Assembly: GCA_949751835.1 (NCBI GenBank)
Contig: CATKHK010000045.1
Span: 248,001 to 312,000, forward strand
Source of the DNA: Blepharisma japonicum
Taxonomy: Eukaryota; Ciliophora; Heterotrichea; Heterotrichida; Blepharismidae
Length of the DNA stretch: 64,000 nt
Direction: 5' to 3'
Made by a program: the position numbers and the translations under genes. This document shows, in pieces, positions 1 through 64,000 of this stretch. The number at the start of each line of letters is the position of its first letter. Positions within the stretch are counted from its first letter, which is position 1. The notes below the pieces were generated by a model. It saw only the letters and a list, made by a program, of their open reading frames with translations. It did no database searches and was not told the DNA's origin.

Positions 1-1930
1 AATTCATACCCAATGGATACAGTCTAGGCTCCACTTCTGGAGAATTTTGGTCTCTAGCATCAAGCATTATAGACTCTTCTAGCATTCTTTGATAAGCAGC
101 TGATGGTAAAATTGCAGCTCGCCCATCAGGTAAGAATATTAGCCCTTTCAAATTATTTCCATGGTCTATTGGTAAAGGATCTGGTATATACGGTCTTAAA
201 ATTTGCATTAGATGGGTTTGGCAGGCTTTTTGCAGTTCACTTAATTTAAAATTATTTGCTAATTCTAAGAGCTCTACAACTTGATCATAAGATTTGCAAG
301 ATGATATTGTTTCCAGCAGTATTTCCATATCATCCAAATAGATATACTCAATTACTTTGTTGAATGCTTCTTTTGAATATGTTATTTCTATTGTCGAAGT
401 ATTTTTTAATAATTGTTTAAAATAGTCAGAGCGGCTTGCAAGTACAATTTTATGGCAACTTATAATTTCTTCTCTTGTTCCTATTTTAAACACAAAATTC
501 ACATCTGTAAATAGCCCTTGTTTAAATGAAGAATACAAATCTGCAGCAAGAGATTGAGGTGATGGCTCTGCTATAACAATATTATGAACTCCCCCACAGG
601 CAATTGATAACACCTTTCTAGATAGCAATTGAGATATTAGTTTAGGAGTCGGCTGGTAATTAACTGATTTTTGTTCAGAGTCCCTAATAGATCTTGCAAT
701 CCTTCTTTTTGTGTTGTCTGTGAGATCTTGTTGAAGAAGTCCAAGTTGTCCACAGCTTGAAGCGCCAAAGCTATATAATACTCCTCGATCTGTGAGTACC
801 AAAGTATGGGCTTCTCCACATGCGACTGAAGTAACGATTTTTCCTTTTAGCTCAGTAATCAGTCTAGGTAAAGGTTCATAAGGAGATTCTTCTTGGTCTT
901 TTGGCAAATAGGCTGTATCTTCAATGCCTAGTTGCCCACAAGCAGCAGCTCCCCAGCCATATAATTCTCCATTTACTGTAACAGCCATACTATGAGAATC
1001 TCCACATGCAATATAGGAGATTTTTGTCTTTTTGAGGGTTTCTATTTGTTTAGGAATAGGCATAAATGGACAATCATCTACATCTACAGGTAAGTTTTTT
1101 ATGTTTCCTAAACCTAATTGGCCGAAACTTCCACCCCCAAAGCAATATAAGCTTCCTTCTTCTGATAGAGCTAGAGTATGTACATCTCCACAAGCTGCCA
1201 TTTTCAGCTTATAAGCTCTAAGTGCAGATACTAATTTCGGGACTGGATGATATGGGTACCCATCTTCATCCAAAGGAAACACCGATGTATCCGGATGTCC
1301 CAGTTGCCCGCATGCTCCAGCCCCTCACGTATACATAAGTCCTTCTTCACTTATCGCTACTGTATGCGCTTTTCCACAGCTTATATGTTTTATTGATACA
1401 TTTAAAGAGTCCACTATCCTTGGTTCAGGCTGAAACGGGCATCCATCATCATCTTTTGGCATATTTAAAGTATCAGGATGGCCTAGTTGTCCACAGCCTC
1501 CTCCACCTCATGTAAGTACAATTCCTTCTGATGTGAGTGCAGCTGTATGTGCATCTCCACAAGAAACTAGAACAATTTTGAAATCTAAAAGTCCTTCAAT
1601 AAGTCTGGGTTCTGGATGATAGGGATATCCTTCAGAATCTTTGGGCATTTGATCTATATCGCTTAGCCCGAGTTGGCCACAGGCACTTGCACCCCACGAA
1701 TAAACCCGGCCATTACTTGTAACTGCAAGAGAGTGGCCATCGCCACCGGCTACTTGGGTGATGACATAGCCTGATAGTGTTTTTATTGGGACTGGAAAAG
1801 GCTGATATGGAAAACTTTCTGAATCTTTAGGCAGTTGGGAGACTTCAATTGGTGAAAATCCTAGCTGTCCCATTTCACCTGAGCCCCATGTGAAAACTTC
1901 ACCTCCGAGATCTTCATGATCTGATTCCAT
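1..1930 (-). CDS. RCC1-repeat and BTB-domain protein, 3' partial
   Basis: Seven RCC1-type repeats of about 60 residues start right after the Met. Each has a WG or FG turn, CGQLG and a CGxxHT-like strand, and most carry an insert of the type PKDSEGYPYHPEPR. A BTB/POZ domain follows (around FTDVNFVFK, CHKIVLASRSDYF, VIEYIYLDD), and the frame runs off the left edge. In the family, RCC1 propellers bind partner proteins and BTB domains often recruit Cullin-3, so a ubiquitin-ligase adaptor role is plausible inference, as in RCBTB proteins. The conserved Trp of repeats 3 and 4 is TGA (near 1508 and 1326) whereas repeat 2 has TGG at the same site. This is direct evidence that UGA is Trp. No intron was needed. 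Start ATG is at 1930. The C-terminus lies outside the window. Confidence 0.88.
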
Positions 1931-2066
1931 TTTAAAATATTGTTAAAAGTGGGTGTTTCTGGAAAATAAAGAACTTTAAATATAAGAAAAAATGAGATTG
2001 ACAAGGCTTTATATAGAAATTAAGGAGGTTTATATTAAATTAATTATAGAGTTAATATTTACAATA

Positions 2067-3074
2067 CTACGTTTGGATATCTTGAGAATGGGAAATCATA
2101 ATTTCTGGCTTTAATTTCTTTTTTTGTTGGATTCAAGGATGAGTGAGTGCTACTCCAGCAGACATCCGGGCAAATGTGTCTGCCTGGGTTAGATCTCGTA
2201 TCAGCTCTGCAGCTAGTTTTGGGATTTTCTGTTCTTTCAATAATTCAATTAAACCATTAACAATTGAGTTGTTCAATTCCTTATGAAGATCTTCGAAGGG
2301 AAGTACTTCTCCTGTAAAAAGAGCGATAAGAAGAATCCCACAGCTTCACTCGTCACATTTTTCGTTATACATTTTGGAATCGAATTCTGGGGCAGAATAC
2401 CAAGAAAATGTATATTTATCGATGAAGAGGGATAAGGTTTGAGAAAACCTTCGGAGCTTGTCTGTTTTGAGTATTAAACCTGTTAATATTGAACTTGTTT
2501 CAAATCCAGTGAGTTTTATGCCTGGACCATCTTTATCTAAAATAATGTTTCGAGGGTTTATTGATCTATGGATTATTTTTTTACTATGTAAAACGGTAAT
2601 GACTGTAAGAAGCTGCTTTATAATTGATAAGCATTCGTATTCAGTAAACTGTCTTTGCTCAATTAAGCCCTCTAAAATTTGAGAGTCCTCGTAGTGCTCA
2701 GTAACTACGTAAAAGTTAGCATCATCTTCGAAAATTTCATAGCACTTTATGACGTTTGGATGCTTTATCCTCCTTCAAATTTCTACTTCTTGATTTATTT
2801 CTTTAAAATTAGCCTCGACAGGTTGATTAGTCTGCTTTTTTATTCTTTTTACAAATCTCATAGTATCCTGAGGGACGAAATTACAAAGCCAAATCTTTAT
2901 ATTATTCTCGTTTTTCACTTCCTTAACTATTTCGTAATTGTCGCTAAGACCTCCTTGCTGAATCTTCATTGCAGCTTCGGAATCAGAGTTAATTGTATGT
3001 ACACATGATTGATCTGTAGAACTTGGAGTTACTTTTTGCAATGGATTTTTCCCTTTTACCAAGAAGCATCCCAT
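2067..3074 (-). CDS. CDPK/CAMK-like pseudokinase, N-terminal MGC
   Basis: 335 residues holding one protein-kinase fold. The glycine loop has lost its glycines (VKNENNIKI near 53-61). A beta-3 Lys remains (FVKRIKK, K76). The catalytic loop reads HRSINPRN (169-176) instead of HRDLKPEN, and DFG is GFE (190-192). The WYSAPE motif and the CDEWSCG helix are kept, so the scaffold is intact while catalysis is probably lost. The opening GGLSDNYEIV resembles calcium-dependent protein kinases, but no EF-hands follow. The N-terminus MGCFLVKG suits myristoylation and palmitoylation, suggesting membrane attachment. Trp codons at VEIW and DEW are TGA. It ends at TAG, about 1.1 kb from the end of the F-box/CDK/cyclin gene. 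Confidence 0.85.
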
Positions 3075-3212
3075 TCTTATTATAAAATGGTTAGCATTCT
3101 TCGAAATATAACAATAATATTTGCTTTTTTAATGGGTATGATCTTTTTTATTTTACAAAATAGTGGATAAAAAAAAATTCTCAATATAAAAAATTATAAT
3201 AATTTTATTTAT

Positions 3213-5318
3213 TTAAAAATAGCGATTTTGATAATGCATAGACGGAGGCCAAAGCTGTCGAGGGTTAATTTCCTGATGCTTATGATTTATTGCTTCAAAT
3301 CTTGAAATTTGGGGATTTGTTTTTGCATCAAGTCATAAACTTTTAATAAACTCAATTACTGAGTTTAAGTCTGCATCTTGAAAATTCGTAAAAAAATCCA
3401 CATTTTGAGGAGCTGGAAATCTTTGTGTAGCTGAGCAGCTTGCATAAATAATTCCTGCTGCTAGCAAAGAGTATTTATATTTAAGACTTTCATATGAAAG
3501 TAACATAAGATCAGAAAGAAATAAAGCAATTTTATAAGTCTCAAGATCCAAATTAAGCTCAGCTTGATAAGCTTTAATAAAAAACAGTGTTGTAGGAGAT
3601 AAAATTCTAAACTTTATCCTTTTTAATATTTCTTTTTCCATTTCCACGACCTGAGCAGCTGTAAACTCATCAGCAGTAATATAGGCATACTCTATTGAGT
3701 TTTCCTGTCTATAATATTCTTTAGATCTCTCATGAAAAACATCAGCGATTTTCATACAAGCTACTCCAACTAACTGCAAATTTGATCTTTCTACTTTAGC
3801 AACACTCAAAACTCTATCAATATAATTAACAGCCAAATGCAGGGTTTCGTCATTTACTTCAAAATGGACTGCTACATCTATTAGTCAGTCAACTAAAATA
3901 CTTCTCATTGCTGCATTTATATCTTTTTGCATAACCAAATACGTTGGGCTTGGGGAAATTTGGGACTCCAAATAGAGAAGGTGAGATATATAACTTTGCA
4001 AAGGGTCTGAGGGGGAACTCATTTCTATGTCAAAAAAGGGGTGGCAAAGGGCTTGAGAAGCTGTAATTCTTGTTCTTGGGTTTGGGTCTAAGCATTTTTG
4101 CAACAAATCTAATCCAGATGCTCCAATTATACTGCCTATTTTCTGGAGAACTGTGAATATTTGCTCACGAGCTGGTATCAAAGCAGAAATTACTCTTTTA
4201 AATTCTTCTGAGTTAGTTTCAGCAAGAACATCAGAGAAGTTAATTTTTTCCCACTTTGGGAATGATTTTGCCTGAGTTGAAGCCTCATCTTCACTGACTC
4301 CAACCACTTTAAAAATCTTAAAAAGCTGCTCAATTTCGCTTTCACCATTAAATAATGGCATCTTTGTAATTAATTCAGCAATTAAACAACCTACGCTTCA
4401 TACATCAATTTCATATCCATAAAGATCAGATCTTAATAGCATTTCAGGAGCTCTATATCATAGCCTCCTAATTTCCCTACCAGAGCGATTTCTTTCTTTA
4501 GGGTCTTCTGGTGTGTACATATAATGTGGAATTGACGCTAACCTGGACAGAGTGAAATCAGCTATTTTTAGCAGACCTGAATCAGTTATCAATATATTAT
4601 CTGGCTTTAAATTCCTATGTATGACCCCTTTATCATGAATATATACCAAGGCTTCAAACATTTGTCTGGATAATGATTTTATCATTGATAAAGGAATATT
4701 CCTGCGATTTCCTGTTTCATAGACTTTTATGAACTCTTTCAAGTTGTATGTGGATTGTTCGGTGCAAGTGTAGACTGTCTTTTTGATCACTTCGGAACCA
4801 AGAATTTTTACGATGCCAGGATGAGAGAATTCTGATAAATAGCCTATTTCTCTTAATAAAGAGGTAGGAACGCCATCATCAAAGCCTGCATTTGTGACGT
4901 CAAGGTTTACTTTTCTTAGAATCACAGGTTCTTCTGTGCTTCTTAAGAAGCCTTTGTAGATTCTTCCTTTAGACCGTCTTTCAGCTAGACATTCAACACA
5001 CCTTACGAGCCATTTCAATTCTACGTTGGCTGCACTTAATTGTTTTCAGAGTATAGGGGAATTTGCTAGATATCTTCAATCCTTGCAAACCAATTGAATT
5101 TCTTTTATAAGTTCACTTGCTGAAAAAAGGCTAAAAATACAAATCATTAGGTCATTGGGGATTATTTGAAAATAATTGAGACGTTTAAGGTTTTTCGAAC
5201 ATTTCTTTAAAGGTTGTCGGTGATCTATTGAAGAGTTTGTGATTTCTAGTAGGCATTCTCTGCTTGTTTCTTTGCCTTTAGGCATTCTAGTGTTTTTCTT
5301 AAGTTCCTCTTTTTTCAT
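3213..5318 (-). CDS. F-box / CDK-like pseudokinase / cyclin fusion
   Basis: One frame of 702 codons with no TAA or TAG and no intron. Residues about 46-98 form an F-box (IIPNDLMICIFSLFSASEL, then VCKDWRYLANSPILWKQL). Residues about 101-425 are CDK-like: VPTSLLREI (150-158) in place of PSTAIRE, LWYRAPEML (286-294), DVWSVGCLIAEL. The beta-3 Lys is Arg (R135), HRD is HRN (234-236) and DFG is DFT (254-256), so kinase activity is doubtful. Residues about 450-690 are a two-box cyclin of A/B type: MRSILVDWL (471-479, the MRAIL docking patch) and LAVNYIDRVLS. The CDK-cyclin linker is very short. Conserved Trp residues W287 and W478 are TGA codons. Cyclin F is F-box plus cyclin; here a CDK fold lies between. 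Role inferred: SCF substrate adaptor in cell-cycle control. Confidence 0.9.
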
Positions 5319-5561
5319 ATTTAAATATCAATTATGAAGATCTCTAAAGGCATTTTTACTTATCAAGTTAAATTAAAACTGTTTTATTTAAGGTTAAGGA
5401 ATTTTATTGGTAATTTGATACCAAAACAATAAACTCTTGATGCTTGAGTCTATTTTGAATATTTTAAAAATTCATCATTTAACCTATTATAAATAAAGAG
5501 ATTTTTTCTCAGAGTTCTACTAAAAATATTCAAATCATTTTTATACTTTAGTTAGGCTAAA

Positions 5562-6743
5562 ATGATTGTAGATGATTTCCCAAGAATTTCAAACAAGTTT
5601 CTGAATCAACTACTAAGCAGTGATGTACGAATATACTATAATACCAGATATCTCAATGATCGATTATACCTGCACTATAAAGGCTTCCATCAAATCGAAA
5701 ACCTCAATGAATTCACAGGTCTAAAAGTTCTTTACATGGAGGGAAATTCCATTAAGCATATTCAAGGACTTGAAAACTGCCAAAAATTAAGATGCATTTA
5801 TTTGCAGCAAAACTGCATAGAAGAAATTTCTGGCCTTGATACTTTAACTGACCTTCATACCTTAAATCTTGCTGAAAATTTTATTTCTACTGTTAAAGGT
5901 CTTTCAAATACTCAAAAGCTAACTACACTTACTTTAAAAGCCAACCAAGTCGGAGTAAATGGCATAGATGACTTAAAAGGCCTTCTAGATGCACAAAATC
6001 TTGAAATCCTTGACCTTAGTGATAATAAAATTTCAGATGTCGCAATCATCCCAGAAATCCTTGAAAAGCTGCCACAGCTATGTGTTCTATATTTACACGG
6101 CAATCCTGTGTGCAGAAAAATTGAAAATTACAGGAAAATTTTAATTGGAAAATTGGCGAACCTGAAATATTTAGATGATAGACCTGTTTTTGATGAAGAC
6201 AGAAGATTTGCAATGGCTTTTTTAAGAGGAGGAATACAGGCTGAAAGAGAAGAAAGAAGACAATATGAAAAAGAAGTGGAAGAAAAAAGAATGTTGGAGC
6301 ATCACAGATTCAGAGAAATTGCAATGAAACATAGAAATGATCGACTGAATAGAGAAGAACATAAAACCAATGGTAGCACAACAATCAGTGAAGGATCATC
6401 TGATGAGTGAAATTCTTCTAGTGAAGCAACAGAAGTCTCATATATTGGTGACAAAAGTCAAAGTGATATACAGCTTCCTGATTTAGAAGAAGTAAAAATA
6501 ACTAAGCCTGAAGAAGTTAAAGAAAAAGAAGAAAATTACATTGAAAGCCTTTTAAATGCTCAAAGTAATAAAATAGAAAATAAACCGCAGGGATTCAAAA
6601 AAATCATAATTGAAGAAGTTGCCGAATGTCCCTACAAAAATGAGTCCATGGAAGCTAATTTACATGAAAATCCACCAGTTATTGAAGAAACAATAGAAGA
6701 CATGATAAAACGACACCAAGAAGAGCTTGATGAGCTTGACTAA
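5562..6743 (+). CDS. DNAAF1: Dynein axonemal assembly factor 1 (LRRC50)
   Basis: 393 residues. SDS22-type leucine-rich repeats cover about residues 40-170 ([47 protein letters not shown]). They are followed by the LRR cap [21 protein letters not shown] and the diagnostic DNAAF1 stretch [17 protein letters not shown] near 200-215. An acidic, Glu-rich tail ends [19 protein letters not shown]1 acts in cytoplasmic pre-assembly of axonemal dynein arms, as expected in a multiciliated cell. The frame passes one TGA (Trp, at 6408) into the tail. It is divergent from the F-box/CDK/cyclin gene across a 243-bp spacer that must carry both promoters. Confidence 0.9.
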
Positions 6744-6765
6744 CTAAAATTATTGGAAATTTAAA

Positions 6766-9700
6766 TTATATTACCATTTGTGTTGTGTCTAGCTTTCTCC
6801 TTTTCATTTCGCTATATCTGAGGTTCGCTTGGGTATCATCTATAACACATCTTGAAAACTGTGATAAAAATCTGTTCTTCTCTTCTTCCATTCTCTCTTT
6901 TACGTATATCTTAAATTTCTTCATCCTAACATATCTTTTCCAATGCACAAATCTCAGCAACAGTCTTGCTACAAAGGCTTGCTTTTCTCTAATCATCTTT
7001 TTCATTTTTTTGTTTTTTCGAAATTCTTTTATTTTTCGTTTGAACTCTTCTTTTTCTTCTTTGCTTTCGCAGAGACTAAGAATTTCTTCGCTGGTTTGTG
7101 GGAATTTCCAAGTTCTGGAGTGTTTTTTAGGAAGAATTGGAAAAGATTCAGTTGCTTTTTCAGAGGGGTTCAATTTTGGTGCAAAAATTTGTTGAGAGAG
7201 TGGTGTAGTTTTGACTTCTGATGTTAGTGGAAGAGCTGAAACTGGAATCTGAGGAGGAGTTGGAAATAAAAGAGGCTGAGAGGAATGCAGATTAAGTGGG
7301 ACTTCAGGAATTTTAAATACCTGCTTCGGAATTTCGATACTTTTAGCAGCAGCTTCAGTAGTAGGAACTATATTTTTTAGCAAATCTGAAGGCTCTGCAT
7401 ATATTATTGATTCTTTCTTTTCTAAAGCTGGAGCTTTAGCAAGTATTTCACGAGGTGAAGTCACTGTTTTCATAGTTTTCGGCTTCTCTATTTCTTCTTT
7501 TTCTTCTTCATCTTTTTCTTCTTCATCTTCCGCTTCTTCCTCTTCTTCTACTTCTTCTTCTTCTTCAGTATCTTCTTGGTCCTCATGCTCTACAATTTCA
7601 GTGTTTTCAATTATTTCTAACCTTGATGAAAACATTTCATTTCTTCTTTCAGCAATATTTTTTTGTTCTTGGGTAGGTCTAAATGCAGTTTCTTTGATTT
7701 CTACATCTTTTAAATCCAACTCACTTCCATTATCATAATCCACCACAATACCCCTATGCTCCAAATACTCAATTGTTTCCTCTTCATCAGAAAACCACAA
7801 ATATTTTGTCATATCTTCAATACTAATTTCTTTACTGCAGTTTTGCATCATTTCTAATGCAGTAATCCTCATATTATCTATAGAAGCATAGGCTACACAC
7901 GTTACTAAATAAGGCGCATTTTTCATCAATTCAAAATACTCGCAATAGTTATTTGCATAATAAGCCATTGAGATTTTGAGCCCAATCTGGAAAATAGGCT
8001 GTTTTCTGATTTTATTTTTGGCTTCTTTAAGCAAAGCAATTACTTCTATATATTTTGATAAGTTCAAAACCATTAAATAAGTCATAAACTCAGCTTCGTT
8101 TTCACATGAGATATTTTGACTCCTTTTCTTTTTGTAGGCTTTCATAAGGGAGGTGAGAATGTCCCTGGCTCTGTCCATATTCAGCTTGAGGTCAAAATCA
8201 GGGGAATTAAATCCTTCAGAACAAGACATGATAAAGAATCTTGCTATACGTTCATGGTCTCGAATAAAACTATCACTACCAATGGTGTCTAAAATTCTAT
8301 AGTCTTTTGCAACTGCTCTTGCACGGTCACTGATGAACTCGTAAATTTCTTTAAAAGAATGAGAAAAGCTGTTAGGAGGGTATGTGTAATTTAATGGGTT
8401 GCCATTTGTATCAACGTCTAAAATGTTAGTAAATAAATAATCAAGTACTTTTCCTAAGGATTCTTCATCTCGAACACTTTCAGATAAACCTGAGTTTGCT
8501 CGAAGGTACTCTTTAACTGTTCAGGGCAAATGAACAGCGGGAGCATCTACTGTGAGATCAAGGCCAGGATTCATCTCAAATAAATGAATCGTATGGGCTT
8601 GCTCTCTTTGGTTTGCTTCTTCAACGCTACACATAAAAATTCCTCCTTCATTCATGGTTCGTTGAGGTGCAATTTTTATCTTTTTTGGCTTCTCTTCTTC
8701 TAGCTTTTTAGATTTTTCTATCTTTTCTAGCTTTTCTGGCTTTTGTCTTTTTCGTTCATCTTTTTCCTGGATAACAATTTCTTCAGTTTTTGGTTTATTC
8801 TTAAGTCTTCTAAAAGTAGCCAAGGCTTTATTTCGGCTTTTTATTTCTTCATTACTTGTATCAATTTCTTCTCTGTCTTCATCAATTTCTTCTTTCTTTA
8901 TATGCCTTTGCTTTATTGAACTTTCTTCTCTTTTTATATTTTCTCGAAATCCTTTTTTTCTGTTTTCAGTTTGGATTGGCCTCTCTTCTTCCTCCTCTTC
9001 ATCAGGCTCTTGCTTTATTCGAGGTTTAAGGAATTTTTTGAACCCAAAACCTTCATTATTTTTATTTTCTGGTTTATTTTTTTTAAAATCTATTTTCGTT
9101 CTTTTAGGCTCTTTCATACCAGACATTTCGTGATCTTCTTCCATTCTTTCTTGGAAAGCATCTTTTCTTGTTGGGACTCCAGATTTAAAGCCCCCTTGGA
9201 AAACTCCTTCAGGTTGGATAAAAGCTTTTCTTGGATTTTCATTTCTTTGAGTTCTTTGTTGCCCTCTCATTTCTCCAAACGGTTGTTGAGCGATTTGTGA
9301 AACTGGCTTAAAGCCTCCTTGAGACTTTTTCTGGCTAGTTATTTGATCATTTGCTGAAAAATTATCCCCACCAAAAGGCACTGGCCTAAAGGCATCATTT
9401 GTGGGAATTGTAGCTCTGAAACCTCCTTGTGTTTGAGATTGGGGTCTAAAATTAATAGATTTTACTTGAGGCTTATTTTTCTGATGTTTTTGAAATTTCG
9501 TGCCAGGATTTTGTGGTTCAGTCTCCATTTGATCATCATTTTGCGGAAAAAAGCTTCTATTCTGCATATTTTGATCAAAATGAGGTTGAGATATAAACCC
9601 TCCTTGTGCAGAATTAGAAAACCCCCCAAATCCTTGATTTTGAGCACGTGGCATTCGATTAAATCCACCTGGACTTCTATTTCTCTCACTTGAATGATCA

Positions 9701-9825
9701 TTTCTTGCAGCAAAATCTCTTGAAATAGAATTAAAAGGCATAGCTCCTAAATTAGGTGGTGTTGCTTTAAAGCCGCCTGATGATTGAGCAACTTCTCTGA
9801 AATTCATAGATTTTCTAAAATCCAT
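6766..9825 (-). CDS. SAC3/GANP-domain mRNA export protein
   Basis: 1019 residues. The N-terminal 250 residues are disordered with at least six spaced GGF motifs (GGFKATPP, GGFNRMP, GGFRATIP, GGFKPVSQ, GGFKSGVP), reminiscent of FG-nucleoporins and of the FG-rich N-terminus of GANP. A basic linker follows. The SAC3/GANP domain runs about 392-720: MCSVEEANQREQAHTIHLFE, TVKEYLRANSG, YEFISDRARAVAKDY, then an all-helical part with a PCI-like end. A run of Glu and Asp lies near 750-780, then a basic coiled C-terminus. SAC3 scaffolds the TREX-2 complex, coupling transcription to mRNA export at nuclear pores. One TGA Trp (8521-8523) lies in the domain. True stop TAA at 6766. It is convergent with DNAAF1, 22 bp away. 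Confidence 0.85.
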
Positions 9826-9976
9826 TAAAGTTTATAGCCCAATTTTAAATAAGTAATTTATAATAATTTTTCACAAGTTTTATAACAAACTAATAAATAA
9901 TAGTCACTCATTATTTCAACGTTTTTAGTCATTATTTAAAAACATTCATAGAGATATTTAATTAAATTTGTATACA

Positions 9977-10660
9977 ATGAGTAACAATTTACCGAAATTT
10001 CTGAAAAGCTTGCTTTCCGAGAGCTCATCTTCAAGCCATTATAATAGTCATAAAAGCAAATCATCTTTTACAAATAGCCCATACTTGAATTCTTTAGTTT
10101 CGTCTCAATTAAGTTCAAATAGGTCGAAACCTTATCATTCCAGAGCATTTAGCCACGGTTCACTAACTTATAGGCCAAGAGCTTCTCCTGATAAGCCTAA
10201 AAATTCAAGTGTAAAGCATCGTAAAACATCTTCAGAAAAATCTCTAAGAAATCTATTGAAACATCTAGAAGGAAAACAAATAGTTAAGGCACCTCAGATC
10301 TACCCAAATCAAGTGTTTGCAGATTATTACGATAAAAAAGGAAATCACGATCGTTTAGTTGAAATCAATGAATCTATTGAAGTATATAACGTTCCTATGA
10401 AAAATATAAAATATGAGCTTGAAAATTATAAGAAAAACAGATTTGGAAACTCGAAAACGAGTAGAGATAGTTGAAAAGAACTAAAAAAAGAGAAAAAATT
10501 CAACCCAAAACCTCTTGCAGCCAGAGAAAAAATAATTAACTCTTTAAATGATTCAAAATACAAAACCGTCGTAGAAAAAGAAGAGGTTTCACATTTAATC
10601 AGACCTATGTGTGTTGAAAGACATTTGTATGATAAAAACCGGTTTAAATTTTCCGATTAA
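9977..10660 (+). CDS. Hypothetical basic, Ser-rich protein
   Basis: 227 residues starting MSNNLPKFLKSLLSES. I do not recognise it. The first 90 residues are rich in Ser, Lys and Arg and look disordered. The middle has YPNQVFADYYDKKGNHDRLVEINES, and the end is charged. One TGA Trp (10472-10474) lies before the last 62 residues, and without reading it the protein would look truncated. The start is chosen as the first ATG in frame (a TTG lies 9 bases upstream). It is divergent from the SAC3 gene across 151 bp. It could be a cytoskeletal or cortical protein, but nothing in the sequence proves this. Confidence 0.7.
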
Positions 10661-10694
10661 ATAATTCCTAATTTTAAATCTATAATATTTCCAA

Positions 10695-11123
10695 CTATTC
10701 GTAGCCTCTATGATCATCAATATGAGGAAGCATCAATTCGATCCCAATAACTTTTTCTGCTTCTCCAACTCGAGTAGCCAGCAATAAAGAGTTTTGCTCC
10801 AATTTCATTTTTTCTTGGGTTACACTAGCCAATTGCTGCTTTAAAAATCCTGCTTCAGTTTTCGATTCACCAACTTGCTTTTTAAATTCCTGCTCAATCC
10901 TGTCCAACTCGTCAAGAATTCTATCTGTTATATCGTTAGAGTCTCTGTTATTTTGTGATTCCATTGCCTTTGCTTCACTTCGCAATTGCTCATAATTTTG
11001 CTTAGACTCGTGCATTTCTGATTGGATTTCATCGATTTTTTTGTGCATGTGCTTAATAAATTTCTTGATATCAGGCTGGGCTTGCGATAGATATTGCGTA
11101 GATAAAGGATTTACTTCTTCCAT
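10695..11123 (-). CDS. Small coiled-coil protein, unknown
   Basis: 142 residues, MEEVNPLSTQYLSQAQPD at the N-terminus. Most of the protein (about 20-125) is a heptad-rich coiled coil of Lys, Glu and Gln (for example HMHKKIDEIQSEMHESKQN). It has no Trp and no intron. The stop is TAG, 34 bp from the convergent neighbour. It could be a subunit of a microtubule, tethering or basal-body structure. The family cannot be named from the sequence. Confidence 0.75.
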   Translation of the reverse strand: MEEVNPLSTQYLSQAQPDIKKFIKHMHKKIDEIQSEMHESKQNYEQLRSEAKAMESQNNRDSNDITDRILDELDRIEQEFKKQVGESKTEAGFLKQQLASVTQEKMKLEQNSLLLATRVGEAEKVIGIELMLPHIDDHRGYE

Positions 11124-11623
11124 GCCTATATAATGTTAAGTATGAGCAAAGTGAAATTATTAACTTTTAAGACGAGCAAAAATAAATCATGGACTATGAA
11201 ACAATCCAATAATCTTGATAAAATCTTAGATCTTAAATATTATTAAAATCATACAAATGGTAAAAATATTGGAAAATAAATTATTAAAATGCGATAAAAT
11301 TAAGAGGCATGATCACCTAGCTCTGATATTTTGTAAGACAACTAGTAAAGGTTTTATTTCCACCCAGATACAGTTAAAATTAAAAAAATCATAATTTGTA
11401 TTTTATCTTTATTTATCCGAATCTTTGCCCAGAACTTTATTAAAGCAACCTTCCTGTAGAGTAGCATACATAAAATTTTAAATATGTCGTTTCAAAATAT
11501 ATATAAACAAAAATAAATTTATTTGATTTCGAATTTTCATTAGATTTTTAATAAATGATGAGTATAATAGTAATAAATATTTATCTTCCATTATTTTGTT
11601 TCCTTTTAATAGAAATTTTAACC
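11124..11623. other. Non-coding spacer, 500 bp
   Basis: Very AT-rich sequence with frequent TAA and TAG in every frame. It lies between two divergent genes and presumably contains both promoters. I see no tRNA, repeat or conserved hairpin. An alternative ATG at 11555 would extend the next gene into this region. Confidence 0.5.
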
Positions 11624-12289
11624 ATGGGATCTGCTCAAATAAAGGAACTCCAAAGCGGGCAAATTACATTGAATAAATCTCAAACATCCAAAAATTTTCA
11701 TGCGAAGAAAAAGAGGATGGCAATTTGGGCTCCAAATCGATCTGCAAAGCAATGGAAAATGGCTGACTTGCAAACTGAGAAAATTAGAGAATCAGAATCA
11801 ACTTATAATATATTTAATCAAAAATATAATAGCCAGACTGATCTAGCAGGATCAAAAGCTAAATTATTCTATGATAGAGGGATTAAATGCCATGATTTAC
11901 AGAATAAAACATTTTCTAAGAACTTTCTCCCTGAGAGAGCAAATAAAATATCTATTTCAAAAAATGTCACTGATTGCAGAGAATGAACCAGTGAAATAAA
12001 AAACTCAAGAAATTCAAATAATTTAAAGCAAAATAAAAAATTAAATGCAAATGAGAAGATAGAAAATATTCATCGAAGGTATGGAAGTACGGGATCATTT
12101 GTAAAGACTTTCGATGTCAGTATGAAACCCATAAGGGCTCAAAAAACTGTAAGGTTATCAACAAAATTGATAGCAAAAGATAAAGAAGATGAAATGATTA
12201 AAATTCAGCTTTTCTCGCAAGAAACGCAGAGCTTTAATAGTGGATCAACTCGAAGTACAATAATTCCAGATCATTCTATAAAGCAGTAG
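11624..12289 (+). CDS. Hypothetical protein, start uncertain
   Basis: 221 residues from ATG at 11624 (MGSAQIKELQSGQITLNKS). An in-frame ATG at 11555 would add 23 hydrophobic residues (MMSIIVINIYLPLFCFLLIE) that look like a signal peptide or anchor. The MGSAQ start would instead suit N-myristoylation. The sequence alone does not decide between them. The body is basic and Asn/Ser/Lys-rich with no recognised domain. One TGA Trp (near 11984) is followed by 100 more coding residues ending at TAG. Confidence 0.6.
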
Positions 12290-12552
12290 CTTGCTATATA
12301 TGAAATAATTTTAAATAATAAATCAATTTATTTTAATTTTATTTCTTGTAAATTACCGCCCAATATATTTTAATACTGCATTTTATCCTTTGTAATTAAA
12401 TATCATTGTTTTAACTATCAAAGTGCATGCAAAACTTTCACTTAGCCCCTTTTTAATAAGGAAAATATACAACTTTCTAAATAATTCAGTTCCAGATTGG
12501 ATAAAGTGAAAATTACTGAATAATAAAATTATATCACAAAATAAAGAAAAAA

Positions 12553-12623
12553 TGGTTCTACTGAGAATTGAACTCAGATCTCAGGATTCAAAGTCCTACG
12601 TGCTACCACTACACCATAGAACC
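12553..12623 (-). tRNA. tRNA-Gln (UUG)
   Basis: Read on the minus strand, the acceptor arm GGTTCTA pairs with TAGAACC. The D arm is GTGTAGTGGTAGC, the anticodon loop CTTTGAA gives anticodon TTG, and the T arm is GAGTTCAATTC. The discriminator is A, CCA is not encoded and there is no intron. It decodes CAA. Normal Gln decoding fits a genome in which UAA and UAG remain stops. Confidence 0.95.
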
Positions 12624-12691
12624 TAGGATAGAAATAAAGATACCATTTATACATTAATAGTAAAGAACAATGAACTCATTCCAATAGGTAA

Positions 12692-13867
12692 CTATTTTTT
12701 AATTTTACGAAGAGCGTTACCAAAAATATTTGAGCTGGTATTATTGGGAGATTTTTGAGGAACTGGAGATCTACTTTGAGGACTACCTGAGACATTAAAA
12801 GGATTATTTGCTGTTTGTCTTCTCGATAGCACAGGCCCTAATATATTTCCTATTAGCCCTTCTACAGCTTTATTGCCAATCATAGTGCTTCTTCTTTCTG
12901 CTGGTTTTCTTTCATCAAGGATTTTAGAAATCATTTTTGACTCGTTGACTGGCAAAATTCTTGCAATGCTTCTGAAAAGTGTTTGAGCTTCAGTGAACTT
13001 TCCAGTCTCAATATACAAAATCAACAAATTCGCTCCTGCATCTGCATTTGGTTGCAGTGCTAAAGAATCATTAAATGCATAAATCGCATCTTGTAATAGC
13101 CCAACCTTTTTTAAGGCAGCTCCCAAATTATTGTAAGTCCCCGGCTCTTCCTTGATTTCAATTGCTCTTAAATAATGAGCAATGGCTTCTTCGAAATTGC
13201 CCATTTTAAAATACGCATTTCCAATACAAGTTAAGCTTTCAGCTGAAAGTGGCAAATTTTGAAAAGCAGTAATTGCTTTGTCGCCTTTACCAATTTGTAA
13301 GTAGCAGCTTCCAAGATTGACCCAGGATTTTGTAAACCTTGAATCTGCGAGGGTGCTTTTTAAGTAGGCCTCAATCGCTTGAGAAATGTTTCCCATTACT
13401 TGGTAGCACATGCCGATGTTAAAATACATTTTGCTTTCTGGGGCTTCATTCATTTCCATTAATTTTTCATACCACTTGATGGCTTCATTGCACTGGCCAG
13501 TCAAATAAAACATGTTTCCAATTTCTTCCACTAGACAATAATCTATCGGCTCGCCCCAAGTCCTTTCCAAATGATTTTGACAAATTTTTAAGAAAATATA
13601 GCATTCATTTATGAGTTGGTTCCCAAGCAAAAATCTTGCAGCAAATAGCACGGCATCAATATAGTCCAGTCTTGGCGTACTAGTAGTAATACTGGACAAA
13701 AAATCAAAAGCAAGCATACGTTGGTCTTTGGACAGAAGCTCATAAACTCGTTGACGGGTAGGTGGAGAACCAGCTGGAAGCTTCTCTAAATACATGCTGG
13801 GCTTGTGGATGTTAGCTGAAAGAGCTTTGGATAGGGCTCCGAATAAAGCGTTTTTGTTTTCTTCCAT
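12692..13867 (-). CDS. TPR-repeat protein
   Basis: 391 residues with about seven tetratricopeptide repeats between residues 90 and 310 (AIKWYEKLMEMNEAPESK, MYFNIGMCYQVMGNISQAI, SWVNLGSCYLQIGKGDKAI, IGNAYFKMGNFEEAI, YNNLGAALKKVGLLQDAI). A disordered Pro/Ser-rich tail follows (SPQSRSPVPQKSPNN). TPRs bind peptides or other subunits. The number and order of repeats do not identify a particular family, so I leave it as a TPR adaptor. Start ATG is at 13867; a TTG just upstream is not needed. Stop TAG. Confidence 0.85.
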   Translation of the reverse strand: MEENKNALFGALSKALSANIHKPSMYLEKLPAGSPPTRQRVYELLSKDQRMLAFDFLSSITTSTPRLDYIDAVLFAARFLLGNQLINECYIFLKICQNHLERTWGEPIDYCLVEEIGNMFYLTGQCNEAIKWYEKLMEMNEAPESKMYFNIGMCYQVMGNISQAIEAYLKSTLADSRFTKSWVNLGSCYLQIGKGDKAITAFQNLPLSAESLTCIGNAYFKMGNFEEAIAHYLRAIEIKEEPGTYNNLGAALKKVGLLQDAIYAFNDSLALQPNADAGANLLILYIETGKFTEAQTLFRSIARILPVNESKMISKILDERKPAERRSTMIGNKAVEGLIGNILGPVLSRRQTANNPFNVSGSPQSRSPVPQKSPNNTSSNIFGNALRKIKK

Positions 13868-13995
13868 CAATTAATTTTTAAATGAATTGTAGTAGATACT
13901 TATGTGCTTGCTTCCTAATATTTCATTGAAATAAAAAAGATAATTATGCGATTTTTAAATTAGCAATTATTTTCATTATTGTAAATTACAAAAAT

Positions 13996-16900
13996 ATGAT
14001 AATCACTTTACTATTGACTCTTATATGAACTAAAGCAAAAAGTCAAGCTTTAGACAGCATTGGAACTCTTTGACCTGTAGGAGGTCTTCCTCTTTACAAT
14101 TCGTATACCTCAACTTCTGAAATTTCTGATTATACTTTTCTTTTCCAACCTGATCATACCATTCCTTCAGGAGGGCAATTATATGTCACATTTCCTGATC
14201 AATTTTCATTAGGACTTGGAGTTTCCTCACCAATTTGTAATTTGGGCACTTGTTCAATATTTGAACGAACAGTAACTATAATCGTCAATTCTGATATAAC
14301 AGCAGGAATTTCGAATGCCCTCATCATATATGGAGTTACAAACCCCGGTCAAGTTGGAGGCACTGGAAATTTTCAACTAGAATCTTGGAATGGGAATAAC
14401 CTACTAGATATGAACCAAGTTTTTGGCGTTATCGGAATTTCAGGAAATGTTAACCAAATTATTTCAGGAACTGCAAGTATTCAGAGTGGAGGCAGCTCAA
14501 ATGCAGGAGACATTACTCGTTATGACTTTACTTTTAAATTAAGCAGCGTCCTTGGAGCATGAGATTGGCTGAGGTTTACATTCCCAGATGATGGGTATGA
14601 TCTAGCTAAATTTCCATCATGTCTTTCTATAGATATGGAAGGAAACAGCATTTCTGGAGTGTTCAGCTGCATTTCATTTGGAAATCAAGTAATGGTTACT
14701 GGGATTGATCAAGATTTAGCTGCGAGCACTGAGTATGCTATGAGAATTGCTGCAAAGAATCCTCCACAATCAGGCTTAACTGGGACGTTCACTATTGAAT
14801 CAGGAAGAAATTATACAAATATTGTGTATGAAAGGATAACTGGCCTTACAGGGGTCACTATTCTTCCAGGGAGAATAACAGAAGTAACTTTACAACCTAA
14901 TAATACCAACTGGTCACTTACAAAAAATAAAGTAATTTTGTACAACTTGGAATTTCTGTTGAGAAATCCTATAGAGCAGGGAGGAACGATCTTAATAATA
15001 TGCTCGACAGATTTTAATATGGATGGACTCAGCATTCAGCAAGTTTTATACGGTCTTGACGATATATCGTCATCAAATACCGTAACTTTATCATATAGCA
15101 CAACCACAAAAATCTTAACCATCAGCAATTTTGCAGCATTTACTCCAAAATTGATATCAATAATTTTTCAGCTGACAAATCCTAGTACAGCTGGAAGCAC
15201 TGTGCCATTAATTATAAGGAGTCTGAAAGCTGATGGGAGAACTGTAATTGATGAAAACTCTTTGGACGCTTATGTGACTATATTAGACTATTCATCGCCT
15301 ACAGGAGTAAGCGTGTCTTACCCAGGAGCAACTACTAATCAAGCAACTGGTGCCAATACCCAAATCCAAATAGATATGTTCCCACAAGTAGAAATTCCAC
15401 AGCTAGGGTGGATCACTATTAATATCCCTTATGGGTTTGTAATACCTACAGCTTCACCTACATGCCAAGTCAAGCCTACAAATATGCCGCTACAAGCAGC
15501 AAATGCATGCACATATAAAGATGGGGTGGTTACAATGCAGCTTTATCCGGATGCTGGCACTACAACTGGGAAATTCCTAGCAACTGTAGATTCTTATATC
15601 TTGATTACAACAATAACTGCTCCATATGCATCAGGCGACTATATTTTTGATTTCAATACTTATAGCGAAGTATGGACTTTTCTTGAAAGTGGCTCTGGAA
15701 CTGCAATAATGGCAGCTTCTACTTTAACTCCGCTATCAAGCAGTGTTGTGCATGCAGGACTTGATACAGAAACAATAATGTCTCTGCAGTTTACAACCCA
15801 AAAATATATTCCGTCAGGACAAACTCCTTATGCAACGGTAGACATGCAAGGGTTGATAGAAATTCAGTTTCCTACAGTGTCTGGGGGAAATAACTTATTC
15901 AGAACTAATCTAGGACTTGGAATATCTCAAGGAGGGAATGTTCCTTGCAAAGTCTTTTCTGGACTAACACCAGCAAGATCAGGAATAGATATCCAATGCC
16001 TACTAACTGTTTTGCCATCTTCTGCATCTTCAAGTACTCCTGCTATCGTCACTATATCAGAATTTGCTGAAGTTCAGCCTGGAACTTCAGTTTTAATTCA
16101 TTTTGCTGGACTATTTTATGTTCAAACAGCAAATGCTCCTACAATTGTAGTTACAACTTACCAAAATAGCAACCGTATACGATACAACTTAGAAGCTGGC
16201 AGCGTCACCTTAACAACAGGAAACACTGCCCCAGTTTCCAATTCTATATCAGTCACATATACAAATTCAAACTCTACTGTAAACGCGACTAATTCCTTGA
16301 CTATAAGCTCATTCACCACAACAAGTGCTACAGGTGCAACAAATCCTTATATTTTGTTAAGATTTAACCCTACTCATGACAAAGGATACTGCTATTATTC
16401 AACAAGCATTACTTGCCAAGTAGGCGGCACCTCATATAATTGCGCTTGCTATCCTAAAATAGATATGATATTAATTTATTTAACAGCTTCTTTAGTAGCA
16501 GGTACGAGGAGTATTGTAATATCAGGATTAGTAAACCCTGATTCAGTATCCACAAGTTCAGATGCAATTTATGCGTATACAATAGGAAGCTCTTCAATAA
16601 TTCAGTACATCACGTTTTCGTCAACACTTCCATGACTTAGTTCAGGGACTGTGTACAACTATCTAATTATCCCTCACCAATATGGGCAAGGCTATGTTGC
16701 CACAACTTATGAGTTCAATATGATGATGCAGCACAATATTCCATCTGGGGGTCAATTTTCTATCACTTTTCCCTCGTCATTTTCTATATCGAGTTCAGAC
16801 CCTCAACCAACATGCACATTTTGGTACTCAGTTCCTGACGTAGAAACTCCGTGCATCATTTCGGGAAATGAATTGACTTTTTATAACTTTGGATTTGTTG

Positions 16901-19900
16901 GATCATTTAAATTTATTATCGCTAAGGTGATCGGAGTAAAAAATCCAGCAGTTTCAAGCATTACGGGATTTCAGTTTATTACTTATAACTCGGCTGGAAG
17001 AGTAATTGATCAATATACTGTATCTGATGTTATTTATTTACCCAATGCATGGACCCCAGAGACAATTTCTTATGTAAATATTGAAAATAGTCCTACTAAT
17101 GCTAATGCAACTGCTGTTTATACGTTTACGTTTAGTCCTTCATATAAGCTTTGGGCAGGTGGGCTAATTGAAATTGACTTTCCTTTGGCCAATTTTGGTG
17201 TTCTTCCAGAAAAGCCTATATGTCGTATGAGGGGAGAGGTTATTTATTATGAGACTTGCAAAGGATACGGGTCATCAATTTTAGTGACAATGTCTCAAGA
17301 CGCACTCGCGTATCAAATTGTATTATCAATCACTGGGATAAGAAATTTTTTCCAGTCTAAAAGTGACCCTTTTACTATAAAAACTATATATGATGGAGTA
17401 GTATTGCAAACAACAGACTCCAGCGTAACTGAAAGTGTCATTGTTAATACAACTTCTCAAGCTCCAACATTAAATGTAAACGAAATTACTTTTTACCCAC
17501 AAAATGAAGGCGAAATTGCAACTTACACTTTTGTTTTTACCCCTAATATTGATATTTCGGCTGATGCTGAAATAAGAATTACATTTCCGGTAGATTATGA
17601 TAAAAGACTTGGAGACAGCTTCAAGTGTTATAGTACTGGGCTTAATGGAGTTTTAAGTTGCGCAAATTCGCATTCATATGTGATGTCTATAACAGGTTTT
17701 GAGTATTTCCCATCTTGTTCGACATGCCAGATTTCTTTATCAATCTATGGCATCATAAATCCGAATTACCATTCCTCAACTCAAACTGGTGAATTTTGGA
17801 TCGGGGTCATTACAGATGACTCTTACCAAGAGCTTAATGAATATTCAGGGAAACTTAGTTTATCAGCTGCTCCTGGGTATAATGATGTGGTTCATACCAC
17901 AACTCTGTACCCATATGCTAGATTTGTAAGCTATTACACCTTTAATATGACGACTGCCAATTATATCCCAACCACTGAAAATGGAGGAGCTATATGGGTG
18001 AGGTACCCTAAAGATTATGACTTATCACAAGCTTCAGTTAATTGCAGATCAAGCTCATATTGGGCACTTGGCGTCCCAGATTGCAATTTGTATTATGATG
18101 TTATGATTGCGAATGCTCAGACGACAAAATATTCAGGATTTTTAATGCTTTATCATGATGATGTCCCAAACCCCAATTTTGCTGGGCTAGCTGGGCAAAT
18201 AACAGTTGAGACCTTTGACGGGGGGAATTCGATTATAGTTGATAGGTCATATCCAAATTTAAACCCAAGTAGGTTTAATTTCTACTATAATGGCCCTTTG
18301 ATTATAGTAAATAACAATAAAGATTTTCAGGTTACTTTAGGGACTATGTCTACTTTTATCCCTGTTTCATTTAGCTACCCAGCTGCATTAAATTTAACAT
18401 TGATTCCTTCTTGTGATGGATTTTCTTTTATCCCTGGAAGAATTGATGTGCAGATTGGTGAAATTTATAAGACGTTCAGGATAAGTGTTCCACCTTCTAT
18501 AGTAGAAGGAAGATATAGCATCAAATGGACTACTAATGGTGAAATAACCCCTCCTTATTATACCCCTCTTTTACAGACCTATTTTAATGTCACGAGTAGT
18601 CCTTTAGCAAATATTTCTATTGAAGATATTGTTCCGATCCCTGTAGGAGGTGCATCTTTACCTGTATTGGTGCAACTAAGTAATGCGCCTGATACTGATT
18701 TGACGGTGAATTTAGATCTTTATGAATTTAACGGGGTAAGTATTTCAACTGATTCTTTGACTTTTACAGATGGAGAAATATTGTCGAACTTCACGGTATC
18801 AGTTAGTGGTAGCGTTATAGCACCATATGGTTATATAAGTATCTCAGTTAATGGAACTAATAAAGATTCTTTCTATCTTCAAAAGACAACCCTACAAACT
18901 AGTGTTTACGCTCAAAGTGGATCATCTCTTATATATAATGCTATTCTATTATCTACAAATAGAACTTCTGCTTCTGTTTTTGTGATTGCTAGCAGGATAT
19001 GCCAACTCTATTACTCATGGGCCTTAAGAGGAACTATTCCTCCTACATTTGATGAAGTGAGAAAAGGAGGTCCAGCCCCATATGCAACCACCCAAAGCGG
19101 ATATGGTTCGGCTAGAATTTTATCAAATCTCAATGCAACAATTATAATCACAGACCTTACAGCTCAAACTTTATACTCTTTTTACATATATTCTGAAGAT
19201 TTGTCAGGTTTTGCTAGCTCAGATTATACTCAATTAAATTTTCAAACTGATGTAAGATACCGAGCAGCGTCAGTAGAACTTGAATTTGATCAATCTTATT
19301 TAACTACAGATGATATAAATAAAGCGAGAGGAGCAGTAGCTTTACTGCTAAGCCTAAATAGTGATAGAGTAGTTGAAAAAGAAAACAACGTAAAAACTGA
19401 CCCAAATTATTCGGATTCCCCTACAAATCATAATAGAAGACTTGATACTGTAATCAGCTCAAGTGTGACATTTTATATTTTAGACCTTCCTACATCAGAT
19501 AACTATGGGAAGCCAATTTATATGACCAAACTCCTAGCCTCTAAGAAAAATCAGCTCAGCTCCATGCTAACAAATTTTGATGCTACTCAAAGTATTGCAG
19601 GGGTGGAAGTTTACATGGAACCTTGCAGTTTTGCAACAACACCAAGTATCCTCAGTGCAAGCACTTATAATACAATAATCATAAATAGCGAGCTTACAGT
19701 TGATGGTAAAATTTATGCTATTGCAGTTCCAAGGACTAAAGATCCAGGAACACCTTATTCGTTTCAGGTTTATAATGGATACAATTTAAATAATCGTCCT
19801 GAAATAGCTGTTAATGTATCGGCCTCAGCTAATGAGTATGTAAATTTGACAATTGGAAACCTCACTGCTGCAACAAATTATAGTTTATATGTGATTTGTA

Positions 19901-20058
19901 CAAATAATTATCCTGTTTATCCTGATATTTTGGATGATTCTTATCTTATTTCCCTGAACTGGACTACTGCTGATTCCCCAGATAAAAGGTCTTTGAATTT
20001 AACAGTATCATCAGCATCTTTTATAATTGCTTCATGCTTATCGATATTATTAATATAA
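13996..20058 (+). CDS. Giant repetitive surface protein, probably GPI-anchored
   Basis: 2020 residues in one exon, with four TGA Trp codons (two before residue 30, then near 14560 and 16633). A signal peptide MIITLLLTLIWTKAKSQA opens it. It ends in a short hydrophobic tail (SFIIASCLSILLI) with no cytoplasmic residues, typical of GPI attachment. The ectodomain holds about nine diverged units of about 150 residues, each with a YTFxF strand, IPSGGQ-like turn, ITFP strand and paired Cys (for example IPSGGQFSITFPSSF, SADAEIRITFPVDYD). There are many NxS/T sites. A different C-terminal part has beta-rich segments and a charged RGAV...NRRL stretch near 1780-1820. Possible roles are cell coat, adhesion or mating recognition. 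The family is unnamed. Confidence 0.85.
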
Positions 20059-20226
20059 ATTAATTAAACTGATGCCATGGTAATAATTATTAAATTTTTC
20101 CAATATTTGCTACTAAAAATATACCAACTAATATTGCATAATAAAGGCATATGTATAATATATATAATTTAAGTTATAATTACGTGTATAATATCAATCA
20201 ATATTTTGAAAATAATTATACACAAT

Positions 20227-21567
20227 TTAAGATTGTGAATTGAAATGTTTATGCAGAGCAATATTCCAAGGCGATTTCGATAGAGAGATCTTCTGCAGTT
20301 TTTTTAGTTTTTGAGGTAAGGAAAATAATGATTTCTCATGTTGTGCAATAAAAGTCAAATCTTTCAACGTTTCATCCCTTAAAACTGAAACACTATTTTT
20401 CCTATGTTTATAATTATGTGTGACATCAGCAGCAACGTTTGAAAAACTCTGGGATTTTCTTTTCTTTCCAATTGGAACACTCTTGGCATCTTGAGGAGTT
20501 TTACTATAGTCTGTAAATGCAGGACTATTTGCTGCTGATCGAGGTTTTTCAGGGTTATTTATTATTATTTCTGGTGATTTCATAAATTGAGTATTATTTA
20601 GCAATATTTTTGGGCCTCATGATTTTTTAGGTGAAGAATATTTTGGCTGAGAATTTGACCTCATAAATGGTCTTTTATGTTTTTTCTCGCTAAAATATGC
20701 AGGAGTAATTCCAGAAATTATTTTTTCTGTCTTAAATCCGACCATATTGATAAAATACCAATTTTCATCATAATCCTGCACAAAATCAGCCAGAATTTCG
20801 ATGACATTGATTTTCCCATACAAATTTCCTTTTTCAATTATTGCTTTCAAAGCTTCCAGTTGACTATGTATAGAATTATTTACAGGGAAATCGGCTTCAT
20901 CATAATGCATAAATTCAGATTTTCTAATCAAAAATTTGTCATCATTCCCATATGGTTGCCTCATTATTTCTTCATTAAAAATAACAGATCTTCTTTTCGG
21001 GGTTCCTCTTATGCTATTTGTAATCTCGCCATTAATGTTTATTTTATTTTTCATCAGTTTGCATTGCACATATCCTTTGGAAGGTAAATAAAAAACCCTT
21101 AGTTTTGATATATACATGGCACAAGGAGCTACATATCTTTGAATTAAAACTGGCTCTTCTGCCTTTACCTTTGACTTCCACAGTTCAATTCCTTCCTTTA
21201 TACTCATCATAGTGCTGCACGAATCCATTAAATTTCCTTTATCATTCTTAAAAACGATAATTGGAAAAGGATTTCTTTTTAAAAAGTAGCATCTCTTGAA
21301 AAAACGATGAATTCTTTATAATAATTACAAGCTGATTTTAGATGCCTTTACGGATATCAAATGGCCCAAGTCATTTGTAAAAACCATATAAGGCTCTGGA
21401 TTTCCGTAACCATAAATAATAGTTTCTGGGATATTTAAGGAGATTTTGTGGGGAGACTTGGCAATTACTTGGAGTAAAGTGTCCATAAATTCCAGCTGGA
21501 CTTTAGAACGGATATTTTTTTCCTTGATTTTTCGGAAAGGAAAGCCTTTAAACTTTAGCTCAGACAT
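20227..21567 (-). CDS. Unknown ciliate-type protein, one 15-nt intron
   Basis: 441 residues. A 15-nt intron (21314-21328, GTAATTATTATAAAG) joins an 80-residue first exon to the rest; without it the frame stops at TAA. One TGA Trp lies at 20617-20619. The central part (IIVFKNDKGNLMDS, EEPVLIQRYVAPCAMYISKLRVFY) and the FVQDYDENWYFI segment match, by eye, the order of motifs in the protein at 33446-34966 (IVYHRNGRLFLSRQS, YGIYSLRIFYL, FIKDDNGNFWLA). The two therefore look like paralogues. The C-terminus is basic and disordered. No known domain is recognised, and function is unknown. Confidence 0.8.
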
Positions 21568-21788
21568 GACTGAATTATATTTAGCCACTTAAAATGTAAG
21601 CAGTTTACTTTAATTCAATATATAAAATCATAAATTTTAGCTCTTTTTGTTTGAATAATTTTATATAATGAGCCCAAAAAATCATTAAGAATAGGACAAT
21701 TTTTTATAATAACTTATAGAAATATTATCCATATATAAATTAAAAACAATAATAATGAGTAAATTTATATAAGTCGATCTTTTTTAAA

Positions 21789-22253
21789 TTAGCGGCTTCC
21801 TTTATTATAATAAAGCCTATTAACGCAATCTTGAACTCTTTTTTTCTTTTCTCTACTAATGCTTCTGGTCTTGCTATCCCTCCAAGTTAGTTGAGCCCAT
21901 GAAAATGGGTCAGAAATTGTCCTTGTCAAAAAACAATCATTGCTTCTTAAACTTTCTCGAAAAGTAGATAAAAAGTCTTTAGGTGTACTTGATGCATGGA
22001 GACCTCCGTCCCCATATTTAATATAGCTATCTCTTCCGGAGCCGTCTGGAGCATATCTTAACGACTTCGCTGAAGGTCTTGAGTATGAGCTTCTTGGTCT
22101 AATTAATGATTTCGCTGTCTGACTTGAAGGGAATTTCGCAGTAGATTGAAAGACTCCTCCATTGTCATACGCAATATATGTGTCACGCCCAGAGCCATCT
22201 GTTCTATAATAAAGTGTTTTTGGCATGACATCATGGTATGCGGTTCTATGCAT
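21789..22253 (-). CDS. Small protein with DGSGRDxYI repeats
   Basis: 154 residues. Two copies of a motif of about 20 residues are visible: YYRTDGSGRDTYIAYDNGG (15-33) and RYAPDGSGRDSYIKYGDGG. Tyr- and Gly-rich repeats of this DGSGRDSYI type occur, to my knowledge, in protists with cilia, so a microtubule or axoneme association is possible inference. The C-terminal third is basic (SREKKKRVQDCVNRLYYNKGSR). Uninterrupted frame, start ATG 22253, stop TAA. Confidence 0.75.
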   Translation of the reverse strand: MHRTAYHDVMPKTLYYRTDGSGRDTYIAYDNGGVFQSTAKFPSSQTAKSLIRPRSSYSRPSAKSLRYAPDGSGRDSYIKYGDGGLHASSTPKDFLSTFRESLRSNDCFLTRTISDPFSWAQLTWRDSKTRSISREKKKRVQDCVNRLYYNKGSR

Positions 22254-22301
22254 ATTAATTAGTTTTAAGTGAAATAAAATTAAAAGAAAATTATTTATAT
22301 T

Positions 22302-23141
22302 TTAATAATTTACTGTGTGTTTTAATTTGTTTTCGATAATCATCAGATATTTTGGGTGTAATTGTGTGTTGTTAAGACGGAGAATTGCAAGCTTCGGGAG
22401 ATTATTTATAGCCTCAATAAGTGTTTTACCGATTTCGGACGTTATATCATTTTCGCTCAGTCCAAGGCAGGTAAGGTTTTTCATGTTGGCTAAAGCTTCT
22501 AGAAGTTTAAAAACAGCATCATCTTGCAAATAATTATTATCCAAAGTAAGCTTTTCAAGCTTATTTAAATTCTGTAGCCCTTCACAAAATTTTACAAGGC
22601 CATCTGATCCAAGCTGATTATTGTGTAAATATAGATTTTTCAAATTAAATAGGTGCTTTATAATTTTTGACAAGTGATCGCCTCCTGAAGGATCAATCTT
22701 GTTATTTTTTAAGGATAAAGTTTCCAATAGAACTAAACTATCGATAGATTTGTATATTCGCTTTAAATCCGCTGATGTCATGTCTGTATAGCCCAGATTT
22801 AAAACTCTCAGATTTTGAAAGAAATTCAAAATCAGCTTAAAATTGTAAATTGATTTCAAGTCAAAAGAAATATGCTCAAGGTCAATCTCCGGAACCTCCA
22901 ATTCTTCTTCTGCAAAAATCACTTCGTAATATTTTTTAATTTTGTTTGGCATTTTCGAGCTCTCGTTTGCGTAATAATCTAATAAAAGCCTTCTATTAGG
23001 CTTTGCGGGGCTAGATAGGGGTACAATTGATGTGTGTTTTGTGTTTTGTCTTTCGTAGACAAGTGTGTTCTGTGTAAGTTTTTTAGAACTGCTTCTTGAG
23101 AAGCTTATGCTATATCTTTGTTTCGATTTACAGGATCCCAT
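22302..23141 (-). CDS. LRR (RNI-type) protein with MGSCKSK N-terminus
   Basis: 279 residues. Residues about 110-265 contain five or six ribonuclease-inhibitor-type leucine-rich repeats (LETLSLKNNKIDPSGGDHLSKI, LKNLYLHNNQLGSDGLVKF, LEKLTLDNNYLQDDAVFKL, LTCLGLSENDITSEIGKTL). The N-terminus MGSCKSKQRYSISFSRS is a good myristoylation and palmitoylation signal with a polybasic stretch. The protein is therefore probably held at a membrane, with the LRR as a protein-binding surface. No catalytic domain is present. Stop TAA. Confidence 0.8.
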   Translation of the reverse strand: MGSCKSKQRYSISFSRSSSKKLTQNTLVYERQNTKHTSIVPLSSPAKPNRRLLLDYYANESSKMPNKIKKYYEVIFAEEELEVPEIDLEHISFDLKSIYNFKLILNFFQNLRVLNLGYTDMTSADLKRIYKSIDSLVLLETLSLKNNKIDPSGGDHLSKIIKHLFNLKNLYLHNNQLGSDGLVKFCEGLQNLNKLEKLTLDNNYLQDDAVFKLLEALANMKNLTCLGLSENDITSEIGKTLIEAINNLPKLAILRLNNTQLHPKYLMIIENKLKHTVNY

Positions 23142-23579
23142 TTTTTATTACTGGACATTCTGTGCGTGATATATATAAATGTCTTAGTAATGAGGTTACA
23201 AATAGTAAATGGTTTCAGAAGTTACGACATAAAAAAAAGGCAAAACGCAAAATTTATATGGGAGCTGGAATAAATAGATCATCCAATCTTTAATATATAA
23301 TTTTTAATGGTTATTGCTTATGCACTTGCATTTTGATGGGACAGGCTAAAATTTTTGGACTAATTTCCATGAGATTAATGAAATAAAGGATTAAGATATG
23401 ACACAAGCATATTAAACAGAAGATTCATATTTTGTATTTGATATACACTTTTGAAAGAAAGATTTAATATACTCTTTTCCTCTTTTGCCATACTCATTTC
23501 GCTTAGTTTTAAAATTTCGACAATTAATTATTATTAAATTTACAAAATATTTAAAACATAATTTATTTGGAAATAACAA
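23142..23579. other. Non-coding spacer, 438 bp
   Basis: AT-rich spacer between divergent genes, presumed to hold both promoters. No RNA gene, repeat or mobile element was recognised. An ATG-initiated frame over 23096-23293 is a chance frame with no coding character. Confidence 0.5.
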
Positions 23580-24503
23580 ATGTCAAATTCGTGCTCCGAA
23601 CTCCCCTTAGCCCGAGAAAATCAAGAGCCTAAGCTTCTACCAATAAAAGAAATGTACTCAATTATAAATTCACATAAAAATATTTTTGGAATTGATGGGT
23701 ACATTCCTCCAAAAAACCATCTTTACCTAGTCAGAGCTTCCAAATTTCCTTTAGAGAAGCGCAAAGATACTTTTACAGAAGCCAAAAAAAAAGCAAAAGA
23801 CCCAGAACCTGGAAAGTATACAGAGTCCAAAGAAAAACACTATAGGCGATATTGAGAAAAACCTAATGGAAAGTTTCTGAATGGGCCTCGAAAAGGTGAG
23901 ATAGATTTAATGATAAAAAGAAGTAAAAGCGTCCCTGCATGCAATTTTTATTTCAAAGATCTGCCAAAGCTTGATGAGCCTTGCAGAGAAAAACAACTTG
24001 GAAAATTCGAGTAATTTATATTCAGCAAATGTGAAAAAATGAATTTTATATCAACAACTATTTATCGTGCCCAGCAGTCTCCAGATCCTGGAAAATATAA
24101 TTTAAATCATTCTTTAGTTGAATGCAAATCACCAATACCAAAAATGGTTAAAACCCTACCTAAAAAACCTAAAGATAAAGATAAGCTTGGACCTGGAGTC
24201 TATCATGATGGAATTGAAAAAGCATTAAAAAAACAAGAAGGTAACCAAAGCTTCATTATACCTAAAAGTAAGACTCCAAACGCTGTTAATTTAAGAGCCC
24301 ATCTTACAAGATCTATTCCGCCTGTTGGAAATTATAAAGATATTGATCTTGCATATACAAAAAACCACATTTTCAAGCGTGATAGAACAGCTGTGATAAT
24401 TCCGTATAAAACAAACTCATTACTCGACGAAGTTCAGAAAAATTCTTCTTGGGTTCCTGGGCCTGGAAGCTATGATATAGTCCCACCGATTTCTAAATAT
24501 TAA
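23580..24503 (+). CDS. SHIPPO-repeat (STPG-like) axonemal protein, copy 1
   Basis: 302 residues. A 15-nt intron at 24011-24025 (GTAATTTATATTCAG, phase 2, splitting GA|C) and one TGA Trp (23853-23855) join the parts. SHIPPO or sperm-tail PG-rich motifs recur: DPEPGKYTE, SPDPGKYNL, LGPGVYHD, PPVGNYKDID, VPGPGSYDIVPPISKY. Proteins of this family bind along axonemal or cortical microtubules, often inside the doublet lumen. It is clearly paralogous to the minus-strand gene at 44400-45377, with the same C-terminal PGPGSY ending and the same intron site. It lies 13 bp before the next gene. Confidence 0.85.
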
Positions 24504-24516
24504 ACATAATATAAAT

Positions 24517-24915
24517 ATGGATGAGGAAAACTTTTTTGTTGAGAGGCATCTTGATACAATCCGAAAACATCCAGACTTTCTTAATTTTTTTAAGAACTTT
24601 TTCGAAGTTAAGTCCAAAGCAATTATGCCAAGAATGAAAAAAATTACATGAAATTGTGCAAAAGACTGCGTAAATAATGAAGATCCGACTGGCGAGACTT
24701 GCCTACGAAAATGCCAAGAGGTTATAAGTGATTTCTATTGATATATTGAAAAAGAGCTTCGTAAAACTATCGCTAAATACCCAAGATGCATAAGCGATTG
24801 CAGAGAAAAAAAGGAAATGATTGACTGTTCTGATGATTGCATAAAGTCAACATTGGAATTGTTAAATCAGATAAATTTAGAGGCTGAATTAAATAAATTC
24901 ATATATGAAATGTAA
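24517..24915 (+). CDS. Small quadruple-CX3C protein, FAM136A/tiny-Tim-like
   Basis: 132 residues, MDEENFFVERHLDTIRKHP at the start. Two twin CX3C pairs are visible: CAKDC...CLRKC (about 47-66) and CISDC...CSDDC (about 90-107). Twin CX3C helical hairpins are oxidised in the mitochondrial intermembrane space by the Mia40 pathway. Four of them plus the helical spacing recall FAM136A (DUF842) or tiny Tim chaperones. That assignment is inference. Two TGA Trp codons (ITWNC and FYWYI) break the frame under the standard code, so the gene is easily missed. Start and stop (TAA) are clear. Confidence 0.7.
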
Positions 24916-25306
24916 TTCTCTTACAAAATATTTTTTAAAATTGTTTTTTATTATTTGGTTAGTAGAATTTTTGTAATGGCTATTTTCGTTCTTCTTAATT
25001 AAAGTTAATCCTAAATACCATATGAGATAAGCTCTTATTACAGCTTTATTCTATTTCTCAACCATTTTCTTTAATAGTTGAGCCTGCAAAGCTGAATAAA
25101 GCACAGACCAGAGAATAACAATTTCTTAAAAACTCTGTTTTCTTATGGTTTACCTAAATTTTAATGTGCCATCGCTTTATTATCATAAATTTTCATTATA
25201 ATTCTTATTAACAGCGAAGTGAAACTCGAAATATAAATTTTCTCACCATAATAAGAATCATTAAGAAATAGGTTACAAAATTTATATATACAAATAATCT
25301 CTAAAT
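24916..25306. other. Non-coding spacer with a strong hairpin
   Basis: 391 bp without a reading frame. It contains a nested hairpin at 25043-25102: outer arms GCTTTATTC and GAATAAAGC, inner arms CTCAAC and GTTGAG. A second weak stem follows (CAGAG/CTCTG, about 25110-25140) and then a short T run. This could be a small structured RNA or a transcript-end structure. See findings. Confidence 0.4.
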
Positions 25307-26448
25307 ATGCCGAAATATGATCGAGAGTTATGGTCTCAAGAGGTAGGATCTATGTAGGCAGACGACGCCATTGTTGCTCTTGTTAAAGAGTTTGGACTTA
25401 AGCATTGAACTCAAATTACCAAAGCTTTAAGCGACAGATACGGAATCAGAGGAAAGTAATCCTTATCTAGATCTGGCAAGCAATGCAGAGAAAGATGGTT
25501 TAATCACTTGGATCCTGAGATAAAAATCGGTTGGTGGACGGTTGAAGAGGAAAAGACGCTTTTTGAAAGCCAAAAACTACATGGAAATTGTTGGTCGAAA
25601 ATCGCCACTTTTCTTCCAGGGAGAACAGAAAACGCTATAAAAAACTATTTTTATAGCACCATTCGAAGGAATTTGAGGCGTTATAATCGAAAAGTACCTG
25701 AAAGTCAAAGAATTAATGGCTCTATTTCCGAACTGATTCAAAAGCCAGATGTTGTAAGCCTCTTAATGATTCCTTCGGATAGAAAAAAAGCAAAGCCAGA
25801 AGTTGAGCAAAATTTGTAAAAAATTATGTAGGCGAAAATCTTCAAGATTGCAAGCTATAAAAGAGGTTAAACCAGAGGGTAAAGAAGTAAAATCAGCTGA
25901 TGATGAAGGCTCATCGATTCTTTATTCTCTCTATGAAATTCAGAAGGAAAACCCTTCCCCTCTTCCTCCCCCACAGATTAAGCCGAAATCTAAGCCAAAA
26001 CCAGAGATAACCATTTCCAATTCCATGCCAATCCCACAGCAGGAGATATCAGAAACTACTAGTATTTTTGAGTCTCCATTGATGAATAATTTTTATATGG
26101 CACAGCAAAACAATATCCCAAAACCTGCTGAGGAAATTCCATCGGTGTTTAATTGGGATCTTTTTTTGAATCCTATGCCAGCAGAGAGTTTAGTAAGTTT
26201 CTATACAGATTTCACATCAAGATTCTCTGCAATCATATAATAGATCAGACTCAATTCAAAGCTATATAAGGTGTGACTCAACCCAGAGTTACTTAAGAAG
26301 CGATTCATCCACAGGATTTTTAAAGCAAGATTCAGGTGTCATGAGACAGGATTCTTTGAACGATCAGCCTCTATTTGATTTGAAAGAATTCCTATTCCCT
26401 CATTATACTCCAAAGGACACATTTCAGCATTGTTCGGAAAATAGGTAA
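25307..26448 (+). CDS. R2R3 MYB transcription factor with four mini-introns
   Basis: 359 residues in five exons. Introns are 25343-25357 and 25456-25470 (15 nt), 25816-25831 and 26193-26208 (16 nt). The R2 repeat (about 5-60: ELWSQEADDAIVALVKEFG, KHWTQITKALSDRY, SGKQCRERWFNHLDP) and R3 repeat (about 63-112: WWTVEEEKTLFESQK, CWSKIATFLPGRTENAIKNYF) are intact. The second Trp of R2 is a TGA codon. The regulatory tail is Pro/Lys-rich, then Ser-rich with tandem RSDS, RCDS and QDS units (QSYNRSDSIQSYIRCDS). Family members bind YAACKG-type sites. The last intron is supported because the frame after it reads as repeats with no stop for 80 codons. The target genes cannot be inferred. Confidence 0.9.
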
Positions 26449-26837
26449 ATGTGAATAATATATTAATATATAAATACTACTTAAATTTTCAATTGAAAAT
26501 TATATTCATTTTATATTTTATCAGCTAAATATTAATTTTTTAATTGAAAAAGAATTGAAAAGTTGAAATTAATTCAACTTATCAAGCATTTAATCCAATT
26601 TATCCTCAAATACTATTCAATTACTCTTTAAATAATTATTATCGAACAATAATTGCTTTTTGAAAAAATGTGTTAAAATATGAAAATATCATATTCAAAT
26701 TTAAAAGAAAAAAACTCAATTTGTGCTTTTATTCAAAATCAAATCAATAATAAATTTCCTCCATTTTAAGTGAAAAGTTGCTGATGAATTCATTTCATGA
26801 CGTTTAAATACTGTTTGCAACTTAATAAAAAAAATTA
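26449..26837. other. Non-coding spacer, 389 bp
   Basis: Very AT-rich spacer between two same-strand genes. No RNA gene or repeat was recognised. It presumably holds the 3' end of the MYB gene and the promoter of the next. Confidence 0.5.
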
Positions 26838-28538
26838 ATGATTTCTTCACCGGTTGGCTCTCTACAGTCATATATAGATTCTTTTTCAACGATAAGCCAA
26901 AAGGTCTTAACTCCTAAACTTCTTCCGAGGCATAGAAAATCTAATTCTACTAGTGATTCCATTGAGCCAATTTTCCGTTTACCCCATATATCAAAGCCGC
27001 AAGTAAAAAAGCGAATCTCAAAGTCCAAATTAATTCCAAAGCAATCAAGAACGATGGACTTAACTTCAATAAATCTTGAGAAAAAGGATCATAAGCTTAA
27101 GCTAGATATAGACCATCATATTATCCGAGCTTTGGTTTCTATAGAAGAGCAAGCGGAATCTTCGAAAGATAATACAATTTTAACACAAGTTTTTCATAGA
27201 ATGTCTGAAGGAATGAAAGATTTACATGAAAATTTTACCTTGAGAAATGATATAAATAGACCTAAAATTGAGATAAGTCAGCCAATGCTAAAGGATAGAC
27301 CTAATTTAGTTGATGCGAAAATAAAAGTAAAATCTAGTGACAGAGATATATGAATAAAAAAACACGGACATATAATACCTGGGTCTGAAAATAAGGATTT
27401 TTTTGAGTTCATAAAAGCCTTATTTGAGGCATTGGATGAAGATAATAATAAACATTTAAGTCCCGATGAAATAATTATCCCACTTATAGCTTTAGGGCTC
27501 TGTGAAACGGCAGAAATGCTTGAAAAAGTAATATAAATGCAGATTTTAATTACAAGTTTCGATGGAAAAAGTCTGGATGAAATAGTTTTATATAGGGAAA
27601 ATTTTATTGGTATATTCAGAGAAGATAGAAAACTTGATATCATGATTAAAAGCTTAGATTTTCATACAAAGAGTATGATGAATCGTGATGAAGATGAATT
27701 TTCAAGAAAAAATAAAGAAGTAGAAGAAAATCCTATGAAAAAGCTTCCAAAGTGCTATTGCGTAATCGAGGATTATATAAGAATGATAAAAATATGATGG
27801 AGTGAAATCAAATCGAAATACATTAAAGTCAATGATATTCAGATAGGCGAATTTATGGCTGGAAAAGGGTTAGTTTCAAATAAGCATGAAGGAAGTATAA
27901 TGGTTTCTTCACAAAATAATAAATCAAAATATATCACTTATGAAGATTTTGAAAAAGTATTTTATAAAGCAATTTTTAAAGCTGAACTTCTAAATTTAGC
28001 ATATGGGCTGCAAAGTTTTAATTTAGATGACGAATCTTCATCTGTAAAGTTGAAATTTACTATGATTCAGCGGCAATTAATGATGATGGGTACAAAACCA
28101 AGAGCAAGCTTTCATGATAAAGGGAGAATTGTATTAGATTCATTAGACAAATACAGAAGAAGCATCAGCTCATTGATGAACAGGTCAAACTATGAGTTTG
28201 ACAACTCTTTGGATGAAGCTGAAAAACAAAATCAAATAAGAATTCATAACGTTTTATACTCAATTAAAGAATCAGCACATCCATTTCTAGACCCTAGAGG
28301 AAATCTTCGATCAAATATAAGGAACACGTGGGATGTCAGAGAAAATATTAGTGAAAGTCATTCTCCTGTGGACGAAAATACAACAATAGGAGAAATAAGT
28401 ATTAATGATGATAGAAAGTCTCCCTACTCTAAAAATGTTAAAATTTTTAGAGAAAATTATTTACTTACAGAGTTTTCTAAAAACGTCAGCAAGTACCCGA
28501 GAAAGAGCAGGATATTAAATTCTAGTCTCCAATTTTAA
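26838..28538 (+). CDS. EF-hand protein, otherwise unknown
   Basis: 561 residues in two exons joined by a 15-nt intron (27528-27542, GTAATATAAATGCAG). Two TGA sites are Trp (27351-27353 and 27795-27797). One canonical EF-hand loop is clear near residues 197-208 (DEDNNKHLSPDE), with flanking helices FFEFIKALFEAL and IIIPLIALGLCE. A second, degenerate EF-like segment may lie after it. The N-terminal 170 residues are basic and disordered, and the C-terminal 200 are charged. The central FEKVFYKAIFKAELLNLAYGLQ looks helical. A calcium-responsive scaffold is plausible inference. Stop TAA. Confidence 0.8.
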
Positions 28539-28579
28539 TTATTTAAAACTATTAAAGGTAAAAAAAATTATTTTCTACA

Positions 28580-29548
28580 TTACCAATTCATAAATTCCGA
28601 ATTTGGGCTACTTTCATACTCTTCCTCTAGGAATTTTAATTTCTTTCTGCTTAAAGAGATTTTGAATGTATTTTTAATAACAGTGTCTGGTATCAAACTG
28701 TCAGGGATTGTTCTAATTCTATCTAATATGCCATCACAGTCAAGTCTCAACAATTCATCTTTAGTATTTTTAAATACCGAAAGATAAACCCTAAAAATAA
28801 TTTTCGATCCTTCATTAAAAAAAATATCAAGGATCCTTAGCGCTACATCCATAGGAAAAGCATTGACATAAAGTGTCATTAGCCATGATGATGCAAAAAG
28901 TGAGGGGTAAATATTGAGTCCTATAAAGTGTCTCCAAAGAGCTGGCAAATAATTTTTAAATAAGGAATTAATTTTGTAAAACGCTTTGTAAATTCCTGGC
29001 ATACCTACCATATAAAAATCTCTCATGTGATATTTTTTCATTAAAGCTTCTAGTAGCCAGAAAGCGTCCTCTTCATTCATGTACATCAAAAATAAAGCCG
29101 TCACAAAGCCCATGCCTTGACAATATCCTAGTTCAGGGTCGTGAAGGGAAAATGCTTTGAGAACTCGAAAAAGTGATTTTTGGCCATCTCCGTTACTTTT
29201 AAATAAAACATGCCCAGGAAACGTTCGATTAATATCAAGTAAAATATCTCTTACTGCTATTGATTCACATTCAGTTTCTGACAAATTTTTATAATAATCT
29301 TTTGCATATTGAGTTCGAAACCTCTCAATTTCTGCTAGTTCAGACCAAACCCTACCTCTTAAGCAATCTGGGATTCCTTTGCGAATTCTCTTTTTGAGGA
29401 AATCAGCTCTTCTCGTTATGTTGTACTCCCATCGCAATAGCATATCCTCTCATTTTTCAAGCCTTGCGTTGTCACGTGATAGATTTCCAAGGGAAATCGA
29501 GTTTGGAACAGCAAAAATGTATCTATCAACTTGTGGGTCTTCTGTCAT
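28580..29548 (-). CDS. TBC-domain Rab GTPase-activating protein
   Basis: 322 residues, almost all TBC domain. The Arg finger motif IxxDxxR (ILLDINRTFPGH, near 100) and the Gln finger YxQ (YCQGMGFVTALFL, near 141) are both intact, so activity is expected. RKGIPDCLRGRVWSELAEIE opens the domain and is typical. TBC proteins stimulate GTP hydrolysis by Rab GTPases and so set membrane-traffic identity. The start ATG at 29548 is reached only by reading the TGA at LEKWEDM as Trp. It ends 42 bp from the convergent EF-hand gene. It lies divergent, 137 bp away, from the C12orf4-like gene, whose family works with Rab5. Confidence 0.9.
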
Positions 29549-29685
29549 TTTAAGTTTAATGCATAAAAAATTGAAATTAATGAAATTTTGAGATGATTTT
29601 TTGCAATTAATTATCAGTATTTTATAAGAATAGGAGGTTATATCTCTTTATTTATTTAATAGACTATCTGAAAGATATTAAAACT

Positions 29686-31005
29686 ATGGAATTTGTCCCA
29701 GAAGATGGAGACATAACAATACACTATTACTGACCTTCAGGATCTAAGCTAGAGCTGCAGATTTATTTTAAAAAAGGGGAGCATATAAAATCGGCTTTAG
29801 ACAGACTTTTTGAATCAGAAGGAATTACATATGCGATATTTCCAGACATCATGAGAATAGTTAGTGATATATTCTTATATGAGAGGAGAAATCCTATTGC
29901 TAACTTATCATCCCCTGGAGTTTTCCCTAAGACTGGGAATGAACAAGAAAATTACCATTGGAAATCATATTCAAAATTATTCGAAAATGCTTCCTCATTA
30001 TCAAACTTATTAATCAGAGAAAAAGAGCTAGGAAAATGCTTAAAAGACAGCTCAGATAAAAGAACAAAATTGCTGATACATGAAGAAAATAGATATGCAA
30101 GCGAATTAGCAGGAATTGGGCAAGATGAACATAAAGAAATTGATTTAGTGCATAAAGAAGCAGTTGACACTATCGAAAATGAGTTTTTGAGTACTCAAGC
30201 AAGCTTGAAAGAAGAATTTTGGAAATATGTTGAAATTGCTGAGCTCAGCAAAAATACTCCAAGTGATCCATTACTTCAGCTAGAAGTACCCAATTCCAAG
30301 CCTTTTTCTCATGAAATTACTGTAAGTATTGGCGCTCAAGCCAAAAGAAAATTTATTTTAGGTGTTGCTGAGTCTGACGACATTTGTGATGTACCGATAA
30401 TTCCAATAAAAAATAGTCCTTATTTTGAAAACCCCCTATCACAAGAATCAGAAAGTGCTTCAGATATAGAAGAATCATCAAGTCATATATCCCACCCAGG
30501 AAACGTCTATAAAAGATACATTTCTGCATTAGTCCTTCCCTACTCTTATCAAGATTCGCATATACATATTGTCCCTGAACTTATACGTTGTAGTGAAGAA
30601 AAGCCTGAGCTTCATTTCGACCCAATTCGCTATCAAATAAATAACGCTGAGTCTTCTTCTAATGGAGAACAAATTATTTTCACCAAGCATTCTAATATAA
30701 AAGGTATTGAAGGAGCTTTTCATATCCCAGAAAATAGAATAGGTATAGTTAAAGATGTGATTATATATGCAAATTTGCAAGGAGTTAAGCATTTAATTAT
30801 CCCAATTCCCGAATGGACAGAAACAGAGGCTAATAAAAATTTAGTAGAATTAGTCAAAATCATTAAAACTGGGATGATAGAGAGTGGAGGAGGAGATTTA
30901 GAAATTGTGAGTTTTACAATAGAAAGCGATGATGATGGTATGAGAAATATGCTTTTGAAAAATATTCAGGATGTGTTTGCTGAGTCTATTATTAGAGTGG
31001 ATTAG
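29686..31005 (+). CDS. C12orf4: C12orf4 homologue (FERRY complex subunit)
   Basis: 439 residues. Landmarks match, from memory of the human protein, in the same order: a helical middle, then HEITVSIGAQAKRKFILGV (human SFTIHLGAQLK), YKRYISALVLPYSYQ, EQIIFTKHSNIKGIEGAFHIP (human EFYITRHSNLSEIHVAFHL), an IVKDVII helix, HLIIPIPEW, and a last strand EIVSFTIES. In mammals C12orf4 is part of the FERRY complex, which links Rab5 early endosomes to mRNA and ribosomes. One TGA Trp (HYYWPSGSK) lies near the start. Start ATG 29686, stop TAG. Another endosomal or macro-like fold is possible but fits less well. Confidence 0.7.
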
Positions 31006-31044
31006 AATATAAACATATGGTTAATTATATGATAAAATTGTAAA

Positions 31045-33378
31045 TTATTTCGCAGTTTTTGGACGGATTTTCTTAGGTGATTGCTTTGTGCCACTTGTAG
31101 GCTTAAAAGCAGGTTTTTCTTTTTTAGGTTTTGAGCCGCTAGGAGTTTTGGAAGGGTTTGCACTAATGGGAGTTTTGGAGGCTGGCTTTTCCTCTAATTT
31201 TGGAACTTTAATTTCTTCAAGCACTTCGTTAGGATTTTTCAATTTTCGAAGCTGCTCTTTCATTGCATTCAACTTTTTCATCATATTATCATAAGATCCT
31301 TGTGCGCTTTTTTTCGCAATATCAGCAACTTGCTGACTTTCTTTGAGCTGCCCACTCATAGTTTCAAATTGGCCTCTTCTTAATGCAAAATCTTCTCTTG
31401 AGCTTTGGCCTAACTATAATTTACGTTGTTTTTCTAGCTTTTTTATGTCAGCAACAACATATGCTAGCAAATCATTTAATTCTTGGATTTCTTTATCGCC
31501 TCTCCTTTTTACATTGACCGTTTCAAATTGTAGATTTTCTAGCTCTTCACTGAGCTTCACATTAATGTTTCGGTTTTCTTCTAGTTCTGTATATAAGCTG
31601 TCAATTTTGGATTTTTCTTCTTGTTCAATTCTATTGTATCTTTGCGTTTGCTTTTCTAGTCCCGTGTTAATATCATCTCTTTCCCTTTTTTTTATTTCAA
31701 TCACTTCTTTTATCTGGTCAATTTGTGCATCAGAAAGCGTCAATCTCTTTATTTTTTCTTTTAATTTTGGAGCAACTCCTTGTTTAAAAATTTTTCGATT
31801 TTTTTTGACATTGCATTCTATGTCTTGAAGATATTTAAAACCTATAGGGTTTAAATCTAGAGAAAGTTTAAGAATGTTTTGCTTTACTCGAGATAGCTCT
31901 GAGAATAGCTGTCCAGCGTCATCTTTTATATTATTTTCTTTTAAATTCAAGTTTTCAAGTGTCTGATTTATTTTTATTGCATTCGCCAGAGCAATTCCCC
32001 CTTTTCTGCGGATTCGGTTGTTGGAAAGGTCAATTTGCTTTAGTGTGTAGTTCTTTTCTAAGCCGTCAGCTATTATGAGTCCACCATTGTCATCAATATC
32101 ATTTGAAGCTAAAAATAATTTTAAGAGAACTTTATTGCTGTCTAAAGCTTCACTTAATTTATTTACCCCTTCGTCACCTAACTGGCAACTATTCAAATTT
32201 AAATTTTGGATCGCTACATTTCCAGCTATAAGAGTAAATACCCCCGTTGAAGAATTCCCACACAATGGGTTTCCTTCTAAGCTCAGAGTTCTCAAAATTG
32301 TGTTGTTTCTTAAGCCAGTTGCAAGCTTTGCTAGACCTTTAAAATTAATTTCATTGTAAGACACATCTAACTTTTCTAAACAGCAAGCCATAGATAGCCC
32401 TCCACATAGCATTGTCTGCAAGTATTCACAACCTGGGCTTCCCAGGTTATTTCCGGACAAATTCAGTTCTATGACTTTGCTTGTTACAAGGGAGAAACAC
32501 AAATTTTCAATACTTTTAGCAGTGAGCATATTATTTGATATATCTAATGACAATAAAGACTCATTATTTTGCAGTCCTTCTATTATAAACTCAGTTCCTT
32601 CTGGTCCTAATGCAGTTCTTGATACATTTAAAAATGCCAATGATTTATTTTGTTTAAGCAGATTTCTCAAAGGCTCAGAGCCAGTATTTCCAATCCTATT
32701 TCTATGTAGCCCTTCAGAAGATGAAATATTTAGACTGATAATTGTAGGGTGGTTGGTAATAGAGTCAAAAAATGATTTGGCACCTTCAGGATTGATATCA
32801 TTGCTACTTATATCTATATGTATGATTGATAAATTTCTCTGTAGGGAATTGCCTAAAACGATTGCACCTTTATCTCCAATAACATTCTTGCCTAATAGCA
32901 GTTGACAATAGCTTTCATCATGTTTTAAAACTGAGCCTAGTACATGAGCACTTAAGGGTCCAATTCCGTTATCTCGGAGATCTATAATTCGGTTTTTAAA
33001 GTTTTTTTCACAGTATGAGATAAATCTCATTTCTTGATCGGCTAATACAGGGATATTTATGTCATTGCACTTAGCTTGATAGATTTTCTTTATATCATTT
33101 AAAGTAAAACCTTCTAATCTTAAAGCTTCATATGATTTAAAATATCGAGTTGATTTAGCAGTTAAAGGCCTTACTCTGACAGTTTGCGAAAATTGAGATT
33201 TTGGGCTTGTCAAGCTGCTAAATACTAAAGAACTATTTTTTCGTATAGATCCTGACCCAGTTCTCGGTCTTCCAGTTTTAGGTCGGATTGGTGTTTTTTG
33301 TGGAGTTTCTCTAAGAATTGCCTCGCTGCCAATAGCAGTTTCAAGCCTACTCCATGTTGATGCTAGATCGATATTCAT
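31045..33378 (-). CDS. LRR (RNI-type) and coiled-coil protein
   Basis: 772 residues in two exons; the intron is 31410-31424 (GTAAATTATAGTTAG, 15 nt). A basic, Pro/Arg-rich head (KTPIRPKTGRPRTGSGS) precedes about 13 ribonuclease-inhibitor-type LRRs between residues 110 and 500 (IIHIDISSNDINPEGAKSF, LKQIDLSNNRIRRKGGIAL, LENLNLKENNIKDDAGQLF). A long coiled coil follows (about 530-690), then a Lys/Pro-rich tail (KTPSGSKPKKEKPAFKPTSG). LRR plus coiled-coil layouts occur in centrosomal and axonemal proteins such as LRRC45. An assignment to one family is not safe. The second exon would be missed without the intron. Confidence 0.85.
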
Positions 33379-33445
33379 TTATATAAGCAAAAATAAGTTG
33401 TTAAATTTAAATTCTATTAATAAACTCATGGCAACACAGTCGCCT

Positions 33446-34966
33446 CTAATAATGATAGACTTGCTGGCTTTTAATTGCTTCATAGCTTGGTGATTTAATT
33501 ATTACCCTATTCATTGTTGATTTCAGCGCTTTACCTAATACTGAGGGTGTATTTGCAGAGCTTGTTACCAATTCATTATAGGATTGGCAAGATTTCATGC
33601 TACCTCTCATTGTCATGCTACTCTGGAATTTTTTAGGATTCAAGTATCCATTTTCATCAAGGCTTTTTGTATTTTTTTCTCTAGGAGTAATATCTTGATC
33701 CCAAAACAATTCTCTTTGATTAACTCTACCTAATGATCGATTTTGAGGATTTTCTTTTACCGCAGCTAAAATCCTTTGTTTTTCTTTTTTAATATCAGCT
33801 TCTTCAAATTCAAAGCCTATTTTAAAGTTTGGCCCTTTATACCTATTTTTTATTTGTGTTTTTGATGCAAGTTCTAAAAAATTGGAGTTGACTGTTAATT
33901 CGTCTTGCGAGGTTTCTTGGGTTTCGTTTATGCTACTTTTGATGATTTTATTGAAAATGCTGTGATCGGTTTTTCGTATGTATTTTTTCCTTCTTGAGGT
34001 TAAAGCTTTTTTTTTCTCCCTTACTTTTTTAGCGAGATTTGTTATAACTGCTGCAGCCAATATCTTTGCCTTTAAAGTTTGCTGAAATTTCGACCATACT
34101 ACCTTTTTGGGACTTGCTGGAACTTCTTCATCACTTGAATCTCTAGGTGAAACCACTCTAATAGGAGATGAAAGCTTACTATCAATATTTCTTAGCTGTC
34201 CTCTTTTCAGCACATATTTATTTTCAGGGATTTTTTCTTTTGTTTCATCAGCTGATGTAAAATTATTTGAATAGTTTTTGCTTATAGCAGACTCTTCAAT
34301 GTCTTTTAAAGAGCTAAAATCTTTTGTCAAACAGATTTCTGGGTCAATAACTTTACAATCAGAACAGTATGCTAGTCAAAAATTTCCATTGTCATCTTTA
34401 ATAAATTCTAAATCCAGTGATAAAAGCCTTTTCCTCTCAATCTCTTCTATAGTCCTAAGTATAACAATTCCAATATCTTTAATTTGTTGAAAAGAAACTT
34501 TATCCTTGACTTTTATCCTAGATTTTTCTTTGATTATAGTAAAATCAGTATCATATTGATGATTTAAATAAAAAATCCTTAAGCTGTAAATCCCATACTG
34601 GCCATCTATATGCGGTTCCATTTTTTGCACAGCAAACACTGAAGGTGTTCCATTCGGTTTTTGTATAAAATCCATTATGGATTGGCGACTCAAAAATAGT
34701 CTTCCGTTTCTATGATACACAATCGCCAAAGTTTCCCCTGAAGTCCTTATTAACTGAGTATGTTGGCTAAGAAAATGATTCATAGCATCAGAAATTGTTA
34801 GATGACTTGAGACGATATTTTTTTTACTCTTTACTCTACCTGAGCTATCAGTATAAATTTTAGCTTCCACAATGCCTTGGCGTACCAAATAGGTTTCTAG
34901 AACTTTTAATTGTGTCTTTTTCCATGCTAAAGCTTTGAGCAACCATTTGTACCCTCGAGTTTCCAT
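33446..34966 (-). CDS. Unknown ciliate-type protein, paralogue of 20227-21567
   Basis: 506 residues without intron; TGA at 34376-34378 (FWLAYCSDC) is Trp. The N-terminal 210 residues form a probable domain (LKALAWKKTQLKVLETYLV, AIVYHRNGRLFLSRQS, YGIYSLRIFYL, FIKDDNGNFWLAYCSDC). Its motif order matches the gene at 20227-21567. The two Cys of CSDC could bind metal, but this is speculative. A basic helix near 310-350 (KAKILAAAVITNLAKKVREKK) could bind calmodulin or membranes. The C-terminus is disordered and Ser-rich. No function can be assigned. Confidence 0.8.
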
Positions 34967-35067
34967 TTAAGAAATTATAAAAAACTAAGAGAATTCTTAC
35001 AAATTTCATTCAATTACTTATACGTTTTCATATACGAAATTTTCTTATTAATAATCTATTGGTAAAT

Positions 35068-35904
35068 ATGCTTTGTTTATCCCGAGCTCTCAAGAATTTA
35101 AGGGTCAACTCTGCAATTCGTTATTTTTCTACAGCTCCAGAGATGATAAAAGCCGAAAAAAAAGATAATATTTGCCTTATTACTCTGAATCGTCCAAAAG
35201 CTATGAATTCTCTATGTTCTCAGCTTATCACAGAATTAGGTGCTGAACTCAAGCAATGTGATGAAGACCCAGAAGTTAGAGTCATTGTCATTACAGGCAC
35301 AAAAAAATTCTTTGCAGCAGGTGCTGATATCAAAGAAATGGAAGAAAGGACCTACCAAGAAAATTTCGCCCAAAATTATTTAACTAATTGGTTCAACGTA
35401 GCTGCCACAAGAAAACCTACAATTGCAGCTGTTAATGGGTATGCGCTAGGAGGCGGCTGTGAGCTTGCTATGATGTGTGATATTATTTTGGCTGGGGATA
35501 AAGCACAGTTTGGACAACCTGAGATTAAGCTTGGGACCATTCCTGGTGCTGGAGGCACACAAAGGCTGGTAAAAGCAATTGGAAAATCAAGGGCAATGGA
35601 ACTTGTTTTGACTGGAGATTTTATGGGAGCACAAGAAGCTCAGCAGAGAGGACTTGTTTCAAGAGTTGTGGCTGAGGATAATTTGGTAGAAGAAGCTATG
35701 AATGTGGCTAAGAAAATCGCTGGGTTTTCATTACCGATGGTTATGATGGCAAAAGAGTGTGTTAATCAATCGTTCGAGACGACGCTAGCAAGTGGGCTTT
35801 TATATGAGAGAAGAATGTTCCATTCAACTTTCGCTTACTTTGATAGAAGAGAAGGGATGAGCTCATTTTTAAACAAAAAGAAGCCAGAGTTCAAAGATAG
35901 CTAA
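35068..35904 (+). CDS. ECHS1: Mitochondrial enoyl-CoA hydratase
   Basis: 278 residues, the usual length for the short-chain enzyme including a targeting sequence. The N-terminus MLCLSRALKNLRVNSAIRYF is Arg- and Leu-rich without acids, as in mitochondrial presequences. The crotonase fold is complete: oxyanion-hole segments AAGADIKEM and ALGGGCELAMMCD, and the two catalytic Glu in GGCELA (near 130) and PEIKLGTIPGAGGTQRL (near 152). It hydrates 2-trans-enoyl-CoA to 3-hydroxyacyl-CoA in beta-oxidation and branched-chain amino acid breakdown. Start ATG 35068 is the first in frame; no intron and no TGA. Confidence 0.95.
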   Translation: MLCLSRALKNLRVNSAIRYFSTAPEMIKAEKKDNICLITLNRPKAMNSLCSQLITELGAELKQCDEDPEVRVIVITGTKKFFAAGADIKEMEERTYQENFAQNYLTNWFNVAATRKPTIAAVNGYALGGGCELAMMCDIILAGDKAQFGQPEIKLGTIPGAGGTQRLVKAIGKSRAMELVLTGDFMGAQEAQQRGLVSRVVAEDNLVEEAMNVAKKIAGFSLPMVMMAKECVNQSFETTLASGLLYERRMFHSTFAYFDRREGMSSFLNKKKPEFKDS

Positions 35905-36065
35905 AAACTAACCATTTTAATAAAAATATACTTAGCTCATGTTTTAGTAAAGAAATTGAAATCTAATATAAAATGAGAGTTGCTTTTATATTTATAGCAA
36001 TTTAATATTCTGAATAATACTAATTTAATTATATTAATATCCGTTACTTCTGGTCATAAATAAAA

Positions 36066-37607
36066 ATGATAACTTTAAAGCACATTGCATCCTTTATCCT
36101 TCTCACAAGTTTTATACTCTGCTACATCTATTCTCCTAACCTTCCTCTCCAGCGATCCTTATTCTCTTCGTTTTCCTCCACAAAAATCCGATATGAAAAT
36201 GCCCAAAAGCTGCCCTATTTACTATCGCCAGCTTGAGATGAGTACTTAGGTCGTTCAACTTTCTATATAAACGATCACAAAATAATAGACGAAGACTCGT
36301 ATTGTAAGAAATTCGAAGAATATCAGAAAAACCGCCCTGTTAATTTTGACCAATTAGGATTGCCAAATAAAGTATCTCGTGTTGCTTATTCAGATTACTA
36401 TTCAAATAATTTAGTAAAAGATGTAATTAGAGAAACAGGGTATTTAGCACTTCCTGAGTATACTTTAGGGTCATTAAGAGAATTACCTTTAACGCATTTG
36501 CCAGCTGATATTACCATGTTTTTCCACAAATCAATGGATTTTCATCTTTTTCATAAAATTGGGGTCCATTTTTTGTGTCCTGGTCAGAGGTATAACCATA
36601 TACCAGGACATGAACATATGGTAAATAAAGATGAAGAAGCACAAAATAATAAAAATTATGGGGAATATTATATGGATAGGCCACATTGTTTTGATCCTTG
36701 AAAGTTTATGCCTTATACACTGGATTTAAGCAACAAAGAGCAATGCTTGGAAGTAATGGATTTTTTGAAAAGTGATAATAGCCCTGATGTAGTGAAATGG
36801 ATTAAGAAGAAAGCAAGAGGAAGTCATAATGCAGAAGGTGTAGAAATTCTGAATAGGAAAACCATTTCAAAACTGATGGAAAATTATAATAATGGAGAGT
36901 TGTGTGGGATAAAAGAAGAAAAATACATTGTGCAGAAATATATTCCTGATCCATTGCTAGTTAAAGGCAGAAAATTTGATTTCAGAGTTTACATGCTTAT
37001 AGCAAGTTTAGATCCTTTAATCATTTTATACCATGATGGCTTTTTAAGAGTTTCTATGAATGCATACGACCAAACATCTACAGAATCTAACGTCCATATA
37101 ACAAATACAGCATTAGTCAAGGATTATCTAGATAAAATAAATGCATCGGAAGACCAATATGAAGAAGTAATGAAAGATCAAATGTGGACTTTTCAGCAGT
37201 TTTTAAGTTATATGCAAGAGCAAGGGATTGTAGAAGGGGATTGGATAAATGATTATGTCAGGCCTACAATGAAATTAAAAATGCTGCACCTGGTCAGAAT
37301 GAATATAGAAAAGTTTTTATGGCACCCAGGGGTATTTGAACTATACGGAGTTGATTTTATGTTTGACTCTAAATTGCACTTGTGGTTTTTAGAAGTAAAT
37401 AGAAGTCCCGCTATGATGGCTACGACAGAAGAAAAAGGAAGAATTCAAAGCAAACTAATAAAAGATACGCTGGATTTGGAGTATGCTTTAAATTATGGTG
37501 CAGACTTTGACAAAATATTAGCGGGAACTGGATTTTTAAGAGTTTATGATGGCAGACTAGAAGGTATGGACAGATATCAAGGACTTCTTACAGAAGAATG
37601 CATATAA
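36066..37607 (+). CDS. Tubulin-tyrosine-ligase-like ligase with N-terminal anchor
   Basis: 513 residues. The ATP-grasp/TTL core shows YIVQKYIPDPLLVKGRKFDF (near 290-307), VHITNTALVK, FELYGVDFMFD and the metal-binding LEVNRSPAMM (near 440). TTL enzymes ligate Tyr, Glu or Gly to tubulin or other proteins. Which amino acid is used cannot be told. The first 25 residues (HIASFILLTSFILCYIYSP after a short basic start) are a strong signal peptide or signal anchor, unusual for an enzyme expected in the cytoplasm. Two TGA Trp codons (SPAWDEYL; FDPWKFM) are needed to reach this start. Stop TAA, 13 bp from the convergent PSMD9 gene. Confidence 0.85.
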
Positions 37608-37620
37608 AATAATTTCATTA

Positions 37621-38250
37621 TTAATTTGTAGTTGGGACAAATCTGCAGCCTAAAATTCCATTCCCTTCCCATCTCCTTGGTGTGATCTTCAAGCTTAACT
37701 CAGTTTCTCTATTAATCGCGTTTTTACGAACAATAAAAACATTGATTTCTTGGTTTTCATGTGAAACTATATACTGGACAAGTCCTTGCAAATTATTGTG
37801 ATTCCTATAATCAATGTCTCCAAACTTCACGATTTTGTCTTCCTGTTTCAATCCTGCTTGCATAGCAGGGCTTCCTTCAGTGACTTCAGAAATAGTGGCA
37901 AAAGCATGAGGCAGTGCTGAGCTTGGAATCCCAATTTCTACAGGGACTTGATTATGAGAGGAACTATTTCCATTATGCTCTTCGCTCTGCACACTTTGAA
38001 AATAATTTTCGAGCTCTTGTTCTATTCTCTTCATGATTTCTTTGTAGTCATTGTTTAGCCTGTTAAATCTTTGACGAGCTTCTCTAATTCGATAATGGTC
38101 AAGACCAGGAATTGGGAATTGCTCTGCATCTACCAATGGGCCATCTATTCCTGGCATCCCTGGGGCAGTTAAATAGTCTACGATTGCTTTGATTTCTTGC
38201 TCGATTATAAGTCGCTCTTGATCTAGCTTTAGAGCAATTTCTCTGGACAT
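37621..38250 (-). CDS. PSMD9: 26S proteasome assembly chaperone PSMD9/Nas2
   Basis: 209 residues, close to the family length. The N-terminal helical hairpin (about 1-90) carries DGPLVDAEQFPIPGLDHYRIREAR, a family hallmark. The PDZ domain (about 115-200) has FATISEVTEGSPAMQAGLKQEDKIVKFG in several strands and the typical end RRWEGNGILGCRFVP. PSMD9 binds the ATPase Rpt5 tail and guides assembly of the 19S base. Uninterrupted frame with start ATG 38250 and stop TAA. Confidence 0.93.
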   Translation of the reverse strand: MSREIALKLDQERLIIEQEIKAIVDYLTAPGMPGIDGPLVDAEQFPIPGLDHYRIREARQRFNRLNNDYKEIMKRIEQELENYFQSVQSEEHNGNSSSHNQVPVEIGIPSSALPHAFATISEVTEGSPAMQAGLKQEDKIVKFGDIDYRNHNNLQGLVQYIVSHENQEINVFIVRKNAINRETELSLKITPRRWEGNGILGCRFVPTTN

Positions 38251-38321
38251 TTATAATTCTGTCATTTATATATAAAATTTATGATTTAAAAGAATTTTGC
38301 TTAAATTTGTTTATTACGCTC

Positions 38322-41300
38322 TTAACCTAAAATTAGTGGCTTTCTTTTTCTTGGAACCCTTGAAAGAGGATTTTCTGGCTTATAAATTAAGTCGCATATT
38401 CCTGTTCCCAACGATACAGGCTTTCCCATGATAATTCTTTCAGACACTCCTTGTATAGGATCTAAGCTTCCCCTATAAGCTGCATCGAATAAATGATCTG
38501 CAGTTTTTTCAAATGATGCAAGCATAAGTGTAGAATCCCTCATTTTCGAAACCCCAAACCTTGTAATCCCTAGTACTTGACCTTTAAATGTCATAACATC
38601 AGCTACTAAGGCAATATGCCTAGGGTCTACATAAATTCCATGCTCTTTTAGCGTATATTTAATTTCTCCAATAATAGTATTTCTCGCAGCTTCAATACCC
38701 AAAATTACTTCGCTTTCCATCACATGGTTAGTTTTACATTTCCTGAAATCAACCCCTTGTGTTTGCATTACCTCATGCAAGCCATACCCTTCGATGATTA
38801 AATTAAAATTCTTATTTTTTTCATCAGCACTGATGACAGCTCTTTGAATTGTGGGGATTCCGCTAATCATTACATGAGGAAGCTTGGTTTTTAATTCTTG
38901 TAAAGAGAAATACATTTTATCTCGGGAAGTCTCGTATGAGTTTACACGTAATTTGTCTGATCTCATTACTATGATGTGCTTGTCTTTAAGCTTAAGTCTA
39001 CCATGATGCAAAATGGCTTGCTTTACTTTTTCTGCGTCAATTTCAAGGCGTAAAGAGTCTGTTGTAATGGTATCGATTTTTATGCTTAAATAACAACCTC
39101 GAGGTGTGAAAACTTCTTTAATGTATAATGCTATATCTCCTAGTAAGGTTTTTTCTAGCTTTCCTTTAACTATTCTTGCTGATACAACATTATTGTTTTC
39201 TTTGAGAAGGTTTACTGATATAATTGGGGTGCTAATTTCTTTTACAGCATTAATAATTTCTTTTATTCGAGGAACTCCTAAGGTGATATTCATTGAAGCT
39301 ACACCAGCAAAGTGAAAAGTTTTCAATGTCATTTGGGTGCCTGGCTCTCCAATAGACTGAGCTGCTACAGCACCTACTGCTTCTCCTGGCGTTATTTTTG
39401 CTTTTGAGTATTTCTCCCAGCATCTTGCTATAAAAGTTTTCAGTTGGAACTCTGATAAATTAATTAAATTTGATATAGATTTTTCTGTGTTATCTTCTAC
39501 ATTTCTTTCTTGATCTTGTGAATCACATCTCTTAAGACCTACTAGTTCTCTTGTGTCAGCAATCTTTTTCGCTGTATTTTCCAAGAAATTTGTGATATCG
39601 TTCAAAAATCCTTCTTGCCCTTCTATTTTTGATTCTCTCCTTTTCTTAATTTCATGATAAGAAATGTTTAAAATTTCATATGGAGTTAATGAAATTTTTT
39701 CTCTTTTTACAGTCGCTTTTATGTGCTCATAATACCTTGAAAAATTTATAGGCTTTTCATCATCTTCCATCTTCATAGGCTCTAACCCATCATCTCCATA
39801 TAGAAATTGTGCGACTTCATTTGTGGAAGTTCTTACACTATAATCATATTTAATTGACATATCCTCTAAGCTTTTCATTAGTCTTCTTTGCATATATCCT
39901 GTTTCTGCAGTTTTTACAGCCGTATCAATTAGCCCTTCTCGACCTCCCATGGTATGAAAATAAAATTCACTTGGTGTCATCCCTGAATAAAAAGAATTTG
40001 AAACGAAACCTTTAGCTTGAGGTGTTCTATCTCCTTTACTAAAATGAGGCAGTGTTCTTCCCCAAAATCCATCAGGAATTCTATGTCCAGAAACTGTTTG
40101 CTGCCCGACACAAGCTATCATTTGTGAAAGATTAATATTTGACCCTTTCGAGCCACTAATAGCCATCACATATGGGTAATTAAAAATATTCAGCCCATTT
40201 TTCAGGATTTCTCCTAGTTTATCTCTAATCTGTGACAATTTCCCGTTGGATACGCTTTCTAGCGTCTGCTCAGCATTGCAGCCAGGCTTTAATTGAAGCT
40301 TACCCATTTTCCACAGCTCAATTTGGTTTTTGCATTCTTCAATCCCAGCTTGGATTATGCTCTTTTTAGCTGATAAAAGTTCATCTGATGGCGTTACATC
40401 AGAAATTCCAAATGTGATGCCTCGCTCCATAGTCCATCGTGAGCTTAATTTTGCCATTCGACTCATGAACTTCGCTGCTTCAGTTGGAGAATATTCCCTT
40501 ACTAATGCGAATACAACTCCTCCTTTTGAGCCAGAGCCAATAGTTGTTTTGCAAATATTCCCACATAGAAGGTCAGAATTTCTTATAATAACCCAGCCAT
40601 CTTTAGGACACATACATTCGCCTGATGAGTAATTTCTTTCTTTTACTTCTAGATTGATGAGTTTTCCTGATTTGTTGGGCTTTAGCAAGACTGAAAATAG
40701 CTGCTTGCCTGTCCAAAGCTCTCTAGGTTTTCATATTGTAGGCTTGGGGATATCAATTCTTTGATTTCCATCAGAAAAATATGAAATATATTTAAAGAAT
40801 GTCGATCTATCATAAAATACATTTTTCTGCGTCAACAAAAAGGCGCAGGTTAAGAAATCTTGTGTAGGAGCTATTACAGGCTCTCCGCTTTTAGGGGTCA
40901 GAATATTTCCACTAACATTCATCAATTCTTTTATTTCAGCCTGAGCTTCATATGTTTGAGGTAGATGAATGTTCATTTCATCACCATCAAAATCTGCATT
41001 ATAAGGTGTGCATACACTTTCATTAAATCTTAGTGTTCTATTTTTCATCACTTTTACTCTATGTGCCATGATAGAAATTCTGTGCAGCGATGGCTGTCTG
41101 TTAAATAACACATAATCGCCAGTTGCTAAGTGCCGTTCTACAATGTCTCCAACTTGAAGTGCTGCAGCTAATTCATTTTTCTTGCCATACTGGAGTAAGA
41201 TTTTTTCATTATTATGCATAAATTGAACGCTATTGGCACCTGGGTGCAAAAATGGGCCTCTCATAATCAATTTCCTTAGATATTCAATGTTGTATGGAAG

Positions 41301-42491
41301 AACTTTTTCAGGAAAAGTCAAAACTTTTGCCATCAGCTCTGGGACTGCAACCTCTTCTATGCTCAAATTTGGATCAGGAGATATGACAGTTCTTCCTGAA
41401 AAATCGACTCTTTTGCCTGATAAGTTTCCTCTGAATCTCCCATGCTTTCCTTTAAGTCTTTGACAGAGAGCTCTAATAGGTTTTCCCATAGTAATAGATG
41501 GAGGTAAGCCAGATGCTTCGCTGTTTATGTATTGTGCGAAAATTGCCTGCAAATATTCCCATTCTTCTATTACCTTATTTAAGGGTTTTCCTTCATCCAG
41601 TGTGTTTTTTATAAGTGAATTTAAATTGATGATTTCTTGAAGCTTGACTGTCAAATCGTCTTCATTGGTAACTCCTTGAGAAACTTGCACAGAAGGCCTA
41701 ATGCAGACAGGTGGAACTAAAATGTGTGTGATTATCAAATCTTTTGGGTGAGAAACTTCAGAATTCATACCAAGAAGATTTACATCATCTGGATGGATTT
41801 TTTGAAATAATTCCAAAGCTTCAACTGCGTTTATTTCGAAAGTCACCTTACTGGCTATTTGGTCTTTTATCTCTTTATGTTTAGATATCATATAACTTAA
41901 ATCATCAATTACATACTGCGTCTCATCCCCATATTTCTCATGGATAATTTTTAAACCATTTTTCTTTACATTTCCATTGATTTCACTACAATATAAACAA
42001 AGCTTTTGCTTTTTGCATGCTTTAATAATACTTTTAAATACATTTTCCCTTTGAATTATATCCATTTTTCGAGTTCTTGTCACTATTAGTCATTTTTGTA
42101 AAAAATCTTCAGAAGGCACAAGCAGTCTGGAACATTTTTTGCAAATTATTTGTAAAATCGTAAGGGTATGCCGAAAGTATCCGATGTGAAAAATAGGAAG
42201 GTGCAATTTTATGTATCCACAATGTCCAGGGCAAAATATGAGTTTTTGTTTACATGTTTCACATACTTGTGATTTTTCTGAAGTTCCTAAATGAATGTCG
42301 AGTGGGCCATAAGGATAAGGAGCTAAATGATTTTCTGTGTACAGCTGTTTATTAATGATTTCAACTACAGATGATTTTTCTGTTTCCACACATGAAGGTA
42401 ATCCAAATTGAACGCTTTCTCTACGTTGAAATTACATATGCTTGCAAGCATCTGAGCTTTTAACTAAATTAAGAGGTTTAGATAAAGCCAT
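38322..42491 (-). CDS. POLR3A: RNA polymerase III largest subunit RPC1
   Basis: 1384 residues, close to other eukaryotes. A 15-nt intron (42421-42435, GTAATTTCAACGTAG) follows the first 56 coding bases. Motifs run in order: N-terminal zinc site CETCKQKLIFCPGHCGYIKLH region, a second CysX2Cys, the catalytic YNADFDGDEMNIHLP, GRTLPHFSKGDRTPQAKGFV and FYSGMTPSEFYFHTM, which are typical of Pol III rather than Pol II, and the trigger-loop region GTQMTLKTFHFAGVASMNIT with GVPRIKEIINA. It makes tRNA, 5S and other small RNAs. No heptad CTD is present, as expected. TGA Trp codons occur at QKWLIV (42090), IWKPRELW (40731) and nearby. Stop TAA. Confidence 0.96.
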
Positions 42492-42641
42492 TATTTATCA
42501 TAAGGATAATTTTATTTAGAGTATAGAAAGCTTAAGAATTCTTCAAGAAATGTTTCCTTATTATACCCAATTTATTTGCAGCAGTTTAAATTTAAATACT
42601 TAATTCAAAAGTATTAGTTTAAATGTATAATTATGCAGATT

Positions 42642-42896
42642 TTATTGAAAGTTGAGTCTTCTAATTACAGGATCATTTGCAATATAAAGTCTCCCATTTG
42701 TAGACTGCGCTAAATTCCTTAATGGGCTTCTACCAGAAAGATTAAGAGGTTCATTCGGAGATCGAGAGTTACTGTATCTGCTTATAGATCCTGACGATAC
42801 TTCATTTTCAGTATCTTTTCTAGGAGGAGAAGGAAATACTTCGGTTGAGTAGAAAAGATCACATGCCCACAAATCATTTACTGTTTGATTTAGCAT
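42642..42896 (-). CDS. Small hypothetical protein
   Basis: 84 residues, MLNQTVNDLWACDLFYSTE at the start, then a Ser/Pro/Asn-rich stretch (RYSNSRSPNEPLNLSGRSP) and LYIANDPVIRRLNF at the end. No family is recognised. It has a plausible ATG, a TAA stop and protein-like composition. Because it is short and disordered I hold it only moderately likely to be real. Confidence 0.5.
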   Translation of the reverse strand: MLNQTVNDLWACDLFYSTEVFPSPPRKDTENEVSSGSISRYSNSRSPNEPLNLSGRSPLRNLAQSTNGRLYIANDPVIRRLNFQ

Positions 42897-43146
42897 TTAC
42901 CCTTTTAATTTTATATCAAAATTACTCGTTTGCATTTTACGTAATTTCCGTTAAGTTTTTGATTGGTTAAGTTTAAAATGAGTTTATTTTAGTCCTTATA
43001 GGATGATTTTTGCTAGTAACTGAATAAAATTTGTAATATTCTTGGGCTGATCTATTAAAATTATTTATAATTTAAATAGAAATGAAGAAAGGTTATAAAA
43101 GGTATAGACAATGATTATATATCCTGAAAATATTAATTAGTGATTA

Positions 43147-43884
43147 TTATTTTGCTTTCGCAAAACTCAGCGTTAATTGGCCTTTTGGAAGGCTTACTAC
43201 TTTTTTAGGAGGCTGTGGTTTCTTTTTGTTCGAGTGCTGATGAGGTTTAAAGTTTTCAATTTCATTATTTTGCCTTCTCAAAGGTTGCGGTTTACCTGCT
43301 ATCAAAATTTCTCTGATAGTGAAGCCACTGCTCAGCCTCATAAAAAAATCATCATTTAATAACTCATATAAAATTCCTAAAGCAGTTTTTGTTGCATTAG
43401 GATTCTGCCCTTGCATACTCATAGCCCATGGGACTTTGGTAGAAATTTCTTTTACTAGCGCCTCAAATTTCATTTGAAGCCATTCATTGATTTTTTCTTC
43501 AGTTGTCCTAACATAAAGCTGACCCTGATGGTCTTTGCACTCACAAAACTTTGTAACTTTGGCAAGAATTTCGCTTTTTCCTATGAGAGCAGAAAGATTA
43601 GAATCTCTCAAAATTTCTTCATAAGCACGAAATGAATAAATTTGATTTAAAACTGGCAATAAAAGGAAAATTGGATCAAATGGTGTTATTATAAACACTT
43701 CAGTGGAGTTATTTATAGTTTTTCCAATCACACAAGAACCAAAAAATGATGATTTTTGAACAGAGTAAATCGAGTTGTCAGTCAAAAGGAAAGGCATTTG
43801 ATTTCTTGGAAGCTGTAAAGTTACGATTTCTCCATGTGTTACCCCAACAGGGCCTATAAATAATAATTTCCCGCTTGACTCCAT
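43147..43884 (-). CDS. RNASEH2B: Ribonuclease H2 subunit B
   Basis: 245 residues. The N-terminal triple-barrel part shows SSFFGSCVIGKTINNSTEVF and IITPFDPIFLLLPVL, the FDPxFLLLP signature of RNase H2 B subunits. A helical middle (EEILRDSNLSALIGKSEI; YELLNDDFFMRLSSG) follows. The B subunit scaffolds the A/C pair that removes ribonucleotides and RNA:DNA hybrids. The extreme C-terminus GQLTLSFAKAK resembles a PIP box (QxxLxxF), which in animals links RNase H2 to PCNA. Start ATG 43884, stop TAA. It is divergent from the next gene with only 42 bp between. Confidence 0.85.
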   Translation of the reverse strand: MESSGKLLFIGPVGVTHGEIVTLQLPRNQMPFLLTDNSIYSVQKSSFFGSCVIGKTINNSTEVFIITPFDPIFLLLPVLNQIYSFRAYEEILRDSNLSALIGKSEILAKVTKFCECKDHQGQLYVRTTEEKINEWLQMKFEALVKEISTKVPWAMSMQGQNPNATKTALGILYELLNDDFFMRLSSGFTIREILIAGKPQPLRRQNNEIENFKPHQHSNKKKPQPPKKVVSLPKGQLTLSFAKAK

Positions 43885-43926
43885 TTTAGATTAATTTAAG
43901 TAGCAAAATTCTTGATAAAAAATAAT

Positions 43927-44367
43927 ATGCAACTACAAAAAACCCTATTTTTCGCTTTAATTACCCTAGCAATTACAGAATTTAGCTTAGAAGAACTAAA
44001 AGAAAACTCCTGCTACTCCCTTGCAATTTGACTTCAAAAACAAAAATTTGATGAATTAGAAAGAGCTGTAGCTCTAAAGCCTCATTTAGATGCGGTAGAT
44101 TTAAGAAATAAATTACTAGAGAGAGCTTATAATCACTGCATGCAATGAATTTCAGATGAAGAAGCAACAGAAATTTCTCATACAAGTCAACCAAAGCAGT
44201 CTAAGTTTGGCCAGCTGGTGCCTGTGCTGATCGAGGGGCTTAATAGTCCTAAAGATATAGAAATAGATTTTAAATACACAAAAAAGAAAAGAGAAATTAG
44301 ATATAGGGTGGAAACTGGGGGCCCAAGAAAGAAGTTTTCAAGACGAGGGAAAATTGATGATTTATAA
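43927..44367 (+). CDS. Small secreted or ER protein, unknown
   Basis: 146 residues. MQLQKTLFFALITLAITEFS is a good signal peptide. The mature part has three Cys, a helical region (LERAVALKPHLDAVDLRNKLL) and a basic C-terminus (KYTKKKREIRYRVETGG, then KKFSRRGKIDDL). Two TGA Trp codons (LAIWLQKQ and CMQWISDE) hide the gene under the standard code. I do not recognise the family. A C-terminal KIDDL is not a standard ER-retention signal. Stop TAA, 32 bp from the convergent SHIPPO gene. Confidence 0.7.
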
Positions 44368-44399
44368 ATAAGTGCTTTCTAAAATTTAAATTTAAAAAT

Positions 44400-45377
44400 T
44401 TATTTTTTCCTCATTGGAGGCATGATTTCATAAGATCCAGGACCAGGCACCCAATTATGATTTTTGGCTTCTGCGTCACTAAATCTTGTGAATTTATATG
44501 GAGAGATGAAAGGAATTCTTTCTTTTCTCTTCACGATATGGCCTGTATAAGCTTTTTCTACATCTTTGTAAGCACCCACTCCAGGCACGAACTTTGTTGT
44601 GGCTGCTCTACGATGGATAGCATTTGGAGGGTTTGATTTGGGAAATAATGCATTTGGAGATCTTCTCATAGTTGATGACCTTTTCACAGAATTTTCTAAA
44701 TTTTTTAAATATCCAGGTCCTACTTCTTGCTTTTCCATCTTTTTCTCAGGTTTTCCAGGATAATACTTAAACACAGGTGATTTTGTTTCTCTTTTGGTAT
44801 ACTAAATATTATTTACAGCTTTTTCTCTATCTTCTTCTTTTTCAAAATATCTTCCACTGCCAGGTGATTCTTCAGCATAAAATTCAGTGTTGCTTAAAAA
44901 TGACAACCCTTGTGCTTTGCTATATAAATTTTACTCCATAATGCCTAGTGGGATCTTGTTTTTTGGTTTTTCTGACTGTCCTCTTTCAATAACATGATAT
45001 GTTCCAGGTCCTGGAACTCTTGGGCTCAGCTTCATGACTTCATCAATAACAGTTTTCCTTTGAGCTTTCCTAAATCTTCCTGTTGCTTTATCCCAGTAGC
45101 GTTTAAGCACTTGCTCATTACTTGGGGCATATGTAATAGGAGATGGCTCCTTTTCTTTTTTGCTGATATCATAGAACATGTCTCGTTTCTTAGCATTGGG
45201 GACTTTTATTTCTTTTGTAATATAAACTGCACATTTTTTAGGAACTTGGTAGCCTTCAACACCTCAATCATCGTTAGAGCCTTTGATTGTTTTGTAGATT
45301 TCGCTTATAGGAAGAGGAGCAGTTTGATTTAGTCGTGAAGGTTCTAAATAAAACGACTGGGAGCTGAGCTCTGACAT
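44400..45377 (-). CDS. SHIPPO-repeat (STPG-like) axonemal protein, copy 2
   Basis: 315 residues in three exons; introns 44920-44934 (GTAAAATTTATATAG) and 44802-44816 (GTAAATAATATTTAG), both 15 nt. Motifs: VPGPGTYHVIERG, SPGSGRYFEKE, VGPGYLKN, VPGVGAYKDVEKAYTGH, VPGPGSYEIMPPMRKK. TGA Trp at NDDWGVEGY. It aligns by eye over its length with the plus-strand gene at 23580-24503. The first intron sits at the same place and phase (GA|C, before DK), while the second intron is absent from the other copy. It is likely a microtubule-associated protein of axonemes or cortical fibres. Confidence 0.87.
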
Positions 45378-46411
45378 TTATGAAGTTAAAAGTAATAATG
45401 AATAATTGAAGAAAAATGATTATATGTTAAGGGAGAAAATAAGAGTTTATAGGTTATATTTTTATATGAGATAATACAACTTATTCTAATATTATATCTA
45501 GACTGTATGCATAAACTCGAATTGTTCTATAACTGAATCTAGATACAATATTATATTAACTTATGAAATTTAATCTCAATCTATATTAATCAAGTTATTA
45601 AATAAACTATTTTTCTTTTAAAATTTTTATTTGTGCGTCGCATTTTTCAGATCTGTTTAAATGGATAATCAATTAAAATCCTTATTTTTAATTGATGCAG
45701 CATCTCAAGCCTTCCGAACATAACTCCTAAATCCAAAGAAGCCTGTAAGTGCTTAAGTATTAAGTCTTAAGAATTAGTCTGCCAGCTAGAAAAAGCTATA
45801 TGAACAAAAATGACTTACAATTTAAAATTATTTTAGAGAGATTGCTTGATAAATGAAAAGGAAGAAAATATAAAACAAATTTGAAATGTGAATAAAAAAG
45901 ATAAATGTAAAAATGAAAATTTATTTGGGATTCAAAGAATAGCTGTAGTGTAAGCATGCTCATTATAAAGAAAGCATGAAAAGCAGAAAAATCATGTATC
46001 TCAACTTGATTTAAATTATCATTAGGTCCTAAGAAATATCTTAAATATAATATAAACTAAATAATTGCATGGAGCTAAGAGCCAGAATTGTAATGAACTC
46101 CAAAATAAATAAAATTTAATTCCTTTGTATTTCCCTAATTATATAAAAATTATTAAAATCAATATTTTCTTTTTGCTTATAAGTATCCTGTTGAATACTT
46201 TAACACTTTTAAAAGAATTTGTGAAATTAGGAATAAATCAGCTCTATATAGAGCTAATTACTCAAAATTATGAGGAAAGTAAAATATATAGATAAATTTC
46301 TATATTTAAAAAAAAGAAAAAAAACAAAGTTTAATGAGATTAGCAAATGAAATTTCATAAAAATTCTTTACAAGTAATATCAAAACTTAAAACTGGAATT
46401 TCAAAAAAAAA
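45378..46411. other. Long non-coding stretch with an inverted repeat
   Basis: About 1 kb of AT-rich DNA without coding frames. It contains an inverted repeat (arms 45488-45502 and 45538-45552, 14 of 15 bases complementary, 35-nt loop) and a perfect 16-bp palindrome at 46240-46255 (AGCTCTATATAGAGCT). No snRNA, snoRNA or mobile element was recognised with confidence. Confidence 0.5.
45488..45552. repeat. Inverted repeat, 15-bp arms
   Basis: The left arm AATATTATATCTAGA and right arm TCTAGATACAATATT can form a 15-bp stem with one mismatch (a G:T-type pair) and a 35-nt loop. It could be a hairpin RNA, a terminator-like structure or chance in AT-rich DNA. Confidence 0.5.
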
Positions 46412-46492
46412 CGACAGTAGCAGGATTCGAACCTGCGCGGGAGATCCCAACAGATTTCAAGTCTGTCGCCTTAACCACTCGGCCATACTGTC
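46412..46492 (-). tRNA. tRNA-Ser (UGA)
   Basis: On the minus strand the acceptor arm GACAGTA pairs with TACTGTC. The D arm is GGCCGAGTGGTTAAGGC, the anticodon loop CTTGAAA gives TGA, a long class II variable arm follows, and the T arm has GGTTCGAATCC. The long variable arm and the sequence identify tRNA-Ser, decoding UCA. The anticodon letters UGA are not a UGA suppressor. Confidence 0.95.
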
Positions 46493-47046
46493 TATCATAA
46501 ATTCTTATTAATGATTATTTATTTGTATAGAATTTATATTGAAATATATTTTATATCTCTGATGAATAAAAAATAACAGAGTACTAGCTTAATGTATCCT
46601 TTATTAAAGAGTCAAGCATTAAAGCTGCTTCTCAAGTAATTATTGTTATAATTTCTTGAATTTTAACTATTTCGATATTAACCTGTATAAAATATTATCA
46701 TTTTCAGTTATTTATTGATTATGTTTTAAATTAAGACAAGTATGACCTTAAATCAATAAAATCATGATTAAGATATCAGAAAAATCAATGAAATCAAATT
46801 GTATTAATATTTGAATTTTCTAATATATTAATAATTATAGAAAATGCATTTTGAGTAAAAAAGTGTAATTTTTAAATAATTCCTTTATTTAACTTCAATT
46901 TTTTATTTTTATCATATTACTTAGACACTTTAATAATCAAAGCATAAAGATGAAAATTCAAAATCATATAAGCATAAATATCTTGCAAGTAAAAAATGAT
47001 TATGCAAAGTATATTTATCCTGAACATTATTTAAATGTCTAGATTC
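46493..47046. other. Non-coding spacer, 554 bp
   Basis: AT-rich spacer between tRNA-Ser and the 3' end of the next gene. Stops are dense in all frames, and no RNA or repeat was recognised. Confidence 0.5.
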
Positions 47047-47868
47047 TTAAGAATCAATAGAATTTCCACTTGCCAGATTCTCTTCAAATGCAATTTCTCT
47101 CATCTCCTGCTCTTTTTCTCGCCATCTTTTGCAAGTCGTTTCTTTTGCTTTAATTATCAATTTTTTAATTATCAAGGGCTTAATACATTTCCCCAAGGTT
47201 TCTATGAATTCGCAAGGTGTCTGAGTTTCAACAACCAAAAATACCCATCCATTCATAAAATGTGAAGTAACTTCATTAAGCTGAATTTTAAAGCTTGCAG
47301 AATGAGTACCAAGCTTTGAGTCATAAGTTAGTGTACTTGTAGTATGGCCTTTTATCATGATATCACCACTCATATTCTTTTTTATTACTTTTGGCGGATT
47401 TTCTGCAGAGTAGATAGACACTTTTATCTGGATTCTTTCTTCTATTGGAATCGCTACCATTCCCTCATTTTTGAGTGAAACGCTGAACGAAAAGTATTTG
47501 CCCTTGCAGACAGGTGAAGGAATTTTATCAACTAATGAAAGACTGAAATCATATGTTTCTGCTTCTGGACATATCAGCTCCAAAATATTTTTTTTTGTTG
47601 GAGTTGGGCCTTGAACTGATTCCGAAGGAACATTCACTTGCTGTAGCCTCTCAATCTCGTTTCTGATATCTTGAAATTTGGAATTAATAATACTATTTTG
47701 TTCAATCACTTGCTTCATCAACTTAATTTGAGACATGAGAAAACCTATATATTTTTGTCCAACCTGGCTATTTTTGCTATTTGAAGAACTCCAGCCTTGT
47801 GGACTTGCGTTTGCTGTTTAAAATTTACACTCGTTTTCATCTTGGGCAAAGCTTTCACCAGTATTCAT
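47047..47868 (-). CDS. Hypothetical coiled-coil plus beta-domain protein
   Basis: 268 residues in two exons; the 15-nt intron 47814-47828 (GTAAATTTTAAACAG) lies near the start. The head is Ser/Asn-rich. A short coiled coil (SQIKLMKQVIEQNSIINSKF) follows, then about 110 residues with alternating strands (YFSFSVSLKNEGM, RIQIKVSIYSAENPP, SASFKIQLNEVTS, NGWVFLVVET) that look like an immunoglobulin- or C2-like sandwich. A basic helix is next (IIKKLIIKAKETTCKRWREK). I do not recognise the family. Stop TAA. Confidence 0.75.
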
Positions 47869-48358
47869 TTTCTAAAATAAATGGTTTTCATGATTTTTTA
47901 TCATTAACATCAGTAGCAACTAAATCTTAATAAGAGAGAATAGTAAATAATAGAATCAATGGAAACTACCTTAATTTTCATAATTTATGAAACTACCATA
48001 TTTCATTTTGTACATCAGAATTTCCATTTGCTGTAAAAAGGAAATTCATCAAAAAAGAAGCATCAGAAATTAAGCCCTAATGAAAAAATGTTTTATAATT
48101 ATTAATATTTATGCAAATTATTTTTGATCGGGTCGTTTTTATGTTCATTTCTGAAAGGATTTTGAGAAGATCTATTAAAAGCTAATGACGATAATTCTAT
48201 TTCTAACTATATTAGAATTGAATTTATTATCTTTTTTTAAATAGGGAAAATTTTGAGTTGTATTGATATATAACAATATGTAAAAAAGATCTTAATTTCG
48301 TAATGTTATTGTTAAATTTATTTATAAAGCCTTATTAACAATAGATTTCCCTATTTTT
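47869..48358. other. Non-coding spacer, 490 bp
   Basis: AT-rich spacer between two minus-strand genes: promoter of the downstream gene and 3' region of the ankyrin gene. No other element was seen. Confidence 0.5.
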
Positions 48359-49522
48359 CTAAATTCGCTTTTCTTCCCAAAATTTTGGGATTGAGATATC
48401 CACTGATTCTCCCAATTGACTAATTGAGCTGACAAACGATTGAGATTTTTCATCTAATTCCTCTCTAAATATTTCAGTGAATTCAAACTCTCTTCCAGCT
48501 CTATTCAATTTTTCTATGACTTCTGGAGATAATCCTTGCAGCTCATCACCAGTTACAGACTTAATAGCATTTTCCTTTTCAATGTTTTTCTTTCTAGCTT
48601 GGCTTATGCCTTTTTGTATTAGTTTATACTCTAAGTAGGAAGTAATCATAGGGTTTTCCGATATAATCAGTGTTTCTTCATAATGATAAGTCACATCTAC
48701 ATTAAGTTCTTCTATCAAAAACCTTAATAAATCCAGATATTTTCTATAAGGATATTTATTGGCTCCAATTGTTGCTAATTGTATAGCATTTTCTGATCTT
48801 TTATTCAGTTTGTGAAAATTTGCATTACACTTCTTATAAAGAAGCATCGCAAGCGAGAGGTTTCCATTTCGGCAACTTATTAAGGCACAATTTTCACCGG
48901 CTCTTTCATCTTCATTATGTACATTAAATTCGTCTGGCACAGATTTACTATCAAAATAATTAACAAGAAAATCAACGATATCAATTTTGCCTCTTTCACA
49001 AGCTCTCTGTATGGCCGATGAACCTTTTATCGGCTTTTTTTTGAGGAATTTTGAATTAAAAATTGAAAAATCTTCCGATTTTTCCTCATGGATTGAAAAT
49101 TCTGTAGCTTGCATTTCTTTGAATTCAAGATAAAGCGGCAAGTAATATTTCAAGAGATCAAGGTGCCCATACTCGCAAATGACGTCCATTGGAGTTTTCC
49201 CAACCGCATTGAATACGTCATTCATCGCTTCGATTTTAGCCTTACAATTTTCAATAAGAAATTTAACTATACTTGCCTTTCCTATCCTAATTGCAAACGC
49301 TAAACTATTTATTTCGACCTATTTTAAAATTACTCCTTGTATCTCTATCAATGGCTCATCGATATCAAACAAAGGAACAAATTTTGGCCTCTGCCGAATA
49401 TAGACCTTTCATAAGTGACTTAAAGTTCCCACTTTTTCAAGATCTATCGCTGTATATATTTTTGACTTCAATTCTTCTTTAGTTATTTGAGGACCAATTA
49501 CTCTAGATATGCATACACCCAT
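48359..49522 (-). CDS. Ankyrin-repeat protein with MGVCIS N-terminus
   Basis: 382 residues in two exons; the intron is 49319-49333 (GTAATTTTAAAATAG, 15 nt). Four or five ankyrin repeats are visible (NSLAFAIRIGKASIVKFLIE, GKTPMDVICEYGHLDLLKYY, SSAIQRACERGKIDIVDFLV, NCALISCRNGNLSLAMLLY). A helical C-terminal region contains LSPEVIEKLNRAGREFEF. Two predicted lipid sites at the start (Gly2, Cys4 of MGVCIS) suggest membrane attachment. TGA Trp at SHLWKVYI in exon 1. Function is probably a binding scaffold. Stop TAG. Confidence 0.85.
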
Positions 49523-49702
49523 AATAATTATTAAAGGTCAATAAATGTTCAATAAAACGCTCATTTATTTCTTCTCGGTAAAATTTCCAAATTATTATGA
49601 TATATCTAAATTTCTCTAAACAATTAAAATTCTTTTTCTTTGATTAGCATATATAGCGAAACAGTCGACTGAGCCTCTTTAATAGGATTTAAATATATAA
49701 AA

Positions 49703-51373
49703 ATGAATAGACCAAATTCGGCATTGTCAAGACATAAAGCAAATCAGCAAGCAACAGTTCCAAATGTCCAACGAAAAGAGCAGCAAATGCCTAAGCTTCA
49801 GTCATTTATTGATGACCGAGACTTTTTAGGCGCCTTAACATTTCTTGAAATCCAAAAATCAGCCGCTCGAGATGAGAAGCTGTTACTGTGGTTGGCATAT
49901 TCAGCATTTCATGCTGGGGAGTATAAAAAAGCTATAGAAGCTTATGATGAACTCATGAAAAATCCTGGATATTCTCCTGAGCTTCATACTTATAAAGCAT
50001 GTTGCTATTATGCCCTATGCCAATATGATGAAGCTTACGAAGAGTGTACGAAGGCTCCCGAAACTCCTTTATTAGTAAGACTTATGTTCCATATCGCTCA
50101 CAAGCGTGGAGATGAAAATGCTGTATTGGTTTATCATCAGAAAATAGGCCAAAGTACCCCAGATCAGCTATGCATGGCTGCGATACATTATTTGAGAAGC
50201 CACTTTGATGAAGCCAATGATATTTATAAAAAATTATTACTAGATAACAGAGATTTTAATGCGCTCAATGTGTATGTTGCTTTATGCTACTACAAGCTAG
50301 ACTATTTTGAAGTTAGCAATGAAATTTTACAGGTATACCTAAACCAGCACCCTGATAGTGTAATTGCAGTAAATTTAAAGGCCTGTAACCAATTTCAACT
50401 TTTCAATGGAAAAGCGGCTGAACAAGAGCTGAAAGGGATTTCTTCAGCTGCTGAAAGTGGAAACGTGTTTAATGACAGTGACTTGCTAAGACATAACTTG
50501 GTTGTATTTAGAAATGGAGAAAATGCTTTGCAAGTGTTACCTCCATTAATTGATATCATCCCTGAAGCTCGCTTAAATCTAGTAATTTATCACTTACGAA
50601 ATGATGAAGTCCAGGAAGCCTTCAAACTCATAAAAGACGTAGAGCCTACTGTTCCTAGAGAATACATACTTAAAGGAGTTGTTTATGCTATGCTTGGGCA
50701 AGAAACAGAAAATAGAGAGCACCTCAAGCTTGCGCAAACACTATTTCAGCTCGTAGGAGCCTCTGCAAGTGAATGTGATACAATTCCTGGCAGACAATGT
50801 ATGGCATCTTGCTTCTTTTTGCTTCAACAATTCGAAGATGTGCTTGTTTATCTTAAGTCAGTGAAAGCTTATTTCCCAAACGATGATGATTTCAATTGGA
50901 ACTTTGGTATTGCATCAGCTGCTGCAGGCGAGTATAAAGACGCAGAAGAGTCTCTGTCATTAATTCAGAATGAAAGACTAAAAATGGATTATGCGTATAT
51001 AAGCTGGCTCTGTAGGGCTTATATAATGAATGGAAAGCCAAGTATGGCTTGGAGTATTTACTTCAACATGGAAAATTCCAATGAGTCTTTTTCCTTGCTG
51101 CAACTCATTGCCAATGACTGCTATAGAATGGGACAGTTTTATTACTCTCTTAAAGCTTTTGACGTGCTGGAAAGACTTGATCCTGATCCTGAGTACTGGG
51201 AAGGCAAAAGGGGGGCTGCTGTTGGAGTTTTTCAGATGGTTGTAGCTGGAAAAGAAAGTAAAGACAGATTGGTTGAGACTGTAGAAATCTTGAGAAATAC
51301 GAATAATCCACAAGTAGAATACATTGTAAGAGTCATTAATAAGTGGGCAAAAGAAAACAACGTTAAAGTTTAA
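49703..51373 (+). CDS. IFT56: Intraflagellar transport protein IFT56 (TTC26)
   Basis: 556 residues, the usual length. TPR repeats run through the protein. Blocks such as [74 protein letters not shown] and [20 protein letters not shown] are near-identical to metazoan TTC26/DYF-13. It is a peripheral IFT-B subunit needed for transport of selected motility proteins into cilia. No intron and no TGA: all Trp codons are TGG, unlike most neighbours. Start ATG 49703; stop TAA. Confidence 0.95.
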
Positions 51374-51496
51374 GCAATCTCAAATTATTATTAATAGAAA
51401 TAAATTAGAATACCAACATATTTATATCCATGTATCTTAAGCTTATATCATTTATAAATAATCCGTCTTATAAATTTGTAATAATCCGAGTTAATA

Positions 51497-53341
51497 TTAA
51501 TTATTATCTTGATTTGTGCATTCCTTTTCTTGCTCAGCCCACAACTGAGCGTAATATCCATTAATTTCCAACAAAAGCTTGTGAGTACCTCTTTCAATGA
51601 TGCATCCATCTTTCAGCACAATAATTTCATCAGCTTTCATTATAGTGGATAGTCTATGTGCAATTATGATTGTTGTTCTATTTCTACTTACCATATCTAA
51701 GCTATTTTGTATTTGCTTCTCAGTTAAAGAATCAAGTGACGATGTCGCTTCATCAAAGCATAAAATTGATGGTTGCTTTAATATAGCTCTGGCAATAGCA
51801 ACCCTTTGCCTTTCCCCTCCACTTAGACGGATTCCTTTTTCTCCTACCATAGTTTGATACCCTTCATGCAGCTTTTCAGTAAAACTGTCAAGTTGAGCTT
51901 GGTGAGCTGACCATTTTATTTTATCAATTGTATGCTGAGAATTCATGTCAAATTTTGGATCCCATGCTGAGCCATATGCTATATTATATCCTAATGTATC
52001 ATTAAATAGACTGCAGTCTTGTGGGACTATTGCTATATGTCTTCTCAATGATGACTGGGAAAGAGTTTTTATGTCATATCCATCTAAAAATATAGATCCA
52101 TTGGTAATATCATAAAATCTATACAAGAGTCTTACAAGTGTGCTTTTCCCACAGCCAGTTTTTCCTACAATTCCTATAGTCTTGCCAGGAGAAAGCTTAA
52201 AATTTATATTTTTAAGTACCAAAGGATATTCTGGTGAATATCCAAAGTCTACATTTTTAAACTCAATCTCCCCTTTGCAATAGTCCAGTTTTACTGCATT
52301 TTGCTTGTCTTCAATTTCTAGTTTTTCGTTTAATAATCCAAATACTCCTTCAATATCGATAATTGCTTGCTTTATCGTATCATAATAGACACCTATTGCT
52401 TGCAAAGGAGTATATATCTGGCTAATAAAGCCTTGCATCAAAACAAAATCCCCGACTTTTTTATTTCCTTGATATATTTCGTAAGCTATTAAACATAAAG
52501 CAATACTTGTCCCCAAAATGATACAAACTTGCTGCCCTGTATTTAATAGCACTAAAGATGCATGCATCCTTACTTTTTCTTTACGAAATTCATAAAAAGC
52601 AGAGCTACATCTTTTTGTTTCATGGTCTTCAGCATTGAAGTACTTTACTGTTTCAAAATTAAATAAAGCATCTGTTGCTTTTTGGGAAAATTTATTATCG
52701 TTCGCATTTATGTTTCTTTGGATTTGGGACCTTCATTCGCTCGCGAAAATAGTGAAAATAATATATATAATGACAGTCCCTAACACAATCATAGGGTAAT
52801 AAAGCTCGTATTTCAGTGAGAGATAAGTCATAACAAACATAATCTGCAGTATAACTGGCCCAAATGAAAACAATAGCGTTCTGAGCACCAAAGGAACTGA
52901 CGTTGCTCCTCTTTGTAAGCACCTTAATATTTTCCCCGTTTCTCTTGCTATATGAAATTTCATACTCAGATTCAGTACATGGTTGAATACTTTTGCTGCC
53001 AGCTCAGTTTGGAGTTTCGATTCCACAAAGACAAAGGAAAGGGTTTTTAAACTATTACAAATTTCAATGAAAAATCTGATTAAAACTTACTCAAGCAAAC
53101 AAAAGGCACCGATGTAGTAATAGTTGACGTCTCCGACTGCAAGCTGGTCTACAATAGATTTCAATACAATTGTGGCCAGAAGCTTAAGGAGATTATAAAC
53201 TACTAGTAAAGTTAGCGAGGAAAGAAGGATTAATCTTTGGCAGCAGTTGATGCCATTTCAGCAATAAGGTGCTGTGAATTTCAGAAATTTTCAATATGAG
53301 ACTGGCTTTTCATGGGTATCACCTCGAATTTTCTTCCCCAT
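51497..53341 (-). CDS. ABCB6/HMT1-like half ABC transporter
   Basis: 609 residues in two exons; the intron is 53076-53090 (GTAAGTTTTAATCAG, 15 nt). One transmembrane domain (about residues 30-340, at least five hydrophobic spans) is followed by one ATPase domain. The segment DALFNFETVKYFNAED matches the ABCB6/ABCB7/HMT group, nearest ABCB6 as far as I recall. The ATPase is complete: Walker A GKTGCGKST, Q-loop IVPQDCSLF, signature LSGGERQRVAIARA, Walker B ILCFDEATSSLD, H-loop IIIAHRLST. It is expected to work as a homodimer exporting porphyrins, metal-thiol conjugates or similar from an organelle. No clear mitochondrial presequence is seen (MGKKIRGDTHEKPVSYW). TGA Trp codons occur in the first span and at ASEWRSQ. 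Confidence 0.87.
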
Positions 53342-53676
53342 TTATACTCGGATTAACTTATTTAATAACTCTCATATTACTTGGTAAATAATGAAAGAAT
53401 ATAATGAAAATTCGCACATTGATTGTAGTCAAAATTTTTTCAGTTGCTATTTTTGCTGGTCTTTTTAAATTTTATAATATGTTATTTTATATAGACAGAG
53501 GAAATTCAAATCCTTGTAAGATTCTAAGCATTTTATATAAATTTTATGATCAGAATTCTTCTTTTATTTTCTAACCAGACAGCAATATTATTTTCCTTAA
53601 AATTCTATAAATAGCACATCAGATCTTTATTTTTGTTAGCTTTGTCTGTCATTTACAATGATTATCAATAAACTCC
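53342..53676. other. Non-coding divergent promoter region, 335 bp
   Basis: AT-rich region between the ABC transporter and the reductase gene, which are transcribed away from each other. It presumably holds both promoters. No specific site was identified. Confidence 0.5.
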
Positions 53677-54681
53677 ATGATGAGAGCTATTCTTTTGCAA
53701 GGCCCAAATAAATTTAGGCTAAAGCAAGTCCCGATCCCTAAGCCTGCAAAAGGGGAAGTTCTTATCCATATGGAGGCAGCTCCAATAAATCCATCAGATA
53801 TCATATGTCTTCGAGGTGGAATCCAAAATCAATATCCATTAATCCCGGGATTCGAAGGCTCAGGTACAGTAATTGAAAGTGGCAGCGGATTTTTAGGCTG
53901 AAGTTTGAAAGGTAAGCGTGTCGCGTGCTTCACTGATGTAGGAAACGGTACATGGTCTGAATATGTTGTCACATCAGCCAAAAAATGCATGCAATTACCT
54001 AAAGACGTTTCCTTTGAGCAAGGAGCCTGCAGCTTTACAAATCCTATAGCAGCAGTTATCATCATGGACACTATCAAAGAAAACAGTCATAAAGCGATCA
54101 TTCAGACTGCAGCTGCATCTTCGTTAGGAAAAATGATATTAAGATCATGTATAAAAGAGAATATTCCTGTTATTAATGTTGTTAGAAGGGATGAGCAAGT
54201 AAAAGTATTGAAGGAAATCGGAGCAAAATACATTGTGAATTCTTCAAATAGGAATTTTGAGTATGAATTGAAGAAACACATAGATAGCTTAAACGCTACA
54301 GCAGCTTTTGATTGCGTTGGCGGAGAAATGACTGGGAGTCTAATAAATTTGCTAGGAAAAAATTCAGTTGTATATGTATATGGGATGCTGAGCCAGGAAA
54401 AAATTGCTGAAATTGATCCAGCTGAATTGATATTTAATAGGAAAAAAATTGAAGGATTATGGACACAAGAAATTATCAAGAGGAAAGGAGCTTATTATAT
54501 GCTTAAGGTACTTAAAAAGATTGTAAAAGAGCTGTCAGGAACTCTGAAAACTGACATTGCAAATGAGTTTGATTTAGGAGAAATTGATACCGCGTTAAAT
54601 TACTATAGAGATAATCCAAGTGCTGGCAAAATTTTATTGAAACCAAAGATGCCAGCAGAAGAAAAAAATAAAAGTGCATAA
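53677..54681 (+). CDS. Zinc-free MDR reductase (quinone oxidoreductase/MECR-like)
   Basis: 334 residues. The GroES-like half has VLIHMEAAPINPSDIICLRG and IPGFEGSGTVIESG. The Rossmann half has IIQTAAASSLGKMILRS, INVVRRDEQVKVLKEIGAKY and AAFDCVGG. The zinc ligands of alcohol dehydrogenases are absent, as in quinone oxidoreductases and trans-2-enoyl-CoA reductases, so it should use NADPH to reduce a quinone or enoyl group. NINPSD-type AAPINPSD is shared by both groups and does not decide between them. The frame passes one TGA Trp (FLGWSLKG) after residue 74. Start ATG 53677 (a second ATG follows directly); stop TAA. Confidence 0.85.
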
Positions 54682-54793
54682 CAAAAATGATAATTTATTT
54701 AAATTTAGATAAACTTGCTTATTTGTCTAATAATTTTGCATAGCGAGCTAAAATTGATTAATTTTAATGTATCTTTAGACAAAAATCTTTAAA

Positions 54794-57700
54794 ATGTCAG
54801 TTCCCCATCGCGCCCGAGCTCGTATCGATCACCTTCACCTTTACAACTTTAAATCCTTTTCAGAGGATCATGATATTGGCCCTTTCTTAGACTTTACTGC
54901 TATTATTGGCCCAAATGGCGGTGGCAAAAGCAATATAATGGATGCTATAAGCTTCGTCCTTGGAGTGCGTTCAGCTGATCTTCGTGCAACTAACCTCAAA
55001 GAGCTTGTCTATCGTAAAGAAAACGAAAAAGTCAGTGACAATAGTCGTTCAACCTACGTAGAGCTTTATTTTTACACTGAAGAAGATGAACAAATCATTT
55101 TTAAGCGCACAATTTCTCCAACGGGAATTAGTGAATATTTCATAAATGAAAACAAGCAAGCAAGTGATGCTTATCAGGAGACTCTTCAGAGATTTAATAT
55201 TTTAGTCAAAGCCAGAAATTTTTTGATTTTCCAAGGCCAAGTGGACTCTTTAGCTATGAAGAGCGGGAAAGAGCTTACTGCCCTATTTGAAAAGATTTCA
55301 GGATCTGATGACTATAAACAGGCTTATGAAGAAAGTAAAGCACAGATGGAAAGCTGTGAAGAAAATATGAAAGCAATTTCTAATAAATTGACCTATCTGA
55401 CTAATGAAAAAAAGAAATTAAAAGAGCAAAAATCCCATGCAAAAGACTATGAAAATTTAATTAACAAAGTCAAATCCCTGCAGGTCACATATCAGCTACT
55501 GCAGTTTTCTATATTAGAAAGAGAAATAGCAGGCAAAAATAAGCAAGTTGATGGCAAAAAGAAAGGACTTGAAGACGCAAGAATAAAAAAAGAAAAATCA
55601 GCTGTTGGATTGAGAGAAAGTGGAAATAATTTTAAACAATATGAGCAAGAGCTGATGAATGTAATTGATGACTTGGCCAATAAAAACAACTTGATCTTAA
55701 TAAAAAAACCTGAGTTAAACAAGCTGAAAGAAAACTTAAAGCAATTCCAATTACGCATTCAAGCCAAAGAAGACAGTCTGGAGCAGCTAAAAACTAATTT
55801 AGACAATAGCAAAAAGAGATCTGAGCAAATGAAAAACGAATTAATCATTTTTGATGAAGAAATCCAAAAGAAATTGCATGAACAAATACAAGAACTCAAA
55901 GTCGATTTAGATGAAAACCAAAAAGAAAGATACATGCAGCTTAAAAAGGAAGCAGGATTAAGAACTTTTATGGAGAAAAAAGAGCTGGAAAGGGTCAAAC
56001 GAGAACTTGGTTCTAAAGAAATGAATTTTTCTTATTTGAAGCAAAGTCAAAATGCTAAACTCGAAGAAAAAAGTAAATTAGATGAAGATATTTCTGGGCT
56101 TGAGCAGCAGATCAATAGAAAAAATGATGAAAAATCGCGCTTTGAAGATGTCAGGAAAGATACAGTCAACGATATTAAAAAAGCAACCATGAAAAATGAA
56201 AAAGATAAAGAAAGAGAGTTGGAGCTTCTAGAAAGACTCAGAATGCTGGAAGGAAAAGTAAGGGAATATGAGACAGTAAGTTTGGTTAAGAAAGAAAAAG
56301 AAAAAGAAAAAACAATTGTCGCTGATATGATGAGGCAAAATAAAAAGGTCCGAGGCTTCTTCAGAGATCTTGTAGTACCTATTCAACCTCGCTATTCGAT
56401 GGCTGTTGAAGCTAGCTTAGGAAGCATCCTTGATTACTTAGTAGTAGAAGATGCTGAAACTGCTGCTTTTGTCCATACAAAGCTCAAAGAAAATTCTTTA
56501 CTGAAAGATATCGTGGTTCTTGAAAATGTTCCTGAAGGCCAAGTCAATGAAAATTTACGCCATGCTGTGTCAAATCTTGGGACTTTGCTACCTGACATTT
56601 TGACTTATGATAGAAATTATGGACTTGATAAAGCAGTTCTTGCATTTACAGGCTCTCGTGTAGTCGCTGAAGATATAAATAAAGCTGAGTCTTTAAGGAG
56701 AATCAAAGGTATTCGACAAGTGGTCACAATCGATGGAGTTACTATAAAAAATGGAATGATCAGCTCAGCTCCTTCAAAAAGACGCTTTGAAAAAGGCTCA
56801 CAAAAGCTTGATATCCTAGTTAAAGAAACTGAAGATATAAGGGCCCAACTTCATGATCTGCAGCAAAGCTTGAGGGGAGAAAACACACTCACCAATTTGA
56901 AGCAAAATTTAGTAGAATATGAAAATAAAATTGCTTCAATTGATAATGAAATTGCAGGGATGAGTGAAAAAATGCAAAATCTCATGGGAAATCGCAAGGA
57001 TTTGATTAAAGACACCAAAGCTATTGAAAACCAATTGAATTTGCTGCAGCGGCAAATTTCTACACAAAAAGACCAGCTTTATGCTATTGAGTCATCAATT
57101 TCTTCAATTGAAGACTCTGTATTTAGTGACTTCTGCAGAGAACTTGGCATCGAAAATATCAAGTCATTAGAAGGGAAAGGCCTTGAAGAAGCCAATAAAC
57201 TGCAAGAAGAAATCAATCGTCTTCGCCAAGAATACAGCAAAGTAGAATGGCAATTATCCTCTTTAAACCTTGAATCCTCAGAAGAAGCAGTATCGCGCAT
57301 GAGAAGCTCAATCGCAAAAGACAAATCCGAGCTAACCAAAATAAACGACCGCTATCAAGAGCTTGACAAAGAGCTAAACAAATTAAAAGATGCCCAAGCC
57401 CAACTTAAATCTTCAGAAGACAAGCTTAAGGAAGAAATTCAGCGTATGAAAGATCTTCTGACCTCACAGCAAGACAAATTCGATAAGACATTAAAAGCTT
57501 GCTCTATATTAGAAAAAGATCTATCTAATGAAGAAAGAGAGCTGGAGCATTTATATCAACAGAAACAACAGAGAATTGAGGAATTCCAAATGAAAAATTT
57601 AGATGTACCGTTGAGAAGGACTGATGATGACACTCCTGATATTGATTTTTCTGGACTGGATGTAAAATATGTAAGAATGAGCTCTGAGCAGCTTGATAAA

Positions 57701-58414
57701 GAGTCAGAAAGTATTGCAAGTTTAATTGAAAAAGAAAGCAAAAATCTAGAGCAGCTAGCATCATCTGGGAAATGCACGTTTAATCAAGATAAACTAGAAG
57801 ACTTAGAAAGAAAAGAAGAAGAAACTACGAAGCAGCTTGAAGACTTCAATAGACTACTGAACGATGCTAAAGCAAATTTCCAAGAAATCAAAGAAAAAAG
57901 AAGGTTTTGCTTTATGAATATGTTTAACTCTGTAGAAGGAGCAATCAATAGAATCTACAAAGAAATGACAAAAAGCTCTAAAAATAACTATTATGGAGGA
58001 AGCGCATTATTATATGTAGAAGATAATGATGAACCTTATAATGGAGGTGTCGTATATTCCCCGACACCACCTGGAAAGCGATGCATGTATGAGATGGAGC
58101 AGCTTTCTGGAGGTGAAAAAACGATTGCTGCTTTATCTTTACTATTTGCAGTCCATTCTGCTATGCCATCACCTTTCTATATTTTGGATGAGATTGATGC
58201 TTTTCTTGACTTTGATAACTGCCAATTACTGCTGAATTATTTGCAAAAAGTTGCTGAGGAAAATTCTCAGTGTATTATCATTACGCATAAAGAAGATTTT
58301 TTCTCAAATTCAGATTCATTGATTGGAACAACATTCCTGCCATTAGAATGCTCTTCAAAGTCATTTTCACTGGATATGAGAGGATACGGGCCGAAGCAAA
58401 TGGCCGCAATTTAA
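54794..58414 (+). CDS. SMC1: Cohesin subunit SMC1
   Basis: 1206 residues, full length for the family. Walker A GPNGGGKSN (near 39-47), NFLIFQGQVDSLAMKSGKEL (typical SMC1 Q-loop region), long coiled coils about 170-490 and 670-1030, hinge about 500-660 (VRGFFRDLVVPIQPRYSMAV, LDYLVVEDAETAAF), signature LSGGEKTIAALSLLFAVH (near 1104) and Walker B YILDEIDAFLD (near 1128). With SMC3 and a kleisin it forms the cohesin ring. NFLxFQG and hinge features favour SMC1 over SMC2, 3 or 4. No intron was seen and no TGA in 1206 codons (few Trp are present). Stop TAA. Confidence 0.95.
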   Translation: MSVPHRARARIDHLHLYNFKSFSEDHDIGPFLDFTAIIGPNGGGKSNIMDAISFVLGVRSADLRATNLKELVYRKENEKVSDNSRSTYVELYFYTEEDEQIIFKRTISPTGISEYFINENKQASDAYQETLQRFNILVKARNFLIFQGQVDSLAMKSGKELTALFEKISGSDDYKQAYEESKAQMESCEENMKAISNKLTYLTNEKKKLKEQKSHAKDYENLINKVKSLQVTYQLLQFSILEREIAGKNKQVDGKKKGLEDARIKKEKSAVGLRESGNNFKQYEQELMNVIDDLANKNNLILIKKPELNKLKENLKQFQLRIQAKEDSLEQLKTNLDNSKKRSEQMKNELIIFDEEIQKKLHEQIQELKVDLDENQKERYMQLKKEAGLRTFMEKKELERVKRELGSKEMNFSYLKQSQNAKLEEKSKLDEDISGLEQQINRKNDEKSRFEDVRKDTVNDIKKATMKNEKDKERELELLERLRMLEGKVREYETVSLVKKEKEKEKTIVADMMRQNKKVRGFFRDLVVPIQPRYSMAVEASLGSILDYLVVEDAETAAFVHTKLKENSLLKDIVVLENVPEGQVNENLRHAVSNLGTLLPDILTYDRNYGLDKAVLAFTGSRVVAEDINKAESLRRIKGIRQVVTIDGVTIKNGMISSAPSKRRFEKGSQKLDILVKETEDIRAQLHDLQQSLRGENTLTNLKQNLVEYENKIASIDNEIAGMSEKMQNLMGNRKDLIKDTKAIENQLNLLQRQISTQKDQLYAIESSISSIEDSVFSDFCRELGIENIKSLEGKGLEEANKLQEEINRLRQEYSKVEWQLSSLNLESSEEAVSRMRSSIAKDKSELTKINDRYQELDKELNKLKDAQAQLKSSEDKLKEEIQRMKDLLTSQQDKFDKTLKACSILEKDLSNEERELEHLYQQKQQRIEEFQMKNLDVPLRRTDDDTPDIDFSGLDVKYVRMSSEQLDKESESIASLIEKESKNLEQLASSGKCTFNQDKLEDLERKEEETTKQLEDFNRLLNDAKANFQEIKEKRRFCFMNMFNSVEGAINRIYKEMTKSSKNNYYGGSALLYVEDNDEPYNGGVVYSPTPPGKRCMYEMEQLSGGEKTIAALSLLFAVHSAMPSPFYILDEIDAFLDFDNCQLLLNYLQKVAEENSQCIIITHKEDFFSNSDSLIGTTFLPLECSSKSFSLDMRGYGPKQMAAI

Positions 58415-58749
58415 TAATTGATAATTCATTGTAGAAAATTGATAACCAAAATTTAAAATAGAAATATTAAAAATTGCAATAGTTGATTAAAAATGCATTT
58501 TAATCTTTAAGTTTACTTCTAATTTTTAAAATGTATTTAATACTAATGCAATGGGCCAATAAAATAGCCAGTAAAAGATTCAAAGATATAAATTTAAATT
58601 ATAGGTAATGTATTTTATTTTTTTCAAAAAAATAGTAATGAAGAGCAAATAATTGATCTTAGAGATGTATCGTTTTGATTTTATTAATAAGGTTTTTTGC
58701 TTTTTATACTATTAAATTTAGAGTACTCGTATTTTTATAGCTTTCTTGT
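58415..58749. other. Non-coding spacer, 335 bp
   Basis: AT-rich spacer between convergent genes, containing both 3' ends. Nothing else was recognised. Confidence 0.5.
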
Positions 58750-59334
58750 TTAAAAGCCTACCAAATCAAAGTCTTTAGGCTTGTAAGAATCCATCCTCTT
58801 GACTGAAGCTACAAGAGTCATTCTCTTCGATCTTAAATTTCTTTTTCTCAAAGGCTTAAGTGCTTCTTTCAGTTCCCAATCTGAAAATAATGGCAGCATT
58901 TTTGTTCTCTTAAGAGTGCTACCCGGACTAGGTGAATTAAAATACAGGCTTTTTAATGAGCTGCTTTTGAAATCATATGATTTTCCACCTCTGGAATGCC
59001 TGGGATTTTTCTTATTTTTAGCAAAATTTATATCACGTGAATCTCTTTTTTCCTTGAAAAATTCACAGATAGTTGAAGTAGGTGAATAATTATCAAGCTC
59101 TTTTTTCCTTACAGGGCTTTCAGATAGAGGAAGAGTTAAGCTTGGCATGAGATTTAACGCATAAAATTGAGCTGCATGAGCAGTTCCGTAAAATAATGTG
59201 TCTACACTGCTTTTTCTAAGATTTATCGGCTTTAATGGCGATGAATCTTGAGAGAGAGCAGCAATTGGAGAATTTTTACGCTTCCAGGAAACTGGAGAAA
59301 GTCCTGACAAGTTCCTGAAATGTCTTGGATCCAT
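58750..59334 (-). CDS. Hypothetical disordered, basic protein
   Basis: 194 residues, MDPRHFRNLSGLSPVSWKRK at the start. It is rich in Ser, Lys, Arg and Pro with SP and SPxR-like sites (SPVRKKELDNYSPTS, FNSPSPGSTLKRTK) that could be kinase targets. No domain or membrane segment is visible. Uninterrupted frame, ATG 59334, TAA stop. It is divergent from the RING membrane-protein gene across 139 bp. Confidence 0.65.
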   Translation of the reverse strand: MDPRHFRNLSGLSPVSWKRKNSPIAALSQDSSPLKPINLRKSSVDTLFYGTAHAAQFYALNLMPSLTLPLSESPVRKKELDNYSPTSTICEFFKEKRDSRDINFAKNKKNPRHSRGGKSYDFKSSSLKSLYFNSPSPGSTLKRTKMLPLFSDWELKEALKPLRKRNLRSKRMTLVASVKRMDSYKPKDFDLVGF

Positions 59335-59473
59335 TTTATATTCTTTGATACAATTTGGTTATAAATTCCTATCGGCGCACGAGCAAGTTTATTTTTTTGT
59401 TGCATGATTTTAGCTATATAATTGTTAGATTTCATATTAAAAAAGTTGAAATTTACCATGTCAATTAAATTAT

Positions 59474-61127
59474 ATGAAGCTTATATTCAAGCATTCTTTG
59501 TTTTTCTTTGTTATCATCCTAGCAGCCTTAATAGTCTTGATCTCAGCCTTATTTATCTCTTTTGCAAGTATTTTAACTCCAGACTGAAACTCATTCTCTT
59601 ATAAAGAGGAGAAGTTCAATTACGGAATTTTTGACTGTATTGACTGCCCTGTTGGATTTGAGCACACAAATCCTGACTGTTTATACTCTCTTTCGTGTAG
59701 CCAAGATTCATCATCTGATCTATGCTCAACTGGCAAAAAATTAATGCAAGCTAGGTCAAGTACAATTTCATGTGAAACAGTGGCAGGAGTATTTACTATC
59801 CTTTTAATTGAAAGATTTATCTACATGCTTATGAGAAGAGGATATGGAAAAGTCTGGATTTTTTACACCTTAATAGGGCTAATTACTGGATCGAAACTGG
59901 CTGGTTTTTTAAGTTACATTGAACTTACGAACTCAAAAATTAGCTCAAACTGTGATATAAACGATGAAATTTGTAATAATAGCGGACCATCATATATGCT
60001 TACTTCCCTTATATTAAGCATAATCGGCTGTGGTCTCGGAACAGTTGTGCTGAGATTTAGAAATAAAAAAATCGATAAAGAAAAAATTATTGAAGGGCTG
60101 GAATCATCTGCTATGATTAGCACCAAAGTACTCCCAGTACTTCTCATCGGAGCAGCATTTACTGGGCTGGCTCTTGGATGGGACTGAATAAGTTTTCAAG
60201 CCCCAAAAACATCAACTGGGACTCTTCTTAGTATGAACTCATACAGTAAAAATGGTAATTTTATTAGCAATCTGGAATTCAACTGTATAAGTGGCCCTGC
60301 TTGTGCAAATAAATCTGGGCTCGCATTATCTCAGCGTGAATGCAACGCTTTTGATAAGGTTTATAACGCTGGACGCGTTTATTATTGGATGGTTACTTTT
60401 TCCTTGCTATTTTTATTATTATGACTCGAAAGTTTGATTAATGTGCTTAGAAAAAAGGAGTATGGAATTTCTGAATCAAATTATGTTTGGCCTGCACTTT
60501 GTGTACTTTTTAACTTAATAGGGATTATCAGCTGATTTAATATTGGCGGAGTCACATATGGAGCTAATTGTAGGGTTAAAGCTGGGGATAATGATATTTC
60601 ATTTTGCTCAGAAGAAGGCCCAACTTTTGCAATTATTAGCTTAATTTGTGAATTTTTCGCAGCTATGTTTTACTGCTTGCTGTATGCCCAAAAATCATCG
60701 ACAACAACTCATCAAATTTACCCGGGCCAAAAGAAATTATCAAAATCAAAACTTGGCAAAATTATTTTGGAATATCCTCAATTTGATGATTGCAATGCAA
60801 CTAAGGATCAAGATAATTCCTTCGATAAAGATTTAATGAGATCCCCAAGCATTATGTACAGGCCAAATACAAGAGAAACTGTCGATAGTGATTATTTGTA
60901 TAAAAGAAAAGATACCCAAGATAGCGAAGTTTATAAAGCTAGAGAAACATTAGCAGAAATTTGTCTAACATGTGAATCACAGTAAATTTTTATTTAGACT
61001 TGACCAATTTAGTGTTGTGACAGCAAACTGCGGGCATATTATTCATAAAAAATGTCACGGGCGCTGCGATGGTGAAAAACTCTGTGAAGAGTAATTTCTA
61101 TGTAGCTGTTTGAAAAGTCTGGAGTAA
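59474..61127 (+). CDS. Polytopic membrane protein with C-terminal RING-H2 finger
   Basis: 540 residues in three exons; introns 60982-60997 (GTAAATTTTTATTTAG, 16 nt) and 61091-61105 (GTAATTTCTATGTAG, 15 nt). The start MKLIFKHSLFFFVIILAALI is a signal anchor. Two similar units of several membrane spans follow, each with a Cys-containing loop (SSNCDINDEICNNSGPSYM; GANCRVKAGDNDISFCSEEGP). The last 45 residues form a RING-H2: CLTC, then CGHIIHKKC and CEDC, matching C-x2-C-x15-C-x-H-x2-H-x2-C-x10-C-x2-C. Both introns interrupt the RING, so it is invisible without splicing. Several TGA Trp codons (LTPDWNSF, GWDWISF, IISWFN). Inferred role: membrane-bound E3 ubiquitin ligase. Confidence 0.85.
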
Positions 61128-61152
61128 TTTACTAATATAATCAAATTTTAAT

Positions 61153-62618
61153 ATGGAATTAGAAGAGCCTGATTTTTTAGTAGCTTTAACCCACACTGAA
61201 AGTGCAGATGGTAGACTATTAGAACTGAACTGGTGCGCGTATAATATCCATACGAAAGCGGTCACAGAATTGTCTAATATTTTTATTAATCCCAGTGGAG
61301 AAGAGCTCGAAGATATTTTTACATCTGGAGAAGTCACTGAAACTACAGGTCTTACTCTACAAGATATGCAAATAGCAGAAGAGCTCCCTTCTGCAATGCA
61401 GAAGTTTAATAAATTTGTGTACGAAACTATTATTCTTCAAAATTCCAGCTTTTCCATAATCACAAATGGAGATACATTATTGACCCAGCTTTTACCAGAT
61501 GAATGTACACGACTAGGCTTAAAATTGGCTCCTCATTTTTCAAAATATCATGACATTCAGACAGAATTTGAAAAATCTCATCCTGAAGCTTCTCAGAATT
61601 TAAGTGTAAACCAAATGCTGAGGCATTTAGGATTGACTGAAGTGCCTGAAAAAATTAAAGCCCATGAAGAATGCAAAAATATTATTAGAATTATAAGCCA
61701 CATTGTAAAGTCTGGACATAAGTTTAATGCACAAAAAGATATAAATACAGAAAAAGCCAAGCCAAAAGTGCAAGTGCCAGTCAAACAGGAAATTATTCAG
61801 CCACCATTGCCACCGCCACTTTTATCACCTCCGAGGCCTTTATATGGAAAAGTTATCATCATAAAAGGAACTACTAACAAAACAGAAGAAAGCGAAATCG
61901 AAGAATTTTTATATGGGTTAAGAATAGAAAAAATTTTGCATATTGTAGATCCATATGGGGAAAGAACTGGCTTCATTTTGAGTAAAATGCTCTCCGATGA
62001 AGATGCGCAAGAAGCATTATGCTATGATAAAAGAAAACTAAGAAACAGAACTATCAGCAGTAATTTATATTTTAGTTGAAGAAGCTTCAGAAGAGTTGTT
62101 TCAGCTTGCTTCTCAAAATGCCGAATCAATGCTCAATGGTGAAAGACTATTTTTTATCAAAATTCGTGAAAAAAATCTACAACTTGAAACTAAATCAAGT
62201 AAAATTTTACTTAGAATGGTCGTATCTTCATAATGGAAATTATTATTATGGTCTTGATGACAAAAATGATATCCAAAATTACCAACAGCTTAGAGTTGAT
62301 GAGCAAGAAATTATAAATATTTTTAGAAGCAACCTAACAAAATCACTGCCATTTTTAACATCTGAGCAAAGATCAAGGGCTGTGAAATTACGCGGCTTTC
62401 ACCAAAAATTTAAAAAAATTGAGGTTTTGGAGTATTTAAGAGATTTTGAAGTAACCAAAAATAATTTGATTTTGAGGCAGGATTCCATTGATAAGACTAC
62501 TGGAGAAGCTATTGTAGTACTAAAGACACAGGAAGAAAAAGATAGAGTCTTAAAGACGCTTTCAAATAAAATGTTTGGAGGCAGATTAATAGAAGCTATA
62601 CCATTAATTAATACATAA
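61153..62618 (+). CDS. Exonuclease-fold protein with two hnRNP F/H-like RRMs
   Basis: 477 residues in three exons; both introns are 16 nt (62060-62075, GTAATTTATATTTTAG; 62199-62214, GTAAAATTTTACTTAG). Residues about 5-200 resemble the ERI1 class of DEDDh 3'-5' exonucleases (FLVALTHTES strand, VTETTGLTLQDM, ITNGDTLLTQLLP, VNQMLRHLGL, ECKNIIRIISHIVKSGHKF). However, the first Asp reads His or Thr and the C-terminal His/Asp site is not conserved, so activity is doubtful. A Pro-rich linker leads to RRM1 (about 232-315, KVIIIKGTTNKTEESEIEEF) and RRM2 (about 398-472, RAVKLRGFHQKFKKIEVLEY, GEAIVVLKTQEEKDR), nearest hnRNP F/H quasi-RRMs. It is likely an RNA-binding protein of RNA processing or decay. 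Confidence 0.75.
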
Positions 62619-62648
62619 ACTTCTATAATTAAAAATTAATAAGCAAAT

Positions 62649-63500
62649 ATGGTTTCATTAAATTCATCAGAAATTGTGAATGATTTAAAGGCAATAGTAA
62701 GCACTCCTCAGTACTATAAGCACATCGGTACAACTCATGGGCTGATTAAGCAACTATTCCCTGTCAGATCACATCAAACTTTCTCAGATTCAAAATTTGC
62801 AAAAATTCCTATAGAAGAAGATATCGAAACGAAATTAAAGAAAATAGAAGACTATAGAATTTCCTTACAAAATAAACGCCCCTCATCTCAAACTTCTAGT
62901 TTTCTAGCAATATCCAGAGAGAAAAGAGAAAGGATTCAAAAAATGAACTGTAGCATTGCTCCTCCTCCAACTCAATATAACCCACAGTACACTTCTGTAA
63001 AGCCTCGATCAATTAATACCTCGCAATATAAGAAAAGGTCTTATTGTGGGAAAAAAAGAAAAATTTCACTACCAGACTGCATAGACGAATATGATTTGGA
63101 ATGCAAATACCCGATGAGGATCTCCTTATCAGGAATATCGAAACAGATGACAGTGGATGAGTATAGTATGTTATTAAATGAAAGCGTAATAAAGCAGATA
63201 AAACCGCTGCCGGATTTACCTCAAGGTCATGTTTCTTGTTTAAGCTTTAGCAAACAAGCAAAAAGAAAAGGTCTCCCTTTGAATCATTTAAATGAATCAA
63301 GGCTTCAGCTGAACTCTAAAATAATTAACCATGGTAAAAAGCAAAAAGCTCCATGCTTTGATAAATATACAAGGAGGAATGAACTATTTGTAAAAATCGA
63401 AAAAAGTCCTCTATGTCTAAATGAGAAATTCCTGACGAGGCAATTAAGCCTAAAGTGTATGTTTAGGCTTTCGAATAAACTAAAAAAAGATGATGATTAA
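62649..63500 (+). CDS. Hypothetical protein
   Basis: 283 residues starting MVSLNSSEIVNDLKAIVSTP. A Lys/Arg-rich middle includes ETKLKKIEDYRISLQNKRPS and the phrase APPPTQYNPQYTSVKPRS, which resembles Pro/Tyr motifs of microtubule-decorating proteins. The C-terminus is basic with four Cys. No family is recognised. Uninterrupted frame, ATG 62649, stop TAA. It is the last host gene before the composition changes at the right edge. Confidence 0.65.
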   Translation: MVSLNSSEIVNDLKAIVSTPQYYKHIGTTHGLIKQLFPVRSHQTFSDSKFAKIPIEEDIETKLKKIEDYRISLQNKRPSSQTSSFLAISREKRERIQKMNCSIAPPPTQYNPQYTSVKPRSINTSQYKKRSYCGKKRKISLPDCIDEYDLECKYPMRISLSGISKQMTVDEYSMLLNESVIKQIKPLPDLPQGHVSCLSFSKQAKRKGLPLNHLNESRLQLNSKIINHGKKQKAPCFDKYTRRNELFVKIEKSPLCLNEKFLTRQLSLKCMFRLSNKLKKDDD

Positions 63501-63844
63501 TTTTTCCTATAATAATTTAAAAGAAAATCGTTACCGTTACCCTTATCTTCAGAGGGAATTAAAACCCTCCCCAGACTCTTATGAGCCTCTTAACTATTCT
63601 TTAATACTAATTTGCACTAACTTTTTCTTCCCTTTCTCTTTCTCTTTCTCTTTTGCTTTGCTTCTTTCGTATCCTTCAGAACACCTTCGTGAAAGACCTT
63701 CACTGCAAGGTCTATCCTTCTCACCTGATTCTCTTCCTTCCTCATCTCCAGTTCCCTCATCTTTGTTTCCATCCCCTGACCGTACAATACTATCTCCGTC
63801 AGTCTCATCCTTCCCAAACTACTACCCACTTCCTTAGTCTTCTA
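63501..63844. other. Pyrimidine-rich sequence flanking the LINE fragment
   Basis: About 340 bp, visibly richer in C and T on the plus strand than the rest of the window, with a short CTTTCT-type repeat at about 63625-63655. On the minus strand a 70-residue Lys/Arg/Glu-rich frame (63617-63829, ending in alternating KRKRKRK) could be part of the same element or chance. I treat it as probable element-derived sequence, not a host gene. Confidence 0.4.
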
Positions 63845-64000
63845 TTAAGAGCGTCCCTCCGCCTGCCATACTTTGGACAGTCTTCGATTATATGTATTTC
63901 TGTCTTCTGAAAATCATCTTATGATATGTGCGTTGAAATCACCAACTAGGATTATTTTCTTTCTTTCATCCTAGTTCAGCTACTGCATTATTCACTCCTT
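63845..64000 (-). mobile_element. LINE (non-LTR retrotransposon) endonuclease fragment
   Basis: On the minus strand a frame reads KKIILVGDFNAHIIRWFSED and onward to a TAA at 63845-63847. GDFNAH is the hallmark of the apurinic-type endonuclease domain of LINEs, with the conserved Trp a few residues later encoded by TGA. To the right another frame (GVNNAVAELGWKKE) seems to continue the domain, so at least one frameshift separates them, and an in-frame TAG precedes KKIILV. No reverse transcriptase follows on the left side. It is therefore a truncated, decayed copy, running off the right edge. Confidence 0.6.

Follow-up and report, generated by a model that had tools for sequence, protein, structure and literature searches.

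What could a single polypeptide do that carries an F-box, a CDK-type kinase domain and a two-box cyclin? The question is raised by positions 3213-5318 of the window, the whole stretch of 64,000 nucleotides of Blepharisma japonicum DNA analysed here. An open frame on the minus strand extends from the ATG at 5318 to the TAA at 3213 and gives 701 amino acids plus TAA when TGA is read as tryptophan, which bears out the single 702-codon frame free of TAA and TAG that the initial annotation had described without naming a strand. In the forward direction, the first frame of 3213-5318 has many stops, and TAA and TAG codons number 35, 18 and 39 in the three plus-strand frames. When the window was shuffled 50 times under a first-order Markov model, no TAA/TAG-free run exceeded 250 codons (the 50 maxima averaged 187), against the 701 found here. 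Six TGA codons lie in frame (W81, W91, W287, W307, W478 and W662) and close it unless they encode tryptophan. Five of the six fall on tryptophans of the domain alignments (W81 and W91 with Skp2, W287 and W307 with CDK2, W478 with cyclin A), which supports both the TGA=Trp code and the frame itself; W662 aligns to a tyrosine in cyclin A. In the accessible part of a report on Blepharisma stoltei, TGA likewise encodes tryptophan, intergenic regions are short and introns are tiny (PMC9942806). Candidate introns of this kind were sought as GT..AG stretches of 15 or 16 nucleotides, of which the gene holds 14. In-frame tiny introns were rejected, since none of the six 15-mers starts with GTA and taking out any one of the eight 16-mers would disrupt the frame. 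The open frame thus suggests an intronless gene read as one mRNA, and the frame and its domains are almost certainly real. As a side observation on the code, TGA occurs inside 9 of the 12 window frames counted, and the fusion gene has 6 TGA and 3 TGG tryptophan codons, compared with 16 and 45, respectively, in the other 11 frames counted (Fisher p 0.023, uncorrected, for a comparison picked post hoc).

The three kinds of domain proposed for this frame all score above their Pfam cut-offs. Nearest the N-terminus, residues 52-95 (5034-5165, minus strand, as for all features of this gene) match the F-box-like family PF12937 with 38.2 bits (E 1.2e-9, cut-off 24.3), and the F-box family PF00646 is borderline at 20.7 bits against a cut-off of 20.5. 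When the N-terminal 114 residues are compared with the PDB, the F-boxes of Skp2, FBXL17 and FBXW7 rank first (best E 0.00068); all F-box matches are weak, and none of the 21 PDB matches with E up to 1 is named cyclin F. The kinase domain follows at residues 117-429 (4032-4970; Pkinase, 159 bits, cut-off 31.7), and the cyclin consists of Cyclin_N at residues 444-572 (3603-3989; 110.9 bits, cut-off 23) and Cyclin_C at residues 575-682 (3273-3596; 44.6 bits, cut-off 22). Only 21 residues separate the F-box and kinase matches and 14 the kinase and cyclin matches, with the frame open through both junctions. NCBIfam returned kinase-containing families only, all far under their own cut-offs.

Details of the kinase half point to a CDK fold that has lost its catalysis. 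Among the 60 matches listed of 2521 in the PDB, CDK2 comes first, followed by CDK3 and CDK1, and 42% of the 264 positions aligned with a CDK2 fragment are identical. The three substitutions on which the initial annotation had built its proposal of a structural, non-enzymatic CDK half are all present in the translation: R135 (4914-4916) at the beta-3 lysine position (CDK2 K33), HRN at 234-236 (4611-4619) for HRD, with CDK2 D127 replaced by N236, and DFT at 254-256 (4551-4559) for DFG, with CDK2 G147 replaced by T256. In a comparison set made up of 57 of 85 segments found by patterns for the catalytic loop or nearby motifs, a choice that biases the H, R, K and N columns of that loop, the corresponding residue is lysine in 56, aspartate in 57 and glycine in 56 of the 57 kinases; asparagine was permitted by the patterns at the HRD aspartate and was seen in none of them. 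The glycine loop is degraded to E113-x-R115-x-x-G118, at columns where glycine stands in 45 (113), 56 (115) and 40 (118) of the 57. In the P+1 region one of four positions is kept, CDK2 V163, V164 and T165 all being replaced and R169 retained, and the counterpart of the PSTAIRE helix reads PTSLLRE (3/7 identical). Other catalytic-type residues are retained, namely E157, K238, N241 and D254 (CDK2 E51, K129, N132 and D145). A rescue of activity by K136 as a shifted beta-3 lysine was considered and dropped, as CDK2 also has a lysine adjoining K33. Because the beta-3 lysine, HRD, DFG and glycine loop are all altered, the residues of an active CDK being replaced by R135, N236 and T256, the kinase half is very probably inactive and can be described as a probable pseudokinase.

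Other CDK surfaces are largely conserved. All five residues of the T160-type phospho-threonine switch are kept (R156, R235, R259, T269 and E282, equivalent to CDK2 R50, R126, R150, T160 and E162), the match of E282 depending on where the activation-segment insertion is placed. That insertion comprises 11 residues (aa 270-280) directly after T269 (4479-4514 for T269 and insertion together); taken alone (4479-4511), it is charged and lies beside the presumed CDK substrate site. The roles of the five CDK2 residues in the switch have been described (PMC6170502, in the part available). Two further blocks stand out, GESEIEQLFKIF at residues 325-336 (4311-4346; CDK2 205-216), identical to CDK2 at 9 of 12 positions, and SFPKW at residues 352-356 (4251-4265; CDK2 239-243), identical at all five. 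We take the corresponding CDK2 segments to be part of the Cks-binding surface. Together, GDSEIDQLFRIF and SFPKW share 14 of 17 residues with CDK2, a level that 6 of 20,000 randomly drawn pairs of contiguous blocks, equal in length to these two, also reached; the two blocks were picked after the alignment had been inspected. Searched against the PDB, segment 325-367 retrieves CDK2, CDK3, CDK1, a Giardia CDK and one CDKL5 (E 0.68); no sequence named CDK4 to CDK9 is among the 56 different ones with E of 1 or less. With a best match of CDK1/2 type, the full switch and an intact SFPKW, the domain can be called Cdk1/2-like, and the Cks-type segments may be a simple inheritance from a Cdk1/2 ancestor.

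The cyclin half is closest to cyclin A2. Among the 60 PDB matches listed of 65, cyclin A2 scores 114.8 bits, B1 90.7, cyclin F 66.5 (9cb3), and E1 and D1 about 56. The core of an RxL-type hydrophobic patch is found in MRSILVDW at residues 471-478 (3885-3908), of which W478 is a TGA codon, so that the docking patch reported earlier as MRSIL is indeed present at 471. At the seven cyclin A positions assumed here to form the patch, six residues are as in cyclin A, the exception being E220, replaced by D481. Of ten cyclin A positions that we take to be CDK contacts, five are kept, K266 is replaced by V527, and three are uncertain owing to a small insertion. The term "cyclin F-like", used in the initial annotation, therefore holds for the layout, an F-box and a cyclin in one chain, and fails for the family; membership in cyclin F was rejected on the scores with A2 and B1. 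Cyclin F is an SCF adaptor with an F-box and a two-box cyclin in one chain, as in the Blepharisma protein. The two differ in that cyclin F has, to our knowledge, no CDK domain, and in that the Blepharisma cyclin half is nearer to A2 and B1.

The initial annotation knew of no protein of this exact three-domain build; the joining of a CDK to a cyclin, for its part, has already been published (PMC3019232; PMC3143110). According to the available sections of the first source, Phytophthora infestans has four CDKs with C-terminal Cyclin_N and Cyclin_C domains, including PITG_21617, and the fusion structure was verified by RT-PCR because the combination was then undescribed (PMC3019232). All four carry an asparagine for the aspartate of subdomain VIb and are thought to be inactive; autoactivation of PITG_21617 was raised and then argued against, and the cyclin domain was suggested to regulate the stability of the fusions (PMC3019232). 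Related fusion genes with the same substitution were listed from other oomycetes, P. aurelia, T. thermophila and Theileria annulata (PMC3019232). The Tetrahymena gene is CYC13 (EAR91121), and the first sighting of a cyclin-CDK fusion is credited to Eufolliculina uhligi in a work cited to 1999 (PMC3143110, in part). Eufolliculina uhligi and Blepharisma stoltei are both heterotrichs in the NCBI taxonomy, so that one of these two ciliate fusions comes from a heterotrich, as does the present protein. The likenesses are in both order and signature: the Blepharisma protein, like those of P. infestans, has its CDK ahead of Cyclin_N and Cyclin_C within a single frame and an asparagine (N236) for the HRD aspartate. 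The HRN motif, earlier likened to ErbB3, is thus common to the published fusions (PMC3019232, as far as its available text goes). One of the P. infestans fusions has a PSTAIRE helix (PMC3019232, available sections), the counterpart of which reads PTSLLRE in the Blepharisma protein. In its architecture and its signature substitution, the protein appears to belong with the CDK–cyclin fusions.

What is known is the CDK–cyclin fusion, and what is added is the N-terminal F-box. The word F-box has no mention in the main text of PMC3019232 and no place in its table of accessory domains, and it is likewise unmentioned in PMC3143110. In CYC13, BLAST found nothing similar to the N-terminal 35%, which the authors hesitated to count as part of the protein (PMC3143110, in part). 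Neither CYC13 nor an F-box was found in the available portions of PMC8282021, PMC7022673 and PMC4818844. As far as their accessible text goes, other comparisons lie further away: a sorting of CDKs and cyclins in which no fusion is mentioned (PMC7686383), a list of separate grapevine genes unrelated to an F-box–kinase/cyclin fusion (PMC6883492) and a study of human cyclin F unrelated to an F-box–CDK fusion (PMC7219108). Neither an F-box on a CDK–cyclin fusion nor the exact three-domain layout was found in the open-licence PMC literature, which is not proof of novelty. Relatives were also sought in contigs. Five pattern scans of viral contigs, with the whole protein, the cyclin, the kinase, the kinase core and the cyclin core, gave 88, 15, 36, 102 and 17 matches and no tblastn relative among them; a further viral-contig scan gave 21 loci, with a kinase match in all 21. 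A scan of genome contigs gave at least 551 related among at least 579 matches, the best 80 of which were kinases of bacterial records. The cyclin and F-box parts found no match better than E 3.9 in the 101 loci formed by the 21 viral loci and the best 80 of the genome scan.

Predicted structure gives a partial view of how the parts might be arranged. AlphaFold2 reached a pLDDT of 35.9 from the single sequence. With 57 kinase rows the kinase part folded, and pLDDT rose to 81-97 in 18 of the 22 ten-residue blocks of 121-340 and in all five of 381-430, with lower values at 141-150, in the activation segment (261-290) and at 341-380. F-box blocks of the same model were at 59-65 and cyclin blocks (441-680) at 31-77; as the alignment rows held no cyclin, the low-confidence cyclin half speaks neither for nor against docking within the chain. 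Foldseek matches against the PDB (50 listed of at least 2,000) were all CDK entries, nearly all of them cyclin-bound CDK2 or CDK3, with one Pho85–Pcl10, and this result adds little beyond sequence. The N-terminal helix of a cyclin is known to engage the CDK C-lobe (PMC6170502, in part), which makes the 14-residue linker at least compatible with in-chain docking.

With modest confidence, we favor a reading of the protein as an SCF substrate receptor that uses a locked pseudo-CDK–cyclin platform to dock CDK-type substrates. The F-box would bind SKP1 and so make the protein a subunit of a CUL1-based SCF ubiquitin ligase, an adaptor role that had been proposed before and that the PF12937 match of 38.2 bits makes reasonable. 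The dead CDK domain and the tethered A-type cyclin would fold into a fixed platform resembling a CDK-cyclin pair, docking on each other within the chain, and the cyclin patch would then dock RxL-type motifs of putative substrates, so that proteins usually phosphorylated by CDK-cyclin would be ubiquitinated instead. More speculatively, the kept Cks-type segments could recruit Cks, in which case the ligase might read targets already phosphorylated by CDKs. The loss of catalysis at several sites, set against docking sites that are kept (5/5 for the switch, 14/17 for the Cks-type blocks and 6/7 for the RxL patch), was counted for this platform, as was the aspartate-to-asparagine change shared with the published fusions. 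Counted against it were the lack of any relative with a cyclin or F-box part among the contigs scanned, the cyclin A contacts, kept at only half of the positions and with K266 changed to V527, and, against a platform made of a single protein, an ATG (M433) between kinase and cyclin. A related assembly offers a comparison. In the complex of SCF-Skp2, Cks1 and CDK2-cyclin A, each component is a polypeptide of its own and the kinase is catalytically active. There, an F-box protein, a CDK, a cyclin and Cks meet on a phosphorylated substrate (PMC6170502, available part); for the Blepharisma F-box, it is Skp2 that ranks first.

Four other explanations were weighed against the substrate receptor. The F-box might serve the turnover of the protein itself, SCF assembling in cis and making the pseudo-CDK-cyclin a short-lived scaffold that ties up CDK substrates, inhibitors or Cks, with no other protein as a target. 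This is unlikely, yet it agrees with the presence of an F-box beside a dead kinase and with the published suggestion that the cyclin domain may regulate fusion stability (PMC3019232, in part); nothing separates it from the receptor reading, as an RxL patch kept at six of seven positions suits both. It is quite improbable that the F-box works with SKP1 in some complex other than SCF, or that an F-box-like fold serves another contact: PF00646 just passes and the N-terminal 114 residues find only weak PDB matches, but the F-box-like PF12937 is well above its cut-off. A kinase still active by an unusual mechanism, as part of a CDK-cyclin enzyme that activates itself and is carried to SCF complexes, could appeal to the retained E157, K238, N241 and D254, to the T160-type switch and to the autoactivation mentioned for PITG_21617. 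The latter was itself disputed, the published fusions share the change from aspartate to asparagine (PMC3019232, in part), and an enzyme would have to tolerate the lysine-to-arginine change, HRN, DFT, loss of the glycine loop and the altered P+1 region all together, which makes it very doubtful. Hardly credible is an artefact, either an assembly join of separate genes, which was dropped, or separate transcripts such as a cyclin started from M433, an ATG that does lie in the kinase-cyclin linker ahead of the cyclin N-terminal helix. Against either form, a single frame stays open across the two junctions, where the Pfam matches stand 21 and 14 residues apart, and no methionine occurs between residues 58 and 212, so that the kinase would have no ATG of its own ahead of its N-lobe. 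In addition, a kinase followed by a cyclin is found again in independent genomes, and this arrangement was RT-PCR-verified in P. infestans (PMC3019232, available sections).

CDK–cyclin fusions that are probably inactive were described by 2010 at the latest, and the literature found offers no more on their function than a conjecture on stability. The presence of an F-box in one of them provides a concrete hint of a job. If the substrate-receptor reading is true, it describes another way to build a cyclin-based SCF receptor, unlike cyclin F in that the CDK is kept as a structural part. A broader proposal, tentative and a good deal less likely, would make ubiquitin-ligase receptors of all the known dead CDK-cyclin fusions in alveolates and oomycetes, with an F-box that is explicit here and perhaps hidden elsewhere in unassigned N-termini. 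Were those fusions receptors, a CDK-cyclin pair would have been turned into a substrate reader: catalysis would be lost, the RxL patch, the phospho-switch and the Cks site would be retained, and the docking partners or phosphorylation targets of CDKs would be sent to destruction.

Some minor observations concern other genes of the window. At 61153-62618 (plus strand), two frames overlap in a way that points to a frame break or an intron near 62118-62190; two GTA..AG 16-mers were tested there as introns, and neither opened one frame. The next gene downstream of the fusion, at 2067-3074 (minus strand), encodes another protein kinase (Pkinase, 134 bits) that looks catalytically altered by eye, with HRS for HRD and TGF for DFG, and its MGC start could be acylated. 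Beyond it, the frame at 2-1930 (minus strand), which runs off the window, encodes RCC1 repeats followed by a BTB domain. Such an RCC1 and BTB layout is that of CUL3 adaptors, and the F-box gene and the RCC1/BTB gene make two possible cullin adaptors within 5.3 kb.
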